DNA of 64,000 nt from Treponema pallidum subsp. pallidum str. Nichols (GTDB taxonomy: Bacteria; Spirochaetota; Spirochaetia; Treponematales; Treponemataceae), in the NCBI RefSeq assembly GCF_000410535.2, contig NC_021490.2, positions 406,501-470,500 on the forward strand. Reading direction: 5' to 3'. The notes under the pieces were generated by a model. It was not told where the DNA came from. It did not search any database and was given only the letters and a program-made list of their open reading frames with translations. The translations under genes were made by a program, and so were the position numbers. Below are positions 1 to 64,000 of the stretch, one piece after another (within the stretch, counting starts at the first letter, position 1; the number at the start of each line of letters is the position of its first letter).

Positions 1-1741
1 AGTCTTCTTCCACCGTTTGTTCTGTAACTAACGAGTAAAAATGGGCGTCGCATATCTTTGGCCGTAAGAGGCGTCCGAGGCGTTGCGCCTCCTCCTGACG
101 GCTGCCAAATGTCCCGGAAACTTGAATTGCAACCGACGCGTCAGGAAGATCAAGCGCACAATTTGCCACCTTTGATACAACGAGCACCTGGAGCGTGCCC
201 TCGCGAAAACGCTGATAGATGGCTTCACGCGCCGCATAAGTTTGTCTTCCGCTCACCAGTGGCACCTGCAGTACGTGTGCGAGATGTAATAACTGCTGCA
301 CGTATTGCCCAATAATCAGTGTAGGCGCACCTGCATGTGCGCGCAATAGACGCTGTACCACCGCTACTTTTGCTTCGTTCTCGCTGGCAAGGCGATGTCG
401 CAGGCGCACAGGAGCTGTCATGTACTGGTACTGGAGTGACCGGTCCATCGTTACCCGAACTTCTACGCACCGCACCCGTGCGATCCAGCCGCGTGCTTCT
501 AAATCCTTCCACGGCACGTCATACCGCTTCGGTCCTACGAGGCTGAACACATCCTGCGCACAGCCATCTTCTCGCACGAGCGTTGCAGTTAATCCCAAGC
601 GTCGTACCACCTGAAGTTCTGCGGTGATACGGAAAAGCGGTGCAGGGAGCAAGTGCACCTCATCGTAAATAATCAAACCCCAACTGCGTTCCATAAAGAG
701 ACGGAAATGGGAAAAGGGAGCGTCTGCATGCGCACGCCAGGTGAGTATCTGGTAGGTTGCGATAGTCACTGGTCTGATTTCCTTGCATTCTCCTGAATAG
801 ATACCGATGGATGTCCCGTCCAGGTCGGTTTTTTCACACAATTCACGTTTCCATTGCTGTGCAGCTGCGCTATTAGGAGTCAGAATCAGGGTATCCGTTT
901 GCAACAGACCCATAACGAGTAAACCGACAACCGTTTTTCCCGCGCCACACGGCAAAACTACCACACCAAATCCGCTCCCTTGTGTGCGATTCCCGACGAA
1001 GGCATCGGCTGCTTCCCACTGGTAGTCACGTGGCACAAACGAGGGTGTCCCTGGCGTGTGACAACACGGATACGCAGTAGAAGGAGGAGGACACGAAGCC
1101 GGAGAGATGCGTAAGCGCAAGGATAGGGGAGTTCCCTCGCGGAGAGGCACTTCATCATGCACCGGCCATCCGTGGCGCAAGAGTAATTGTTTAACGGTGC
1201 CTCGGTGGAGGCGTGGCAATAGAAAGTCGTAACTGCATCCAGTCTGTGCACCCTGCACCTGAGGTGTCGTATCCGGCTGGGCAATGCGCGCAGTGTCCGG
1301 TGTGGGCAGCGGACCGTCCTGCAGGCAAGCGGTTGTGGGGGAAAGGTGCGATGCAAGACTTTTTGAGGCGGCAATTTCTCTTGCGATGTGTGCGTCGCGT
1401 ACCTGAAGGCGCAGTAGGGTGCTGTGCGTCGTATCCTCGCGAAGGCGAATTTTGCCATAGCGGCTCATGATATCCACTACCCAGTCGAGTACTGTTTGCG
1501 GGGGAGTGAAGCGTGAGAAACGCGTCAGTGTTTGTGCAATCATCTGGGGGCTGAATCCTGCGCTCGCGGCGTTCCACAGAGAAAGAGGAGTGAGTCGGTA
1601 GCTGTGTAGATGCTCTGGAGATTTTTCCAGTTCTGCAAAGGAAACGAGCGCCTTGCGTGCTGCTACCGCCTCAGGAGCGTGCACATCAAGTAAAATGGAG
1701 CGGTCTGCTTGGATGATAAGCGGTTTTGGTACAGAAGTCAC
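1..1741 (-). CDS. XPB/ERCC3-type DNA helicase (3' end outside window)
   Basis: Superfamily 2 helicase of the XPB/ERCC3 type; bacterial members are ATP-driven DNA translocases probably used in repair. Reading the minus strand from a GTG at 1741 gives 580 codons with no stop before the window edge. Residues 1-230 form a variable N-terminal domain. A Q-motif-like PRDYQWEAAD precedes Walker A (LPCGAGKT, about residue 265); then come ATYQIL (Ia), the XPB-type DEVH box (about 359), GLTAT (III), and the C-terminal SRQEEAQRLGRLLRPK motif V/VI region (about 550). Only some 25 residues should be missing. An in-frame TAA lies four codons upstream, so GTG 1741 is the first possible start; no Shine-Dalgarno is visible, but TATAAT lies 8 nt upstream. 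It is downstream of the membrane protein gene on the same strand. Confidence 0.93.
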   Translation of the reverse strand, partial: MTSVPKPLIIQADRSILLDVHAPEAVAARKALVSFAELEKSPEHLHSYRLTPLSLWNAASAGFSPQMIAQTLTRFSRFTPPQTVLDWVVDIMSRYGKIRLREDTTHSTLLRLQVRDAHIAREIAASKSLASHLSPTTACLQDGPLPTPDTARIAQPDTTPQVQGAQTGCSYDFLLPRLHRGTVKQLLLRHGWPVHDEVPLREGTPLSLRLRISPASCPPPSTAYPCCHTPGTPSFVPRDYQWEAADAFVGNRTQGSGFGVVVLPCGAGKTVVGLLVMGLLQTDTLILTPNSAAAQQWKRELCEKTDLDGTSIGIYSGECKEIRPVTIATYQILTWRAHADAPFSHFRLFMERSWGLIIYDEVHLLPAPLFRITAELQVVRRLGLTATLVREDGCAQDVFSLVGPKRYDVPWKDLEARGWIARVRCVEVRVTMDRSLQYQYMTAPVRLRHRLASENEAKVAVVQRLLRAHAGAPTLIIGQYVQQLLHLAHVLQVPLVSGRQTYAAREAIYQRFREGTLQVLVVSKVANCALDLPDASVAIQVSGTFGSRQEEAQRLGRLLRPKICDAHFYSLVTEQTVEED

Positions 1742-1871
1742 AGCGCACCATTATACGTTCGCGTTGACCGCGGAGTAAGGCCGTGTGACGCAAGCGCGCT
1801 GCAACTCCACCACGATGTCCCAACGGGCACGCGTGCCCTCTGCCTTGGCAGAAGGGTCCGATGGAACGCAC
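1686..1871 (-). CDS. possible small Cys-rich (zinc-ribbon-like) protein
   Basis: A 61-codon ORF starting GTG and lying between the membrane protein gene and the helicase gene. It is in the same frame as the membrane protein and begins three codons after its TAG stop, so readthrough or coupling is conceivable. The product carries CPLG, then about 30 residues with the run RQRER-like GQRERIMV, then RCDFC, a spacing like treble-clef or zinc-ribbon small proteins. It overlaps the helicase start by 56 bp and has no good ribosome binding site. It could equally be a chance ORF; conservation in related treponemes would decide. Confidence 0.3.
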   Translation of the reverse strand: MRSIGPFCQGRGHACPLGHRGGVAARLRHTALLRGQRERIMVRCDFCTKTAYHPSRPLHFT

Positions 1872-1880
1872 AGCGAGCAG

Positions 1881-2639
1881 CTAAATGACGAAGAGCTGGT
1901 TTCTTCCGTGTTGGCTTGGCCGGAAGGGTAGGTAGAGTACCAGCATTAACAGGCACAGTGCACTGACAAACAGCAGCTGATACACAAAAAAAGGACGGAT
2001 TACCCGAAGGATCTCAAGCGGGTATTTGCTAATGAAAAGGTAATTGGCGCCGAGTCTCCGATTCCAAAAGAGTGCGTTTGCTGCAAGCAGAAGAAAGCCA
2101 AGCACTGCGCATTGCAGGCCACGCTTGCTAATGCGCTCGCGCAAGTGGAGCAGGCTGAACACGACCATCGCAGGCTCAAGGCAATGGGTGAGCATGAACA
2201 AGTACGCGTACAAGATGGTGTGCGCCCGAGTGAGATCCGGATAGAGTACCGCAACGAAAGAGCCAAAATGCCAAAAGTACAGCAGATTGAAAAAGATAGG
2301 TCGGCGGGTGATGAAATACAGCGACCCTGAAATGAGCGCTGCGGGGCACAGGTGAAAGGGAAGCTCGTTACGCCACGAACGCCCGTCTAAGAGCGTACCA
2401 CACAGCATGAGGCCCAGACGCAAAAAAAGGATTGCAACCCCCGCGCGCGCTAGGTTCTTGTGCGCAAGCAGCCGCGGCAGCGCAAACGGAAGCAGCACGA
2501 ACAAGGCACTGAGAAGAACGGCGACCGACGCAATTGCAAAGTGCAACGCACCAAACCGCACAAAAAGACCCGTATCCGCCAGCTCTGCACCCAGCATACG
2601 TCCACCCCCCCCCCCCGACGAGAAAAAGAACATTGTCAC
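1881..2639 (-). CDS. YwaF-like (TIGR02206-type) integral membrane protein
   Basis: About 240-residue membrane protein with six or seven hydrophobic segments. The core ELPFHLCPAALI, LLYFWHFGS and LTHCLEP motifs resemble the YwaF/TIGR02206 family, whose function is not established. The start is uncertain: GTG 2639 or ATG 2633 lies upstream of a 12-G tract read as SS-GGGGG-R, while ATG 2597 lies just after the tract and gives a 238-residue protein starting MLGAEL, directly before the first hydrophobic segment. Tract length therefore decides whether upstream starts are in frame. The gene is divergent from mraZ. Confidence 0.75.
   Translation of the reverse strand: MTMFFFSSGGGGGRMLGAELADTGLFVRFGALHFAIASVAVLLSALFVLLPFALPRLLAHKNLARAGVAILFLRLGLMLCGTLLDGRSWRNELPFHLCPAALISGSLYFITRRPIFFNLLYFWHFGSFVAVLYPDLTRAHTILYAYLFMLTHCLEPAMVVFSLLHLRERISKRGLQCAVLGFLLLAANALFWNRRLGANYLFISKYPLEILRVIRPFFVYQLLFVSALCLLMLVLYLPFRPSQHGRNQLFVI
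2605..2616. repeat. homopolymeric C12 (G12 on minus strand)
   Basis: Twelve consecutive C on the plus strand, read as poly-G near the 5' end of the minus-strand membrane protein gene. It is the longest homopolymer noticed in the window. With 12 G the frame is shared by GTG 2639 and ATG 2633; with 11 or 14 G an alternative upstream ORF opening at GTG 2745 would be joined instead. Poly-G tracts in treponemes are known to vary in length. Confidence 0.9.
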
Positions 2640-2748
2640 CCATACCGTTGCCGGTTGTCCAGTAAATTTTTGCGATAGGGTGGGGGCTGCGGGGAAAGAA
2701 GGAGCACAGTGTCAGGGAGGGGATGTATGTGAGCTGGTCCGGCACAGG

Positions 2749-2776
2749 TTGACAATGCAGGCGGATGTGCTAGAAT
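2749..2776 (+). promoter_or_regulatory. sigma-70-type promoter of the division cluster
   Basis: TTGACA at 2749-2754, 16-nt spacer, TAGAAT at 2771-2776: a perfect -35 and a 5/6 -10, placed 54 nt before the mraZ start codon. It should drive mraZ and the tightly packed division genes behind it. No experimental start site is known to me. Confidence 0.7.
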
Positions 2777-2779
2777 CCG

Positions 2780-2804
2780 GGGGAGTTTGTGGGAGGATTT
2801 AGGA
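2780..2804 (+). promoter_or_regulatory. putative MraZ operator: three GGGA-type boxes at 10-bp period
   Basis: GGGGA at 2780, TGGGA at 2790 and TAGGA at 2800 are spaced exactly 10 bp apart, beginning 4 bp after the -10 hexamer. MraZ in other bacteria binds TGGGN direct repeats separated by 5 nt in front of its own gene, and this arrangement matches that geometry. The third box is degenerate. Autoregulation is an inference. Confidence 0.5.
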
Positions 2805-2829
2805 AAAATATAGGGGAAGGTAGGAAATC

Positions 2830-3279
2830 GTGGAGGATAACGCCTTTACTGGAGCGTACTCGTACAATCTCGATGAAAAGGGGCGTCTCATGCTTCCTGC
2901 GCGCTTGCGTGTTGCGCTGAGTGATACCCGCTTGGTGCTCACTTGCGCGATTGAGTCCTGCCTGTGGGTGTTTCCCCGTGCGCAGTGGGACCGCTTTTCT
3001 TCCCAGATTAGTGCGCGTGCTTCGCTGTTCCACGCGCCGTCTCGTGCAGTGCTGCGTCGCCTTATTGCTCCTGCCCAGGAGGTTGAGCTTGATCGCGCGT
3101 GGCGCCTCTTTATTCCCCCTTCCTTGCGCGAGTATGCCGCCTTGGAAAAGGATTGTCTTATTCTGGGGCTCAGCCACTGCCTTGAGATTTGGGACCGCGC
3201 GCGCTACCGCGCCTATCTTGCAGAAAGTGAGGCGGACTTCCGTGCAGGAACCGAAACACTGCAGGACCTTTGTCTGTGA
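2830..3279 (+). CDS. mraZ: MraZ transcriptional regulator
   Basis: 149 residues, normal family length. It has the two AbrB-like SpoVT half-domains, each with the DxxxR signature: [14 protein letters not shown] near residue 15 and [16 protein letters not shown] near residue 80. MraZ forms rings and represses the mra/dcw operon by binding repeated boxes near its promoter. The start is GTG 2830, behind the purine-rich stretch AGGGGAAGGTAGG. The TGA stop overlaps the GTG of rsmH, so translation is probably coupled. First gene of the division operon. Confidence 0.95.
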
Positions 3280-4415
3280 GTCTTTCCGGGCATACGCACA
3301 CAAAAGAGGAGGTGCAGGCTGAGGTGGAGGCAGGAGAGGTTCAGTGCCCAGCGCTTTGCCATCAGCCGGTACTCGTGCAGGAATGCCTGACGTTGTTGGA
3401 ACCTGCAATTGTGGGTATCTCGCGAGGTGCAGACAGCACGAGAGATGGGGCGGGGGCGTTTTTTATTGACGGGACACTGGGGGATGGGGGACACACACAG
3501 GCGTTTTTGCACGCGTACCCTGCGCTCCGTGCGCTCGGTGTTGAAATAGATCCGTCAATGCTCGCACGGGCGCGAGCGCGCTTGACGCCGTTTGGCAAGC
3601 GGCTTCGCTATGTCCTGGGGTGGTCTGATGTCTTTTTTGCCTCCGCATATGCATCAGCTCCTGCCTCTCCTGCAACGGGAAGGACTGCAGCTGGCGCCGC
3701 AGGTGTGCCGGGTGCGTATCCGGCGCCGCAGGCAGTATTGTTAGACCTTGGTATTTCTTTTTTCCATTACAGGGGGGCGATGCGGGGCTTTTCCTTCGCA
3801 GAAGAACATATGTTGGACATGCGCCTGGATCCTCAAGCCTCCCAGACCGCTGCAGACCTCCTGAATCGGCTGCCGCAGGCACGTTTGGCACAATTGTTTT
3901 TTGAAGGGGGAGAGGAACGTTACGCGCGTCGGATTGCGCAGGCGGTGTGCGCGCAGCGTCGGCAGGCGCCCTTTTGCTCTGCGCGCGCATTTGCAGAAGT
4001 CGTTGCGCGCGTGGTGCCGCCGATGCGGACGGCGCGGTTTGGGAAGCGGCGCGGTGTTCTTGGGGTTTTGCCGAAGCTCCATCCGGCAACCAAGGCGTTT
4101 CAAGCATTGCGCATTGCGGTGAACAGGGAGCTTGAGCGTTTGCCACGCCTTCTTACGGCAGCGTTTACGGCGCTTGCGCCTGGGGGTCGACTTGCGGTTA
4201 TTAGTTTTCACTCGCGTGAGGATAGGATTGTTAAGGTACATTTTCGGCACTGGGCGAAACGCTGCAGCTGTCCGGCTCGTGTGCCGATATGCAGCTGCGG
4301 CGGTGTGGCGCGTGCATCGCTGATTACCAAGAAGCCGCTTGTACCTTCGTGTGTGGAGCGTGCTGCGAATGCCGCTTCGCGGAGTGCTACGTTACGCGTC
4401 ATTGAGAAACGGTAG
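3276..4415 (+). CDS. rsmH: 16S rRNA (cytosine-1402-N4)-methyltransferase RsmH (MraW)
   Basis: SAM-dependent methyltransferase that modifies C1402 in the 16S rRNA P-site. SAM motif I is [35 protein letters not shown] and [13 protein letters not shown] are family signatures, and the Cys-rich [12 protein letters not shown] tail before SLITKKPL is typical. At about 379 residues it is longer than the usual 310: there is an N-terminal extension of some 40 residues and an Ala/Gly/Pro-rich insert of about 25 residues before the LLDLG motif. GTG 3276 overlaps the mraZ stop as GTGA; a TTG at 3270 is possible. Confidence 0.93.
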
Positions 4416-4427
4416 GAGACTGGGCTG

Positions 4428-4802
4428 ATGCGTGAGAAAGGGGCGATGAGAGAAAAGCAGCGAAGGGGAATACCTCGCCGGCAAAGAGGGATGACGGTGC
4501 AAAAGGTGAGCGCGTTGTTCTTTACGGTGAGTATCCCCGTGTTGCTGTGTGCGGGGGTGTGGCAGGCTTCGCGCTATCAGGCGGTTGAGCGTGTGGTGCG
4601 TGAGTACGACGCAGAGCAACACCGTATTATCGCAGAAAATAAGCGTAAGATTTCTGGGATCGCGATCCTGTCTAAGCCGGATCGTATTGAAAAGCTCGCG
4701 GTAGAGAAACTGCACTTACACCGGGCGTCGCACGCCGAAATTGTGCGCATTAAGCTGCGTCCTGCGCACAAGGACTCCTCCCCTCATGCTTCTGAGTTTT
4801 GA
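4428..4802 (+). CDS. ftsL: FtsL-like cell division protein
   Basis: 124 residues: a basic cytoplasmic N-terminus of about 25 residues, one membrane span (around VSALFFTVSIPVLLCAGVW), then a helical coiled-coil-prone region (YQAVERVVREYDAEQHRIIAENKRKIS) and a short extracytoplasmic tail with EKLAVEKLHLHRAS. This is the FtsL/DivIC bitopic layout, expected to join FtsQ in the divisome core. Sequence in this family is poorly conserved, so position between rsmH and murF is part of the evidence. SD AGGAG lies 9 nt before ATG 4428. Its 3' end overlaps murF by 17 bp. Confidence 0.8.
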   Translation: MREKGAMREKQRRGIPRRQRGMTVQKVSALFFTVSIPVLLCAGVWQASRYQAVERVVREYDAEQHRIIAENKRKISGIAILSKPDRIEKLAVEKLHLHRASHAEIVRIKLRPAHKDSSPHASEF

Positions 4803-6165
4803 TGAGGTATGTGCGGCAGTGCAAGGGGCTCGCGTGTGCGATGCACGAGGGGCGCGCGGTTTTGACGGGGTTTCCTTTGACAGTCGTGCGGTTGTGCCGC
4901 GTGATTTGTTTATTCCGCTCCGTGGTGCGCACGTAGATGGACATACGTTTGTTGAAGAAGCGCTGCAGAAGGGCGCAGTTGCAACGCTTATAGATCAAAG
5001 GTACCCCCATGCTGGGGAATATGTTGCTTGGTGCACTCGCTTTGGAGCTGCCTGTATTGCGGTGCACGACACGCTCAGGGCGCTGCAAGATCTTGCCTCC
5101 TTTTACTGCAAAAAGTTTCCTGCGCTTATTAGGATTGGCATTACCGGATCAAGCGGAAAGACAACCGTAAAAGAAATGGCTCGCGCGGTGTTCAGTGAAC
5201 GGTATCGGGTGGTTGCGACGCCAGGAAATTTAAATTCAGAGATAGGTTTACCGCAGTCGCTGTTTTTTGTGCGTGCAGAACATGAGGTAGGAATCTTTGA
5301 GCTGGGGATGAATCGTCGGGGGGAGATGCGTACGCTCGCTCAGATACTTGTTCCTCATTACGCGATCATTACCAACGTAGGTTGTGCGCACGTAGGCATT
5401 CTGGGCACGCAGCAGGCAATTGCGGAAGAGAAAAAAGAGATTTTTTCTCAATTTACTGAACACAGCGTGGGTTTTGTCCCCGACGATGCATATCGTGTAT
5501 TCCTGTCTAATATCCCGTACGGTAGGGTTGTAGTTTACGATCAGGGGGGGCGTGGTCTAGCAACTGAGGTGATAGATGAGGGTTTACGTGGTTCTCGCGT
5601 GTTATATCAAGGACGATGGATTCGCGTGCCACTACCTGGGGTGCATAACGCAAAGAATGCGCTTGCAGTGATTGCGCTTGCCGCACAGGTAGGACTTCCT
5701 GCTGAGGAAATTCAGCGGGGGATGGAGCGGGTAAAACCGCCCTTTGGCCGCTCTCATGTGGTGTGTGCGTCGCTGACCTTTTTGCTCGATTGTTACAATG
5801 CGAATCCTGATTCAATGGCTGCGGCGCTTCATTTGTGTGCGCATATTTCTGCAGTATCAAAAGTATATGTGCTCGGTGACATGGGAGAGCTAGGAGTTAC
5901 CGCTGCCGAAGCTCACTATCGGGTGTGTGTTTTGGCAGCCGCTTCTGACGCGCGTGCAGTGTATGTGTTTGGTCCCGAATTTTGTCGTGCGGTAAGAAAA
6001 GTTTCCTGGGGGAGGAAGCGCGTGTACGCCTTTGCACTAGAGGAACTGTCTGCGCTGCAAGAAACGTTAGACGCGCAATTACGGCGGGGTGATTTTGTTC
6101 TGGTGAAAGGTTCACGCAGTGTTGCGCTCGAGCGGCTTGAACCTCTTTTGAGGAAAGAGCGATGA
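4786..6165 (+). CDS. murF: UDP-N-acetylmuramoyl-tripeptide--D-alanyl-D-alanine ligase MurF
   Basis: Adds D-Ala-D-Ala to the UDP-MurNAc-tripeptide, the last cytoplasmic step of the UDP-pentapeptide. 459 residues, normal length. The N-terminal domain carries VSFDSRAV and PLRGAHVDGHTF; the ATP site is GITGSSGKTTVKEM (about residue 118), followed by TPGNLNSEIGLP, LELGMNRRGEM, TNVGCAHVG, LDCYNANPDSM and LGDMGELG. ATG 4786 has an AAGGA upstream and sits in the end of ftsL. The TGA overlaps ftsW as ATGA. The usual murE/ftsI neighbours are absent here. Confidence 0.96.
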   Translation: MLLSFDEVCAAVQGARVCDARGARGFDGVSFDSRAVVPRDLFIPLRGAHVDGHTFVEEALQKGAVATLIDQRYPHAGEYVAWCTRFGAACIAVHDTLRALQDLASFYCKKFPALIRIGITGSSGKTTVKEMARAVFSERYRVVATPGNLNSEIGLPQSLFFVRAEHEVGIFELGMNRRGEMRTLAQILVPHYAIITNVGCAHVGILGTQQAIAEEKKEIFSQFTEHSVGFVPDDAYRVFLSNIPYGRVVVYDQGGRGLATEVIDEGLRGSRVLYQGRWIRVPLPGVHNAKNALAVIALAAQVGLPAEEIQRGMERVKPPFGRSHVVCASLTFLLDCYNANPDSMAAALHLCAHISAVSKVYVLGDMGELGVTAAEAHYRVCVLAAASDARAVYVFGPEFCRAVRKVSWGRKRVYAFALEELSALQETLDAQLRRGDFVLVKGSRSVALERLEPLLRKER

Positions 6166-7316
6166 GACCGATGATTTCCATCGAGAAAAATGTACATCAA
6201 GAGCGTTACAGTTTTGTATTCATACTGCTTGTCGCCCTTATGGTAGGAGTAGGTTTTGTAACGCTTTATTCAGGGTCGGTGCATTATGCGCAGCGCTTTT
6301 TTCGTTATCCTGGTTATTTTTTGGTAAGACAGGGAGTGAGTATAGGCATCGGTCTTGTGTGTTTATTGTTTTTTACCTTTGTTCGTTTAGCTTCTTTAAG
6401 AAAAGCATTGTCTCCTTTGATTCTCGTTGCATTTGCGCTCTGTGTGTGCACGTTTTTCCCTGGTATTGGTTCAACGCGCAATGGAGCGACGCGTTGGATT
6501 AAGGTGTTTGATATTAATTTTCAGCCATCTGAATTTGTGAAGCTGGTACTCATTGTTTTTCTTGCAAACTTTTTTGATAAGCACCGGGAGCATTTCGATA
6601 CACCTATACGATCAATTTTTCCTCCCTTTGTTGTGAGCGTGATTTTTGTGTCAGTAGTTTTTTTTCAAAACGATTTTTCTACCGCTATGTTTTTGCTTTT
6701 TATCACAGTGGTTATGTTCTTCATTGCAGGTGCGCCTCTGTGGTGGTTTTTAAGAGGCATAATGGTTCTTGCGCCGATAGCAGTGCTTATGATCGTCACG
6801 TCCACCAATCGTTTGCGTCGAGTGCTTTCATTTTTGTATCCAGATAGAGACCCGCTTGGCGCAGGATACCAAGTAAACGCGGCGCTCGAGGCACTGATGG
6901 ATGGAGGGTTGTGGGGGCGTGGTATTGGAAATGGGGTGAGGAAAATTGCGAGCGTGCCCGAAGTATATTCGGATTTTATTTTTGTCGTTATTGGAGAAGA
7001 GATGGGATTCATTGGTGTGTGTTTATATTTAATGTTGTTGTTTGCGTTTACCCTCACTGGCATTTCTATCGCACTCAGATGTGCTAATCGCTTTAATACT
7101 TTTTTGGCTTTCGGCGCGTCGGCGGCAATTGTTTTACAGTCAATTTTGAATGTTGCAGTGGTGGTACGTCTAGTTCCAGCCACTGGTATTCCTCTTCCCT
7201 TTTTTTCTTCAGGAGGTTCATCTATTGTGGTAACGCTTTCTTTATGTGGATTGATCATCAATGTTTCAGGGGATGAGAAGATAAGGAGGGAGCGTGAAGA
7301 AACAGTTTTTGTGTAG
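6162..7316 (+). CDS. ftsW: FtsW, SEDS-family peptidoglycan polymerase of the divisome
   Basis: 384 residues with about ten hydrophobic segments. SEDS hallmarks are ATRWIKVFDINFQPSEFVKL in the first third, DRDPLGAGYQVNAAL (large extracellular loop), FIFVVIGEEMGF and the C-terminal ATGIPLPFFSSGGSS. SEDS proteins polymerise glycan strands from lipid II with a partner transpeptidase. Placement between murF and ftsQ favours FtsW over the elongation homologue RodA. ATG overlaps the murF stop; its own stop lies 23 bp inside ftsQ. Confidence 0.93.
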   Translation: MRPMISIEKNVHQERYSFVFILLVALMVGVGFVTLYSGSVHYAQRFFRYPGYFLVRQGVSIGIGLVCLLFFTFVRLASLRKALSPLILVAFALCVCTFFPGIGSTRNGATRWIKVFDINFQPSEFVKLVLIVFLANFFDKHREHFDTPIRSIFPPFVVSVIFVSVVFFQNDFSTAMFLLFITVVMFFIAGAPLWWFLRGIMVLAPIAVLMIVTSTNRLRRVLSFLYPDRDPLGAGYQVNAALEALMDGGLWGRGIGNGVRKIASVPEVYSDFIFVVIGEEMGFIGVCLYLMLLFAFTLTGISIALRCANRFNTFLAFGASAAIVLQSILNVAVVVRLVPATGIPLPFFSSGGSSIVVTLSLCGLIINVSGDEKIRREREETVFV

Positions 7317-8109
7317 AAATACTGAAGCGTGCAAGTACCCTCTGGTAGGGTATATGTCTATGCGGGTGAGAGTTGCAGTACTGAAGGTGGTAATTGTTAT
7401 ATTGCTGCTCGTGTTGTGTGTGGAGTTTGTATTTTATCTTTTTGTTGTTCCGGCAACTTCTTTTGCAAAGGTAGAATTTTCAGGAAATGTGACGATATCC
7501 CCGGAATATTTGATGAAGGCTGCAGGGCTCACTGGTAAAGAAAAATGGATGAGTTTGGACGGTTTTACAATTTCGGAACGACTGGCATCTGTTCCGTTAC
7601 TTGCTCAGGTAGAGGTGTTAAAGAAATTTCCAGATACGATGCATGTTCATGTGGTAGAGCGTGTTGCTATTGCACTTGGTTTTGTGCACGTTCAAGGCCG
7701 TGCGATGCCGGTGCAGATTGACAAGACAGGAACAGTTTTTAGTGTTGGGACGGCACCTCTTGATACAGTATTGCCGGTAGTAAGTGGTCTTGAATTTCGT
7801 AATCCGCGCGTGGGGCTACGCGTGCACGATCAGCTTGTTCCTCTTTTTGTGCAGTTAGATAATTTGAGCAAGCGGAACCCTCTTTTGCTCGGTGAAATTT
7901 CTGAGATAAGCATTGAACAAAAAAGACACGGGGGATATGATTTAGCGCTTTACCTGGTGCGTGCACCTATCAGAGTACGCATGGACAAAAACCTTAGCGA
8001 AGAAAAGTTGCGGTATGTCATATTGCTCGTTGATGCGCTGCGGGAGTGGCAAACGCAGAGGCGCATTAAGGAGCTTGACGTGAGAGGTGGGACGGCGGTG
8101 TATCGCTAG
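7294..8109 (+). CDS. ftsQ: FtsQ/DivIB cell division protein
   Basis: 271 residues: a 27-residue cytoplasmic N-terminus, one strongly hydrophobic span (VVIVILLLVLCVEFVFYLFVV), then a POTRA domain (FAKVEFSGNVTISPEYLMKAAG; VPLLAQVEVLKKFPDTMHVHVVERVAI) and the beta domain with DKTGTVF. FtsQ/DivIB scaffolds FtsL-DivIC and FtsW/FtsI. GTG 7294 follows a strong AAGGAGGG and overlaps ftsW by 23 bp, suggesting coupled translation. A later ATG (7354) is possible but would remove the cytoplasmic tail. Confidence 0.88.
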   Translation: MKKQFLCRNTEACKYPLVGYMSMRVRVAVLKVVIVILLLVLCVEFVFYLFVVPATSFAKVEFSGNVTISPEYLMKAAGLTGKEKWMSLDGFTISERLASVPLLAQVEVLKKFPDTMHVHVVERVAIALGFVHVQGRAMPVQIDKTGTVFSVGTAPLDTVLPVVSGLEFRNPRVGLRVHDQLVPLFVQLDNLSKRNPLLLGEISEISIEQKRHGGYDLALYLVRAPIRVRMDKNLSEEKLRYVILLVDALREWQTQRRIKELDVRGGTAVYR

Positions 8110-8121
8110 AAGAGGAAAGTT

Positions 8122-9366
8122 ATGGGTGAGGTTATTGTCGGCTTAGATATCGGTACCGAATCGATCAGGGCGGTAGTGGCCGAGCGGTTGGAAGGTGGTG
8201 CGTTACAGGTTGTAGGTGTAGGCGTCGGTCATTCAAAGGGTTTGAGGCGGGGTGTAGTAGTCAATATTGAGAATACAGTTGTGGGTATCCACCACGCGGT
8301 TGAAGCTGCGGAGATGATGTCCGGTATCGAAGTTGCGCACTGCGTTGTGGGGCTTGGAGGTACCCACATCGAGGGTAGAAATTTAAAAGGTGTTGTGGCG
8401 GTTGCAGATAAGGGGAAGGGGCATCGCGAAGTTGATCAAAGCGATATTGATCGGGTGCTTGAAGTTGCCTGTGCAGTTTCTCTTCCTCCCGATCGTAAAA
8501 TTCTTCATGTTATTCCCAAAGTTTATTCGGTGGATGATCAGCACGGCATCACCGATCCGCGCAATATCATTGGGGTTCGCCTGGAAGGCGAGGTGCATAT
8601 GATCACCGGTTCTGCAACGTGTATGCGCAGTGTAATCGATTGCGTGAAACGGGCGAACTTGCACATCGATTTTTTAATGCATAACGGGCTCGCTGCTGTT
8701 CGTTCTGTGTTAAACGATGACGAGCGAAATGTAGGGTGTGTGCTCATTAATATTGGTGGGGGAACTACGGATGTTATTGCAATGTACAAGGGTTCCCCGG
8801 TGCTTATCACTTCGATTCCTGTTGGGGGCAGTCAGGTAACTTCTGATCTTGCAAAGGTAAAAAACCTCCCGCTTGAAACTGCAGAGCGCATTAAAATTAA
8901 AGATGGATGTTGCTGGATCCCCCTGCTTGAGGGAGAAGGGAGTGTTCTCATCTCCAGCCAGGGAAATCGGATTCCTGTAGAAATTTCTAAACGAGAAATC
9001 GCCGAAATAATTGAAGCGCGCATGTGTGAGGTTTTTACGATAGTGCGCGATCGTCTTTCGACGGTGGAGACGCAAAGCGGTCGTGGTATCATTGAAAATA
9101 TTATTCTCTGCGGCGGTGGCGCGCAGCTTACCGGTGCGGTAGAGCTTGCGTCAGCAATTTTTGATACACCGCGCGTGCACCTTGGAATACCAGGTACTTT
9201 GGGAGGATTGGCAGGGGAATATCGCAGTCCTGAGTTTGCAGTGGTGTTAGGACTGATTTTAGAATATACCCATAAGCAGGGACAGCGCGCTTATCAGGGC
9301 CGTGCTGAGATGGAGCGTGCGGGAGTGTTTACTAAAGTGAAGGATATTTGGAGGAACTTGTTTTAA
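8122..9366 (+). CDS. ftsA: FtsA, actin-like membrane tether for FtsZ
   Basis: 414 residues, normal length. Actin/Hsp70 ATPase motifs: VGLDIGTESIRAVV (phosphate 1, residue 5 on), INIGGGTTDVIAMYKG (phosphate 2), IPVGGSQVTSDLA and IILCGGGAQLTG (adenosine). The last residues, KVKDIWRNLF, form the amphipathic C-terminal helix that FtsA uses to bind the membrane. SD AGAGGAAAG precedes ATG 8122, 12 nt after ftsQ. Confidence 0.96.
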   Translation: MGEVIVGLDIGTESIRAVVAERLEGGALQVVGVGVGHSKGLRRGVVVNIENTVVGIHHAVEAAEMMSGIEVAHCVVGLGGTHIEGRNLKGVVAVADKGKGHREVDQSDIDRVLEVACAVSLPPDRKILHVIPKVYSVDDQHGITDPRNIIGVRLEGEVHMITGSATCMRSVIDCVKRANLHIDFLMHNGLAAVRSVLNDDERNVGCVLINIGGGTTDVIAMYKGSPVLITSIPVGGSQVTSDLAKVKNLPLETAERIKIKDGCCWIPLLEGEGSVLISSQGNRIPVEISKREIAEIIEARMCEVFTIVRDRLSTVETQSGRGIIENIILCGGGAQLTGAVELASAIFDTPRVHLGIPGTLGGLAGEYRSPEFAVVLGLILEYTHKQGQRAYQGRAEMERAGVFTKVKDIWRNLF

Positions 9367-9392
9367 ACCGCGCACAGCATGCGGCACGCGGT
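9367..9392 (+). other. inverted repeat between ftsA and ftsZ
   Basis: ACCGCG at 9367-9372 pairs perfectly with CGCGGT at 9387-9392, leaving a 14-nt loop that contains the palindrome GCATGC. It begins right after the ftsA TAA and ends 19 nt before the ftsZ ATG. There is no T run, so it is unlikely to be a simple terminator; an mRNA processing or stability element is possible. Confidence 0.45.
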
Positions 9393-9411
9393 GTAGGGGA
9401 ATGGGAGGGGA

Positions 9412-10668
9412 ATGATGAATATAGAGCTTGCACCTTCAGGCGAAGAGTTTACCCTAAGTCCAACGGTCATAAAGGTCATCGGTGCCGGTGGTGGTGGGTC
9501 AAACGCGGTAAATAGGATGATGAGCTGCGGTTTGCAGTGCGTCGAGTTTATTGCAGCAAATACAGATGTGCAGGCGTTGAGCTATTCTACCGCGCCTAAA
9601 AAGCTTGCCATTGGCACCAAGGTGACAAGGGGGTTGGGTGCAGGCGGTGATCCTGAGATTGGCGAGAAGGCTGCAATGGAAGATGCTGAAGCCATTGCAA
9701 GTGCGTTGCAGGGCGCGAACATGGTGTTCATCACCGCAGGGATGGGAGGAGGTACGGGAACAGGTGCTGCCCCAGTTATTGCAAAGATTGCACGGGAACT
9801 TGGTGCTTTGACAGTTGCCGTAGTCACGAAGCCGTTTCGCTTTGAAGGCAGAGCAAAGATGATGCTCGCTGAGCGAGGGATCGAAAAATTGCGCACGCAC
9901 TCGGACACCGTGATTGTGATCCCTAATCAGAATTTACTCAGTGTGGTAGATAAGCGCTGCCCGATTAAAGAGACGTATCTGGTTGCAGATGATCTGCTGC
10001 GCAAGTCGGTGCAAAGTATTTCTGATTTAATTACCCTTCCTGGAGAAGTGAATTTAGATTTCATGGATGTAAAAAACACCATGGAAGGGCAGGGGTACGC
10101 GCTTATCGGTGTGGGAGAGGGAGAAGGGGAAAACCGCGCAGTAGATGCGGCAACCGCTGCAATTAATAATCCGCTTTTGGAAGAGACGCGGATAGAAGGT
10201 GCTACCAGACTGCTGGTTGCGGTACGTGGCTCAGAGAACTTGAGCATGGGAGAAGTCGATGGCGTGATGTCTGTGGTTGCAAAGACCATTGATCCGGATG
10301 CGATTATCATCCATGGCACGTCCATCGACGCGAGTATGCAGGATAGGGTGAGGGTTACGGTTATCGCAACGGGTGTACCGCAAGCGAGTATTTCGATAGC
10401 GGGAGATACACACAGTTCTCAAAAGATAAAAACATCATCGTACGGTGCGGTGAGTACCGGTGTGTATATTAGTTCTGACGAATGGAACAGAGCTAAAAGC
10501 TCTAAACAGCCAAACTTACCTGGTCTGGCTACGCGTAATAGCGCTGTTCAAGAAACGCGTATGGAAAAGAACGGAGTGAAGGGCCACACGTTTGGCGTTC
10601 CGCTCCCCTCGGTAAATGAAGATTTGGATGAACCGACCTTTTTGAGAAATAGGAACAAGGGTCTGTGA
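9412..10668 (+). CDS. ftsZ: FtsZ, tubulin-like division GTPase
   Basis: 418 residues. GTP-binding motifs: [17 protein letters not shown] (about 20-36), the tubulin signature [12 protein letters not shown] (about 115), and T7-loop region [12 protein letters not shown] variable linker of about 60 residues ends in [15 protein letters not shown], a recognisable C-terminal peptide of the kind that binds FtsA. ATG 9412 (or ATG 9415) follows GGGAGGGG. The TGA overlaps the next recombinase gene as GTGA. Confidence 0.98.
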
Positions 10669-11585
10669 AAGACGTCGATATCCGTGTGCAATCCTTTTAC
10701 GCGTACTTAATTTCGGCAGAGGCGCACGCGCTTTTGACCGCACGGACGTACGTGACTACGTTGATGCTTTTTCAGAAAAACCTTGATCCGCCGTGTAACA
10801 TTGAAAGCGCCAATGCGCACGATTGTGTACGTTTTATCGAAAAGCGGAGTGCTGCGGGTGTCTCAGGCAAAACGATTGCGAAGGACATGGCGGCGCTGCA
10901 CGCGTTCTATCAGTTTCTCATTTTGGAGCAGGTGCGTCCTGATAACCCAATGCAAGACGTTGATGCACCGCGTCGTGCGTATTCACTGCCGCGCGTGCTG
11001 TCTCCCGAACAGGTCAACACTTTTCTGCAATCCATTCCACTGTGCACACCAGGTGGCGTGCGTGATCGCGCGCTCTTTGAACTTATTTATGCTGCAGGTT
11101 TGCGGGTCAGTGAGGCAGTTTCTCTTTCCCTTTCTGACATTTTTTTTGCAGAACGTCTGCTAAAAGTGACAGGTAAGGGGAACAAAGAGCGTATGGCTCC
11201 CTTTGGAGAACAGGCGTGTTACTTTCTCATGCAGTATATACGTGAGGCGCGTGTTCGTTTTACGAGCGCGAAGCATCCGGAGAATAGTGAAAAAAAAGGA
11301 GCTGTCTTTTTAAACAGGCAGGGGGGTCGTCTGAGTCGTAAAGGTATATGGAAGCGCCTGCAGGATATTGAAATCCGCTCAGGGGTGGAGACGCACGTTC
11401 ATACGTTTCGCCATTCATATGCGACGCATTTGCTTGCAGGCGGTGTCGATTTACATTCGGTTCAGTGTCTGCTCGGCCATGCAGATATTGCAACTACCCA
11501 GGTGTACACACACGTGGAAAATGGACAGCTCGAAGCGTGTCACCGCGCGTGTTTTTCTTCAGAAGGTCTTCGTGATGAAAACTAG
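10665..11585 (+). CDS. xerD: tyrosine recombinase, XerD-like
   Basis: 306 residues: N-terminal core-binding (SAM-like) domain to about residue 100, then the catalytic domain. Catalytic residues visible are R in [12 protein letters not shown] in [22 protein letters not shown] (HxxR), H in [11 protein letters not shown] and the nucleophile Y in VYTHV. The linker [11 protein letters not shown]...[10 protein letters not shown] is more XerD- than XerC-like; the C/D label is tentative. It starts at a GTG overlapping the ftsZ stop, a striking coupling of dimer-resolution-type recombinase and division. The end overlaps the next lipoprotein gene. Confidence 0.88.
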
Positions 11586-12327
11586 GCGGTGTGCGTCATA
11601 TGTGGGCGGTGCACTGTGCGCGGCGTTCTTTTTTTTTCATTCCTGTAAGGAGCGTCGCACCGTGCAACGTGTTCAGGATTTAGAGAAAGGAGTGCCCCAT
11701 CCAACCTCTATTGAAGAACTGCGGAGGGCAGTAAAGCTGCACGAACAGCGCCTCGAGCGTTTGCACGCAGTGCAGGATCAGGTGGGTGTTTGGTACAAGA
11801 TGCTCGCGTTGCGCTACTTCGATCGTAAGATGTATACGCACGCGCTTGATGCGTTTACCCAGGCCATTACCTTTGCTCCCGAAAATAAGCATCTTTTTTT
11901 TTACCAGGCGTTGTGTGCCGCATATGCGGCTAAGTACGTCGCTCCTATTGATCCTGAGAAGAAAATGCAGCAGCAAGCTGCTTATCGCGCGTTAGCAGTC
12001 TCTGCGTATGTGCGTGCGCTCTCGTTGGACGCGCAGTATTCCCACGCGTTGTACGGTCTTTCTGTATTGTATGTATTTGAACTGAATCAGCCACAGAACG
12101 CGGTTCCTCATTTGCAAAAGCTCCTCGAATTGAAAGAAAATACAGAAGCAGCTTTGTTCGTTCTTGCGCGCGCATACTACACACTTGGACGATATGCTCA
12201 GGCAATAGAGTGTTACGATCGCATCCTTGTCCAAAGCAGTGACTCCCATCAGAGAGATCGTGCGCGACAGAATAAAGAATTAGTCACGAATGTATCGCAG
12301 CGTGCTACGCGTGGGGACCGTGGATGA
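11575..12327 (+). CDS. TPR-containing putative lipoprotein
   Basis: 250 residues from ATG 11575, which has AGAAGG upstream and overlaps the recombinase gene by 11 bp. The N-terminus is basic, then hydrophobic (YVGGALCAAFFFF), then FHSC, a plausible loose spirochaetal lipobox with Cys at residue 24. From about residue 60 there are tetratricopeptide-type helices (YFDRKMYTHALDAFTQAITFAPENKHLFFYQ; LFVLARAYYTLGRYAQAIECYDRIL). A scaffold role in the envelope is inferred from TPR repeats only. Its TGA overlaps dprA as ATGA. Confidence 0.75.
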   Translation: MKTRRCASYVGGALCAAFFFFHSCKERRTVQRVQDLEKGVPHPTSIEELRRAVKLHEQRLERLHAVQDQVGVWYKMLALRYFDRKMYTHALDAFTQAITFAPENKHLFFYQALCAAYAAKYVAPIDPEKKMQQQAAYRALAVSAYVRALSLDAQYSHALYGLSVLYVFELNQPQNAVPHLQKLLELKENTEAALFVLARAYYTLGRYAQAIECYDRILVQSSDSHQRDRARQNKELVTNVSQRATRGDRG

Positions 12328-13232
12328 ACACGGATACTGTACTCACTGAAACGCACAAGATTGCTCTTGCGCTCTCTTACTGTCACTTTTTAAAAGGTGG
12401 GGAGCGGTTGCGCGTTTCAAAAGCTGTAGGTTCTTTTCAGGAGCTTACTGCATGGAAGGTGCGTGATTTTGAGCGTGTTGTAGAAAGGCACATACGCACT
12501 GCGGGTGCGCAACTTTCTGCGTTGCCTCACCTCGTTCGGCACGGTATACAAACCATGCGGTGTTATCAGATAAAAATGGTGTTCAAAGACGATGATGCGT
12601 TTCCCTCCTGGTTAAGAGAAATAAGTGATGTACCGTTTGTGCTGTTCTATCGGGGCACTTTGCCGTGTGCAACCCAACCTATTGTGGGGATGGTTGGCAC
12701 ACGTACTCCAACCGGTGAAGGAGTTCGGAACAGTTTGGCCTTTTCCAAGGCGTGTGCTGAATCGGGCATTGCCATTGTTTCAGGACTTGCACGTGGAATA
12801 GACGGATTCTGTCACAAAGGAGCATTAGCAGGTGGTGGGTACACCCTCGCAGTACTTGCCTGTGGTGTAGACCAGTTATATCCACGCTCAAATAGCGCGC
12901 TTGCTGCACGGATTATAGAAACCGGAGGATGCATTCTGAGTGAATATGCGCCATCTGAGCATGTGATGCGCTATCGTTTTCCTGAACGCAATAGGCTCAT
13001 TTCAGGTTTGGCACGATCGCTCGTTGTTATGGAAGCACCAAAGAAGTCAGGCGCGTTGATTACCGCATTGTGTGCCTTGGAACAGGGACGTGATGTGTAC
13101 GTGTATGAACCCTTGCTTGAAAGTCTTCAAAATGAGGGAGGAAGACTTCTGCATGCAGAAGGTGCACGCGCGCTGACGTGCGTGCAGGATATGTTTGACG
13201 ATTGGGAATACGCATGTACGGGTCGGACGTAG
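12324..13232 (+). CDS. dprA: DprA/Smf DNA-processing protein
   Basis: 302 residues with the Rossmann-like DprA core: VGMVGTRTPTGEG, VSGLARGIDGFCHKGAL, VLACGVDQLYPRSN, LSEYAPSEH, RFPERNRLISGLA and SGALITALCALEQGRDVY. DprA loads RecA on incoming single strands in transformable bacteria but is widespread in species with no known competence. ATG overlaps the lipoprotein stop. Neighbouring topA and two recombinases give a DNA-topology context. Confidence 0.92.
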   Translation: MNTDTVLTETHKIALALSYCHFLKGGERLRVSKAVGSFQELTAWKVRDFERVVERHIRTAGAQLSALPHLVRHGIQTMRCYQIKMVFKDDDAFPSWLREISDVPFVLFYRGTLPCATQPIVGMVGTRTPTGEGVRNSLAFSKACAESGIAIVSGLARGIDGFCHKGALAGGGYTLAVLACGVDQLYPRSNSALAARIIETGGCILSEYAPSEHVMRYRFPERNRLISGLARSLVVMEAPKKSGALITALCALEQGRDVYVYEPLLESLQNEGGRLLHAEGARALTCVQDMFDDWEYACTGRT

Positions 13233-13264
13233 GACAGTTTCGGTAAGCATAGGGGGCGGAAAAC

Positions 13265-15460
13265 ATGGAAGTGCGTGGGCTACAACCGAAAAGGCAGAAG
13301 ACATTTGCGCGGAAGCATTTGGTTATTGTGGAATCTCCTGCGAAGGCGCAGACCATCGAAAAATATCTGGGAACGCAGTACGTGGTGCGAGCGTCCATGG
13401 GCCACGTTATTGACTTGCCAAAGTCTCGTTTAGCTATTGATATTGAGCACGATTTCCAGCCTGAGTACATTACAGTTCGTGGTCGTGCGCAGTGTTTAAA
13501 AGAGTTGCGCACCCTATCTAAGCAGTCACTGCAAGTGTTTCTTGCCAGCGATCGTGACCGAGAGGGGGAGGCGATTGCGTACCACCTTGCACAGTCTATC
13601 CAGGCGTATTGTGATACGCCGATCAAAAGGATCGTGTTTAATGAAATTACACCGCACGCGATTAGGGCGGCAATTGGCCATCCGGTTCCAATAGATACCG
13701 CAAAGGTCAATGCACAAAAGGCGCGGCGCGTACTGGACCGTTTGGTAGGATACCACCTATGTCCGCTCCTGTGGCATAAGGTGAAAAACGGGTTGTCTGC
13801 AGGACGTGTGCAGTCGGTTGCACTTCGTCTTATCTGTGAACGAGAAGTTGAAGTAAAGCGCTTTGTTCCAGAAGAATACTGGACGGTTGAAGGAACGTTT
13901 GAAAAGGATAAAAAGTCATTTTCTGCACTACTGATACTGATTCAAGGGAAAAAGGCTGTATTCAAAAGCAAACAGGAGGCTACAAGCGCTATCGGTCTTT
14001 TTTCTCAGAGTGAGGCACGAGTTTCTCAAATACGCAGTTTTGAAAAAAATGTTCGACCGAAGCAGCCCTTTACTACCTCTACGTTGCAGCAATGCGCTGC
14101 CAATAGGCTCGGGTTTACCTCGCGTAAAACGATGCAGGTTGCGCAGCAGCTCTATGAAGGCGTATCTCTTGGTACCCACCGCGTGGGGCTCATTACATAT
14201 ATGCGTACAGATTCGGTGCGCGTTTCTGAAGCTGCTGTAAAGGAAGTGCGCGCGTGGATAGCAACGCATTTTTCTGACGCACTGCCGGGTACTCCCAATC
14301 GGTACGCTGCAAAGGGAAAGTCTCAGGACGCACATGAGGCGATTCGACCAACATATGTTGCCCACACTCCTGAGCGGATTAAAGCGCACCTTACGCGTGA
14401 TCAAATACGTCTGTACACGTTGATTTGGGAGCGTTTTGTTGCAAGTCAGATGACAGATGCAAGAGTGCGCAGTTTGACGTTTGAAATTACCGCTGGCCCG
14501 GCGGTTTTCAGTGCAACTGAAACGCAGGTTATTGAACAGGGATTCTACCGTGTACTGAAAATGTTATCCCCCAAAGATCTCTCTAAAGCTGTACTTCCCC
14601 CTACGAAGGAAGGTGAGGTAGTTGCACTACATAACGTGCAGTCCGTACAGCACTTTACGCAGGGTCCTGTTCGGTACACGGATGCAAGTATCGTAAAAAT
14701 GTTGGAGGAAAAGGGAATTGGGCGCCCTTCAACGTATGCACCGACTATTTCAGTACTGCTGGATCGCTATTATGTAACTCGTATTCAAAAACAGCTAATG
14801 CCGACCCCATTGGGAAAGGTCATTAGTGATCTTCTCACCACCTATTTTCATGATGTTGTTGATGTAAGTTTTACCGCGCGCATGGAAAGTAAACTCGATG
14901 AGGTGGAGGAAGATAAAATCAAGTGGAATTGTGTCATTGCGGATTTCTATCCTGCTTTCAGCGAAAAGGTTTCAACGGTGATGAAAGATCTTAACAGCAT
15001 GCGCGGTGTGTTCGATGAGAAAACAGATGTGGTGTGTAGTCAGTGTGGTGATACGATGGTGAAAAAACTGGGCAGGTTTGGATTTTTCCTTGCATGCGGA
15101 AAGTTTCCTGAGTGTAGAAATACTCAGCCTGTCCCTCTTGCAAAGTGTCCGCGTCCTGCGTGCGATGGGAATATCGTGGGGAAAAAAACAAGGGGAAGAA
15201 AGGAATTCTATGGCTGCACGCGTTTCCCTGTCTGCGATTTTGTCACTCACTTTAAACCGACCTTTGCAGTGTGTCCTCAGTGTCGATGCTTTTTGGTTGA
15301 AAAATCAAATCGCAGAGTCGGCACATATACTGCGTGTGTAAACCCTGAGTGTCGGTATGTATCTCCTACTCGAAAAAATCTTTCTCTGGGAAAGGAAGCT
15401 GTCTTGGATGGTAGCCACAGGGGGGCACAGGATAAAGGAGCAGTGCAACATTATGAGTAA
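13265..15460 (+). CDS. topA: DNA topoisomerase I
   Basis: Type IA topoisomerase that relaxes negative supercoils; 731 residues. Toprim motif at HLVIVESPAKAQTIEKYLG and ASDRDREGEAIAYH; active-site tyrosine in GLITYMRTDSVRVS; EKGIGRPSTYAPTI is a conserved IA motif. Three C-terminal C4 zinc ribbons follow: CSQCGDTM...CGKFPEC, CPRPAC...CTRFPVC and CPQCRC...CVNPEC. ATG 13265 comes 33 nt after dprA. The last 8 bp overlap the XerC-like gene. Confidence 0.97.
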   Translation: MEVRGLQPKRQKTFARKHLVIVESPAKAQTIEKYLGTQYVVRASMGHVIDLPKSRLAIDIEHDFQPEYITVRGRAQCLKELRTLSKQSLQVFLASDRDREGEAIAYHLAQSIQAYCDTPIKRIVFNEITPHAIRAAIGHPVPIDTAKVNAQKARRVLDRLVGYHLCPLLWHKVKNGLSAGRVQSVALRLICEREVEVKRFVPEEYWTVEGTFEKDKKSFSALLILIQGKKAVFKSKQEATSAIGLFSQSEARVSQIRSFEKNVRPKQPFTTSTLQQCAANRLGFTSRKTMQVAQQLYEGVSLGTHRVGLITYMRTDSVRVSEAAVKEVRAWIATHFSDALPGTPNRYAAKGKSQDAHEAIRPTYVAHTPERIKAHLTRDQIRLYTLIWERFVASQMTDARVRSLTFEITAGPAVFSATETQVIEQGFYRVLKMLSPKDLSKAVLPPTKEGEVVALHNVQSVQHFTQGPVRYTDASIVKMLEEKGIGRPSTYAPTISVLLDRYYVTRIQKQLMPTPLGKVISDLLTTYFHDVVDVSFTARMESKLDEVEEDKIKWNCVIADFYPAFSEKVSTVMKDLNSMRGVFDEKTDVVCSQCGDTMVKKLGRFGFFLACGKFPECRNTQPVPLAKCPRPACDGNIVGKKTRGRKEFYGCTRFPVCDFVTHFKPTFAVCPQCRCFLVEKSNRRVGTYTACVNPECRYVSPTRKNLSLGKEAVLDGSHRGAQDKGAVQHYE

Positions 15461-16346
15461 TGAGCAGTTTACCCAGTATCTTGAATATCTTTTTCGGGTA
15501 CGCAGGCTGTCTGCGCATACGGTTTCTGCCTATGCGCGCGACTTGAATCTTTTTGAACGCTGGTTGCAACACGCGCAGAGAGCGTGCGCGCGCGTAACAG
15601 TTTCTGATATGCGTCTGTTTGTGTGTGAGTTAGGAAGACGGGGACTTTCCGCAGCGAGTATTAACCGAGTTTTGTCCGTGGTGCGAGGTTTTTATGTGTT
15701 TGCTAAAAAAAAACATTGGTGCGCGGACAATCCTGCACGCTTAGTGAGGAATATAAAAGGTCCTTCAAAGTTGCCTCGTTTTATGTTTCCACCGCAAGCA
15801 AAGGCGTTTTACACCTTACCAAGTCGTACGGATATTTTGTGGCAGGAACGGGATGCGGCACTTTTTGCGATGTTGTATTCAACAGGATGTCGCGTTTCAG
15901 AGATAGCGGCGCTCTCATTGAAAGATGTGCATCCGCATCTTAGTTCTGCGATTGTGCGGGGAAAGGGTGATCGGGAGCGGACCGTGTTTATTGCTCCGTT
16001 TGCGCAGAATTTTTTGCACGTGTATATGCAGGCGCGTGCGCAGCGATGTGCGCGCTACGCCTCTTGCACACCCGCGCTGTTTGTGAATCAGCGGGGTCGG
16101 TCGCTTTCTGTGCGCGGAATACAGTACCTTGTTAGTCGGTACGTGCTTTTGGCCCAGGACGTGCACGCGCTGTCTCCCCACGCGTTTCGGCACAGTTTTG
16201 CTTCGACGTTGATCCGTCGGGGGGCTGATGTGCGCGTTGCGCAAGAGTTATTAGGACATGCGAGTGTGTCTACCACCCAGCGATATGTGCATGTGACTTC
16301 AGAGCAACTGCAGGACTTGTATCACCGTGCGCATCCGCGTGGATAG
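15453..16346 (+). CDS. xerC: tyrosine recombinase, XerC-like
   Basis: 297 residues from ATG 15453, inside the 3' end of topA. The N-terminal core-binding domain (LEYLFRVRRLSAHTVSAYARDLNLF) precedes a catalytic domain with R in STGCRVSEIAAL, K in VRGKGDRERTVFI, HAFRHSFAST, H in LLGHASVSTTQ and Y in RYVHV. It is the partner of the XerD-like gene at 10665; together they should act on a dif site, which I did not find in the window. The C/D label is tentative. Confidence 0.88.
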   Translation: MSNEQFTQYLEYLFRVRRLSAHTVSAYARDLNLFERWLQHAQRACARVTVSDMRLFVCELGRRGLSAASINRVLSVVRGFYVFAKKKHWCADNPARLVRNIKGPSKLPRFMFPPQAKAFYTLPSRTDILWQERDAALFAMLYSTGCRVSEIAALSLKDVHPHLSSAIVRGKGDRERTVFIAPFAQNFLHVYMQARAQRCARYASCTPALFVNQRGRSLSVRGIQYLVSRYVLLAQDVHALSPHAFRHSFASTLIRRGADVRVAQELLGHASVSTTQRYVHVTSEQLQDLYHRAHPRG

Positions 16347-16493
16347 GGGGTAGGAACGGAGCGTCCAAACGATGCGGGGAAGCGAGCTGCAGAGAATGTA
16401 CACCAGTGCGAAGTGCTTTTTTCTGAGACTTTTTTGAAGAAGACTTTCTTAAGCTCGCTTTTTTTTGGTCGACAATGGGTCGGGGGTAGTCGG
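16347..16493. other. gap before the flagellar cluster
   Basis: 147 bp without a supported gene. There is a T-rich stretch (8 T near 16461) and a GGGGGTAG ribosome binding site at the end, but no recognisable promoter hexamers and no sigma-28 motif. Confidence 0.4.
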
Positions 16494-16904
16494 ATGAATA
16501 GTTTTACCAGAACGGTGGATCTTTTGCATCGTGCTTTGGATGTCAACGCGTTGCGCTATGAAGTGACGGCGAATAATCTTGCGAACGCAGAGGTTCCAGG
16601 GTTCAAGCGGACGGACGTAAACTTTGAAGCAGAGCTCAAGCGTGCTCTGGATTCTCAAAGAAATGAGACAAGTTTTTTCAAGCAGGCAACTGCGGGGACG
16701 AATATGTTGTCCAGTGATGTTATCGACTACCGCTCGGTGCGTCCGCGCCGCGTGTTAGACTATTTGACGGATGTGAAGGCGAACGGAAACAATGTGGATG
16801 CTGAGCAAGAAGCCATGCATGTTCTCAAGATTCAGATGCACTATCAGATGTTGAGTCAGATGGTAGGGTTCCAGTATCGTCAGGTTGAGTCCGTGTTACG
16901 TTAA
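16494..16904 (+). CDS. flgB: flagellar basal-body rod protein FlgB
   Basis: 136 residues; proximal rod subunit. The N-terminus MNSFTRTVDLLHRALDVNALR and the rod signature VTANNLANAEVPGFKRTDVNFE are diagnostic; the C-terminus is the amphipathic rod helix (HVLKIQMHYQMLSQMVGFQYRQVESVLR). ATG 16494 follows GGGGGTAG. It is the first gene of the flagellar cluster; in the 147 bp upstream I see no convincing sigma-28 or sigma-70 promoter. Confidence 0.95.
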   Translation: MNSFTRTVDLLHRALDVNALRYEVTANNLANAEVPGFKRTDVNFEAELKRALDSQRNETSFFKQATAGTNMLSSDVIDYRSVRPRRVLDYLTDVKANGNNVDAEQEAMHVLKIQMHYQMLSQMVGFQYRQVESVLR

Positions 16905-16921
16905 GCGTATGGAGAAGCGTG

Positions 16922-17377
16922 ATGGGTTTGTTTAGTGGTATCAATATTGCCGCGACGGGTATGAGCGCGCAGCGCTTGCGGGCCGATGTGATCTCTGACA
17001 ACATTGCTAATGCTTCCTCCACGAGGACTCAAGAAGGTGGAGTGTTTCGGAGGAGCAGGGTAGTTTTGGCGCAGAAGAATCCTGGCATTGACTGGCGTAT
17101 ACCTTTTGTGCCCGAGCAGTTGGATCGGGGGGTAGGCACAGGGGTTCGTGTGGTAAGCATAGAAAAGGACAACGCTCCTTCTCGTCTTGTGTACGACCCA
17201 ACGCACCCTGATGCGATTCTATCAGGGCCGAAGGCTGGGTACGTGGAGTATCCTAACGTGGATATTGTGACAGAGATGGTGGATCTTATTTCTGCCTCTC
17301 GCGCGTATGAGGCAAACATATCAGTTATTTCAGGATCAAAAGAAATGTTTCAGCGTGCGTTGGAGATTGCGCGCTAG
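16922..17377 (+). CDS. flgC: flagellar basal-body rod protein FlgC
   Basis: 151 residues from ATG 16922 (a GTG three bases earlier is also open). MGLFSGINIAATGMSAQRLR and VISDNIANASSTRT form the N-terminal rod motif; YPNVDIVTEMVDLISASRAYEANI is the conserved C-terminal motif. FlgC is a proximal rod subunit next to FlgB; here the rod spans the periplasm with endoflagella. SD GGAGAAG. 17 nt separates it from flgB. Confidence 0.96.
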   Translation: MGLFSGINIAATGMSAQRLRADVISDNIANASSTRTQEGGVFRRSRVVLAQKNPGIDWRIPFVPEQLDRGVGTGVRVVSIEKDNAPSRLVYDPTHPDAILSGPKAGYVEYPNVDIVTEMVDLISASRAYEANISVISGSKEMFQRALEIAR

Positions 17378-17432
17378 GTGTGTTGCGCGTACAGTCTGTG
17401 AAGATGTCTGTGCTGTGTGAGGGGAGGATACA

Positions 17433-17807
17433 ATGACGCCAGTTGGTACCATTACGAATAGTGCGAATGTATATAAAGTTCCATCTCTGAGGAAGGTGCC
17501 TGAAATCGGTCCAGTGTCGGTAGAAAGCGTAAGGCAGCGCATGCGAGGGAATACTGACGCGGTGGATCAGGCAGTGAACAAAAAGGCGATGAGTTTTGAG
17601 CAAACGTTGCTGCGCGCTTTTGATCAGGTAAATCAAAAGCAGCAGAAGACTGCTGAGTTGACCGAGCAAATGATAGTAGATCCTGAGTCTGTTGACGTGC
17701 ATGATGTAACAGTGGCGATGGCGGAGGCTAGTATGTCCTTGAAAATCGCGCAGACTGTCATTGATAAAGTCCTTAAGAGCTGGAACGATGTCACCACTGC
17801 TCGGTAA
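17433..17807 (+). CDS. fliE: flagellar hook-basal body complex protein FliE
   Basis: 124 residues, typical length. FliE links the MS ring to the rod. The C-terminal half (SFEQTLLRAFDQVNQKQQKTAEL; DVHDVTVAMAEASMSLKIAQTVIDKVLKSW) matches the family. ATG 17433 is preceded by GAGGGGAGG. Confidence 0.95.
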   Translation: MTPVGTITNSANVYKVPSLRKVPEIGPVSVESVRQRMRGNTDAVDQAVNKKAMSFEQTLLRAFDQVNQKQQKTAELTEQMIVDPESVDVHDVTVAMAEASMSLKIAQTVIDKVLKSWNDVTTAR

Positions 17808-17923
17808 GGTTTACAAGGCCGGGCTGTTCTGCAAAAAGAGTACCGACGGTATATCAGGTGAAAAGAGGGTGGGACGCGCTTAGTGCGCATTGGCTCGTTC
17901 TATAGTGAGGGGAGGGGACACGC

Positions 17924-19627
17924 GTGGGCGAATGGTTGGGGCAGCTCGGAGTCAAACTCAAAACACAGTGGAAGAAGTGGACGCTCGTGCAGAAGTCTGT
18001 GCTTGCCGGCGCGGCGCTCGTGTCTGTCATGGGGGTTGTTGTCTTGCTCACGTGGTCGGCGAAGCCGACGCTCGTGCCACTTATCGACACTCCTATCACT
18101 GATGAGACGGTGCGGGAAAAGATTATCCTGCGCCTTAACGAAGAGAATGTGCGTGCAACCGTCTCAAGCGTTGGGTTGATTTCTGTCTCGGATGAGAAGA
18201 CAGCGCGTCGTATGCGCAGCATCTTAATTCGCGAAGATTTGATCCCAAAAAATGTGGACCCATGGGCCATATTCGACGTCGAGCGATGGACGCGTACTGA
18301 CTTTGAGCGCAGGGTGGACGTGCGGCGTGCAATTAATAATACCGTTACCAATCATATCAAAGCGCTCGACGACATCGATGATGCCCATGTAGTAATAAAC
18401 GTGCCTGAGGATGCGCTTTTTCAGGCAGACCAGAAACCTATTACTGCGAGCGTTGTCATTTTCCCTAAACCGTCGAGCACGATCGCCTCAGAAAGAAAAA
18501 AAATAGAAGGCATTCAGAAACTATTAAAGCTTGCAGTTCCTGGACTGAAGGATGAAAACATCACGATTGTAGATAGTGATGCTACCGTCCTAAATGATTT
18601 TGAAGGGTTCAAGGACGCTGATCGGCTGAGTCTCATTGAAAAGCAACAGAAAATGATTGCGAAGCTGGAATCCCAGTATGAGGCAAAAGTGCTGGCTCTC
18701 TTGCAAAAGACGTACGGTAAAGACCGGGTGCGCGACTTAAATATCAAAATTGAAATGGATCTTTCTGAAAAGACGTCGCAGACTACCAAGTATCTGCCTA
18801 TAGAAATCCGTCAGGACAATCCGGATACCCCGTGGGATGATTCTCAGGTTGTGCCCTCTGTCACTTCGATATCTGAAACGGCAACCACTACGTGGCAGGG
18901 TACGGGGCTTAACCCTGAAGGACCGCCGGGAGTTGAGGGTCAAACACCTCCTGCATACAAAGACATGAGCAACCAGGTGGGACTTTCTAACCAGTCGGTC
19001 GTTAAGAAGCAAGAGGCGATTAGCAAGAGTGAGATCAACGAAGTAGTGAGCCCGGTGCTCGGCCGCAGGACGGTGTCGGTCAATATCGATGGAGAATGGC
19101 GCAAAAAGAGAGACGAGCACGGAAGATTCATTGTGAAGGAAGGACACATTGAACGTGAGTATATCCCCATCTCTGCTGAGGAGCTGCGGGAGGCAACGAA
19201 GGCAGTGCAGGATGCAATCGGCTTTGATGCGGGGCGTAAGGATTCGGTAAGTGTTTTAAATATCAAATTTGACCGGACGTCAGAATTTGATAGAGAAGAT
19301 GAGCATTACCTGCGCGTCCAGCAGAGGAACATGATCATCTTATACTCCCTTGCCAGTGTGGCAATCGTTTTATTTATCTTCATGGTATACAAGGTTATCA
19401 GCAAAGAGGTGGAGCGTCGCCGTCGTCTGCGGGAAGAGGAGCTTTTAAGGCAGCAGCAACTGATGAGGGAGCGTGCCCTGTGGGAGGCTGAACAGGCGGG
19501 GATGAATGTTTCCATGTCGGTGGAAGAGCGTAAGCGGCTTGAATTGCAAGAGAATGTGTTGAATATGGCGCGGGAGCATCCGGAAGATGTTGCGTTGCTT
19601 GTGAGAACGTGGTTGATGGAGGAGTAG
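17924..19627 (+). CDS. fliF: flagellar MS-ring protein FliF
   Basis: 567 residues. Two membrane spans bracket a periplasmic ring-building domain: the first near residues 25-50 (SVLAGAALVSVMGVVVLLTW), the second near 470 (NMIILYSLASVAIVLFIFMVY). YscJ/FliF motifs include DDAHVVINVPEDALF, TASVVI and GLKDENITIVDSDATVL. The C-terminal tail (ENVLNMAREHPEDVALLVRTWLMEE) is the FliG-binding region. GTG 17924 follows a GAGGGGAGGGGA run. It is 4 nt before fliG. Confidence 0.96.
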   Translation: MGEWLGQLGVKLKTQWKKWTLVQKSVLAGAALVSVMGVVVLLTWSAKPTLVPLIDTPITDETVREKIILRLNEENVRATVSSVGLISVSDEKTARRMRSILIREDLIPKNVDPWAIFDVERWTRTDFERRVDVRRAINNTVTNHIKALDDIDDAHVVINVPEDALFQADQKPITASVVIFPKPSSTIASERKKIEGIQKLLKLAVPGLKDENITIVDSDATVLNDFEGFKDADRLSLIEKQQKMIAKLESQYEAKVLALLQKTYGKDRVRDLNIKIEMDLSEKTSQTTKYLPIEIRQDNPDTPWDDSQVVPSVTSISETATTTWQGTGLNPEGPPGVEGQTPPAYKDMSNQVGLSNQSVVKKQEAISKSEINEVVSPVLGRRTVSVNIDGEWRKKRDEHGRFIVKEGHIEREYIPISAEELREATKAVQDAIGFDAGRKDSVSVLNIKFDRTSEFDREDEHYLRVQQRNMIILYSLASVAIVLFIFMVYKVISKEVERRRRLREEELLRQQQLMRERALWEAEQAGMNVSMSVEERKRLELQENVLNMAREHPEDVALLVRTWLMEE

Positions 19628-19631
19628 TACT

Positions 19632-21667
<2,036 letters not shown>

Positions 21668-21694
21668 TAGAGAAAGAGGCGTGGGTGTGCGTGT

Positions 21695-23038
21695 ATGGAA
21701 GCAGACCTGTTGTGCAAGTATGAGGTGGCGCTCCGCGAGAGTGAGCCGGTAAAGTACGTTGGGCATGTGACAGCAGTGAGGGGTTTATTGATTGAAAGTC
21801 GTGGCCCTCACGCGGTAGTTGGTGAATTGTGTCGGATTGTGTTGCGCCGCCAGGGGCGACCGTTGATAGCAGAGGTAGTAGGACTTGCAGGATCGACGGT
21901 AAAACTGATGAGCTACACCGATACGCACGGGGTTGAAGTTGGCTGTGCGGTGGTAGCAGAAGGGGCGGCACTTTCAGTCCCCGTAGGAGATGCTTTACTC
22001 GGACGCGTTTTGAACGCGTTTGGGAAGGCAATTGACGGGAAGGGGGAGATATATGCGCCGCTCCGCTCCGAGGTGTTGCGCGCGTCTTCTAATCCTATGG
22101 AGCGTCTTCCGATTACGCGTCAAATGGTAACAGGAGTGCGGGTGCTTGATTCGTTGCTGGCAGTTGGTTGCGGACAACGTCTGGGTATTTTTTCCGGTTC
22201 GGGGGTTGGGAAGTCGACGCTGATGGGGATGATCGCGCGCAATACAGACGCAGATGTGTCGGTCATTGCCCTTATCGGGGAGCGTGGCCGTGAAGTGATG
22301 GATTTTGTTGCGCATGATTTGGGTCCTGAGGGTTTGAAGCGCTCGGTAATAGTTAGTGCGACGTCTGATGAAAGTCCGCTTGCGCGGGTACGAGGTGCGT
22401 ACACGGCGACAGCGATTGCAGAGTACTTTCGGGATCAAGGCAAACAGGTGCTGCTGCTGTTTGATTCTCTGACGCGCTTTGCAAAAGCTCAGCGTGAGAT
22501 TGGGTTAGCGTCGGGGGAGCTCCCTGCAACGCGTGGATATACCCCGGGGGTATTCGAAACGTTACCGAAACTGCTTGAGCGTGCAGGTTCTTTTTCCATG
22601 GGGAGCGTCACCGCTTTTTATACTGTTTTGGTAGATGGGGACGATCTCGATGAGCCGATATCAGACGCCGTGCGTGGAATTGTAGACGGGCACATTGTAC
22701 TCAGTCGCGCGCTTGCGCAGCGCAATCACTATCCTGCAATAGACGTGTTGCAAAGCGTTTCTCGCTTGGCGCACCGCGTGCTGGGTGCAGACATGAAAGA
22801 GGCAGTGCGCATAGTGCGTCGTGCGCTTGCAGTGTACGCAGAAGTAGAGGATTTGGTACGAGTTGGTGCGTACCAGCAGGGGAGTGATGCAGAACTTGAT
22901 CGAGCTATTGCGATGCGCGCAGAGCTTGAACGGTTCCTAACGCAAGGAGCCCAGGAGCGCGTGCGTTTTCAGGATACTGTAACGTCGCTGTCCATGCTGA
23001 CAGGGCTCAGTATAGCACAGCCGCCTTCGGGTGTGTGA
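21695..23038 (+). CDS. fliI: flagellum-specific export ATPase FliI
   Basis: 447 residues. F1-beta-like ATPase of the flagellar type III export gate: Walker A IFSGSGVGKSTLMGM (about residue 165), IGERGREVMDF, Walker B VLLLFDSLTRFAKAQREIGLASGE, and the T3SS ATPase signature PATRGYTPGVFETLPKLLERAG. C-terminal helical domain present. Its end overlaps the broad fliJ ORF, but fliJ itself probably starts 28 bp later. Confidence 0.97.
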   Translation: MEADLLCKYEVALRESEPVKYVGHVTAVRGLLIESRGPHAVVGELCRIVLRRQGRPLIAEVVGLAGSTVKLMSYTDTHGVEVGCAVVAEGAALSVPVGDALLGRVLNAFGKAIDGKGEIYAPLRSEVLRASSNPMERLPITRQMVTGVRVLDSLLAVGCGQRLGIFSGSGVGKSTLMGMIARNTDADVSVIALIGERGREVMDFVAHDLGPEGLKRSVIVSATSDESPLARVRGAYTATAIAEYFRDQGKQVLLLFDSLTRFAKAQREIGLASGELPATRGYTPGVFETLPKLLERAGSFSMGSVTAFYTVLVDGDDLDEPISDAVRGIVDGHIVLSRALAQRNHYPAIDVLQSVSRLAHRVLGADMKEAVRIVRRALAVYAEVEDLVRVGAYQQGSDAELDRAIAMRAELERFLTQGAQERVRFQDTVTSLSMLTGLSIAQPPSGV

Positions 23039-23066
23039 ATCTGCAAGAGCAGAGGAGATAGCGCGT

Positions 23067-23519
23067 GTGAAAAGGTTTTGTTTTTCTCTTGAGCGTGTGC
23101 GACGCTTGAGAGCGTTTCGTGTACGCGAGCTGGAAGTTGAGTTAAGCAAAGTTCTTGCAGAATACGGAAGCATAGATACACAGATTCGATCGATTGCTGG
23201 CGAGTATCGTGCGCGGATGCAGGACGTAGCGCCAAAGCGTGGAGCAGTTTTTTCTGCTGCGTCGGTGAGCGCTGTGCAGGATCAAATTGACGTGTTGCAA
23301 TTACGCCGAGAACAGCTGCTCCATAAGCAGGCGCACCTTTCTTTTACTCTTGAGCAATTGCGAGAACGATACGCGCACGCGCGCCGTGCACACGAGGCTT
23401 TGCTCATGCTTGAAGAAAAGGAGAAAACACGCTGGCGAGAGCAGCGACTGCGCGCTGAGGACCGAGCGTGTGACGACCTGGTCAGCGCACGCGTACCTGG
23501 TGCACCCAGCAAGCATTAA
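23067..23519 (+). CDS. fliJ: flagellar export chaperone/stalk protein FliJ
   Basis: 150 residues, nearly all alpha-helical coiled coil (SLERVRRLRAFRVRELEVELSKVL; LEQLRERYAHARRAHEALLMLEEKEKTRWREQRLRAEDRA). FliJ is the gamma-like stalk inside the FliI ring. The family is hardly conserved in sequence; length, coiled coil and position after fliI support the call. GTG 23067 is preceded by AGAGGAGA; an earlier in-frame GTG at 23031 is less likely. Last gene of the cluster; its stop overlaps the convergent gene by 4 bp. Confidence 0.85.
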   Translation: MKRFCFSLERVRRLRAFRVRELEVELSKVLAEYGSIDTQIRSIAGEYRARMQDVAPKRGAVFSAASVSAVQDQIDVLQLRREQLLHKQAHLSFTLEQLRERYAHARRAHEALLMLEEKEKTRWREQRLRAEDRACDDLVSARVPGAPSKH

Positions 23520-24049
23520 TGGCTGGCGCGCTGCGTGCGCGCTCGGGTGTATGAGGAAGGCGGTCCATGTCCGTGGAAGAGTATGAGCGTTTCGTGTGCC
23601 GTGCACGCTCGTTCCAAGATGGTGTCTGCCTCATTTCCCGCTTCTTCGTACCCTGCAGAACACAGATCCCCCGTGAACGCAAGGTGTGCAATACGGTATA
23701 GGTAACAGCCATACGCAGGGGATGCAAAACAGGTAACGGTAAAACCTGCGCAATTGAGGGAACAGTCTCCCTGTAACAGGGTGCTCTCGTGGGCATTCCA
23801 GCACTTTTCCCCGCAAAAGATGTGCGGGGAGTATACGCGCAAAAGCGTGCGCACGCCCGCTTGGGTTGCGTCATCTGTGCGGGTAAGAAAAACAGCCGTC
23901 AGGGTGCAGGAATTCTTTTCAATGGTGTGGATCAAGTGAGTGCTCACGTGCCCGGCATCGATTAGGAGCGCTTCGTTTAAGGACAGGTTGCACAGCAGAT
24001 AACTCGTGCGCTGGGTATGCTGCTCTGCAGGGTGTATGTAAACTTTCAT
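23516..24049 (-). CDS. degenerate metallo-beta-lactamase-fold protein
   Basis: 177 residues resembling glyoxalase II-type hydrolases: ALLIDAGHVSTHLI early, AFTGDLCSAGYEEAGNEADTIL and LFHGHGPPSSY late match the FTGD...GR and GHG motifs. The diagnostic metal motif HxHxDH is missing: the equivalent stretch (residues 55-65) reads LTRTDDATQAG. The active site is therefore probably unable to bind two zinc ions, suggesting a non-catalytic or altered function. ATG 24049 overlaps the upstream pentapeptide gene stop as ATGA; both form a two-gene minus-strand operon. Confidence 0.6.
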   Translation of the reverse strand: MKVYIHPAEQHTQRTSYLLCNLSLNEALLIDAGHVSTHLIHTIEKNSCTLTAVFLTRTDDATQAGVRTLLRVYSPHIFCGEKCWNAHESTLLQGDCSLNCAGFTVTCFASPAYGCYLYRIAHLAFTGDLCSAGYEEAGNEADTILERACTAHETLILFHGHGPPSSYTRARTQRASH

Positions 24050-24570
24050 GGCAGGTCGCTCAGGTATATGCGGGCGTGTTCGGTACTAGATCCTTTGAAT
24101 GTGCAGTGCGTAGTGTGCGAGGGCATAAAGTGCGTGTGTTGCACGGTGCAATTTTCAAAACGCACTGTTGCAAGCGTAGCGTGTAAGAAACGGGTGTGAG
24201 AAAGATCGCTCTCCTGAAAAGAAACATCCTGCGCGTGGATACGGTTGAAGTTGTCAGATAAGAGTACTGCATGTGCGAAGCTCACCGTGTGCAGGATGCT
24301 CCCCTCAAAAGAGGAGAACTGAATGTCAGCTTCAGTGAAAGAGCTATTGACCAGGTAGCAACGCTCAAAAAAACACATACGCATCACTACATTCGCGAAC
24401 ACACATGCATTAAATACGGTATTAAAAAAATTGCAGCCGACGAAATGAAAACCCGAAAAGTCTACGCGGTTCAGGCGCATGCGTGGAGCGTACACGCCGT
24501 GTATGTGTGTTGACGTATGCATGAGCTTAGCAAAGTCCGACGTAGAGCAATACGGTGTGGGTTCGAACAT
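24046..24570 (-). CDS. pentapeptide-repeat protein
   Basis: 174 residues made largely of A(D/N)LxF-like pentapeptides in register: VDFSG-FHFVG-CNFFN-TVFNA-CVFAN, then SFTEA-DIQFS-SFEGS and later VSFQE-SDLSH-TRFLH. The repeats predict a right-handed quadrilateral beta helix. No signal peptide or membrane span. Function unknown; some pentapeptide proteins mimic DNA and bind gyrase, but nothing here shows that. It begins at ATG 24570, 10 nt after a strong -10 and with no Shine-Dalgarno. Confidence 0.75.
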   Translation of the reverse strand: MFEPTPYCSTSDFAKLMHTSTHIHGVYAPRMRLNRVDFSGFHFVGCNFFNTVFNACVFANVVMRMCFFERCYLVNSSFTEADIQFSSFEGSILHTVSFAHAVLLSDNFNRIHAQDVSFQESDLSHTRFLHATLATVRFENCTVQHTHFMPSHTTHCTFKGSSTEHARIYLSDLP

Positions 24571-24580
24571 GCGCGCAAAG

Positions 24581-24610
24581 CTTATACGGGCTGGACGGGT
24601 GTGGTGTCAA
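24581..24610 (-). promoter_or_regulatory. near-consensus promoter for the pentapeptide/MBL operon
   Basis: On the minus strand TTGACA (24610-24605), 18-nt spacer, TATAAG (24586-24581), then 10 nt to the ATG at 24570. The predicted transcription start is about 3-4 nt before the ATG, so the mRNA would be essentially leaderless. Confidence 0.65.
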
Positions 24611-24676
24611 TGTATGCGGTGTGCAGGACCTGGGGATAACACGGTTCCTGTGAAATTTTTCAAAGAACAGGCTAGG

Positions 24677-25492
24677 ATGATGTCTATGTCGGACCGACGT
24701 GAGCAATTTCAATACGCATTTTTGGATTCAGGTATAGGAGGATTGCCCTACGCACACGCCTTACGCGTGCGTGTGCCTGAGGCCTCACTGGTGTACGTGG
24801 CGGACCGTGTATACTTTCCTTATGGGAATAAAAGTTCTGCACAGATTATTGCGCGTGCGTCTGCAGTTTTGCAGAAAGTGCAGACGAATTTTTCACCACA
24901 CATAGTGGTACTCGCGTGTAACAGCATGTCTGTCAATGCACTTGAGTTTTTGCGTGCGCAGGTTTCGGTTCCAGTGGTGGGGGTGGTGCCTGCAATTAAG
25001 CAGGCGGTGGCGTGCAGTCATAAAAAGCACATTGGTGTCTTAGCTACACAATGCACGATTACGCATCCGTACACAGCGTGTTTGAGAGCACAGTTTGGTG
25101 CAGGGTGTGTGTTTCAGATGCGTGCGGATGCACGCCTTATTGAGTGTCTTGAGCGCGGGTTAATTTTTGAAGTCGAAGACATGCAGCGGGAGGCAGTGGC
25201 GCGCTCAGTTATGCCCTTCCAGGAAGCGGGGGTGGATGTGCTCGTGCTCGCGTGCACCCATTTTGTGCACGTGCGTCATCTTTTTCAGGACTGTGTTGGT
25301 ACCTCGTGTACGGTGGTAGATTCGCTAGAAGGTGTGGTACGCAGGACGTTACGTCTGTGTCCACCGCAATCTCAATTGCGTGGGAACGCCGCCTGTTACG
25401 TAACTGGTGCGCGCGATGCAGTGTGCGCGGCACGATACGCACGGTATGCGCAGCACTTTGGATTGCGCTGGGCGGGTTTTTTGGACGTATGA
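24677..25492 (+). CDS. murI: glutamate racemase
   Basis: Supplies D-glutamate for peptidoglycan. 271 residues from ATG 24677 (ATG 24680 is out of frame; ATG 24686 is in frame). Catalytic features: FLDSGIGGLPY with the conserved Asp, first cysteine in LACNSMSVNAL, second in VLACTHFVHV. PYGNKS and GVVPAIKQAV are also typical. The canonical ACNTAS is ACNSMS here. The open frame extends upstream to 24479 but that part overlaps the opposite-strand pentapeptide gene and looks non-coding. Confidence 0.92.
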   Translation: MMSMSDRREQFQYAFLDSGIGGLPYAHALRVRVPEASLVYVADRVYFPYGNKSSAQIIARASAVLQKVQTNFSPHIVVLACNSMSVNALEFLRAQVSVPVVGVVPAIKQAVACSHKKHIGVLATQCTITHPYTACLRAQFGAGCVFQMRADARLIECLERGLIFEVEDMQREAVARSVMPFQEAGVDVLVLACTHFVHVRHLFQDCVGTSCTVVDSLEGVVRRTLRLCPPQSQLRGNAACYVTGARDAVCAARYARYAQHFGLRWAGFLDV

Positions 25493-25561
25493 ACACGGCA
25501 CTGGATATCGGGTGCGTGCACTGTGTGTGTTTGTGTGGAGGCGGTAGATAAGAGAGGCTGA

Positions 25562-25590
25562 TAGACAGCGCGGTGCTGCGTGCGTACAAT
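25562..25590 (+). promoter_or_regulatory. promoter for the HAD phosphatase gene (leaderless geometry)
   Basis: TAGACA at 25562-25567, 17-nt spacer, TACAAT at 25585-25590 (both 5/6 to consensus), then only 5 nt to the ATG at 25596. The expected start of transcription falls on the start codon. Confidence 0.6.
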
Positions 25591-25595
25591 GGGCC

Positions 25596-26276
25596 ATGGG
25601 GAAGCCGAGGTTTCGTGCAGTGGCCTTTGACATTGATGGGACACTGTACCCTGGATGGCGCCTTGCACTGCGTGTTATGCCCTTTATGATTCGCAATGCG
25701 CGCTTGATGCGTGCGTTCCGTGCGGTGCGTCAGGAGCTACGTCGTGAGCAACGTACGGCACTTATTCCTTTTGAAGACTTTTTTTTTGCGCAAGCTACGC
25801 GCATCGCGCCGCGCGTGGGTTTATCTGCAGAAGAAGTGCGAGCCTTCCTCGACACAGCGCTGTATCGGGGGTGGAGGCGTCACTTTTTACATATAAAGCC
25901 ATTTCCTCACGTGCTTTCCTCGGTGTTGGAGCTGAGGCGGCATGGGCTGAAGATAGCGCTTTTGTCGGATTTTCCTCCGAGTCAGAAAGGCTGTCTATGG
26001 GGGGTGCGCGCGTTGTGCGATGTAACGTTGGGCACAGAGGAGATTGGGTCCCTCAAGCCTTCTCCCCGGGCCTTTTACGCGCTGGCGCAGAGACTGAATC
26101 TGCGCTGTGAAGAAATTCTTTACGTGGGGAACAGTGTTCATGACGTGGAAGGCGCGCACGCAGCAGGTATGAGGATTGCCTGTGTGCGCAGGCCCTTTAC
26201 GAGTCTTCGCGTTCGGCGCAGCGCGGACTGGCTCTTTTCCGACTATCGCACATTGTGCGCATATGTGATAGCATGA
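25596..26276 (+). CDS. HAD-superfamily hydrolase (phosphatase)
   Basis: 226 residues. HAD motif I is VAFDIDGTLYPG with nucleophile and acid/base Asp at the N-terminus; an alpha-helical cap (residues 20-95) follows; motif II is LLSDFP; motif III Lys in GSLKPSPRAFYAL; motif IV LYVGNSVHDVEGAHAAGM. The layout is that of phosphoglycolate phosphatase/haloacid dehalogenase subfamily I; substrate not determinable. No Shine-Dalgarno is seen before ATG 25596, but a promoter lies immediately upstream. Confidence 0.88.
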   Translation: MGKPRFRAVAFDIDGTLYPGWRLALRVMPFMIRNARLMRAFRAVRQELRREQRTALIPFEDFFFAQATRIAPRVGLSAEEVRAFLDTALYRGWRRHFLHIKPFPHVLSSVLELRRHGLKIALLSDFPPSQKGCLWGVRALCDVTLGTEEIGSLKPSPRAFYALAQRLNLRCEEILYVGNSVHDVEGAHAAGMRIACVRRPFTSLRVRRSADWLFSDYRTLCAYVIA

Positions 26277-26371
26277 GCGCCGGCGCAGGGTAGTCTGCCG
26301 AACCCCACACGTCCAGCGTGGCGCCCGCGGGTACCCGCTGTGCGTCGCGTGAAGACGAAGGTGAGTGGAGC

Positions 26372-29300
26372 ATGGAGTACTTTCTGACGGTTGTCATTGC
26401 CTGCGCGATTTCCCTCGTGATGGTTGCGTTCTCCCGCCAGCTGGACAAGGGTAACCGTTCTCTTGAAAAGGTCAAGCGCTACGCGGACTACATAAAGGAA
26501 GATCTTGAGTCATTCAGCGCAGAGAAGATTGCGATGCTCAAGGATGCGGCCATCGAGTTAAATGTAAAGCAAGAGCAGGCGATTGCCTCAGTGAAAAAAA
26601 TGGATCACCTCTACGACCAGTTTATGAAGAAGTCTACTGCGCTTGCGGCTGCAAACATGGCGGTGGAGAAAATCCACAGGGAGGTTCAGGCATCAGAGAA
26701 GGACGTCTGTACACTCAGGGAACAGGTTGCCGTGGCGCAGGGTCTGATTGCTGAGGTTAATAAGGAGTCTTCTTTCGTCGACTCGCTGAGTAAACGCGTT
26801 GCGGCTGCAAAGACGCAGCTGCAGCAAGTGTCCGCTGCGATTCCTGATATGCAAAATGCATTTACGCGCGAGAATACCGCGCTTCTCCACCGGGTGCGAG
26901 ATGGAGTACTTGCAGACGTACATAAGGAATTAGCGGTGTTGCAAACAAGGCTGGAAAAAGCGCAGGGGGAAAGCCAGTCTCTTTTTGAAGTTTCTGCAGT
27001 TAAATTGCGTGAGTTGTATGAAGGGGCATTTTCTGAAGCAACTGTGCGTGCACAGGTGCTGGAAGAAAATGGATTCGGTCAGTTGAAAGTACAGGCGGAA
27101 AATCGCCTTCTCCAGTTGCAGGAGGAGTTTGAAGGGAGCCTCCTTTCTTTGCAGCAGCACGTTATGCAGCGTGTCGAACAAACGGACCAGCACATCCAGG
27201 ATTGTGCATCCCAGTGGTCTGTTCGGGCGCAGACATGTGAGTCTGATTTGAGTATACGTCTTGCGGACGTTACGGCGTGTGTGGATGAAAGCGTGGCGCA
27301 ACTGAAGGAACAGATTACTACACAGGAGCGTGAGGTGCGTGCGCACCTGGAAGGGATCGAACAGTCGCTTTCAGGAGCAGAATCCGGTTTACGCGAGCGC
27401 GTGCACAAGAGTGTGACAAGTTTTCACGAAAACTTAAATAAGATTGCAGAGGCTTCTGATGCGCAGTTACAGCAGTACAGGAAGGAGATGGATGGACGCT
27501 GTAGCAAGTTTGACAGAGAGCTTGAGGGTATTGATGTCCTTGAGTCTCAGTTGCAGCTTGCGCGTGAGCGTACAGAACAGAAGGTGCGCGAAGAATTTGA
27601 AGCGTATGCGCAGGATCGTGAGCGGAAGCAGTTAGCGTTTGAGGCACAGTTGCAGCACAGTATGGATACGGTTGAGCACCGTATGAAGCAGCTGAATGAC
27701 GAGCTGCGTGAGCTGAAGGCAAGTGCGTATGCAAATGCATCCGAGAAACTGCAGTCGGTGGAGGATAACTTTTTTGAGGTACTTACCAAGCGCAGCGACT
27801 CGTTGCACGCGCGCTTTTCCGAGTGGAGTGAAGGGATTGAGGGTCGTTTGACGCAACTTGCTCTAGAGAGTGAGTCTGCGCGAAAGGATCTTGAGGATAC
27901 GTACCGCAAAGAGTTGCACACGCGGCTCAAGGATTTTGTGGAAGAATACAAGGGGCAGTGTACAAAACTGGGAGAGCAAATCCTCGCGATTGAATCAAAC
28001 GTGAAGCAGCACATGCGCGCAAACGATGACCTGTTTCAACGGCACACGGAGAAATTTACCATAGATGTCGCGGCCTTGCACGATAAGGCGCATAATCTCA
28101 TTGAGAGAGAATTGGAAGCAGTGCGGCAACGCCTGCGTGACTCTTTGCATGTTCACTCAAGTATGATTGAAACCGAAGTTCGGGATATGAATGTGCTCGT
28201 GCAGGAGATAAAGCAGGAGGCGCAGGGGGGCTGTGGGTCGGTCAAACGGGATATCGAGGCATGGAAGGCACACACCGACAAGCAGTTTGCGGATGCAAAG
28301 CAGTTGTTTGAAGGAAAAATTGCGCATTTGGTGAATCTTTCTGAGCGGGCGATTGAAAACCTGAGTGCGCGCTATGATATGCAGTATGAAGATTTTTCTC
28401 AGAAGAATGGTGAGTCTTTGCAAAGTCTGCGTGATGAAATAGGCAAGATGTGTGACACGATGCGGACGGTCAAAGAGGAACTGGGTGGCTATGTAAATAC
28501 TGTGACAGGACAGCTCCATGCAGATGGTCGGCGCGAAAGTGAGGCACTGCACAAGACAGTAAAAGAAGCACGTGCTCAGGTGGACCGCACCTTGCAGGAG
28601 ACACGAGACCTTGTGCAGGATTTGCGCGCGGAGTTTGGGGAGGCGCAGGTAGGTCTTCTCACTAAATTACAGGGAGAAAGTGACCGCTTTTCGCAAGTGC
28701 TGCAGGAGATTGAACGTAAACAGCATGAGTTTATCGGCCAGACTCGTATTTTTGATCGGGCGGACGAGTTGCGGGAGAATCTTGAAAAGGATATCGAGCG
28801 GCTGACTGAGACGGTGACCCGTTTCGAAGTGTATCGAGAGGCGATGGATAAGCTTAGTCTCCAGTATGAAAAAGTGAAACACTTTGGAGAGGAGGCGGAG
28901 CAGCGTGTTGAGAAGTTTATGCAGGAGCGAAAGAATATTGATCTTTTGGAGGGAGAGTTTTCAAAGCTTGCTGCTCTTTCTGATGCTATGGACAAGAAGA
29001 TTGTTGAGCTCACGTTAGCGAATGACGATCTGCAGCGCTATCAGGTGCAAATTCGAAAGGTCAAAGAAGGGCTTGGCGATATCAGTACGCGTTATGAGCG
29101 TTTGGATAAGAAAGGTGCGGTGTTGGATCAGACGGTGCAGGACGTGGATAGAGCGTTTGAAAACTTGAAGGAACTTGAAAAGACGCTTAAAAATTTTAGG
29201 GGAGAATTGGAGACAGTAGATCCTCAATTGCAGCGTGTGCGTGCAGAAATTGCCGTATTGTTGGATAACCAGGAAAAGGCAGAGCGTGTGCGCTCGCGCA

Positions 29301-29626
29301 TAGAGTGCGCAGATGCGCTGCTGGGAGAAATGGAAAGTCGTATTGAAAAGATACAGCATGCGCGTGAGTGGCTTGCGGGTACTGAAACTCGTCTGCAAGA
29401 AATTTCTAAGGTGTCTGAGGGGCAGTTGCGCTTGCTGGGTGATTTGATGCGTCAGGATCCAGCAAACAAAATACCCGGTGCGGGAGCGCCGCCCCTGGCT
29501 ACACGTCAGAATGTGGTGAAGCTGCACAAAAGTGGCTGGTCTGACGACGCTATTGCGCACGCACTGAAGATTTCTAAGGGTGAAGTCCAGCTGATTTTAG
29601 AGTTGCCCGATATGGATTCGTTTTGA
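26372..29626 (+). CDS. giant coiled-coil protein, SpiroCoCo type
   Basis: About 1084 residues from ATG 26372 (SD-like GTGGAG upstream). The N-terminus is a single hydrophobic segment (YFLTVVIACAISLVMVAF) that should anchor the protein. Residues 40-1020 are almost continuous coiled coil rich in E, Q, K and L heptads. The last 50 residues (NVVKLHKSGWSDDAIAHALKISKGEVQLILEL) form a helix-turn-helix-like motif preceded by a Pro/Gly linker. This fits spirochaete-specific long coiled-coil proteins; a cytoskeletal or nucleoid-tethering role is inference. It stands just before yajC-secD-secF. Confidence 0.8.
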   Translation: MEYFLTVVIACAISLVMVAFSRQLDKGNRSLEKVKRYADYIKEDLESFSAEKIAMLKDAAIELNVKQEQAIASVKKMDHLYDQFMKKSTALAAANMAVEKIHREVQASEKDVCTLREQVAVAQGLIAEVNKESSFVDSLSKRVAAAKTQLQQVSAAIPDMQNAFTRENTALLHRVRDGVLADVHKELAVLQTRLEKAQGESQSLFEVSAVKLRELYEGAFSEATVRAQVLEENGFGQLKVQAENRLLQLQEEFEGSLLSLQQHVMQRVEQTDQHIQDCASQWSVRAQTCESDLSIRLADVTACVDESVAQLKEQITTQEREVRAHLEGIEQSLSGAESGLRERVHKSVTSFHENLNKIAEASDAQLQQYRKEMDGRCSKFDRELEGIDVLESQLQLARERTEQKVREEFEAYAQDRERKQLAFEAQLQHSMDTVEHRMKQLNDELRELKASAYANASEKLQSVEDNFFEVLTKRSDSLHARFSEWSEGIEGRLTQLALESESARKDLEDTYRKELHTRLKDFVEEYKGQCTKLGEQILAIESNVKQHMRANDDLFQRHTEKFTIDVAALHDKAHNLIERELEAVRQRLRDSLHVHSSMIETEVRDMNVLVQEIKQEAQGGCGSVKRDIEAWKAHTDKQFADAKQLFEGKIAHLVNLSERAIENLSARYDMQYEDFSQKNGESLQSLRDEIGKMCDTMRTVKEELGGYVNTVTGQLHADGRRESEALHKTVKEARAQVDRTLQETRDLVQDLRAEFGEAQVGLLTKLQGESDRFSQVLQEIERKQHEFIGQTRIFDRADELRENLEKDIERLTETVTRFEVYREAMDKLSLQYEKVKHFGEEAEQRVEKFMQERKNIDLLEGEFSKLAALSDAMDKKIVELTLANDDLQRYQVQIRKVKEGLGDISTRYERLDKKGAVLDQTVQDVDRAFENLKELEKTLKNFRGELETVDPQLQRVRAEIAVLLDNQEKAERVRSRIECADALLGEMESRIEKIQHAREWLAGTETRLQEISKVSEGQLRLLGDLMRQDPANKIPGAGAPPLATRQNVVKLHKSGWSDDAIAHALKISKGEVQLILELPDMDSF

Positions 29627-29743
29627 GATTAATGCAGCGCGCACGCGCGCGTTGGTAAAGAAGAGATGTGATTGACTGGATTGTCTTTTTTGCGCTAGCC
29701 TGGGGGCGCGCTCGTGTGTCCTGCGCGCTCAAGGATGAAAACA

Positions 29744-30121
29744 ATGCCCCATCGAACTCTTTTGCAAATCACTACGGCGAACGGTGGCTGGATCCCACCG
29801 CTCGCTATCGGCGTCGTATGTCTGATCTTTTACCTTTTTGTTTTTGCGCCTAATCTGCGGGAACAGAAAAGGACGCAGGCTCTTATTAAGAACATAAAAA
29901 AGGGTGATCCTGTCGTTACTATCGGCGGTATCCACGGGGTGGTAAGCGTGGTGCGGGAGCACAGCCTTGTCATAAAGGTGAATGAGCATGGCACGCTCGA
30001 AGTCAGCCGCAGTGCGATTGCGCGCATAAACGACAGGAGAGGTGTTTCGAATCCTAAGACAGATTGCGATTCGAAGCCCGGCGTGCCCCTGACAGGTGTG
30101 GACAAGGAGATCGCCAGGTGA
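29744..30121 (+). CDS. yajC: YajC, accessory subunit of the Sec translocon
   Basis: 125 residues: one membrane span near residues 17-35 (IPPLAIGVVCLIFYLFVFAP), then the conserved cytoplasmic domain (LREQKRTQALIKNIKKGDPVVTIGGIHGVV; VSRSAIARI). YajC associates with SecDF. ATG 29744 has AAGGA 8 nt upstream; ATG 29735 and GTG 29714 are open alternatives. Its TGA overlaps secD as GTGA. Confidence 0.92.
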   Translation: MPHRTLLQITTANGGWIPPLAIGVVCLIFYLFVFAPNLREQKRTQALIKNIKKGDPVVTIGGIHGVVSVVREHSLVIKVNEHGTLEVSRSAIARINDRRGVSNPKTDCDSKPGVPLTGVDKEIAR

Positions 30122-31869
30122 GTAAGAAGGCTCGGTTTGGGGTCGTGCTTGTTGTTCTTGCTGCGTGCTCTGGGTTTTTGTTCCCTACACTCCAGTGGTA
30201 TTTTCTGACCGACGCACAAACGCGGCAGCGTGCGCTCAGCTCGCGCGAGCAGATAAAAGAGTACGCTGTGCAGAGTGCTGAGCGTGATCTTGCGGATTTA
30301 ACCCGTCTTGCGCGTGCGGGGTCGGATGAGGATATCTCAGCGCGTTATGCACCGCTTGTTGCCGCTGCGCGCCAGAATCTTTCTTATTCGGGCAGACCGG
30401 CCCCTTCTCGCTGGACCGCTGCGGCACTCGTTTCTGCATTCCCCGTAAAAAGCGAGCAGGGTTTTGTTCTTTACGCGCGACCGTTGATGGAGCAGACGTA
30501 CCGGGAAGCCGTCCTGAAGATGAAAAGGAGACAGGCCCAAGCTGTCAAGCTCGGGCTTGATCTTTCCGGCGGCACTAGCGTGGTGATTAAAGCTGATTTG
30601 AGCGAAGTTACCAAGGGAGTTCCGGATGCAGAGCGCGCCGCAATACGCAGCGAAGCGATGGCGCTGGTGCTTAGTACCCTTGAGAATCGTATTAATCGCT
30701 TTGGTCTTTCTGAGCCCGTTATTCGGAGGCAAGGGGAAGATCGCGTGTATGTGGAGATTCCTGGTCTTACTGACCGTGACCGTGTTCATTCTATCGTCAT
30801 GGGTCGTGGTGTCCTGGCGTTTCATCTCGTGGATGATGATGCGACTCAAAAGCTTCTCGATCACTATCGCAATAACCCGCAGGGTACCTTCGACGCTGCG
30901 CATCAGTTGCACGATCTGTCTCTGGTTCCTGAGCACACCAGTGTGCTCGGAGTATATCGCAAGGATTCCTACGGACTTGATGTGCGCGACGGGTTTCTGG
31001 TTGTTAAGAAGGAGCCTGCGCTTGAAGGAAGACATATTCGTGATGCAACGGTGAGCTCAGGTCGCGCGAACGAGCCGTTGGTGCTGTTTGACCTGGACCA
31101 TGAAGGAGCGCGTATTTTTTCGGAACTTACCACTAAGGAGATAGGGCGTCGCCTTGCAATTGTCTCTGACGGTAAAATTAGGTCTGCCCCTGCTATCCGG
31201 GAGCCGATAACAGCGGGCTCAGGGAGTATCAGTGGATTCAGTGCAGAAGAGGCGCAAAATCTGAAAACCGCGCTGCGCAGCGCCTGGTTAAACGTTGCGC
31301 TTGAAATAGAAAATCAGCAGGTTGTCGGGGCGAGTATGGGGGAAGAGAGTATTCGGCAGGGTACGCGCGCGCTGGTGTGGGGGCTGTGCGCGGTGCTCTT
31401 ATTTATGCTGGTGTGGTATCAAGAAGCGGGCGTAAACGCTTGTGTCGCGCAGCTTTTGAATCTGTATATCATGTTCGGTGTGCTTTCAGCGTTTAATTTG
31501 ACGCTTACGCTTTCGAGTATCGCGGGGATGATTCTCACTATTGGTATGGCAGTGGATGCGAATGTCGTTGTCTTTGAGCGTATACGGGAAGAACTTGCGC
31601 TGGGCAAAAGCCGCGGGGCTGCTGTGTGTAGCGGCTTTGAGCGTGCGTTTTGGGCAATTATGGATTCAAACGTGACGACGTTTATAGCAGCGCTTTTCCT
31701 TTCGGTGCTCGGTACCGGTCCTATTAAGGGTTTCGCATACAGTTTGGCTATCGGGGTGGTGTCCTCCGTATTTACGGCATTGTTCGTTTCCCGTCTGATG
31801 TTTGACTACGGGACGGAGGTTTTACACAAAAAGACCGTGCGCATTGGATGGAGGATTGCTCGCGTATGA
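30118..31869 (+). CDS. secD: SecD protein-export membrane protein
   Basis: 583 residues. SecD/F use the proton-motive force to pull preproteins out of SecYEG. One N-terminal span, a large periplasmic P1/P4 region with LGLDLSGGTSVVI and ENRINRFGLSEPVIRRQGEDRVYVEIPG, GSISGFSAEEAQNLKTALRSAWL, then five C-terminal spans with GMAVDANVVVFERIREEL. GTG 30118 has GGAG 8 nt upstream and overlaps the yajC stop. Its own stop overlaps secF as ATGA. Confidence 0.97.
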   Translation: MSKKARFGVVLVVLAACSGFLFPTLQWYFLTDAQTRQRALSSREQIKEYAVQSAERDLADLTRLARAGSDEDISARYAPLVAAARQNLSYSGRPAPSRWTAAALVSAFPVKSEQGFVLYARPLMEQTYREAVLKMKRRQAQAVKLGLDLSGGTSVVIKADLSEVTKGVPDAERAAIRSEAMALVLSTLENRINRFGLSEPVIRRQGEDRVYVEIPGLTDRDRVHSIVMGRGVLAFHLVDDDATQKLLDHYRNNPQGTFDAAHQLHDLSLVPEHTSVLGVYRKDSYGLDVRDGFLVVKKEPALEGRHIRDATVSSGRANEPLVLFDLDHEGARIFSELTTKEIGRRLAIVSDGKIRSAPAIREPITAGSGSISGFSAEEAQNLKTALRSAWLNVALEIENQQVVGASMGEESIRQGTRALVWGLCAVLLFMLVWYQEAGVNACVAQLLNLYIMFGVLSAFNLTLTLSSIAGMILTIGMAVDANVVVFERIREELALGKSRGAAVCSGFERAFWAIMDSNVTTFIAALFLSVLGTGPIKGFAYSLAIGVVSSVFTALFVSRLMFDYGTEVLHKKTVRIGWRIARV

Positions 31870-33128
31870 GACAGGTGGTGCGTTTCAGTTTGCTGTTCCT
31901 GCCATGCGCGATACTCAGTGTAGTTCTCATTGGTGCGGGAGTGCTCCGTTGGGCATTGTGGGGGATGAGCTTTGGTATCGACTTTCAGTCTGGTTTGATT
32001 GAACGGCTGAGGATAGCACCTCCTGCTTTCTCTCTCGTGTACACCGGAACGCAGTCGATGCAGTTTTTTCAGGATGAACAGAAGGTTGTGTTTACTGTCT
32101 CTTCGCCTGGGGTGCTCGGTGAGCGTTATGAATTTTTGTATACGGAGTATCCAACCCTTCGTGCCTTCTCCGAGGGAGCAAAGAAGGTGGAGCACCTCAG
32201 TGTTACGCTCCATGCCCCTGAGACTGTGTACATGCGTGATACATTCTCCGGGGCGGAGGGCTCCACGTTGTCGAGTGCTTCGTGTTTTGTGCATTACTTC
32301 TCGGAGGACGTTCGTGCGCCAGGGGTGGAGGAGTTGCGCCGTGTGCTGAAGGATGTACCGTCTGCGGTGGTACAGCAGGTAGGGGTGCGCGCTGAGCATA
32401 CCTTTCAAGTTCGCGTTGCAGCTGAAACTGCCTTCCCGTCCTCCCTTTTGCCAGAGCAGGGAGGAACTGCTCTGGCACAGTCCGATGCTCCCGATCTTGT
32501 TACCCCTCAAGGTGCGGTGGAAAGCGTGGTGTACGCGGCGCTCGTGCGCGCGTATGGAGCAGATCATGTGGTCCGTTTAGCGATGGATTTTGTCGGATCT
32601 CGTTTTTCTCATCTGTTGGTGCGTCAGGCGTTGTTGTTGGTTTTGGGTGCCTTGGTGTTGATTTTTTTATATGTGGCGCTTCGTTTTCGGTGGTTCTTTG
32701 CGCTTGGAGCGATAGTCGCGCTCGTGCATGATGCGTGCATTATGGTGTCATTCATGGTGTGGTTTGGTTTGGAGTTTAACTCTGCGAGTATCGCGGCGAT
32801 TCTGACGATTATCGGGTACTCGATCAACGACACGGTGGTAGTTTTTGATCGGGTGAGACAGACCATTCTCCTGGATCCTATCGCGTCAGTGACGACAGTA
32901 CTTGACCGATCGCAAACAGACATGCTCACGCGCACTGTAGTGACAACGGTGACGACGCTGCTTGCAGCGCTGATGTTGTATGTGTTTACCGAGGGAGGCA
33001 GTCGGGATTTCTCACTCGCGCTAATGGTGGGGATGGTCAGCGGCGTGTACTCGACCATTTACATCGCCGGTGGCTGTATCGCCCTGATCAGCCGGGGGAA
33101 GAGCGGAGGTCAGCTGCTCGGACTCTGA
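31866..33128 (+). CDS. secF: SecF protein-export membrane protein
   Basis: 420 residues, about 100 longer than enteric SecF because of an enlarged periplasmic domain between the first span and SFSHLLVRQALLLV (residues 40-250). Family signatures: GMSFGIDFQSGLIERL near the N-terminus and GYSINDTVVVFDRVRQTI plus RTVVTTVTTLLAAL in the C-terminal half with five spans. The ATG overlaps secD. GGAGGA lies upstream. A weak hairpin follows the gene. Confidence 0.95.
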   Translation: MRQVVRFSLLFLPCAILSVVLIGAGVLRWALWGMSFGIDFQSGLIERLRIAPPAFSLVYTGTQSMQFFQDEQKVVFTVSSPGVLGERYEFLYTEYPTLRAFSEGAKKVEHLSVTLHAPETVYMRDTFSGAEGSTLSSASCFVHYFSEDVRAPGVEELRRVLKDVPSAVVQQVGVRAEHTFQVRVAAETAFPSSLLPEQGGTALAQSDAPDLVTPQGAVESVVYAALVRAYGADHVVRLAMDFVGSRFSHLLVRQALLLVLGALVLIFLYVALRFRWFFALGAIVALVHDACIMVSFMVWFGLEFNSASIAAILTIIGYSINDTVVVFDRVRQTILLDPIASVTTVLDRSQTDMLTRTVVTTVTTLLAALMLYVFTEGGSRDFSLALMVGMVSGVYSTIYIAGGCIALISRGKSGGQLLGL

Positions 33129-33185
33129 AACCCCGCACGCGCGGCTGTGTGTAGGAAAGGAAAGGAGAGAGGGAAGAGAGGGGAC

Positions 33186-33198
33186 TCGGCGCTGCCGA
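33186..33198. terminator. possible bidirectional terminator between secF and the PUR gene
   Basis: TCGGC-GCT-GCCGA forms a 5-bp stem with a 3-nt loop, followed on the plus side by a T-rich stretch. It lies between two convergent genes, the expected place for a shared terminator, but the stem is short. Confidence 0.35.
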
Positions 33199-33203
33199 CT
33201 TTG

Positions 33204-33509
33204 CTATTTCTTCCTTACAATCGTTTTTCTTTCCCCGCGGGTGTGCAGGCTGCGCGCTTGCCTAAGGTGGAGCCGTTCTTTTTTGTTCTTTTCCAGAAAG
33301 TCAAGTGACCTGTTAAAACCTTGCAGAAATTTCTGCATCTCTTCTTCAAACACCACAACCGCGTGCCGGTCAAACCCGGCACCGTCGACGTTTTTGCTTT
33401 CTACTACCTGCAGAAATACATCTCCGACCCTATTTTCCTTCACATTGAAAAAGTAGGTCCGATTTTCCGCTTGCACCTCTGTAGTAAACAGCTCACCGCG
33501 TATCCCCAT
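33204..33509 (-). CDS. PUR-domain DNA/RNA-binding protein (BpuR-like)
   Basis: 101 residues. The sequence RGELFTTEVQAENRTYFFNVKENRVGDVFLQVVESK matches the single PUR repeat known from spirochaetal proteins such as Borrelia BpuR, which binds RNA and DNA and represses specific genes. The C-terminal 35 residues are highly basic. ATG 33509 has AGGAAGG upstream and lies 18 nt after the phosphohexomutase gene, with which it probably forms an operon. Confidence 0.8.
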   Translation of the reverse strand: MGIRGELFTTEVQAENRTYFFNVKENRVGDVFLQVVESKNVDGAGFDRHAVVVFEEEMQKFLQGFNRSLDFLEKNKKERLHLRQARSLHTRGERKTIVRKK

Positions 33510-33527
33510 GCTGTACCTTCCTTCTGC

Positions 33528-35426
33528 TTATGAAGTCGTATCCGCACACGAAAGCGCACAGCGATCTGCCTCGCGCACCATGTCCGCGTGCAGCTGCAAA
33601 AGCGCAGCTTCCCCCGCCTCGTCATTACCTTTCAGATCCGCAGAAATTCTAAATATTGGTTCTGTCTTTGAACCGCGCATCCACACGAACGCCACCGCTT
33701 CTTGGTGCTCGTTGTAAAATTGGATTTTCAATCCTCCGTCAGCCGACCGGCTAAAATCCCCCGCCGCGTCCTGCTGCTCCCTCCCGCGGTACAATATCGG
33801 GCGGTACGAACAAATGCCGAAGCGTTTTTTTAACGTGTCTTTCTCCTGCGCCCACCTGCGTTCAAATACCCGCTGATATGCGCTCTTGAGGAGTGCATGG
33901 TCAGTCGTTCGTATCTGCAAGAGCGCGCGCGTATCGTGCGTTGGTGTAGTCGTGTACGCAGGTAGGCTGGCAAATAGATCCGATATCGTGAAGGCATGCT
34001 GCGCGCGTTCTGTTTGGTGTGAGTGCGCGCACCACCAGGCAAAGAGTCCTGGCTGTTTCCCATCCCCCCGCAGGAGCAAGAGCTTTAAGAGTGCAAAAAC
34101 AGTATGCAAAGGATCACGTACTGCCGCCGGATGGAGAATGCTGCCCCCGTTTGATCCTTCCCCTAGAATGCGCACGCAGTAGCCTTCTTTCCGTAGAAGG
34201 TGTGCCTTCTCAATGAGGTGCGCCTCTCCTACCTCCGTGCGAAAAACGTGCACGTCTAAGAGCTGCGCGATAGCTTCTACACGCAGCGAGGTGGGACCAT
34301 TGGTAACCAGCGCGATAGGCGGCGCGCGGTGTGGCTGCATACGGAGGTTGCGACTGAGTTCACAGATCTCCGACACAACCGAAAGAGCAAAGACTGCCTG
34401 TTCGTGCGGAATGACAGCGCGATTAAGGGTTTGGTCGTAATAGACAATATTTCCCCGATCTCCGTCACAATCTGGCACAAAGCCGAAGGCAATGGAGCGT
34501 TCTTCTGGGGATGAACCTCGCGTGGCTGCCTCGGTCAGTGCCTGCGCGCACGCGGTAAGAGAGGACCCTTCAGGAACTATGCGATGGCGAATATCCCCTG
34601 GCGTTTCGGCGATACTAAAAAGGGCGACACCGAGTGATTCTAGGAGGCGCCTATCTATGGAAGCTGCACGCGCACTTCCATTGAAATCAATGAGGATAGA
34701 CAGGGGTGTTCCCTGTTCGCTGTAGGCGGCACGCTGCTGGGTAAAGCGATGGAAAAAGGCACGGTGCTCAGTTTCTTTAGGGGAATTTGCGATCACTTCC
34801 CTTATGAAGAGATCATAGCTGTGCAGGCTTTCTTGTTTGTGTGTTTTGTTGTACAGCAGCGGTTCGAGTATAGAGGCGTTGAGCGTGGCACAATGCTCTC
34901 GTATTTTCTGGAAAGAGGCGGGCTGTAAACACTGTGCGACGAAGTCTTCGCTCAGCTGTTGTGCCTGAGTAGGACTGAGCACGCCGCCGTCATTTAGGCC
35001 AAATTTAAAGCCATTGTATTCGATAGGATTGTGACTTGCGGAGATGTAGAGGAAAGCGTCGTAGTTCCTCGCGTAGCTTGCAATTTCGGGTATTGGTCCG
35101 ACTCCGACACAACGCAGCGAACAGCCTTCCAGATGGAGGATAGCGGTGCAGATAGAACTGATAATCTCTCCAGTAGGGCGCGAGTCGCGCGCGATGACAA
35201 CACGTGGTTTTGGGACCTTTTTTTTCAAGAATCGGGCGTAGCTGAGTGCTACCTGTGCGCTGAGTACAGCGTCAGCCTTTTGCGTGAGGGTGACGGTGCG
35301 CTCAGGGGTAAAAGCGTAGGGGAAAACCTTGCGCCACCCTGAGGGTGACCGGGTGAGTGATAGATGAAGCGGCTGCGCAGGCTGCGGCAAGGTGAGGGAG
35401 GTGATGAGTGAGTTGAGCAGGGACAT
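33528..35426 (-). CDS. phosphoglucomutase/phosphomannomutase family protein
   Basis: 632 residues, long for the alpha-D-phosphohexomutase family (450-580). Active-site phosphoserine loop YISASHNPIEYNGFKFG (about residue 132), metal loop VPDCDGDRGNIV (about 320), sugar-binding GEGSNGGSILHP (about 415) and phosphate-binding MRGSKTEPIFRIS near the C-terminus are all intact. An ARDSRPTGEII motif near residue 80 is typical. Glucose versus mannose specificity cannot be read. No Shine-Dalgarno is visible; a -10-like TATCCT lies 6 nt before ATG 35426. Confidence 0.9.
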   Translation of the reverse strand: MSLLNSLITSLTLPQPAQPLHLSLTRSPSGWRKVFPYAFTPERTVTLTQKADAVLSAQVALSYARFLKKKVPKPRVVIARDSRPTGEIISSICTAILHLEGCSLRCVGVGPIPEIASYARNYDAFLYISASHNPIEYNGFKFGLNDGGVLSPTQAQQLSEDFVAQCLQPASFQKIREHCATLNASILEPLLYNKTHKQESLHSYDLFIREVIANSPKETEHRAFFHRFTQQRAAYSEQGTPLSILIDFNGSARAASIDRRLLESLGVALFSIAETPGDIRHRIVPEGSSLTACAQALTEAATRGSSPEERSIAFGFVPDCDGDRGNIVYYDQTLNRAVIPHEQAVFALSVVSEICELSRNLRMQPHRAPPIALVTNGPTSLRVEAIAQLLDVHVFRTEVGEAHLIEKAHLLRKEGYCVRILGEGSNGGSILHPAAVRDPLHTVFALLKLLLLRGDGKQPGLFAWWCAHSHQTERAQHAFTISDLFASLPAYTTTPTHDTRALLQIRTTDHALLKSAYQRVFERRWAQEKDTLKKRFGICSYRPILYRGREQQDAAGDFSRSADGGLKIQFYNEHQEAVAFVWMRGSKTEPIFRISADLKGNDEAGEAALLQLHADMVREADRCALSCADTTS

Positions 35427-35432
35427 GCGCGG

Positions 35433-35461
35433 AGGATAGGGCGCGGGTGAAGGAAGTGCAA
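35433..35461 (-). promoter_or_regulatory. candidate promoter for the phosphohexomutase gene
   Basis: Minus strand TTGCAC (35461-35456), 17-nt spacer, TATCCT (35438-35433), 6 nt to the ATG. The hexamers are only moderate matches, but spacing is ideal and there is no ribosome binding site, so this would be a leaderless transcript. Confidence 0.4.
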
Positions 35462-35528
35462 GGGAGGTGGTGGTCTTGACAGGATGAAATCAGGTGTGGT
35501 CGGGTGTAGGGGCGGGGGAGAGGTAGGA

Positions 35529-36884
35529 ATGGGAGTAGTGGAATGGGTAGGTGAGTGGATGCACGCGGTGGTGTGGAGCTTTCCGATGGTGGTGCTGTTG
35601 CTGGGGACGGGGTGCTACGTGACGGTGTGTATGAAGTTTTTTCCTGTGGTGCGGCTGTGGTATGTATTAAGACAAACTATTGGGGGTCGCGGAGGTAAGA
35701 AGGGCGGCAGTGGTGAGGTGAGTGCGTTCCGTGCGGTGTCCACTGCGCTTGCAGCGACGTTGGGGTCTGGAAATATTGTAGGGGTTGCGACGGCGATTGC
35801 GATTGGGGGGCCTGGGGCGATATTTTGGATATGGGTGACGGGGATATTCGGGATGGGAACGAAGTTCGTGGAAGTGGTGTTGGCGGTGTACTATCGGCGT
35901 CAGACTGGTGATGGGCGTTTTGTGGGGGGGCCGATGTATTATCTGAAAGACGGAGTGGGAGTTCCAGGGGCTGGGGTACTTGCGAGTTTGTTCTGCATAT
36001 TCAGTGTTATCGCGTCCTTTGGGATAGGAAATATGACGCAGTCGAACTCGGTGGCTCTAGTGTTCGAAGATGTGTTTTGTGTGGACGTGCGGGTGACCGG
36101 GGCAGTGCTGATGGTCTTGGTAGGCTTAGTGAGCGTGGGTGGGTTAAAAAGTATCAGTTGGGTGACTGGGGTAATGGTGCCTGGGATGGCGATTTTGTAT
36201 GTATGTGTGGGCGTAGTGCTGGTGTGTTGCAATACGCGACAGCTGGTGCCAGTGTGCTGGGATATCGTGTCCGGGGCGTTTGCCGGGACTGCAGCAGTTG
36301 GGGGGTTTGCAGGGAGTGTGGTGCGTCAAGCGATAGCGGTAGGTATTAGCCGGGGGGTAGCGGTGAACGAGGCAGGGCTTGGGACTGCTCCTATTGCGCA
36401 TGCGGCGGCTATTACAGACCATCCAGTGCGACAGGGCTTGTGGGGTATCTTTGAAGTATTTGTGGGGACAATGGTGGTATCTTCGGTGACGGCATTTGCG
36501 ATACTGCTAACTGGTGTCTGGCAAGGGGGTGCGTCTGGAGCGGCGTTGACGGTGCAGTCGTTTGAGCGTGGGCTTCCGTTTGGGATTGGACAGTACGTGG
36601 TGGGTGTGAGCGTGCCGTTGTTTGCGTTCACGACGATGCTAGGTTGGTTGTACTATGGGGAGCGGTGTGCGGAATTTTTGTGTGGACCGCGCGTATGTCC
36701 GCTGTACCGGGCCGTGTGGTTACCGTTTGTGTACGTGGGTGCCGTGGGGAGTTTGAGTAGCGTGTGGAATATCTCGGATGCGTTCAATGGACTGATGGCG
36801 TTGCCGAACCTGGTGGGGCTGTTATTTTTGGCTCGTCAGGGGATGCGTCTACGCGAGGAGTTTTTTGCGCAGCAGGAAGGGTAG
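35529..36884 (+). CDS. sodium:alanine/glycine symporter (AGCS family)
   Basis: 451 residues with about ten membrane spans. AGCS signatures: VSTALAATLGSGNIVGVATAIAIGGPGAIFW, GTKFVEVVLAVYYR, GGPMYYLKDG, and ISRGVAVNEAGLGTAPIAHAAA. Imports small neutral amino acids with sodium, useful to an amino-acid auxotroph. ATG 35529 has GGGAGAGG upstream; an earlier ATG at 35484 is open but lacks a ribosome binding site. The 3' end overlaps the convergent gene by 101 bp. Confidence 0.93.
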   Translation: MGVVEWVGEWMHAVVWSFPMVVLLLGTGCYVTVCMKFFPVVRLWYVLRQTIGGRGGKKGGSGEVSAFRAVSTALAATLGSGNIVGVATAIAIGGPGAIFWIWVTGIFGMGTKFVEVVLAVYYRRQTGDGRFVGGPMYYLKDGVGVPGAGVLASLFCIFSVIASFGIGNMTQSNSVALVFEDVFCVDVRVTGAVLMVLVGLVSVGGLKSISWVTGVMVPGMAILYVCVGVVLVCCNTRQLVPVCWDIVSGAFAGTAAVGGFAGSVVRQAIAVGISRGVAVNEAGLGTAPIAHAAAITDHPVRQGLWGIFEVFVGTMVVSSVTAFAILLTGVWQGGASGAALTVQSFERGLPFGIGQYVVGVSVPLFAFTTMLGWLYYGERCAEFLCGPRVCPLYRAVWLPFVYVGAVGSLSSVWNISDAFNGLMALPNLVGLLFLARQGMRLREEFFAQQEG

Positions 36885-37365
36885 GGGGGCGCGGCGTTGG
36901 ATGTCGCACGAGAACGGCGTCGCTGTGCATGGCAATGTAGGGGTAGAAGGTGCTCGGAAGTTCTTGGAAAGTAGGTGCGTTTTGAAAGAAGCGGAGGGCG
37001 GGGAAATCTGTTGGTCGGTGATCGTAGAAAAGAAGGTAGATGATATCCGAGTCAAAGGCGAGCAGCACGGTGGGTTTCTGTGTGCGGGGATGTGGGGAGA
37101 TTTCGTAGGCACGGGTGAGGAAAGGATCGCGGGTAGGGATAGGACGGAAGAAGCACATGTGACCGGTAAGGAAGGAAAGGTGTTCCGCCGCCAAGGTGTG
37201 GAAGGCGGCACGCTGCGCGTCCGACTGGAAAAGTGTAGGATCGTAGGGTGGGGTATGTACGGGGGACCAGGAGTGGTCCGCGTCTTCTGCGCGCGAAGCG
37301 GGGGCGCACAGCGCACTGAGTGCGAAAAGGGCGCAGGCGGCGTATCTAGCGATGTGGCCATCCAT
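36784..37365 (-). CDS. exported hypothetical protein
   Basis: 193 residues with a clear signal peptide (basic start, hydrophobic ARYAACALFALSALC, cleavage likely after ASRA). The mature part carries no motif I recognise; the C-terminus is Pro-rich (RHPTPRPPTLPAAQ). ATG 37365 has AAAGGAG 8 nt upstream, within the ffh 3' end (20-bp overlap), so it is translated from the lnt-ffh mRNA. Its last 101 bp run antisense to the symporter gene. Probably periplasmic. Confidence 0.7.
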   Translation of the reverse strand: MDGHIARYAACALFALSALCAPASRAEDADHSWSPVHTPPYDPTLFQSDAQRAAFHTLAAEHLSFLTGHMCFFRPIPTRDPFLTRAYEISPHPRTQKPTVLLAFDSDIIYLLFYDHRPTDFPALRFFQNAPTFQELPSTFYPYIAMHSDAVLVRHPTPRPPTLPAAQKTPRVDASPDEPKITAPPGSATPSVH

Positions 37366-38704
37366 AGGGTGTATCTCCTTTAGGGTGTGCCCGGCGTGAC
37401 TGCCATGCAGTCTTGCGCATGAGCGTGCGCATCCTCTCGAAATTCTTAATTAAACGGTTAACATCAGCCACCGAAGTGCCTGACCCTGCCGCGATGCGCC
37501 GCCTCCTTGAGGGGCCGATAATGAGAAAATTGTCACGCTCTTGCACGGTCATCGATTGAATAATCGCCTTTTGACGCTTGAACGCGCGCGCGTCAAGAGC
37601 ATCGGCAGAAACGGCTACCGCTAAACCGGGAATCATCTCCACCAACGAGTGCAGCGGTCCCATTTTTTCTATAGTTTGCAGGTGGTCGAGCATATCGCTG
37701 AGCGTGAAACGCTCGTGCGATTGCGTTTTCTTCTGCGCACGCGCATGTTCCTGTGCATCAAAGGCTTTTTGCGCCTTTTCCACGAGAGAAACGATGTCCC
37801 CCATACCCAGAATTCTTCCGGCGGCTCGCTCGGGATGGAACGGTTCAAAGTCCTGCGGTCGTTCACCGGTTCCAACAAACAGCAGTGGCTGACCGGTAAT
37901 ACTTTTCAAAGACAGTGCAGCTCCGCCGCGGGTGTCTGAATCAAACTTACTGAGCACAACGCCTGAAATACCCACCGCGGCATGGAACTCTTCTGCAATG
38001 CGCACCACAGTCTGACCGGTTAGAGCGTCTGCAACAAGGAGTGTTTCCACAGGAACCAGTGTTTCTTTGAGAAGGATTAACTCCTGCATGAGCGCGGCAT
38101 CCACGTGGAGACGGCCAGCAGTGTCAATGATAAGTACGTCATTGCCGTGTGAGCGCGCGTACTGAAGCGCACCGCGCGCCGTATCAAGAGCACACGGCTG
38201 CTGTTCGTGCGGCAGCGCATGCTGGTACACGGGAACGCCAATGTGCGTGCCGAGAACGGCCAGCTGAGCACTCGCTGCGGCACGAACGTGATCGCAAGCG
38301 GCCAGGAGAGGGGAGCGACCTGCATCCTTCAGGTACGCAGCAAGCTTTGCTGCGCTGGTAGTTTTCCCCGATCCTTGGAGCCCAAGCAAGAGAATAATCG
38401 ACTGCGTATCGGGCCCCTTAAGATGCAGCGACCGCGTATGTTCACCGAGGAAGGCAGTTAGTCTTTCGTGTACAATTTTTATGAATTGCTGCGCAGGGCT
38501 AACCGACGCAAGCACCGTCTGTCCCTGCGCGTGTTGTATGGTCTGATTCACAAAGCGACGCACTACGCGAACGTGCACGTCGGCGTCTAACAGTGCGCGC
38601 TTAATTGATTCTACTGCTTCTTGAATATTCCGTTCGCTGATAGTTGCGCGTCCTCCCAGCGCTCCTACGATACGTTTAAAGCTCGCGCTCAGTTGCTCAA
38701 ACAT
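37346..38704 (-). CDS. ffh: signal recognition particle protein Ffh
   Basis: 452 residues. N domain, then GTPase G domain with LLGLQGSGKTTSAAKLA (about residue 105), IIDTAGRLHVD, LSKFDSDTRGGAALS and GTGERPQDFEPF; the Met-containing M domain (FTLSDMLDHLQTIEKMG; SRRRRIAAGSGTSVADVNRLIKNFERM) binds 4.5S RNA and signal sequences. ATG 38704 has GGGGGAG upstream and overlaps the lnt stop by 8 bp. The C-terminus is short, not the Met-rich tail of some homologues. Confidence 0.97.
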   Translation of the reverse strand: MFEQLSASFKRIVGALGGRATISERNIQEAVESIKRALLDADVHVRVVRRFVNQTIQHAQGQTVLASVSPAQQFIKIVHERLTAFLGEHTRSLHLKGPDTQSIILLLGLQGSGKTTSAAKLAAYLKDAGRSPLLAACDHVRAAASAQLAVLGTHIGVPVYQHALPHEQQPCALDTARGALQYARSHGNDVLIIDTAGRLHVDAALMQELILLKETLVPVETLLVADALTGQTVVRIAEEFHAAVGISGVVLSKFDSDTRGGAALSLKSITGQPLLFVGTGERPQDFEPFHPERAAGRILGMGDIVSLVEKAQKAFDAQEHARAQKKTQSHERFTLSDMLDHLQTIEKMGPLHSLVEMIPGLAVAVSADALDARAFKRQKAIIQSMTVQERDNFLIIGPSRRRRIAAGSGTSVADVNRLIKNFERMRTLMRKTAWQSRRAHPKGDTPYGWPHR

Positions 38705-40376
38705 GCTCCCCCCTTATCTGCTGCAGTGAGCTTTCCGCCTGCGTGGTGCTGTGCCGGCGGGTGTGCACGGCCATGCGCACTCCTTCTGCAAAAAAGATGA
38801 GCGCGCACAGCACGATCACCCAATCTCTCATGCGCGCATAGTACGTGCGCACTACCGGGTACACTGGAACGTGGAGCACCGCGCTGGTGGCCTGAAACAA
38901 CGGAAACGCGGCGCGCGTTTTTCCCTCTGGGCCGATGACGACGGTATAGCCAGAGTTTGTAGAGCGCACGAGGGTGGTACGCAGCTCTATGGCCCGAAAA
39001 AGAGAGACAACATAGTGCTGCCACTCTGCGCTGGCAGTTTTTGACCAAGAGTCGTTCGTAAGATTAATAAGGAGCTCACTCCCCTGTGTGTGCAAAGCGG
39101 CGCAGAGGGAAGGAAAGGCATCTTCGTAACAGATGGGAGTTGCGAAGCGCACGCTGCCTCCTGCGGCGCACGGCACATGAAACAAGCGCGGCCCTGGCCC
39201 TGGCGTCCAGCTTTCGGAAAAGCCGGCGAGCATCTGCGCCAGTCTTTGTACAGATGTCATGTGTCCCCAGGGAATGAATTCTGCAAATGGCACCATCTGC
39301 ATTTTGCCATATACCTGCGCCACGTGCCCGTCTGGGCGGAGCAAGGCCACTGCATTGGCGTATCCACCTTTAGTGGAGTTACCAGACAGTCTCAAGGGGG
39401 TTCCCACCAGAAGGGGCGCGCCGAGCGTGCGCAAGAACGCCGAGAAAGGTCGTGCCGCTGGCAATGCGTTATACACGTGACGGTACTGTTCGTACGGATA
39501 GCGCAGACTAGACTCGCTCCAAACCACCATGTCGACAGGTGCGCGCGCAGAAGCGTGTGTGAGTGTTTTTTCTTTTCTGTAGGGAGTAGTCGGCAGGGGG
39601 GGAGCTGTTTGCGTACGAAGGGCTGTCTCAGTCAGATGTATAGCGGTGGTGAGGTTTTTTTCGAAGGAAGTTGTATCCCACGGATCTGCATTTTGCTGTA
39701 CGATTGCCAACGCGAGCGTGGTACGTGGAGCCCCAAGGGTGGCGATGCGGTAGGCACCGTAGAGACTGCACAGGCAGTACAAGCAGCCGGTGAGGAGCCA
39801 GAGACGGAACACAGGGACGCTGTCTCTCTTTTTTATGAAGAAGTGGAGACTTTCTGCAACGCACGCGTTTGCGAGCGGGATGAGGAAGGAAAGCCCCCAG
39901 ACGCCGGTGATATCAGCTATCTGTATGAGGTGCGAGAGGCTGTGCGCGGTCATAGGGACCGTACCCCACGGGTAGGCGAGTATACCGGTTGACTTTACCC
40001 ATTCCCAGAGGGTCCACACGAGCGCAAAAGCGCAGGCACGCGCGGGCGCCTGCTTGCGCAGGATGCATGCGAACGCTACGCCGAAAGGAAGCGCATAGAA
40101 GAAGTAACCGACAGTTGATGCGCCGAGGGTGAAGAGCGCGAAGCCCTGAAAGTTTTTGAGCCAAAAGCTAGAACACGCGTGCACGAGTGCGACGAACAGC
40201 CCATAAGAACAGGCAACGTGTTTTTTTGCAGGGGAGAGGAGGAATCCAACGTACAAGGGAACAAGCGCCCCCAACCCTAGCACGGAGGAACCGGCGAGCC
40301 AAAACTCGTTGGGAATCGCAAATGCCAAGAGCACCGCCGAGGCGGCGCTTGAAACAAGAGGCGCTGTGCAAAGCAT
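38697..40376 (-). CDS. lnt: apolipoprotein N-acyltransferase Lnt (CutE)
   Basis: 559 residues. Six N-terminal membrane spans followed by a nitrilase-fold domain; catalytic triad visible as E in VVWSESSLRYP, K in VYGKMQMVPFAEFIPWG and C in ICYEDAFPSL. Adds the third acyl chain to lipoproteins in the inner membrane, fitting an organism rich in lipoproteins. ATG 40376 has AGGGGA upstream; an earlier ATG at 40400 lacks one. First gene of an lnt-ffh-hypothetical operon. Confidence 0.94.
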   Translation of the reverse strand: MLCTAPLVSSAASAVLLAFAIPNEFWLAGSSVLGLGALVPLYVGFLLSPAKKHVACSYGLFVALVHACSSFWLKNFQGFALFTLGASTVGYFFYALPFGVAFACILRKQAPARACAFALVWTLWEWVKSTGILAYPWGTVPMTAHSLSHLIQIADITGVWGLSFLIPLANACVAESLHFFIKKRDSVPVFRLWLLTGCLYCLCSLYGAYRIATLGAPRTTLALAIVQQNADPWDTTSFEKNLTTAIHLTETALRTQTAPPLPTTPYRKEKTLTHASARAPVDMVVWSESSLRYPYEQYRHVYNALPAARPFSAFLRTLGAPLLVGTPLRLSGNSTKGGYANAVALLRPDGHVAQVYGKMQMVPFAEFIPWGHMTSVQRLAQMLAGFSESWTPGPGPRLFHVPCAAGGSVRFATPICYEDAFPSLCAALHTQGSELLINLTNDSWSKTASAEWQHYVVSLFRAIELRTTLVRSTNSGYTVVIGPEGKTRAAFPLFQATSAVLHVPVYPVVRTYYARMRDWVIVLCALIFFAEGVRMAVHTRRHSTTQAESSLQQIRGEHV

Positions 40377-40405
40377 AACTTTCCCCTGCCAGAAAAGCAT
40401 TTTTG

Positions 40406-40434
40406 TTGTATTATTTCAATACACTGGCTATGAT
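40406..40434 (+). promoter_or_regulatory. candidate promoter for the GHMP kinase-like gene
   Basis: TTGTAT at 40406-40411, 17-nt spacer, TATGAT at 40429-40434. The predicted start of transcription (about 40441) coincides with the in-frame ATG at 40442; the two earlier in-frame ATGs overlap the -10. Confidence 0.4.
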
Positions 40435-40441
40435 GCTGCGC

Positions 40442-41596
40442 ATGCAGCGGGTAGAGTCCTGCCACACAGAGGAGTACGGCGACGAGCCTGAGGCGATTGC
40501 AGTCGTTCCGGGTCGTTTTCACCTGTTGGGGGAGTATCTGTGGTTTGCTCAGGGCAACACCCTGTCGATGGCTATCGATCAAACCCTTACGCTGTGTGTC
40601 TCGCGCCGAAAGGATAGCACCTTTCGCCTTTTCTCCTTAACGCTTGGGGAGCGGAGGAAGATTTCCACCGCTAATTTACGCTATCGTAAGGAGGATCGCT
40701 GGGCTAATTCGGTAAAGGCGGTCATTCTCTCCTTCATGGATGGTGGGTATCACCTGACGGGGTTGAACTGCACTATCCTTTCTCAGATTCCTCCTGATGC
40801 GGGGCTGGGTACTCCCAATGCGCTGAAGGTTGCCATGGCCCTTGTGCTTGGAAGGTTGTTTGCCGCTACGCTGCCAAAGGAAAGTGTTGTTTCGATCGTG
40901 GAACACGCAAATGAGCGCTATCTCAAGACCCACGCACATCGCGCGGATATTCTGTGCGTGTTGTTTGCAAAGCAGGGTAGCTGCGTGCGCACTGATCACC
41001 GCAAGAAGCAGGCGGAACTGTGTCAATTTCCCTCGGAGGGGAAGCGTATTGTGCTTACTGACTCGCGTGTTCCCCGTTTCATCGCGCGTGAGGAGTTCAC
41101 CGCGCGTTTGAAGCGTTGCGTGGATGCTTATGAATTGGTGAAGCGCAATCCCGATATGCCTCGCGCTATGTCTAAGCTCATGGCAGCAGCGTTGGAGGAA
41201 ATAGATGTGCCTGAGGGAATACGGAGGCGAGTGATCAGTTTGGTGCGCGAGTCGCTGGGCGTTGATGAGGCGATTGAAGCCCTGCGTAAGCGGGATTTTG
41301 CTGCGTTCTCAAGAGTAGTGAACCGCTCTCATGAGCGCCTGCGGGACCGCTTTGAAATTTCTTGTCCAGAACTCGATTGGTTGGTGAAGCGTGCGCTTGA
41401 GTTTGTAGATCCTGATGCGCCGGATGTGGTCTGCTCGCGCCTCACGGGTCGGGGCTTTGGTGGGTGCACCTATGCGATTTTGCGCGATCAAGACTTTGAG
41501 CCGTACCTAGAAAGGCTCGACGAGTACGAGCGCATCTTCGGTTTCAAAGCAGCGGCGTATGAGGTACAGTGCTCTGAAGGGGCCCGGGTGTTATGA
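40442..41596 (+). CDS. galactokinase-like GHMP-family protein with altered sugar motif
   Basis: About 384 residues from ATG 40442 (ATG 40430 and 40433 region and TTG 40403 are alternatives). GHMP features: VPGRFHLLGEYLWF near residue 20, PPDAGLGTPNALKVAMAL (phosphate loop, about 125) and CSRLTGRGFGGCTYAIL (motif 3, about 340). The order and length fit galactokinase, but the signature GRVNLIGEHTDY reads GRFHLLGEYLWF, losing the sugar-binding HxDY residues, and the phosphate loop has GLGTPN in place of GLSSSA. Substrate is unknown, perhaps not galactose. Its stop overlaps surE as ATGA. Confidence 0.75.
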   Translation: MQRVESCHTEEYGDEPEAIAVVPGRFHLLGEYLWFAQGNTLSMAIDQTLTLCVSRRKDSTFRLFSLTLGERRKISTANLRYRKEDRWANSVKAVILSFMDGGYHLTGLNCTILSQIPPDAGLGTPNALKVAMALVLGRLFAATLPKESVVSIVEHANERYLKTHAHRADILCVLFAKQGSCVRTDHRKKQAELCQFPSEGKRIVLTDSRVPRFIAREEFTARLKRCVDAYELVKRNPDMPRAMSKLMAAALEEIDVPEGIRRRVISLVRESLGVDEAIEALRKRDFAAFSRVVNRSHERLRDRFEISCPELDWLVKRALEFVDPDAPDVVCSRLTGRGFGGCTYAILRDQDFEPYLERLDEYERIFGFKAAAYEVQCSEGARVL

Positions 41597-42363
41597 GGAT
41601 ACTACTGACAAACGATGATGGGTATCAGGCAGCAGGCATTCGCGCGCTGCATGCGGCGCTGAAAGCAGCGCCTGAGGGGTATGAGGTGACGGTAGTTGCG
41701 CCGGACAGAGATCGTTCTGCAGTTTCGCATGGGATTACTACGCTCGAGCCGGTGACCGTAAAGGAAGTGGAGCCAGGTATTTGGTCGTGCTCAGGGACGC
41801 CGGTGGATTGTGTGAATCGCGCGTTACGCCAGGTGTGCGTGGGTACACCGCCGGATGTGGTGGTGTCAGGAATTAACGAAGGGGAGAATCTGGGGACTGA
41901 TATTGTGTTCTCGGGAACGGTTGCCGCAGCACGGCAGGCGGTGATGTATGGGATTGCGGGGATTGCAGCGAGCCTGTTGCCCGTTTCTGATTTTGGAACA
42001 GGCTGCCGTTTCCAGGCGCTTGCCCGCTTTGTGGCGCGTCACGTGCGGGCGTTGGCTGCACTTTCCTCCGAGGACGTGTTGGTGAACATAAACGCGCGAT
42101 CGGCACAGGCGTATGCGCGTGCTTGTTACGCGCGCGTTGCGCGTCGGATATATGAGGAACGTGGGGCGGTGCGCCAGGCGGGCCTTGCTCACGTGTTTGA
42201 GTACCAGGGTGGAGCGGCGCATACAGGCGCGGTGCAGGACAGCGATTGGGCGGTTGTAATGCGTGGTGACATTGCGATTACGCTTGTGTATGCGCAGCCG
42301 GTTTCAATGCCTCCTGTGTTGCCGTTGCCGGATTTTGCGTTCCAGGCTTGTTGCTCGTACTGA
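41593..42363 (+). CDS. surE: 5'/3'-nucleotidase SurE
   Basis: 256 residues, normal length. Metal-site motifs are all present: LLTNDDGYQAAGI at the start, VVAPDRDRSAVSHGIT, CSGTPVDCVNRAL and VSGINEGENLGTDIVFSGTVAAA. Hydrolyses nucleoside monophosphates. ATG overlaps the upstream kinase-like gene. The 150 bp after the stop hold no gene I can support. Confidence 0.95.
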   Translation: MRILLTNDDGYQAAGIRALHAALKAAPEGYEVTVVAPDRDRSAVSHGITTLEPVTVKEVEPGIWSCSGTPVDCVNRALRQVCVGTPPDVVVSGINEGENLGTDIVFSGTVAAARQAVMYGIAGIAASLLPVSDFGTGCRFQALARFVARHVRALAALSSEDVLVNINARSAQAYARACYARVARRIYEERGAVRQAGLAHVFEYQGGAAHTGAVQDSDWAVVMRGDIAITLVYAQPVSMPPVLPLPDFAFQACCSY

Positions 42364-42514
42364 GGATAGGGCGTGGTGTGCGTCTGTTCGAGGTAGTCTC
42401 TTTGTCTTGGCCTGCGTGCTCCTTTTTTCTCTCTGCTTTTTGTTTGTGCACCTTTTGTGAGCTTTCTGGAGAAAGAAGAGACTGCGCTGAAAGGCAGTGA
42501 GAGGGGGTTGGTGT

Positions 42515-44548
42515 TTGAGTAGACGATCTGTGGGGTGCGCAGGCGCGCTGCTGTTGCTTTTTGCAGTGGGGGCGCAGGAGCATGCGCCACCGGTTGTGCG
42601 TGATACAGCACTTGCAGCAGGGGAGTTTCGCCGCGGAGTTTTGGCCTATTACCGGGGTGCGTTCAATGATGCTATCCAGCTGTTTGAGCGTGCGCTTTCT
42701 GCTGCTCCCCGTAATCCGCTCATTCTTGAGTGGTTGGGGAATGCGTACTACCGCAGTGGGATTGAAGGCGCAGCGCTGCACCAGTGGGGCGCGGCGCGGG
42801 ATCTAGGCTACGGCGGCGCGTTGCTTCGGAACAAGATAGAAGTGGTTCAGCAGCGGCGTGACTTTGCGCCTGATTCAGCAGACGCGCTGCACTTTAGCGA
42901 AAGTGAATCGTTTCATGCTGTACGCCGGGGAACGGTTCTTTTCCGCAGACCACTATCTTTGTGTGCGTTAGCTGACGGTACGTTTTGGATGAGCGCATAC
43001 GGTTCTAACGAGCTGCTTCGCTTTGACGTGAACGGACGTGTTATTGCGCGTACGCGTGGGCCCGTTGAGGGTTTTGACCGTCCTTTTGATGTTATTCAGA
43101 CGCGCTCAGGCGATCTGCTCGTTTCTGAATTTGCCTCTGATCGCATTTGTCGTCTTACGAAGGAAGGCAGGTTCCTCAAGTCATTTGGGGGAAAGGGGAG
43201 AGGCGTCGGACAACTCATCGGCCCCCAGTTTTTGGCCACTGATCGCTACGATAACATTTACGTGACAGATTTTGGGAATGCGCGTGTGGCGGTGTTTGCA
43301 CCTGATGGTGCTCCTCTCTTCCATTTTGGGCAGAAGTCTGCGCGCTTCTTTGGGTTTTCTGCTCCGGGCGGCATTGCCATTCTCGATGAGCTAGTGTACG
43401 TGGCAGATGCTCTGAAGGGCGCCATTTACGTGTTTGATACGGCAGGAAATTATGTGCGTACCCTCGTTGCGGAAGGGACGCTCAAGCACGTTGAATCTGT
43501 GCGGGCGTGGAATGGACGCTTGTTGGTGTCTCTCCCGAATGAGGTCATGGTGGTGGATGTAGGACTCGCGTCCTTGCACACGATTGCCCGTTTGGGAAAT
43601 GCGCCTATTCGCTTAACGGCGGCAGTTCCGGATGCAAATGGCAATGTGCTCCTTGCCGATTATAAAAACGAAAGGATTGAGATTGTTTCGCGTATCTCTG
43701 AGCTTGCCGGCGGTCTGTTTGTGCATTTTGAGCGGGTGCACGCCGACCGGTTTCCCTCCGTTACTGTGAATGTGTCGGTACACACGCGTGAGGGGACGCC
43801 GGTAGTGGGATTGGACGTTTCCAACTTTTTTCTTACCGAAGAACACCGGCCGGTAAGTGAGATGCGTCTGCAGGGGGCAGCGTATTTGAACGATACGTGT
43901 TCGCTCAGTATACTGGTGGACCGCTCTCCTGCGACGGAGCAGGAGATGCGCTTGGTTACACGGGTGATTGGTGAGCTTGCACAAGCGGTGGGGGAACAGG
44001 GGACGCTGTCGGTAGTTTCTGCGGCACAGTCACCAGTGCTGGAAGGCACCTTCACTGCGGCGCAGCTGCAGGCGCAACCGCTTCGCCTAAGAGCAAAGAG
44101 TTCTTCGCAGTGGCGTTTTGATCTGGGTCTGCGTCTTGCGGCAGGCACGCTGGTGAACGCAGATTACAAGCGCGCAGTGGTATTCTTGTCTCTTGGTGAA
44201 TTGCAGACACAGGATTTTGCACAATATGGGGTGACGGACTTGGCTGCATATTTGACGAATAATGAAACGAGCTTTTACGTAATACAGCTTCAGCGTACGG
44301 TATTGCCCGTGGAGCTTGGATATCTGGTTCAAAAGACAAGGGGTGCGGTGTATTCAGTGTATGCGCAAGAAGGGTTAGGGGCTCTTGTGGCGCACGTGCG
44401 CTCAGGCGCAGCGGGCACCTATGCATTGTCGTATCGATCGCGGTTGCCGACGGATTTTGGTCGTGCATATATGCCGGTGGAGGCAGAAGTGCGCGTCTTG
44501 AGCCGTTCGGGGCGGGACGAGACAGGGTATTTTGCGCCGCTTGAGTGA
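42515..44548 (+). CDS. exported TPR-NHL-vWA-like protein
   Basis: About 677 residues. TTG 42515 follows GAGGGGG and gives MSRRSVGCAGALLLLFAVGA, a signal peptide; GTG 42497 is the alternative. Residues 30-85 contain a TPR (GVLAYYRGAFNDAIQLFERALSAAPRNP). Residues 140-390 read as NHL/beta-propeller blades (GFDRPFDVIQTRSGDLLVSEFASDRICRLTKEG; DRYDNIYVTDFGNARVAVFAPDG). The C-terminal third (CSLSILVDRSPATEQEM...RAVVFLSLGE) looks like a von Willebrand A-type domain with an incomplete MIDAS. Probably a periplasmic or surface interaction protein. It overlaps nothing but is 13 bp before its neighbour. Confidence 0.8.
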   Translation: MSRRSVGCAGALLLLFAVGAQEHAPPVVRDTALAAGEFRRGVLAYYRGAFNDAIQLFERALSAAPRNPLILEWLGNAYYRSGIEGAALHQWGAARDLGYGGALLRNKIEVVQQRRDFAPDSADALHFSESESFHAVRRGTVLFRRPLSLCALADGTFWMSAYGSNELLRFDVNGRVIARTRGPVEGFDRPFDVIQTRSGDLLVSEFASDRICRLTKEGRFLKSFGGKGRGVGQLIGPQFLATDRYDNIYVTDFGNARVAVFAPDGAPLFHFGQKSARFFGFSAPGGIAILDELVYVADALKGAIYVFDTAGNYVRTLVAEGTLKHVESVRAWNGRLLVSLPNEVMVVDVGLASLHTIARLGNAPIRLTAAVPDANGNVLLADYKNERIEIVSRISELAGGLFVHFERVHADRFPSVTVNVSVHTREGTPVVGLDVSNFFLTEEHRPVSEMRLQGAAYLNDTCSLSILVDRSPATEQEMRLVTRVIGELAQAVGEQGTLSVVSAAQSPVLEGTFTAAQLQAQPLRLRAKSSSQWRFDLGLRLAAGTLVNADYKRAVVFLSLGELQTQDFAQYGVTDLAAYLTNNETSFYVIQLQRTVLPVELGYLVQKTRGAVYSVYAQEGLGALVAHVRSGAAGTYALSYRSRLPTDFGRAYMPVEAEVRVLSRSGRDETGYFAPLE

Positions 44549-44561
44549 CCGGTTACGCGGT

Positions 44562-45557
44562 ATGACAGGAAAAGGGTGGAGCGCGTGGGTGCGTCTGTGC
44601 GTGCTCAGTACTCAGGTGGGGTTGGCAGCTGAGCCTGCTCTGGCGCGTTTGGCAGGGGTGTGGGAGAACGCCACGCGTATCGTTGCTATCGCTCCTACTG
44701 CTGATGCGATGCGTTTTTCGCTCATGCTTGTGCACAAGCCGTATTATGCGTACGTGTATGAACGCGTGGCTGTCTTTTCCCTTTCATCTTTGTCTGATGC
44801 TCGTGCTGATGTGCTGCCGCCCCCTGCGGCGCAAAAGGCAGAACGGGTGGATCTTGTCTTGTCGTTTGAGGGGCGTGTGCGTGTGCAGCCGCTCGTTCTG
44901 TGTCGCTGGGGGGACGCGCTGTTCTGCTCTTTTTTTCAGCGGGTATCGTATGGTACCCGTTCCGGGTCCGTCTCGTCCGAGCAGATTCCCGTGAGAACAG
45001 ACGATCCTCTTTTTGGTTTTTGGATTGAGGAAGGGTCTGCTGAGGCGTTGCGTGCGTATTCTAGCCAGGCGCCTGGAGAACTGAATGCCTTTTTCTTCAC
45101 CGAGGCGAATTTTTACCGCTTTCGGTACTGGCGTGATGACGCGCTGGCATTTGCAGCGCAGCGTGCGTATTTTACCGCTGATGACGGTGTGACGTACGAA
45201 ATCCCTCAGTACGTACAGCGTGGTGCTGCAGTTTACAGCTGCACCACCGGTCGTTCACGTGTGGTACGTAATTTCCAAACGGGCACCTATGAAGTTCGCA
45301 CGTCCTCTGACGGCAGCAAAAGGCTCATGCTCAGGCGGCGCGGTGCAGGACCGGGCTCGTACGCGGTGGGTGCGGTGTATCCCCGACAGGGTTTTTTGGA
45401 TGAGTCTGCGCTGGCATTGCGTGTTGATGGACAGTTTCTGGCGATTGGCGAGCCTTTTTTACGCAAGAGTGCGGTGCACGATGTGACAGCGTTCATTGAT
45501 GCGCACAATGCGCGCAAAAGGGCGCCGCGTGCCCCGCTGTTGGTTCCGGACTTTTAG
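44562..45557 (+). CDS. exported hypothetical protein
   Basis: 331 residues from ATG 44562. The N-terminus (KGWSAWVRLCVLSTQVGLAAEPALA) is a probable signal peptide. The mature part is beta-rich with aromatic residues (HKPYYAYVYERVAVFSL; FYRFRYWRDDALAFAAQRAYFTADDGV); no family recognised. It follows the TPR-NHL-vWA gene by 13 bp, so the two are probably co-expressed and may work together in the envelope. A start at TTG 44532 is open but would overlap the upstream gene. Confidence 0.7.
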   Translation: MTGKGWSAWVRLCVLSTQVGLAAEPALARLAGVWENATRIVAIAPTADAMRFSLMLVHKPYYAYVYERVAVFSLSSLSDARADVLPPPAAQKAERVDLVLSFEGRVRVQPLVLCRWGDALFCSFFQRVSYGTRSGSVSSEQIPVRTDDPLFGFWIEEGSAEALRAYSSQAPGELNAFFFTEANFYRFRYWRDDALAFAAQRAYFTADDGVTYEIPQYVQRGAAVYSCTTGRSRVVRNFQTGTYEVRTSSDGSKRLMLRRRGAGPGSYAVGAVYPRQGFLDESALALRVDGQFLAIGEPFLRKSAVHDVTAFIDAHNARKRAPRAPLLVPDF

Positions 45558-45581
45558 CTGTCATGGGGAAAGCGAATTTAT

Positions 45582-46388
45582 ATGCGCGTATTCGTGTCTT
45601 GGCATAAGCAAAAGGATAAGGGGGAGCGCGAACGCGCAGGTGCGCTGCAGGGAGCGTGCATAGGTACGCCTGAGCACCGCCAGGTTTTTGCGCTGGTAGG
45701 AAGAAGTGGCAGCGGAAAGAGTTTTCGTGCGCAGATAGTGATGCGGCGTTTTGATATAGCGTTCGTTATAGACGATGGATTGCTTATTCGTGAGGATAAG
45801 ATTATTGCAGGTCGCTCGGCAAAGCAGGAAAGGACGCTGCTTGCGGCCATACGGGTTGCGCTCTTCGAGAACACGATGCACCGTCGCGTAGTTGCCCGTG
45901 TGTTGACGTATTTTCTGTGTGGGTCACAGAACAAAAAGGTGCTCATTCTGGGGACTTCAGAGAGGATGGTGCGCAGAATAGCCCTTCGTGTGGGGCTTCC
46001 TGAACCTGGGCATATCATCCGCATTGAGGATATTGCCTCGAGCGAAGAAATTGCCTGCGCGCTGCGCACACGGCACGTGGAGGGCACGCACGTCATTCCA
46101 GTTCCCTCTGGGGAGGTACGCAAGAGCTATCCTAAGATCTTTTATGAAAGGATAAAACTCTTGCTGCGTAGAGAGGCAGGTGCGGAACGAATAGGACGGT
46201 GGGCGCACGCCATATGGCATGAGGGGCTCAAGCGTGCGTGCAGCGGCGCGCACGCGCATGTATTTGAAAAATCAATAGTGCGTCCACCTTTCTCATGCAA
46301 TCTGCGCGTGGTGGCGGCGACAGAGGGCACACAGGATGCGTCGCCTGTTGTGGTGCCGCCTCACGAGGAGCTCGCTCTCCAGCAGTAG
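45582..46388 (+). CDS. P-loop ATP/GTP-binding protein of unknown role
   Basis: 268 residues. Walker A at ALVGRSGSGKSFRA (about residue 40), then VIDDGLLIRED (possible substrate Asp) and KVLILGTSERMV (hydrophobic strand like Walker B). A later HVIPVPSGEVRKSYPKIF motif is reminiscent of stand-alone P-loop proteins found beside Asp23-type genes in other bacteria, but I cannot assign a family firmly. No signal peptide. It precedes the V-ATPase promoter by 70 bp. Confidence 0.65.
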   Translation: MRVFVSWHKQKDKGERERAGALQGACIGTPEHRQVFALVGRSGSGKSFRAQIVMRRFDIAFVIDDGLLIREDKIIAGRSAKQERTLLAAIRVALFENTMHRRVVARVLTYFLCGSQNKKVLILGTSERMVRRIALRVGLPEPGHIIRIEDIASSEEIACALRTRHVEGTHVIPVPSGEVRKSYPKIFYERIKLLLRREAGAERIGRWAHAIWHEGLKRACSGAHAHVFEKSIVRPPFSCNLRVVAATEGTQDASPVVVPPHEELALQQ

Positions 46389-46459
46389 GAGAGCGATGAC
46401 AGGAGAGGCAGTAGTTTGTCCCGTAGCGTGTGGAGCCGGATGGTCGAAGTGTGTTATGC

Positions 46460-46488
46460 TTGTCCCGGTGGGGACTTTTTAGTATACT
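46460..46488 (+). promoter_or_regulatory. candidate promoter of the V-ATPase operon
   Basis: TTGTCC at 46460-46465, 17-nt spacer, TATACT at 46483-46488 (5/6), then a leader of about 20 nt containing CGAGGAG before the GTG at 46514. Confidence 0.5.
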
Positions 46489-46513
46489 CGGAGGGCTGCG
46501 AGGAGAACGTATA

Positions 46514-47128
46514 GTGGAGATTCAACTGCAAGATCTGATTGACCGAATTAAGCGCGAAGCGGTTGCCTCTTCCGAGGAGCAGGCGTCTCGTTTGCTTGGT
46601 GAGTCGCGTGAGGAGGCAGAGCGGATTGTCCGCGCTGCGCGTGAGGAGGCAGAGCGGATTGTCCGCGCTGCGCGTGAGGAGGCAGAGCGGATCGAGTCGT
46701 CGTCTCTTGCGGCGCTGTCGCAGGCGAGTCGCAACGTTTTATTATCCTTTCAAGATTCGGTGACTCGCTCTCTTCGGGCTATTATTTCGATGGAGACGGC
46801 GCAAGCCTACGATGCGGGTGTTTTGCGTGAGCTTATTCCTCGTGTCGTTTCTGCCTGGGTTCAAGCGGAGGGTGATAAGCTAGAGCTCATCCTCTCTCCT
46901 GCTGATCTTCGGACGCTTGAGGGGGTGTTTTGTGCTGCGTTGCAGGAGCAGCTTTCGGCAGGGGTAGAGTTGAGGTCTGACGATTGCCTTACGGCAGGGT
47001 TTAGGATAGTCCCTGCCGAGGGCGGGTCGTACTATGATTTTTCCGCCGCCGCGGTTGCTCAGTTGTTCTCTTCGTATGTTTCTGCGCGTGTTGCCGAGGT
47101 GCTCAGGTCTGCTGCGCAGGAGCTGTGA
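46514..47128 (+). CDS. atpE: V-type ATPase subunit E
   Basis: 204 residues. The N-terminal half is a long helix with hendecad repeats ([11 protein letters not shown] twice and a partial third), the C-terminal half a globular domain ([45 protein letters not shown]). Subunit E forms the peripheral stalk. GTG 46514 follows CGAGGAG. The TGA overlaps the next gene. First gene of the operon E-DUF2764-A-B-D-I-K. Confidence 0.9.
46607..46695 (+). repeat. 33-bp direct repeat inside the subunit E gene
   Basis: Two identical 33-bp units (46607-46639, 46640-46672) and 23 bp of a third encode the 11-residue unit [11 protein letters not shown]. An 11-residue period suits a right-handed coiled coil and keeps the frame whatever the copy number, so copy number could vary. 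Confidence 0.85.
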
Positions 47129-47673
47129 TGTCTTCCTATTGCTACCTTATAACGCAGCTACCATCTCTTCTATGCGGCGCGGTGCCTCCTTTGCGTTATC
47201 AGGATTTTTTGGATTGTGCGCTACGTTTCTTGGGTCGGCAGGATGCTGCGGTGCTTGGAAATATCTCGTTGTGTCCCGTGCCGGCGCGTGACTCCACGGG
47301 ATCGCGTGTTTTAGATAGATGGGGCGAGTTTGAGTACGCGTTACGCTGTGCGCTTGCGCGTGAGCGCGCGGACCGTCTGCGGTGGGATACTCCTGTTGAA
47401 GTAAGGCAGTGTCCTGTGGCGCAGGAGTCGGTGGCTCGTGCGGCTCGTGTTGCGGTCTCTTTGGACGATCCGCTCGAAGCGGAGTATTTTTTGAACGACG
47501 CGCGCTTTTCCTTTGTCGAGGGGTGTAGGCCGCTTGACCCGTTTTCCTCAGAGGCAGTGTTTTTGTACGGGCTGCAGCTGATGTTGCTTACGCATCGGTC
47601 GCGTTTCACAATGCAGGCGGGGTCCAAAGCATACGCAGCTCTTTATTATACAATTCTTGGAGCATATACATGA
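47128..47673 (+). CDS. V-ATPase operon protein of the DUF2764 type
   Basis: 181 residues, starting ATG 47128 on the last base of subunit E (GTG 47125 alternative). It begins [16 protein letters not shown] and is helical with [15 protein letters not shown]. This family occurs in V-ATPase operons of spirochaetes and chlamydiae in the slot where subunit C would be; a central-stalk adaptor role is inferred from position. Its stop overlaps atpA by 4 bp. Confidence 0.75.
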
Positions 47674-49439
47674 CGCAAACGAAGGGTATCGTGTCTGCGG
47701 TCAACGGCAATATGGTGAGCGTTACGTTCGAGGGTGTCGTTTCGCTCAACGAGGTCGGATACGTGCATGTTGGAAATGCGCGTTTGAAAGCGGAGATTAT
47801 TCGTGTTCGTGGTCGTGAGGCACAGTTGCAAGTGTTTGAGATCACAAGAGGGGTTTCCGTTGGGGACCGTGTTGAGTTTACAGGCGATTTGCTGTCTGTT
47901 GAGCTAGGTCCTGGTTTGCTCGGTCAGGTGTACGACGGTTTACAGAATCCGTTGCCGCTGCTTGCAGAAAAGGTTGGGTATTTCTTGGAGCGCGGGGTGT
48001 ATTTGCCCGCCCTCTCTCGGACAAGTGAATGGATGTTTACCCCGCATGTTTCAGTGGGTGAGCGCGTGGTGCGTGGGGACGTGCTCGGGTATACCCCAGA
48101 GGGTGCGCTCAAACACCGCATTATGGTTCCCTTTCATATGGGGGATTCCTATGAGGTTGTCTTCATTCAGACTGCAGGGACGTACCGCGTGCACGATGTG
48201 ATTGCGCGGGTCCGTGACGCGCAGGGACATGAGCACGAACTGACCATGGCATTTCGTTGGCCAGTGAAGCGACCCGTCCATTGTTACGCAGAGCGTTTGA
48301 AACCGACTGAGCCATTGGTAACGAGCATTAGGACGATAGATACCTTTTTCCCGGTGGCCAAGGGGGGGACGTACTGTATTCCCGGTCCCTTTGGTGCGGG
48401 AAAGACGGTGCTGCAGCATTCTACCAGTCGCAATGCGGATGTGGACGTGGTAGTGATTGCTGCGTGTGGGGAGCGTGCAGGGGAGGTGGTTGAGACCCTG
48501 CGGGAGTTTCCTGATCTTACGGATCCTCGCACTGGTCGGTCGCTTATGGAGCGGACGGTTATAGTGTGCAACACTTCTTCTATGCCCGTTGCCTCTCGTG
48601 AGGCTTCAGTGTACACGGGAGTGACGCTTGCAGAATATTACCGTCAGATGGGGTTGGATGTTCTTTTGCTGGCGGACTCTACGAGCCGTTGGGCACAGGC
48701 CCTGCGTGAAATGTCTGGGCGTTTGGAAGAGATTCCGGGGGAGGAGGCCTTTCCTGCGTACCTGGAGTCTTGTATCGCAGCCTTTTATGAGCGGGCTGGT
48801 GTGGTCCGGCTGAGGAGTGGAGAGAAAGGATCGGTAACTATTGGAGGGACGGTTTCTCCGGCAGGTGGTAATTTCGAAGAACCGGTAACGCAGGCTACAT
48901 TGAAAGTGGTTGGGGCGTTTCACGGACTTTCTCGAGAGCGCTCTGACGCGCGCAGGTATCCTGCGGTGCATCCGCTTGATTCATGGTCTAAGTATCCAAG
49001 TGTGCTTGACGCGCGGGCTGTTGCGTACGGTCGCTCTTTTCTGCGCCGTGGGGCAGAGGTGGAGCAGATGATGAGGGTCGTCGGCGAAGAGGGCACAAGT
49101 ATGGAGGACTTTCTCGTATATCTGAAAGGCTCGTTTCTTGATTCGGTGTATCTGCAGCAGAATTCTTTTGACACAGTCGATAGTGCAGTACCTGTTGCAC
49201 GTCAAAAGCACTGCTATGCCATCGTCATGCGGGTTCTTGGCAGTGTTTTAGCGTTTGAATCAAAAGATGACGCGCGGGCATACTTCAGCAAGCTTGGGCA
49301 TATGTTTATCGATTACAACTGTTGCGCCTGGAATTCTGAGGCGTTTGTGGAGAAAGAAAAGGAGATACGTGCCTTTCTCCAGGGAGAATCGACGAAAATC
49401 GACAGCGAAGCAGAGGGAATTATACGGGGGATGGAGTAG
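47670..49439 (+). CDS. atpA: V-type ATPase catalytic subunit A
   Basis: 589 residues, full length with the non-homologous insert. Walker [15 protein letters not shown] (about residue 235), [16 protein letters not shown], Walker [35 protein letters not shown] split over the usual spacing, and [14 protein letters not shown]. Catalytic subunit of the rotary ATPase; direction (ATP synthesis or ion pumping) cannot be told from sequence. ATG overlaps the DUF2764 gene. Confidence 0.97.
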
Positions 49440-49442
49440 ACG

Positions 49443-50735
49443 ATGTACAAGGTGTACGAGAAGATTGAGTCGATCAACGGTTCTGTCATCACGGTGCGGG
49501 CAAAGGGGGTGCATTACGGGGAATTGGCCCGGGTAAAAACGGCGTTTGGCGATTCGCTTGCTGAGGTGAATAAGCTTGAAGGGGATGTAGTTTCCCTGCA
49601 GGTGTTTGCGGGAGGCCGGGGTATTTCCACCGGGAGCGAGGTGCGCTTTCTGGGGAGGGGTATGCTCGTGAGTTTCTCAGATTATTTATTGGGGAGAATT
49701 TTTAATGGCTCTGGCGTTCCCCGAGACGGTGGTCCGGCCTTAAAGGAAGGGAGGGTGGAAATTGGCGGTCCTTCGGTTAATCCGGCAAAGAGGGTTATCG
49801 CGCGGCGTATGATTCGCACGGGTATTCCCATGATTGATGTGTTTAATACGCTGGTTGTTTCTCAGAAGTTGCCTATTTTTTCTAGCTCAGGGGAACCGTA
49901 CAACGAACTGCTGGCCCGTATTGCAATGCAAGCGGAGGTTGATGTCATCGTCCTCGGGGGTATGGGGCTGAAGCATGACGATTACCTGTATTTTAAAAGT
50001 GCATTGGAAGAGGCAGGAGCGTTGAGTAGGGCAGTCCTGTTCGTGCACACTGCCTCAGATCCTACCGTAGAATGTTTGATGGTCCCTGATATGTGTCTTG
50101 CAGTTGCCGAGCAGTTTGCCTTGAAGGGTAGGGATGTGTTGGTGCTCTTAACCGACATGACTAATTTTGCTGATGCTATGAAGGAAATTGCGATTATTCA
50201 GGAACAAGTTCCCTCGAATCGTGGGTATCCGGGTGACTTGTACAGCCAGCTTGCGTCGCGCTATGAAAAGGCGGTCGATTTTGATGATGCAGGGTCAGTG
50301 ACTATCCTTGCCGTTACCACCATGCCAGGGGATGATGTTACGCATCCGGTTCCTGATAACACGGGGTACATTACTGAGGGTCAGTTTTATCTGAAGAACG
50401 GGCGCATTGAACCTTTCGGGAGTCTATCCCGTCTTAAGCAGAACGTAAACGGGCGTACGCGTGCAGATCATCGCGCGCTTATGGATAATATGATTAAGTT
50501 GTATGCCGCCTATCGTGATGCGCTTGAGAAAAGATCTATGGGTTTTGCCATGAGCGAGTGGGATGAGAAACTGCTCACATACGGTGGGCTGTTTGAAGCG
50601 CAGCTCATGGATCTTTCGGTGAATATTCCGCTTGAAGAGGCGTTCGATACGGGGTGGAAAATTCTGGGCCGGTGTTTCACCCCAGAGGAGACGGGGATTC
50701 GCTCTGATTTGATTAACACGTATTGGCCTGCGTAG
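49443..50735 (+). CDS. atpB: V-type ATPase non-catalytic subunit B
   Basis: 430 residues. No Walker A; the position reads [18 protein letters not shown] as in B subunits. Conserved [36 protein letters not shown] and [21 protein letters not shown]. Forms the alternating hexamer with subunit A. Starts 3 nt after atpA. Confidence 0.97.
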
Positions 50736-50746
50736 GGTGGTGACCG

Positions 50747-51367
50747 ATGGCGGTGCGCTTAACCAAAAATGAACTGAAACGTCAAAAAGAGACGCTCAAG
50801 ACGTTTCGCCGTTTTCTCCCTACGCTTCAGCTTAAAAAGCAGCAGTTGTATGCTGAGATCCGTGCCGTTGAGGCGCGCGCTTCTGAAGTACGTTCCCGTG
50901 CAGATGCCCTGCGTCAGGATGTTCAGCAGTGGGTTGCAGTTTTTTCTGAAAGCGGTGTGTTCGACGCGCGTTTGCTCCGCGTGCAAGAGGTAAAGAAAAC
51001 GTATGCTAGCATTGCAGGTGTGCGTATTCCCTGCTTTTTAGAAGTGCACTTTGCTTGTCCTCCCTATGACTTATATCGTGTTCCTCTGTGGGTGGATACT
51101 GCAGTGCGCAAAATGCAGGAAGTGCTAAGCTTAGACTTGGAGGCGCATGTTCTCGACGAACAGGCGCTTCTCCTGGGTGCAGAGTTGCGGACTACAACGC
51201 AGCGTGTTAACCTCTTTGAAAAAGTTAAGATTCCTGAGACGCGGGCATGCATACGGAAAATAACGGTGTACCTCGGTGATCAGCAGGTTGCTGCAGTAGT
51301 GCGGGGGAAGATGTCTAAGAAGAATCTGGTAGACGTGAGTCGGATGGAACAAGAGGATACACGGTGA
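50747..51367 (+). CDS. atpD: V-type ATPase subunit D (central stalk)
   Basis: 206 residues. [30 protein letters not shown] at the N-terminus and [28 protein letters not shown] near the C-terminus are the two conserved rotor helices. Central rotor shaft turning inside A3B3. Its stop overlaps atpI as GTGA. Confidence 0.95.
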
Positions 51368-53232
51368 TAGTTCCTATGAAAAAGGTAACGCTTCTGGTGC
51401 TCGGTTCTGAGCAAGAGCGTTCGCTGCAGGCGTTGCGTTCCTTTGGTGCTGTGCATGTGCAGTTGCGGGAGTGTGCAAGTGAGCAACTTGCAGAGTTGCA
51501 CGCGTTGGACGCTCGGTGCGTGCAGGCCATTGCGCTCGTCACTGACGCTCAGACAAAGAATGTTACCCGAGGAGAGGAGTGTCGCGTTGCAGGTCAGGTG
51601 GTAGAAGCAGCAGAGGCCGTGGAACAGATCGTACGTACTCATTCAGACCGCGTGGAACTTGCTCAGCGCATTGCGCAGTGCATTGCGCATCTGGAACGCT
51701 GTGAGCCGTGGGGGGATTTCGATCCGGCAGATGTGAGGGCACTCGCACAGCGGGGGATACATCTTATCCCCGTGGAGCTTTCTGAGCGTTCATACCGCTG
51801 CTTGCCCGATGAGTTGCAGACGCTTTGTCTTGCTCGTCGCGGGGGCTTGGTGCGCTGTGTGCTTGTGGCAGATAAACCGGGGCTGCCGCCATCTCTTCCT
51901 GCCGATGCGCGCGCGCTAGAATTGCCAGACGTTTCTCCCGCTGATCTGTTTGTACGGCTCAGGCAGTTGCGTGAGGAGTGCGCTACGCTAACACAACGGC
52001 TTCTTGCTTATTCGGAATACCAAGGGGCGATTCGCGCCTTGCGGCAGAAGATTGCCGCAGATATCGAGTTTGAGCGCGTGCATCTCAGTATGGTTTCGGT
52101 AGACGTCAGTCAGTGGCGTGAAACAGGAGAGACGTTGCGCATTGCGCACGTCAGTGGGTACCTGCCTGTTTCCCGGGTGCGTGCCTTTTCTGAGTGTGCG
52201 CGGAAGGAAGCGTGGGCGTATTGCTGTGTAGACCCTATGCCTGAGGATCCGGTACCTACACAGCTGAGAAATAACCGTTGGGTAAATTTGATTTCCCCGT
52301 TGATGAATTTCCTCGGCACTGTGCCCGGCTATTGGGAGGTAGACATTTCTGGCTTCTTTTTGCTCTTTTTTGGCGTGTTCTTCTCAATCATCTTTGCGGA
52401 CGCAGGCTACGGCGCAGTCCTCACGCTTGTGTCCTTGGGAGGGATTGTTCTCAGCAAGAGAAAACATGCAGTGGTGAGTCCAGCATGGTGCTTGGGACTA
52501 TACTTAGGAACGCTCACGATGGTGTGGGGTGCGCTCGTGTGTAACTGGTTTGGTGTGCCTGTCCAGTATGTGCCGGCGTCGCTCGCGCGTATTGCAGTTT
52601 GGGAGATTTCAGGCTTTGCGGATGCCGCCCAGCGGAATAAGAATCAGATGCACGTGTGTTTCTTTCTCGGTTTATTGCACCTGTGTCTCGGTCATTTGAT
52701 CGTCGTGCGGCGCACCTTCCGTTCCCTGAGGGTGCTTGCAGAGTTTGGTTCTCTTCTCATGTTGGGTGGTATGTACGTGGTAGTGCTCAACTTGATTGTT
52801 GACAAAGAGCGCTATCCGCTTACCGGCATGATTGTCGGGTCTATAATAGCGGGTTTTGTGCTGAATTTTATCTTTGTGAATTATCGGGTGAGTGTGCGGC
52901 AGAGTGTTGCAGACAGTATGAAAAACGTAATTAATGCGTTGCTGGGCATTGTAAATGTATTTGCAGATGTCATGAGTTATATTCGGCTTTGGGCGGTGGG
53001 ATTGGCCGGAGGGGCAATCAGTGCGACAGTTAATGAAATGACACACCCTCTGTTTGCCAATTTCCTGGCGTTCCTTGGGATAGTGCTACTGCTGTTTGGA
53101 CACGGGCTGAATTACGTAATGAGCATACTGTCGGTGATTGTGCACGGTGTGCGCTTGAATACCTTGGAGTTTTCTAATCATGTGGGTCTGATGTGGACAG
53201 GCATACGATATACTCCCTTTAGGGAGCGTTAG
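51364..53232 (+). CDS. atpI: V-type ATPase subunit I (membrane stator)
   Basis: 622 residues. Cytoplasmic N-terminal half of coiled coils (residues 1-320) and a membrane half with about seven or eight spans, beginning at [24 protein letters not shown]. The essential Arg sits in [18 protein letters not shown] near the C-terminus and ends with [12 protein letters not shown]...[13 protein letters not shown] 51364 overlaps atpD; ATG 51376 is an alternative. Confidence 0.96.
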
Positions 53233-53268
53233 CATAGAAAGAGGTAGAAAAAGAGTGGAGGGCTCGTT

Positions 53269-53691
53269 ATGAATTTTGGTATGTTTGGCGCCGCGGCGGT
53301 GCTGGGGATCTCTGCGGTGGGTTCTGCGCTCGGCTTGGCTTTGGCAGGGCAGGGAACGATTGGTTCGTGGAAGCGCTGTTATCTGAATAATAAGCCCGCT
53401 CCCTTTATCTTGCTTGCCTTTGCGGGGGCTCCCCTTACGCAGACTATTTATGGTTTTTTGCTAATGAAGGCGATGTTTTCTTCTGAAAAGGACCCGTGGT
53501 ACCTACTCGGCGCGGGGGTTGCGTGCGGTTTGGGAATTGCCGCTTCGGCGCTTTCTCAAGGGCGGGCTGCCGCAGCCGGCGCCGATGCGCTTGCAGAAAC
53601 AGGTAAAGGATTTAGCCAGTATTTGACTATCGTTGGTTTGTGTGAGACGGTGGCGCTTCTGGTGATGGTTTTTGGTATTATCAACTGCTAG
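53269..53691 (+). CDS. atpK: V-type ATPase subunit K (rotor ring)
   Basis: 140 residues in two repeated hairpins, four membrane spans. The C-terminal hairpin has the ion-binding Glu in GLCETVALLVMVFGI; the N-terminal hairpin has Gln at the equivalent place (LTQTIYGFLLM), so one ion site per protomer. Closes the operon. Whether H+ or Na+ is carried is not decided by these motifs alone. Confidence 0.95.
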   Translation: MNFGMFGAAAVLGISAVGSALGLALAGQGTIGSWKRCYLNNKPAPFILLAFAGAPLTQTIYGFLLMKAMFSSEKDPWYLLGAGVACGLGIAASALSQGRAAAAGADALAETGKGFSQYLTIVGLCETVALLVMVFGIINC

Positions 53692-53724
53692 ATGTGGTGA
53701 ACGTTGTGGTATAGCGCTTCGACC

Positions 53725-54546
53725 ATGCTTTTGATAGACGTAGGGAACTCGCACGTAGTGTTCGGAATCCAAGGCGAGAATGGTGGCCGTGTGTGCGTGC
53801 GTGAGTTGTTTCGCCTTGCGCCTGACGCGCGTAAAACCCAAGATGAGTACTCGCTTCTCATCCATGCGCTTTGCGAACGTGCGGGGGTCGGCCGTGCTTC
53901 TCTCCGTGATGCGTTTATTTCCTCCGTCGTGCCTGTGTTGACAAAGACCATTGCAGATGCGGTCGCTCAGATTAGCGGCGTCCAGCCGGTTGTCTTTGGC
54001 CCGTGGGCGTACGAGCACTTGCCGGTGCGCATACCAGAGCCAGTGCGCGCGGAAATTGGCACTGACTTGGTAGCCAACGCGGTGGCGGCCTATGTGCATT
54101 TCCGTTCTGCTTGCGTGGTAGTGGATTGTGGAACAGCGCTCACCTTTACGGCGGTGGATGGCACGGGGTTGATTCAAGGGGTGGCAATTGCGCCTGGTCT
54201 GCGCACTGCGGTGCAGTCTCTCCATACAGGAACGGCACAATTACCACTTGTTCCTCTTGCCCTGCCTGATTCCGTTCTGGGCAAGGATACTACGCATGCG
54301 GTGCAGGCGGGTGTGGTGCGGGGCACGCTCTTTGTTATTCGCGCTATGATTGCACAGTGTCAGAAAGAGTTAGGGTGCCGCTGTGCAGCGGTGATAACGG
54401 GGGGGCTTTCGCGTCTTTTCTCGTCAGAGGTGGACTTTCCTCCTATCGATGCACAGCTGACGCTCTCAGGTCTTGCACATATTGCGCGGCTGGTGCCGAC
54501 ATCTCTCCTGCCACCTGCTACAGTGTCAGGTTCATCGGGGAATTGA
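53725..54546 (+). CDS. coaX: type III pantothenate kinase CoaX
   Basis: First step of coenzyme A synthesis. 273 residues: phosphate 1 motif MLLIDVGNSHVVFGI at the start, EIGTDLVANAVAAY, phosphate 2 VVDCGTALTFTAVDG and adenosine-site AVITGGLSRLF. ATG 53725 is chosen because the Asp-x-Gly-Asn motif must be N-terminal; a TTG at 53704 is open but no good ribosome binding site supports either. It follows the V-ATPase operon by 33 bp. Confidence 0.94.
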   Translation: MLLIDVGNSHVVFGIQGENGGRVCVRELFRLAPDARKTQDEYSLLIHALCERAGVGRASLRDAFISSVVPVLTKTIADAVAQISGVQPVVFGPWAYEHLPVRIPEPVRAEIGTDLVANAVAAYVHFRSACVVVDCGTALTFTAVDGTGLIQGVAIAPGLRTAVQSLHTGTAQLPLVPLALPDSVLGKDTTHAVQAGVVRGTLFVIRAMIAQCQKELGCRCAAVITGGLSRLFSSEVDFPPIDAQLTLSGLAHIARLVPTSLLPPATVSGSSGN

Positions 54547-54606
54547 GGAAACTGTTATCCGCGCTCCCCATCTTCCGATACTGGATCGGTGTCGGGGGGA
54601 GTAGGA

Positions 54607-55140
54607 GTGGGGAAGCGTCTGTGCTGTATCGCGCTGGTGATGCGCGCGTTCTGGTACCTCAGTGCGAAGGGAGTCAGTATCGCTTACGTGCCCGTTCATC
54701 GCAGTGGGGGCTCTCAAGATTCGAGCATGAGCACAGCAGTGGGCGATACGCTCCTTAACGCCTTCTTCGACGAGGGAATGGTGGTTACGGCAGTACCGCC
54801 GGGTGTACACGACGGCCAGACTATAGCAGAAATTGCTGCATGTTTTGAAGTAATGCCCGATTACGCGTTGTTGGTGCAGTTTCATTCCGCTCGTCTCCCT
54901 GGTGGGGAAAGCCCTACCTCCCGTGCCCGCGGCGCTTGGTCTTCAGAGAGGTTCCGTGCTGTGTGGACATTAGTGGATTTGCATACGCAGCGCGCGTGTG
55001 TCTATGCGTGTGTCGCCCCATACAGGGAGAGTATTCCCGTTTCTGAGTGTGTTGACGTCGTTACCCGTTGTATTGCGGAGCAGGCAATTTCGTACATACG
55101 GGTGGGCACGAGCACCGATACAGCCGGAGTTCAGTTATAG
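54607..55140 (+). CDS. exported hypothetical protein
   Basis: About 177 residues from GTG 54607 (SD-like GGGAGTAGGA; GTG 54589 also open). The N-terminus MGKRLCCIALVMRAFWYLSAKG looks like a signal or membrane anchor. Mature part has LLNAFFDEGMVVTAVPPG and YALLVQFHS strands; no family recognised. It lies between coaX and arp, 54 bp before arp. Confidence 0.6.
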   Translation: MGKRLCCIALVMRAFWYLSAKGVSIAYVPVHRSGGSQDSSMSTAVGDTLLNAFFDEGMVVTAVPPGVHDGQTIAEIAACFEVMPDYALLVQFHSARLPGGESPTSRARGAWSSERFRAVWTLVDLHTQRACVYACVAPYRESIPVSECVDVVTRCIAEQAISYIRVGTSTDTAGVQL

Positions 55141-55194
55141 AAAATAGGGAATACGTAAGGTGTCTGCAGCGTCGCTTCAGCTGGGAGGAGTCTT

Positions 55195-57009
55195 ATGATT
55201 AAACGCCACATGTTCGCAAAAAGGGGTGTCAAAGGAAGATCTTACCTGGTTAGGGTGAACACTGCGTTCTTAGTGCTTTGTGTTGCTTCTGTCACGCCGC
55301 TTTGGGCTGTGTGGGAAGGGAATGCAGAAATTGGCCCCCAGGGAAGTTTTCTGCAGGACGGCATGTTTGTGCGCAGTGACATGTTCCCCAAAAACACTGC
55401 TGTTGAAATTAGCAACTTAGAAAAGAATGCCAAGGCTCAGGCAGTGGTTATTGGGCACGCAGGGATCCCCGGTCTTCTAGTTAGCCTTGCACCCGCTGCT
55501 GCAGCACAGCTTGGGATTGGCGTATACCAAGCTGTGCGTGTACGCGTACGTACCTTGGGTACCGTGCGCGGTGGGTCTCAAACAAGTCAGGACGGACTGT
55601 CCCTTGCATCTTTGCCGTCCCGTGTGCCTGCGCGCCCCGCGCAGCGTGATCCTCTGTCATCCCCGCCGGCAGGTCACACTGTACCGGAATATCGCGATAC
55701 GGTTATTTTCGATGACCCGCGTTTGGTTTCCCCTTTGTCTCGTGAGGTGGAGGACGCGCCGAAGGTAGTGGAGCCGGCCTCTGAGCGTGAGGGAGGGGAG
55801 CGTGAGGTGGAGGACGCGCCGAAGGTAGTGGAGCCGGCCTCTGAGCGTGAGGGAGGGGAGCGTGAGGTGGAGGACGTGCCGAAGGTAGTGGAGCCGGCCT
55901 CTGAGCGTGAGGGAGGGGAGCGTGAGGTGGAGGACGCGCCGAAGGTAGTGGAGCCGGCCTCTGAGCGTGAGGGAGGGGAGCGTGAGGTGGAGGACGTGCC
56001 GAAGGTAGTGGAGCCGGCCTCTGAGCGTGAGGGAGGGGAGCGTGAGGTGGAGGACGTGCCGAAGGTAGTGGAGCCGGCCTCTGAGCGTGAGGGAGGGGAG
56101 CGTGAGGTGGAGGACGCGCCGAAGGTAGTGGAGCCGGCCTCTGAGCGTGAGGGAGGGGAGCGTGAGGTGGAGGACGCGCCGAAGGTAGTGGAGCCGGCCT
56201 CTGAGCGTGAGGGAGGGGAGCGTGAGGTGGAGGACGTGCCGAAGGTAGTGGAGCCGGCCTCTGAGCGTGAGGGAGGGGAGCGTGAGGTGGAGGACGTGCC
56301 GAAGGTAGTGGAGCCGGCCTCTGAGCGTGAGGGAGGGGAGCGTGAGGTGGAGGACGTGCCGAAGGTAGTGGAGCCGGCCTCTGAGCGTGAGGGAGGGGAG
56401 CGTGAGGTGGAGGACGTGCCGAAGGTAGTGGAGCCGGCCTCTGAGCGTGAGGGAGGGGAGCGTGAGGTGGAGGACGTGCCGGGGGTAGTGGAGCCGGCCT
56501 CTGGGCATGAAGGAGGGGAGCGTGAGGTGGAGGACGTGCCGGGGGTAGTGGAGCCGGCCTCTGGGCATGAAGGAGGGGAGCGTGAGGTCGCTTCTCAGCA
56601 TACGAAGCAGCCATCCCACTCGGTTTCCAACTCAGCTCCCAATCAGTTTCGGAACCCTGAGGGGGAACTCCCCTTTACGCTCCCTGACCTATCCGAGTCA
56701 GAAATTGTGGTTCCGGAGGAACAGAAAGGACGTGCGCATCCCCAGGTGATACCCGAGGGTGCGCCACGTGGACTGCAACCTGGTGAATACTACGTACAGA
56801 TTGCAGTCTTTCATGACGCTATCCAGGTGCAGAGCATTGTCCACCGTTACGGGGTAGAATACCCCATCGCAGTGGAGCAGGACATCCATGAAGGTAAGGT
56901 GCGTTTCACCGTATGCGTCGGTCCTGTCCAAAAAGACGAACGCGGCGCGGTACTAGAGAACTTCCAAAGGTTTGGATTCAAGGACGCCTTTCTGAAAAAG
57001 GCGCGATGA
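55195..57009 (+). CDS. arp: acidic repeat protein Arp (RlpA-like ends, SPOR domain)
   Basis: 604 residues. Signal peptide (hydrophobic TAFLVLCVASVTPLWA, about residues 24-38). Residues 40-120 resemble the RlpA double-psi barrel (MFPKNTAVEISNLEKNAKAQ; APAAAAQLGIGVYQAV), but the catalytic His and Asp positions are not conserved. Residues 183-462 are fourteen 20-residue acidic repeats REVED(A/V)P(K/G)VVEPAS. The C-terminal 75 residues (GEYYVQIAVFHDAIQVQSIV; EGKVRFTVCVGPV) form a SPOR-like fold, which in other proteins binds denuded glycan strands. Arp is a known strain-typing locus of T. pallidum and an antibody target; the domain reading is mine. SD GGGAGGAG. Confidence 0.93.
   Translation: MIKRHMFAKRGVKGRSYLVRVNTAFLVLCVASVTPLWAVWEGNAEIGPQGSFLQDGMFVRSDMFPKNTAVEISNLEKNAKAQAVVIGHAGIPGLLVSLAPAAAAQLGIGVYQAVRVRVRTLGTVRGGSQTSQDGLSLASLPSRVPARPAQRDPLSSPPAGHTVPEYRDTVIFDDPRLVSPLSREVEDAPKVVEPASEREGGEREVEDAPKVVEPASEREGGEREVEDVPKVVEPASEREGGEREVEDAPKVVEPASEREGGEREVEDVPKVVEPASEREGGEREVEDVPKVVEPASEREGGEREVEDAPKVVEPASEREGGEREVEDAPKVVEPASEREGGEREVEDVPKVVEPASEREGGEREVEDVPKVVEPASEREGGEREVEDVPKVVEPASEREGGEREVEDVPKVVEPASEREGGEREVEDVPGVVEPASGHEGGEREVEDVPGVVEPASGHEGGEREVASQHTKQPSHSVSNSAPNQFRNPEGELPFTLPDLSESEIVVPEEQKGRAHPQVIPEGAPRGLQPGEYYVQIAVFHDAIQVQSIVHRYGVEYPIAVEQDIHEGKVRFTVCVGPVQKDERGAVLENFQRFGFKDAFLKKAR
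55741..56580 (+). repeat. fourteen tandem 60-bp repeats in arp
   Basis: Fourteen exact 60-bp units with no gaps. Residue 6 of the unit alternates Ala or Val in the order A A V A V V A A V V V V V V (one C/T change); the last two units also carry Gly for Lys at position 8 and GH for ER at positions 15-16. Otherwise the units are identical, even at silent sites. Confidence 0.98.
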
Positions 57010-57049
57010 TCAGGTCGGCCCTCCTCTTCCCCTCGTGACCGTGGTGACT

Positions 57050-57065
57050 CGCCCCGAAGGGGGCG
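57050..57065. terminator. GC-rich hairpin between arp and tpp17
   Basis: CGCCCC-GAAG-GGGGCG, a perfect 6-bp stem with a tetraloop, lies in the 96-bp gap between two convergent genes. No T run follows on either side, so termination is plausible but unproven. Confidence 0.4.
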
Positions 57066-57105
57066 CACAGAGCCCGAAGGAACGGAAGGGAAGGGGCAGA
57101 CTTAA

Positions 57106-57576
57106 CTATTTCTTTGTTTTTTTGAGCACGTAAAACGGCGCCATCTCCTTTGAAGGCTTTCCTGCGCCGGGAGCGCCCATGTAGCGAACGGAGTTACTGT
57201 CTATCAGCTCGTACAGCTCTTTCTCGTGCGGTGCCTTCGATTGCTCCGAGGACACAAGCGAGAGTTCGACAATTCCGTCTTCACGTACCATCCACGTACC
57301 GCGATACGTAAGAGGAGAAGGTGCCGACTTCTTCTCAAGGGCAAGCTCTACCTTTTGCGCAGTGCCATCCGCGTTGAACGTCACAGTCGTATCGATTCCC
57401 GGGCAATCGGCCGCAGGTAGCGTACCCCGAAAGATACCTCCCTTCAACGCGCACTCTACCTTTTCCGCTTTGGCCTTCCCGGCGTGCGGACACACGGTTG
57501 TGCACGAGACACACAAAGCGCTACCGAGCGCTCCAACACCAAGGAACGCGCACAGCGCGCGGACAGATCCTTTCAT
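57106..57576 (-). CDS. tpp17: 17-kDa lipoprotein Tpp17 (TpN17)
   Basis: 156 residues from ATG 57576, behind AAGGGGG. Signal peptide and lipobox ALCVSC place the lipidated Cys at about residue 22-25. The mature part contains a second Cys-rich stretch (TTVCPHAG; EKVECALKGG; AADCPG) and ends YVLKKTKK. It is a membrane lipoprotein antigen used in syphilis serology; the fold belongs to the NlpE/META-like small lipoproteins as far as I can judge, and its role is not known. The open frame continues upstream to 57834 but overlaps the next gene. Confidence 0.93.
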   Translation of the reverse strand: MKGSVRALCAFLGVGALGSALCVSCTTVCPHAGKAKAEKVECALKGGIFRGTLPAADCPGIDTTVTFNADGTAQKVELALEKKSAPSPLTYRGTWMVREDGIVELSLVSSEQSKAPHEKELYELIDSNSVRYMGAPGAGKPSKEMAPFYVLKKTKK

Positions 57577-57706
57577 CACAGAAAACCCCCTTGTCACGTC
57601 TGTAAGACTCAGGGGAGAAAAGCCCAACGATGCAAAAGTTACGCTCCCTCTTGCCAAAAGTGAGAGAAGAGCGCAGGCCACCGCGCACGCGGGGCAAACG
57701 TGGGGT

Positions 57707-58789
57707 TTAGGAGCGCACCTGCGCCCCGGCCGCGGGTGCACGCATCTGAGCCTCAAAGGCAGCAACAAAGCGGGGTAACAGTTCATCAACGGTGCCCTCG
57801 ATACGAAGGCCAGCAGCGCAGCGATGACCTCCACCCCCGAAGCGAGCGGCGATAACGCTTACGTCAATCGATCCTCGCGATCGAAACCCCACCGAACAAT
57901 GTGTGGGAGATTCCTGACGTACCACCACAATTGCCTCGACGCCCTGGATGCTCTGGATGAGCTGATACAGAGCATCGGAGTCTCGCACATCAAGCCCCAA
58001 CTGGACCGCGTCTTCGCAAGTTTCGTACGAGGTCATGAGCGCGCCACCATAATACGGCGTCAGTCGAGAAAGCACGCGCGCAATCAACATGCGCGAAGCA
58101 AGGGATCTCCCACCGTTCATGGCAAGAAACGTGTCCTTCGGATTGGCGCCTGCACGTACAAGACGCGCAGCAGAAGCGAACGTGTCCGCACTGTGCTCGT
58201 CGAGGTGGCGAAAAAAACCTGTGTCCGTAGCCAATCCCAAAAAAAGTGCGCGCGCCTCGGCTGCTTCAAGAGATCCGGCCATCGTCTCGATTAACGTTTG
58301 CACCAATGTAGTGGTGGACGGAGCTGTTTTTACGACGAACGAGTGCGCGCAGTGGTCGCCGCACGTTTCGTGATGGTCTATGAACGCGCGCGCAAAGGGG
58401 GCAAGCTGCGAGGCGAGCTCAGCGCCAACGCGGCTGAGCTCAGAGCAGTCGACCACGATGACGGCCGTCTGATCAGACGGCCGTATCTGCGCAGAGAGAC
58501 TTGGACGGAAGAGTGTCGCGTACGCAGCGATCTCTCTACGCTTGAAAGGACCCGCAGACAAAAGCTCAACCTCTTTCCCTATGCGTCTTAGGAACGAGGC
58601 AAGCGCAAGACTGGAACCTACACAGTCCCCATCCGGCTTCTCATGCCCCACGACCGCAAACGCGCGATGCGCGTCAATGAACTCGATGAGCCCGGAAAGA
58701 CCCCTCCCCCGATCCCCTGTACGCGCCGCGCACGGAGAGGGGGAGGAAACGGACTTAGGAAGAGAACTCGGGGGACTGGAACTGAACAT
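57707..58789 (-). CDS. DHH/DHHA1 phosphoesterase (NrnA/RecJ-like)
   Basis: 360 residues. DHH motifs: VVGHEKPDGDCVGSSLAL (motif I), VIVVDCSE (II), AFIDHHETCGDH (III), and LGLATDTGFFRH (IV); the DHHA1 domain ends with RFGGGGHRCAAGLRI. These enzymes degrade oligoribonucleotides or cyclic-dinucleotide products (pAp, pApA) with manganese. ATG 58789 overlaps the upstream gene by 35 bp; no good ribosome binding site there. The first 30 residues are Ser/Pro-rich and may not be translated; a downstream start is possible. Confidence 0.9.
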   Translation of the reverse strand: MFSSSPPSSLPKSVSSPSPCAARTGDRGRGLSGLIEFIDAHRAFAVVGHEKPDGDCVGSSLALASFLRRIGKEVELLSAGPFKRREIAAYATLFRPSLSAQIRPSDQTAVIVVDCSELSRVGAELASQLAPFARAFIDHHETCGDHCAHSFVVKTAPSTTTLVQTLIETMAGSLEAAEARALFLGLATDTGFFRHLDEHSADTFASAARLVRAGANPKDTFLAMNGGRSLASRMLIARVLSRLTPYYGGALMTSYETCEDAVQLGLDVRDSDALYQLIQSIQGVEAIVVVRQESPTHCSVGFRSRGSIDVSVIAARFGGGGHRCAAGLRIEGTVDELLPRFVAAFEAQMRAPAAGAQVRS

Positions 58790-59219
58790 CAAACTTATCG
58801 TCGTACTCAGAAGGACTTTTCAGCGTTCCCCACACCGGGCTGCTCAGGCTGCGAGGGAGTGTGAGCTTTACGTAGGTAAGTGTGTTCCCTTCCATAAAAA
58901 ACGAAAGGTAGGGATCGACGCGCACTGGAGCGTGCCGCAAGAGCGCCTTACCCACCCTGGGCGAGAACCAGGCGGACGGCAGATAGATCTCGGCCATTTC
59001 GAAGTTAGCACGCCGGTAAATAACCCGATAGCCCAAGCGGTGAGAGAAGACTTTCACCACAGGAAGATTGACGTAGTACATACGAGAAGAGTTGCTCTCT
59101 GTGAGCCCTGGGGGAGGGGGCTCTAACACACGCCCAGCAGTATCAGATGCATCCTGCGCACTCAGAGCGACAGCAGAAGCGCACAGCACAAGGCGTAGAC
59201 AACGAGTTGAAAATTTCAT
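58755..59219 (-). CDS. exported hypothetical protein
   Basis: 154 residues from ATG 59219, with GGAGG 8 nt upstream. Signal peptide KFSTRCLRLVLCASAVALSAQ, cleaved probably after SAQ or ALS-A. The mature part has aromatic beta strands (RMYYVNLPVVKVFSHRLGYRVIYRRANFEMAEIYLP) and no recognised domain. The upstream divergent region holds its promoter. Overlaps the phosphoesterase start by 35 bp, suggesting coupling. Confidence 0.75.
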   Translation of the reverse strand: MKFSTRCLRLVLCASAVALSAQDASDTAGRVLEPPPPGLTESNSSRMYYVNLPVVKVFSHRLGYRVIYRRANFEMAEIYLPSAWFSPRVGKALLRHAPVRVDPYLSFFMEGNTLTYVKLTLPRSLSSPVWGTLKSPSEYDDKFDVQFQSPEFSS

Positions 59220-59242
59220 AGCAAAACCTCCGCGGCGGCAGG

Positions 59243-59272
59243 ATTCTAGCCTAGGTGTGTCCCTTAATACAA
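59243..59272 (-). promoter_or_regulatory. promoter of the exported-protein/phosphoesterase operon
   Basis: Minus strand TTGTAT (59272-59267), 18-nt spacer, TAGAAT (59248-59243, 5/6). The leader to the ATG is about 17 nt and carries the GGAGG ribosome binding site, unlike the leaderless promoters elsewhere in the window. Confidence 0.5.
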
Positions 59273-59324
59273 GCGTCTGTATCACGCTCCTTGCAGGTAA
59301 CTGCGCCGTGAAAAATGCGCGCGG

Positions 59325-59354
59325 TTGATTTCTTGCGTAGAGCTACAGTATGCT
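59325..59354 (+). promoter_or_regulatory. candidate promoter of the RdgB-like gene (leaderless geometry)
   Basis: TTGATT at 59325-59330, 18-nt spacer, TATGCT at 59349-59354, 5 nt to the ATG at 59360. No ribosome binding site; the transcript would start at or next to the start codon. Confidence 0.45.
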
Positions 59355-59359
59355 GGTAC

Positions 59360-60124
59360 ATGCGCATTTATCTTGCGTCAAACAACGCGCACAAGCACGC
59401 GGAGTTCTCCTCACTTTTCCCCATGCACACGATTCTCCTGCCGAAAGACGAGGGTATCGATTTTTTCTCGCCTGAGGACGGGTCTACTTTCTTTGCTAAT
59501 GCAAGGCAGAAGGCTGACGCCCTCTATGACGTGGTACATGCGCCTGTGCTCGCCGATGACTCAGGTCTCTGTGTGGATGCTTTAGACGGGGACCCAGGGG
59601 TGCATTCGGCGCGTTTTGGTGCACAGCATGGGGTACACACAGACACTGCGCGCATGCAGCTCCTTCTGGAACGTATGCACGGACGGCAGGACCGTGCCTG
59701 TTCCTTTGTGTGTGTGGCGGTACTGAAGTTGGGATCGGTGCCGTTGTGCGTTGGGCGGGGGGTGTGCCGGGGAGTGTTGACTACAGAAATGTCTGGGGTA
59801 GAAGGTTTTGGCTATGACCCGATTTTCCTGTTGCCACACCTGGGCAGGACGTTCGCTCAGCTCAGCATTGAGGAGAAGAACCGCGTCTCTCACCGGGCAC
59901 TTGCGGCGCTGCGCCTCGCACAGGTGTTGGCCATGATGCAGCTACCCCGTGCGCTGCGCTACGAGTTAAAGCTTTTGCGTGGTGCTCGTCGTATGACGCG
60001 CGGCGGCGTGCTGCGGCCTGGCGCCCCCTGTGCGCAACGTAAGGGACAGACCGCGCAGACTGCCCGAAGACACAAATTTTATGCACGCGCTCGGAGGTGT
60101 GCCCGTCGCATACATCGTGCCTAG
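59360..60124 (+). CDS. rdgB: XTP/dITP pyrophosphatase (RdgB/HAM1) with basic C-terminal tail
   Basis: 254 residues; the family is usually about 195. Removes deaminated purine nucleotides (ITP, XTP). Motifs: LASNNAHKHAEF at the start, SFFANARQKA-like TFFANARQKADAL, LADDSGLCVDALDGDPGVHSARF and VEGFGYDPIFLL, with EEKNRVSHRALA near residue 180. The last 60 residues are an added Arg/Lys-rich tail (LLRGARRMTRGG; RARRCARRIHRA). ATG 59360 is N-terminal to the substrate motif; no Shine-Dalgarno. Confidence 0.92.
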   Translation: MRIYLASNNAHKHAEFSSLFPMHTILLPKDEGIDFFSPEDGSTFFANARQKADALYDVVHAPVLADDSGLCVDALDGDPGVHSARFGAQHGVHTDTARMQLLLERMHGRQDRACSFVCVAVLKLGSVPLCVGRGVCRGVLTTEMSGVEGFGYDPIFLLPHLGRTFAQLSIEEKNRVSHRALAALRLAQVLAMMQLPRALRYELKLLRGARRMTRGGVLRPGAPCAQRKGQTAQTARRHKFYARARRCARRIHRA

Positions 60125-60249
60125 TGCTCTGCAAGGTGCGTGAGCGAACGGAGTGCAGGACACGCGCTTGACTGCAGCTGAGAGGAGGGATTGTACGAAG
60201 ACGATGTTTTTTGTACCATGGCCCCACGCTGCACCATCGGAGGGTCCCC

Positions 60250-60723
60250 ATGGCGGTAAACGACGAACAGTTTCAACTCGTTACCTTCCAGCTCGGGGAG
60301 GAGCTTTATGGCATCGACATTATGGGTGTCAAGGAGATTGTGAAGGTTCAGGACGTTCGTCCTATTCCCTGTGCGCCTGCTTACGTGGAGGGCATTTTTA
60401 ACCTGCGCAGCGAGATTATCCCTATTATTAACCTGCACAAGCGCTTTCACCTACGCGAGGCTACGCTCGAGTCGGGCGACGAGTATCTCGGCGGCTTTGT
60501 CATTCTCAATGTGGAGGACAGTAAGCTCGGCATTATCATCGACCGCATCGCGCGTGTTATCGCTGTCTCGCAGGAGGACGTGCAGTCCCCTCCCCAGGTT
60601 ATCACCGGCATCGGGGCGGAGTACATTCATGGGGTCGTGCGCCAGGGGACGAGTTATCTTATTGTTCTGGATATCCACAAGCTGTTTAGCTCCAAAGAGT
60701 TGCAAAAGCTCGCGAACCTCTAG
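60250..60723 (+). CDS. cheW: CheW chemotaxis adaptor
   Basis: 157 residues. CheW couples receptors to CheA. Two SH3-like barrels: FQLVTFQLGEELYGIDIMGVKEIVKV, IPCAPAYVEGIFNLRSEIIPIINLHKRF, and GGFVILNVEDSKLGIIIDRIARVI with VRQGTSYLIVLDIHKLF. ATG 60250 has GGAGGG 6 nt upstream. A TTGACT at 60168 could be a -35 but no -10 fits. Followed 89 bp later by the DegT-like gene. Confidence 0.95.
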   Translation: MAVNDEQFQLVTFQLGEELYGIDIMGVKEIVKVQDVRPIPCAPAYVEGIFNLRSEIIPIINLHKRFHLREATLESGDEYLGGFVILNVEDSKLGIIIDRIARVIAVSQEDVQSPPQVITGIGAEYIHGVVRQGTSYLIVLDIHKLFSSKELQKLANL

Positions 60724-60812
60724 TGCCCCACCGCTGTCTGTCTCCTGCCTGCAGCTCCAAGCGCCGTGCGGGGTCCATCCCCGTCCACAGCCCCGCCATC
60801 CGAAGGTCCGAA

Positions 60813-61964
60813 ATGGACGCGGTGCTCACCTGCTTGGTGGATGAAAAAATTGGCCCTGGTTCGCTTGGCAGCACCCTCATCCAGTTGGTGCGCGAGGTGT
60901 TTTCTCCAATCGATGCATACGTGCTGCGCAGCCCCGCTATCGCACTTTCCTTTGCACTCCGTGCACTGAAATTGCCTCCTGCTTCCCCTGTACTTCTTTC
61001 TGCGCTTGCGCCCTTCTGGCACTACCGTGAGGTGCTTCACCAGGGGCTGCAGCCGCTTGTCCTTGACGTAGACATTCACAGCGGTTTGTTGTCCCGTGAT
61101 GTGGTGGAAACTGGCATCGCGCGTGGCGCTCGTGCGCTTCTTGTGCCTGAAACACTTGGAAATGTGCCTCCTGCAGCGGTGTTTTTGGAACTGGGGATAC
61201 CCGTCATCGAAGACAGCTCTCAGAGTGTCGGTGCAGTATTGGGAGAAAAGAAGGTGGGAACCTTTGGCTCGTGTGTCATCGTGGGATTGGAGGCACACGA
61301 TATGCTTACCGCAGGCGGCGGCGCGGTACTCATGGCCTTTGAGGCCGCCTGCGCGCGTCGGCTTCAGGCGCTTGTGCCAGAAGCGCTTGCCGTTGATATG
61401 CTGCCGGATATGAACGCGGCGCTCGCGTGTGTCCAAGTAAAGCAGCAAGAAAAAAATATTGCCCTCAGGCGCGCAATCTACGACCGATACTCCTCTGCGC
61501 TTTTGCGTACGCGTCACGGTACGCTTCACCGGTGTGAGCAATTGGAACACAGTGCCTACGCTTTTCCTGTTGTCCTTGCTTCTGATCTGAAGGAAGTGAC
61601 GCGTTACGTGCGGCAGGCGTCCATTGAGATTTCTCCTGCCTTTGAACATTCCATTGTGGCAGCGTTTCAATTACCTGCTATGCGCAGACGGTGGCCTTTT
61701 CCGCAGTTTCTTCCTACTTCTGCATCGCACACGGCACCTTTTCAGGGTGAGGACAGGGAGGTACTAGAGACCACGCAGGGCGCGGAAAAAACCTGTCAGG
61801 ACTCTAGCTGGGAAAGGGAAGTGCGTGCGTCTGAGATTACGCCTGAGATGTGTTGGCCACATGCATCTGCGCTTTTGTTGCGCTGCGTGCGCTTTCCGTT
61901 GTACCCGCGTCTTGCGCCTGCACACGCACAGGAAATTGCGCGCATCCTTGGGACACTGCCGTGA
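60813..61964 (+). CDS. DegT/DnrJ/EryC1-fold protein, PLP lysine replaced by His
   Basis: 383 residues from ATG 60813 (AAGG 8 nt upstream). The fold of sugar aminotransferases is visible: LRSPAIALSFALRAL, VLLSALAPFWHYREVL, VLDVDIHSGLLS, and VIEDSSQSVGAVLGEKKVGTFGS (about 131). In this family the catalytic Lys precedes the GEGGAV-type loop by nine residues; here that residue is His162 in GLEAHDMLTAGGGAV. The C-terminal half is divergent. A Lys-to-His change is known in dehydratases such as ColD and RfbH, so a non-aminotransferase activity or a structural role is possible. The stop overlaps nadK as GTGA. Confidence 0.75.
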   Translation: MDAVLTCLVDEKIGPGSLGSTLIQLVREVFSPIDAYVLRSPAIALSFALRALKLPPASPVLLSALAPFWHYREVLHQGLQPLVLDVDIHSGLLSRDVVETGIARGARALLVPETLGNVPPAAVFLELGIPVIEDSSQSVGAVLGEKKVGTFGSCVIVGLEAHDMLTAGGGAVLMAFEAACARRLQALVPEALAVDMLPDMNAALACVQVKQQEKNIALRRAIYDRYSSALLRTRHGTLHRCEQLEHSAYAFPVVLASDLKEVTRYVRQASIEISPAFEHSIVAAFQLPAMRRRWPFPQFLPTSASHTAPFQGEDREVLETTQGAEKTCQDSSWEREVRASEITPEMCWPHASALLLRCVRFPLYPRLAPAHAQEIARILGTLP

Positions 61965-62878
61965 GCAGCCGCGTGTGTCCTCAGCGGCCTGTTGCAAAAT
62001 CATCGGGGGACGCGAAGGTGTTGCTTATTGTCAGCACGTACAAACCGCGCGCTGCGGTGCTCGCTGCGGACGTTGTGAACTTTCTGAGCATACGTGGATT
62101 CCAGTGCCACACCATTGAGTATGATGGATTGAATAAAGAAAGCTGTGCTCGCGCAGGCTATATGTTTGCAGTCAGTATTGGGGGGGATGGTACTACACTG
62201 TTTGCCGCGCGCTGTGCTTCTCCTTCTGGTATTCCCATACTTGCCATAAATTTAGGGCGTTTCGGCTTTATCGCTCCTATTGAGCCACGGTATTGGCAAC
62301 AGGCGTTGAGCGATTATTTGGCAGGGGGGGTGCGCCCTGCTGAGCGTGCGCTCATATCGTGCACCGTCACGCGTGCGGGTAAAGAGATTGCTTCGTGTCT
62401 GGCGTTAAACGATGTTGTCCTTTCAAGTGGACGCGTCGCGCGTCTTACCCGGGCAGAGGTGTGCTTCAACGACATTTCTTTTGGCGTGTATGAAGCTGAT
62501 GGCATTATTCTTGCGACGCCTACAGGATCTACTGCGTACTCGGCGGCCTGTGGCGGTCCCATCCTCGATCCGGACCTTGATGCGTTTGTCCTCACTCCCA
62601 TAAGCGCACTGTGCCTTTCTAATCGTCCCGTGGTAGTTCCCTCCTCAGGGGTGGTGCGTATCAAGGTGTTGTCTATGCGACACAAAGAAACGGTGCTGTC
62701 TGTGGACGGACATGAATTGTGCACGTTGCAGGAAGAAGATCAGCTGCTTGCAAGCAGGTCATCGTGCAGCGCACGATTGGTTTTCTGTACACCACACGTG
62801 TTCTACCATGCACTGTGCTCGAAACTGGCGTGGTCAGGGAGTATTTTTTCTCGCAGGGGAAGACGTCACGATGATTGA
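61961..62878 (+). CDS. nadK: NAD kinase
   Basis: 305 residues from GTG 61961, overlapping the previous stop. Makes NADP from NAD. GGDG signature in VSIGGDGTTLFAA (about residue 70), AINLGRFGFIAPI, LNDVVLSSGRVARL and ATPTGSTAYSAACGGPIL. A 7-G run lies within the gene. Its end overlaps recN by 8 bp. Confidence 0.96.
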   Translation: MSSRVCPQRPVAKSSGDAKVLLIVSTYKPRAAVLAADVVNFLSIRGFQCHTIEYDGLNKESCARAGYMFAVSIGGDGTTLFAARCASPSGIPILAINLGRFGFIAPIEPRYWQQALSDYLAGGVRPAERALISCTVTRAGKEIASCLALNDVVLSSGRVARLTRAEVCFNDISFGVYEADGIILATPTGSTAYSAACGGPILDPDLDAFVLTPISALCLSNRPVVVPSSGVVRIKVLSMRHKETVLSVDGHELCTLQEEDQLLASRSSCSARLVFCTPHVFYHALCSKLAWSGSIFSRRGRRHDD

Positions 62879-64000
62879 GCAACTTTCGGTGCGCAACGTT
62901 GCGCTCATTCAATCTTTGGCGTTGGAGTTTGGTGCACAGTTTACTGCCCTCTCAGGGGAGACGGGTGCGGGTAAGTCAATGATACTCGGCGCGCTGTCCT
63001 TTCTCTGTGGGCAAAAGGTAGGGCCTGATCTTATTCGCAAGGATGAGAACGAGGCATGGGTTTCTGCGGTGTTTCGCTGTGATCACGCACCGCGTGCGGT
63101 GCACACATGGTTGGCAGAACGGAGTATTGAGCCTGAGCACCACCGCGTGCTCCTTCGTCGGGTGATGCGGCGTACCGGTCGTGGCACGGCGTGGATTCAA
63201 AACGTCCCGGTCTCTCGCGCAGATTTGGAGTTTTTCACGTCATTTTTCATAGACCTCCACGGACAGCATGAACACCAATCGCTGTTTCGTGTTGCAGAGC
63301 ATCGCCGCTTTCTGGATACCTACGGAGGACTCCAGCAAGAAGTTGATGCGTTTACTGCGTGTTATGCGGCTCTTGCAGAGCGACGCGCGCAGCTGCAGCG
63401 GCTCGCTTCCTGTGAACACAACCGGCAGGAGCGGCTAGAATTCCTCTCCTTTGCCCTTGAGGAACTGGAGCACGCAGCGTTGGACGTGCATGAGGAGCGT
63501 GCGTTGGAAGGAGAAGAGCAAAAGCTCTGCCAGCACGAAAAACTCTGTGATGTGATGCAAAGGGTTGACGCTGCAATTAGGGGGGTGGACCTGCAAGAGG
63601 GCGCGCTGCTTTCTTCCTTAAAGAAAGCGCTTGGTGCACTTGAAAGCGCCTGTGGGATTGATGGGAGTCTTGAGCCGGCGCGTGCCCGTTTAGAAAGTGC
63701 GTACTATGAAATCGAAGACGTAGCGCATGTTCTGCGTACGTATACAGACGGTATTCAGTTTTGTCCCGACCGTTTGCAGCACGTTCAGGAGCGTCTTGCG
63801 CTCATATACCGGCTGAAGAAAAAATATGGAGGAACAGTTGCGCAGGTTTTAGAATACCGTGCGCGTGCGCAGCAAGAGATGCAGGATCTTTCACAGGCGG
63901 TGGGTGATAAAGAGGCGCTTGAGCAAGATGTTCAGCGTCTGATGGCTCAGGTATTACACGCGGGACGTGCCTTATCGCTTAAGCGTCATGCAGTGGCAGA
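62871..64000 (+). CDS. recN: DNA repair protein RecN (3' end outside window)
   Basis: SMC-like ATPase in double-strand break repair; 376 codons lie in the window. It starts MIEQLSVRNVALIQSLALEF, then Walker A ALSGETGAGKSMILGALSFLCG (about residue 30), FIDLHGQHEHQSLF (Q-loop region), then a coiled-coil arm beginning near residue 160. The Walker B and signature motif are beyond the edge. Overlaps nadK by 8 bp. Confidence 0.95.
   Translation, partial: MIEQLSVRNVALIQSLALEFGAQFTALSGETGAGKSMILGALSFLCGQKVGPDLIRKDENEAWVSAVFRCDHAPRAVHTWLAERSIEPEHHRVLLRRVMRRTGRGTAWIQNVPVSRADLEFFTSFFIDLHGQHEHQSLFRVAEHRRFLDTYGGLQQEVDAFTACYAALAERRAQLQRLASCEHNRQERLEFLSFALEELEHAALDVHEERALEGEEQKLCQHEKLCDVMQRVDAAIRGVDLQEGALLSSLKKALGALESACGIDGSLEPARARLESAYYEIEDVAHVLRTYTDGIQFCPDRLQHVQERLALIYRLKKKYGGTVAQVLEYRARAQQEMQDLSQAVGDKEALEQDVQRLMAQVLHAGRALSLKRHAVA

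Follow-up and report, generated by a model that had tools for sequence, protein, structure and literature searches.

What does Arp of Treponema pallidum do? The arp gene is a standard strain-typing locus and encodes a strong syphilis antigen, which the literature has treated as a candidate binder of fibronectin and as subject to positive selection. We investigated this question in a window of 64,000 nucleotides of the T. pallidum Nichols chromosome (G000:C1:406501-470500). An initial annotation, made from the letters alone, had read Arp as a repeat-expanded RlpA-type protein with a double-psi beta-barrel (DPBB)-like head, an acidic linker and a SPOR tail. The open reading frame, the 14 repeats and the head and tail strings it quoted were all at the positions given. 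The parts of the locus are as follows (residue numbers are those of Arp).

54589–55140, + strand: TP0432 homologue, directly upstream of arp (family HMM; start codon uncertain)
55195–57009, + strand: arp (TP0433), ATG open reading frame of 604 aa, Treponema pallidum
55195–55308, + strand: probable signal peptide, residues 1–38, ending LWA|VWEGN (family conservation before xW[ED]G)
55309–55557, + strand: DPBB head (pseudo-RlpA domain), residues 39–121 (profiles, predicted fold)
55375–55377, + strand: Ser61, in the column of the invariant RlpA His (TAAH; alignment)
55483–55485, + strand: Ser97, in the column of the RlpA catalytic Asp (alignment)
55558–55740, + strand: pre-repeat linker, residues 122–182 (translation)
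55741–56580, + strand: 14 acidic repeats of 60 bp, residues 183–462 (TRF, translation)
56581–56769, + strand: partial repeat and post-repeat linker, residues 463–525 (translation)
56770–57006, + strand: SPOR domain, residues 526–604 (Pfam, family profile)

At the DNA level, TRF reported a 60-bp tandem array of 14.1 copies (55741–56588). Its translation gives 14 units of 20 aa, REVED[AV]P[KG]VVEPAS[EG][RH]EGGE, that span residues 183–462 and hold 96 D/E and 38 K/R in 280 aa. The Nichols reference form has been described with 14 repeats and with its repeat unit (PMC10013896), and the repeats in the window match that reference. Elsewhere in the window, TRF also detected a perfect 33-bp tandem repeat of 2.7 copies at 46605–46692 (unit CGCGTGAGGAGGCAGAGCGGATTGTCCGCGCTG).

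As a single sequence, the Arp head had no match in Pfam, NCBIfam or PDB, and its detection required profiles of orthologues. PF03330 was matched by 8 of 23 Arp-family heads (best 7.2e-6, Pfam), and several Arp relatives had already been caught by this model in the genome scan. A profile of Arp-family heads retrieved T. pallidum RlpA (TP0993) at an E of 6.3e-5. When the family heads were aligned by hhalign to the DPBBs of 30 spirochaetal RlpA proteins, the probability was 98.0% and the score 70.8, as against at most 2.5% and 16.9 for 40 column shuffles and 5.1% for the reversed alignment. The AlphaFold2 model of the Arp head, for which 15 natural sequences were the input, reached a pLDDT of 92.2. 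Its top match was PA4485, an RlpA-like DPBB, both by Foldseek (6.8e-6) and by VIA-align (Z 14.2, rmsd 1.6 Å over all 83 residues; the runner-up, an expansin, had Z 11.5), and the structure matches below PA4485 were expansins, kiwellins and designed DPBBs. The RlpA likeness of the head exceeds chance, and the DPBB-like head first suspected from short strings is now supported by profile, intermediate-sequence and predicted-fold tests alike. The empty single-sequence searches might instead point to a head that is a beta domain of unrelated origin, with the SPOR tail as the sole link to the cell wall. This is contradicted by all three kinds of test, which lead to a DPBB with PA4485 in first place, and we give it almost no credence.

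Two further sets of head matches were set aside. The p97/VCP N-domain and the expansins are other DPBB proteins and are no evidence on function. A stretch of 28 residues (55309–55390) of the head profile also resembled six repeat copies in the BP39L lectin (6gxr); the summed E of 1.8e-8 comes from the six repeats, but the best single stretch scores only 1.7, hence we regard this as a chance likeness.

We then compared the 23 Arp-family heads with the 30 RlpA DPBBs at the active-site columns. The His column holds H in all 30 RlpA proteins and S, C or T in all 23 Arp-family heads. The catalytic Asp column, which was checked by way of E. coli RlpA, holds D in 29 of the 30 and in none of the 23. 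In addition, the Asp of the DRG motif is deleted and the first loop is shortened in the Arp-family heads, whereas E or D is found in the vicinity of the RlpA Glu column in 18 of 23 heads, with Ser in Arp itself. The absence of the catalytic His and Asp, initially noted for Arp alone, was therefore seen throughout the family. E. coli RlpA has a Ser at the same column as Ser97 (VISLS); its inactivity has been put down to this Asp-to-Ser substitution, and the protein has been reported to play a structural, non-catalytic part at the divisome (PMC9712689). We infer from the alignments that the Arp family are RlpA-derived pseudoenzymes and would lack activity, although proteins short of these RlpA residues may still have some other activity. 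Arp could, for example, be an active lytic transglycosylase that uses different residues, as the predicted barrel is intact and most family heads have an acidic residue near the Glu column. We consider this very unlikely, given that the family is devoid of His, Asp and DRG and has a shortened first loop, that Arp itself has Ser at the Glu column, and that T. pallidum retains a full RlpA.

Of the 59 related genomes searched, 33 carry an Arp homologue, T. pallidum included. In a DPBB tree, which had only 94 usable columns and weak inner branching, the Arp family formed one clade apart from RlpA (support 100/99). The family is defined in this analysis as RlpA-derived, non-catalytic and partnered by TP0432; Arp has its W[ED]G-type DPBB head, its acidic or Pro-rich linker, its SPOR tail ending in [FY]-x-DAF and the TP0432-like gene directly upstream. 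Among the 33 genomes with an Arp homologue, 27 also gave a strong RlpA match (E of 1e-15 or better). In T. pallidum, RlpA is TP0993 (L002/L005; G000:C1, about 1078.9–1079.8 kb), an intact 341-aa DPBB-SPOR open reading frame with all RlpA motifs, although it is listed among the 'Pseudo'-annotated Nichols reference genes in PMC10600179. The possibility that Arp serves as the RlpA of T. pallidum was rejected because the complete TP0993 is encoded elsewhere in the genome, and the coexistence of RlpA with Arp in T. pallidum and in most Arp-bearing genomes indicates that Arp is a paralogue and has a role distinct from that of RlpA. The term "RlpA-type" fits the order of DPBB head, linker and SPOR domain but calls for a reservation: Arp belongs to a separate paralogous clade that has no catalytic residues and coexists with a true RlpA. 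No link between Arp and RlpA was found in the accessible, mainly open-access literature.

Separately, L065 (1446–3431) and four other RlpA-like DPBB-SPOR proteins (L069, L070, L071 and L072) have partly lost their catalytic motifs, and they branch on the RlpA side of the tree. L065 begins with the Arp-family motif WEGNG yet retains the RlpA-like HANLPFGT.

Between head and tail, the initial annotation had proposed an acidic linker expanded by repeats. An acidic linker is indeed present and contains the 14 acidic repeats. However, a lengthening of the linker by the repeats was rejected, since the 404 aa of Arp fall within the family range (186–603 aa in relatives). The net charge per 100 residues is -15 in Arp and -0.5 to -27 in relatives, whose linkers are Pro-, Ala- or acid-rich, and no comparably regular array of repeats turned up in the Arp relatives compared. 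Judged by these sequences, the repeats take the place of a linker whose length and charge are normal, and linker length, together with acidity in most members, is conserved across the Arp family. "Repeat-expanded" is therefore misleading for a linker of ordinary length and acidity.

The Arp tail alone scored just below the Pfam cut-off for SPOR (E 9e-4; 19.9 bits against 21 bits). All 18 Arp-family tails tested matched SPOR (best 2e-13, Pfam), and the family tail profile matched the solved SPOR domains of CwlC, DedD, FtsN and RlpA, which confirms the SPOR fold proposed for the tail. Upon inspection of the glycan-contact positions (contacts taken from PMC6895207; Gln270, Arg309 and Arg311 in RlpA numbering), we noted that Gln535 and Phe539 of Arp occupy such positions and that the contact Gln (RlpA Gln270, Arp Gln535) is invariant in the 18 family tails. 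By contrast, the basic column (FtsN R285/RlpA R309) holds Thr in Arp and K/R in 15 of 18 family tails, and the Arg311 column holds Cys in Arp and hydrophobic or aromatic residues in relatives. The Thr at the R309 column means that glycan binding by Arp may be weaker or altered, and SPOR binding would be the weakest step of the mechanism proposed below. A SPOR domain in Arp, a periplasmic role and binding of denuded peptidoglycan were already put forward in 2022 (PMC9531955), hence this part of our reading is not new; the word RlpA is absent from the text of that paper. Two more SPOR proteins are encoded by T. pallidum (L001, 931–1743; L003, 1429–2571); one has an FtsN-like N-terminal membrane segment, and the other has a long helical-looking N-terminal part.

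At the N-terminus, an Ala or other small residue just before xW[ED]G is kept in most of 41 family rows (WA, GAS/AAS and similar), and Arp is probably cleaved by signal peptidase I at LWA|VWEGN. Arp has been placed among lipoproteins (PMC13343974), and a SignalP lipoprotein probability of 0.33 was reported in PMC9531955; Arp would then be acylated at Cys29 and anchored in a membrane. Cys29, however, is preceded by Leu (FLVL-C), has no lipobox context and is not conserved, with any Cys occurring in only 17 of 41 family signal-peptide rows and at varying positions, while the small-residue site is mostly kept. Together, these features argue against the lipidation considered in PMC9531955 and the "lipoprotein" label of PMC13343974, and we judge acylation at Cys29 to be unlikely. 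The N-terminus of T. pallidum RlpA (TP0993) is likewise without Cys, so a lipobox, the mark of RlpA (rare lipoprotein A) in proteobacteria, is not diagnostic for RlpA in treponemes.

Next to arp lies a gene that accompanies it well beyond T. pallidum. By family HMM, 28 of the 30 loci L006–L035 carry a TP0432-like gene that adjoins the Arp homologue upstream in the same orientation, and it was also present in all 13 named loci that have upstream DNA, some of which are the same genomes as numbered loci. The HMM had no match at any RlpA locus, nor at loci L066 and L068. Across the order, TP0432 is thus the constant companion of arp homologues. The protein is small and probably secreted; Pfam gave nothing convincing for its family, and no mention of it was found in the literature searched. 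Its predicted model, of modest confidence (pLDDT 71), resembles FlgT (Z 13.5), the TolB N-domain (Z about 11.9) and PelC (Foldseek 1e-4), a fold that, if the model holds, is common to many envelope proteins and does not fix function. The wider flanks vary: several relatives (L076–L086) have a NusG-like gene upstream of the arp homologue, in opposite orientation, and, downstream, secA and a diacylglycerol-kinase-like gene, an arrangement from which T. pallidum and T. putidum differ.

The anatomy of Arp, the clade-wide loss of the catalytic residues, the coexistence with a true RlpA, the long and mostly acidic tether and the TP0432 partner are established. Our favored explanation, which we hold to be likely, is that Arp, once secreted, serves as a non-catalytic scaffold of RlpA-like build, with a SPOR tail that binds to denuded peptidoglycan. 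Exported Arp would present a DPBB head free of the catalytic His and Asp, a long, acidic and disordered tether, and a C-terminal SPOR domain. The SPOR tail would dock on denuded glycan made by the product of the single Amidase_3 gene of the genome (E 9e-46), at septa or other remodelling sites. By analogy with the non-catalytic scaffold proposed for E. coli RlpA, the head may be a binding or regulatory module, possibly in cooperation with TP0432, and the acidic tether would set its reach. A bolder version of this scheme, to which we attach a low probability, is that TP0432 and Arp act together as a two-protein device of spirochaetes, one that links the remodelling of peptidoglycan to a further machine of the periplasm, for example the flagellar basal body or the outer membrane. 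In such a device the SPOR tail would sense denuded glycan, the dead DPBB would hold the FlgT/TolB-like TP0432, and repeat number would tune the reach of an adjustable periplasmic spacer.

Arp could instead be a surface adhesin: its repeats would bind fibronectin and be under antibody selection, and the SPOR and DPBB domains would be vestigial or moonlight. In favour of this idea are immunogenic repeats predicted to bind fibronectin and a report of positive selection in T. paraluiscuniculi (both PMC3105029), as well as the 88.5% of patient sera that recognise Arp (PMC13343974). Moreover, the Leptospira protein MPL36, of RlpA-SPOR type, is described as surface exposed and plasminogen-binding (PMC10399853), so a SPOR domain does not prove a periplasmic location. 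Nevertheless, seroreactivity was similar for FlgE, FlbB and BamD, proteins that belong to the flagellum or face the periplasm (PMC13343974), hence antigenicity does not show exposure, and the strong antigenicity of Arp might come from release of a periplasmic protein and not from surface display. Neither an outer-membrane anchor nor a lipobox was seen in Arp, and its architecture is kept in many relatives, including uncultured ones known solely from metagenome assemblies. We therefore regard an adhesin as improbable; most likely, Arp is internal and binds the cell wall. In culture, intact Arp may be dispensable, as suggested by a single in-vitro read that carries an arp frameshift and a deletion of nearly all repeats (PMC10013896).

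A conserved, non-catalytic RlpA-like family with a fixed partner gene directs attention to envelope biology and away from adhesion, and it allows Arp function to be studied in relatives that are easier to handle, or on recombinant domains, rather than in T. pallidum itself. If Arp is internal, its repeat variation and positive selection need an explanation other than surface antibody escape. New here are the tested DPBB head, the membership in a non-catalytic RlpA-derived clade and the corrected view of linker length, and also the argument against lipidation and the conserved TP0432–arp pair.

Among known systems, RlpA (TP0993 and its P. aeruginosa counterpart, a septal lytic transglycosylase) shares with Arp a signal peptide, a DPBB, a low-complexity linker and a C-terminal SPOR domain, with homology detectable in the DPBB and SPOR domains alike; Arp differs in the missing His, Asp and DRG, the shorter first loop, the long acidic linker and its separate, well-supported clade. 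E. coli RlpA resembles Arp in its Ser in place of the catalytic Asp, but it is a lipoprotein, keeps His and DRG and branches with the catalytic RlpAs. MPL36 is, like Arp, a spirochaetal DPBB and SPOR protein expressed in infection; it is described as a lipoprotein, and the accessible part of the report mentions no repeat array (PMC10399853). PA4485 of P. aeruginosa (PDB 4avr) is the closest solved fold to the Arp head at 19% identity, although in the alignment it has the RlpA motifs AAHR, NDRG and IDVS. Lastly, FtsN, DedD and CwlC, of which FtsN and DedD are membrane-anchored, differ from Arp in having no DPBB head but share with it the SPOR fold and the conserved contact Gln.
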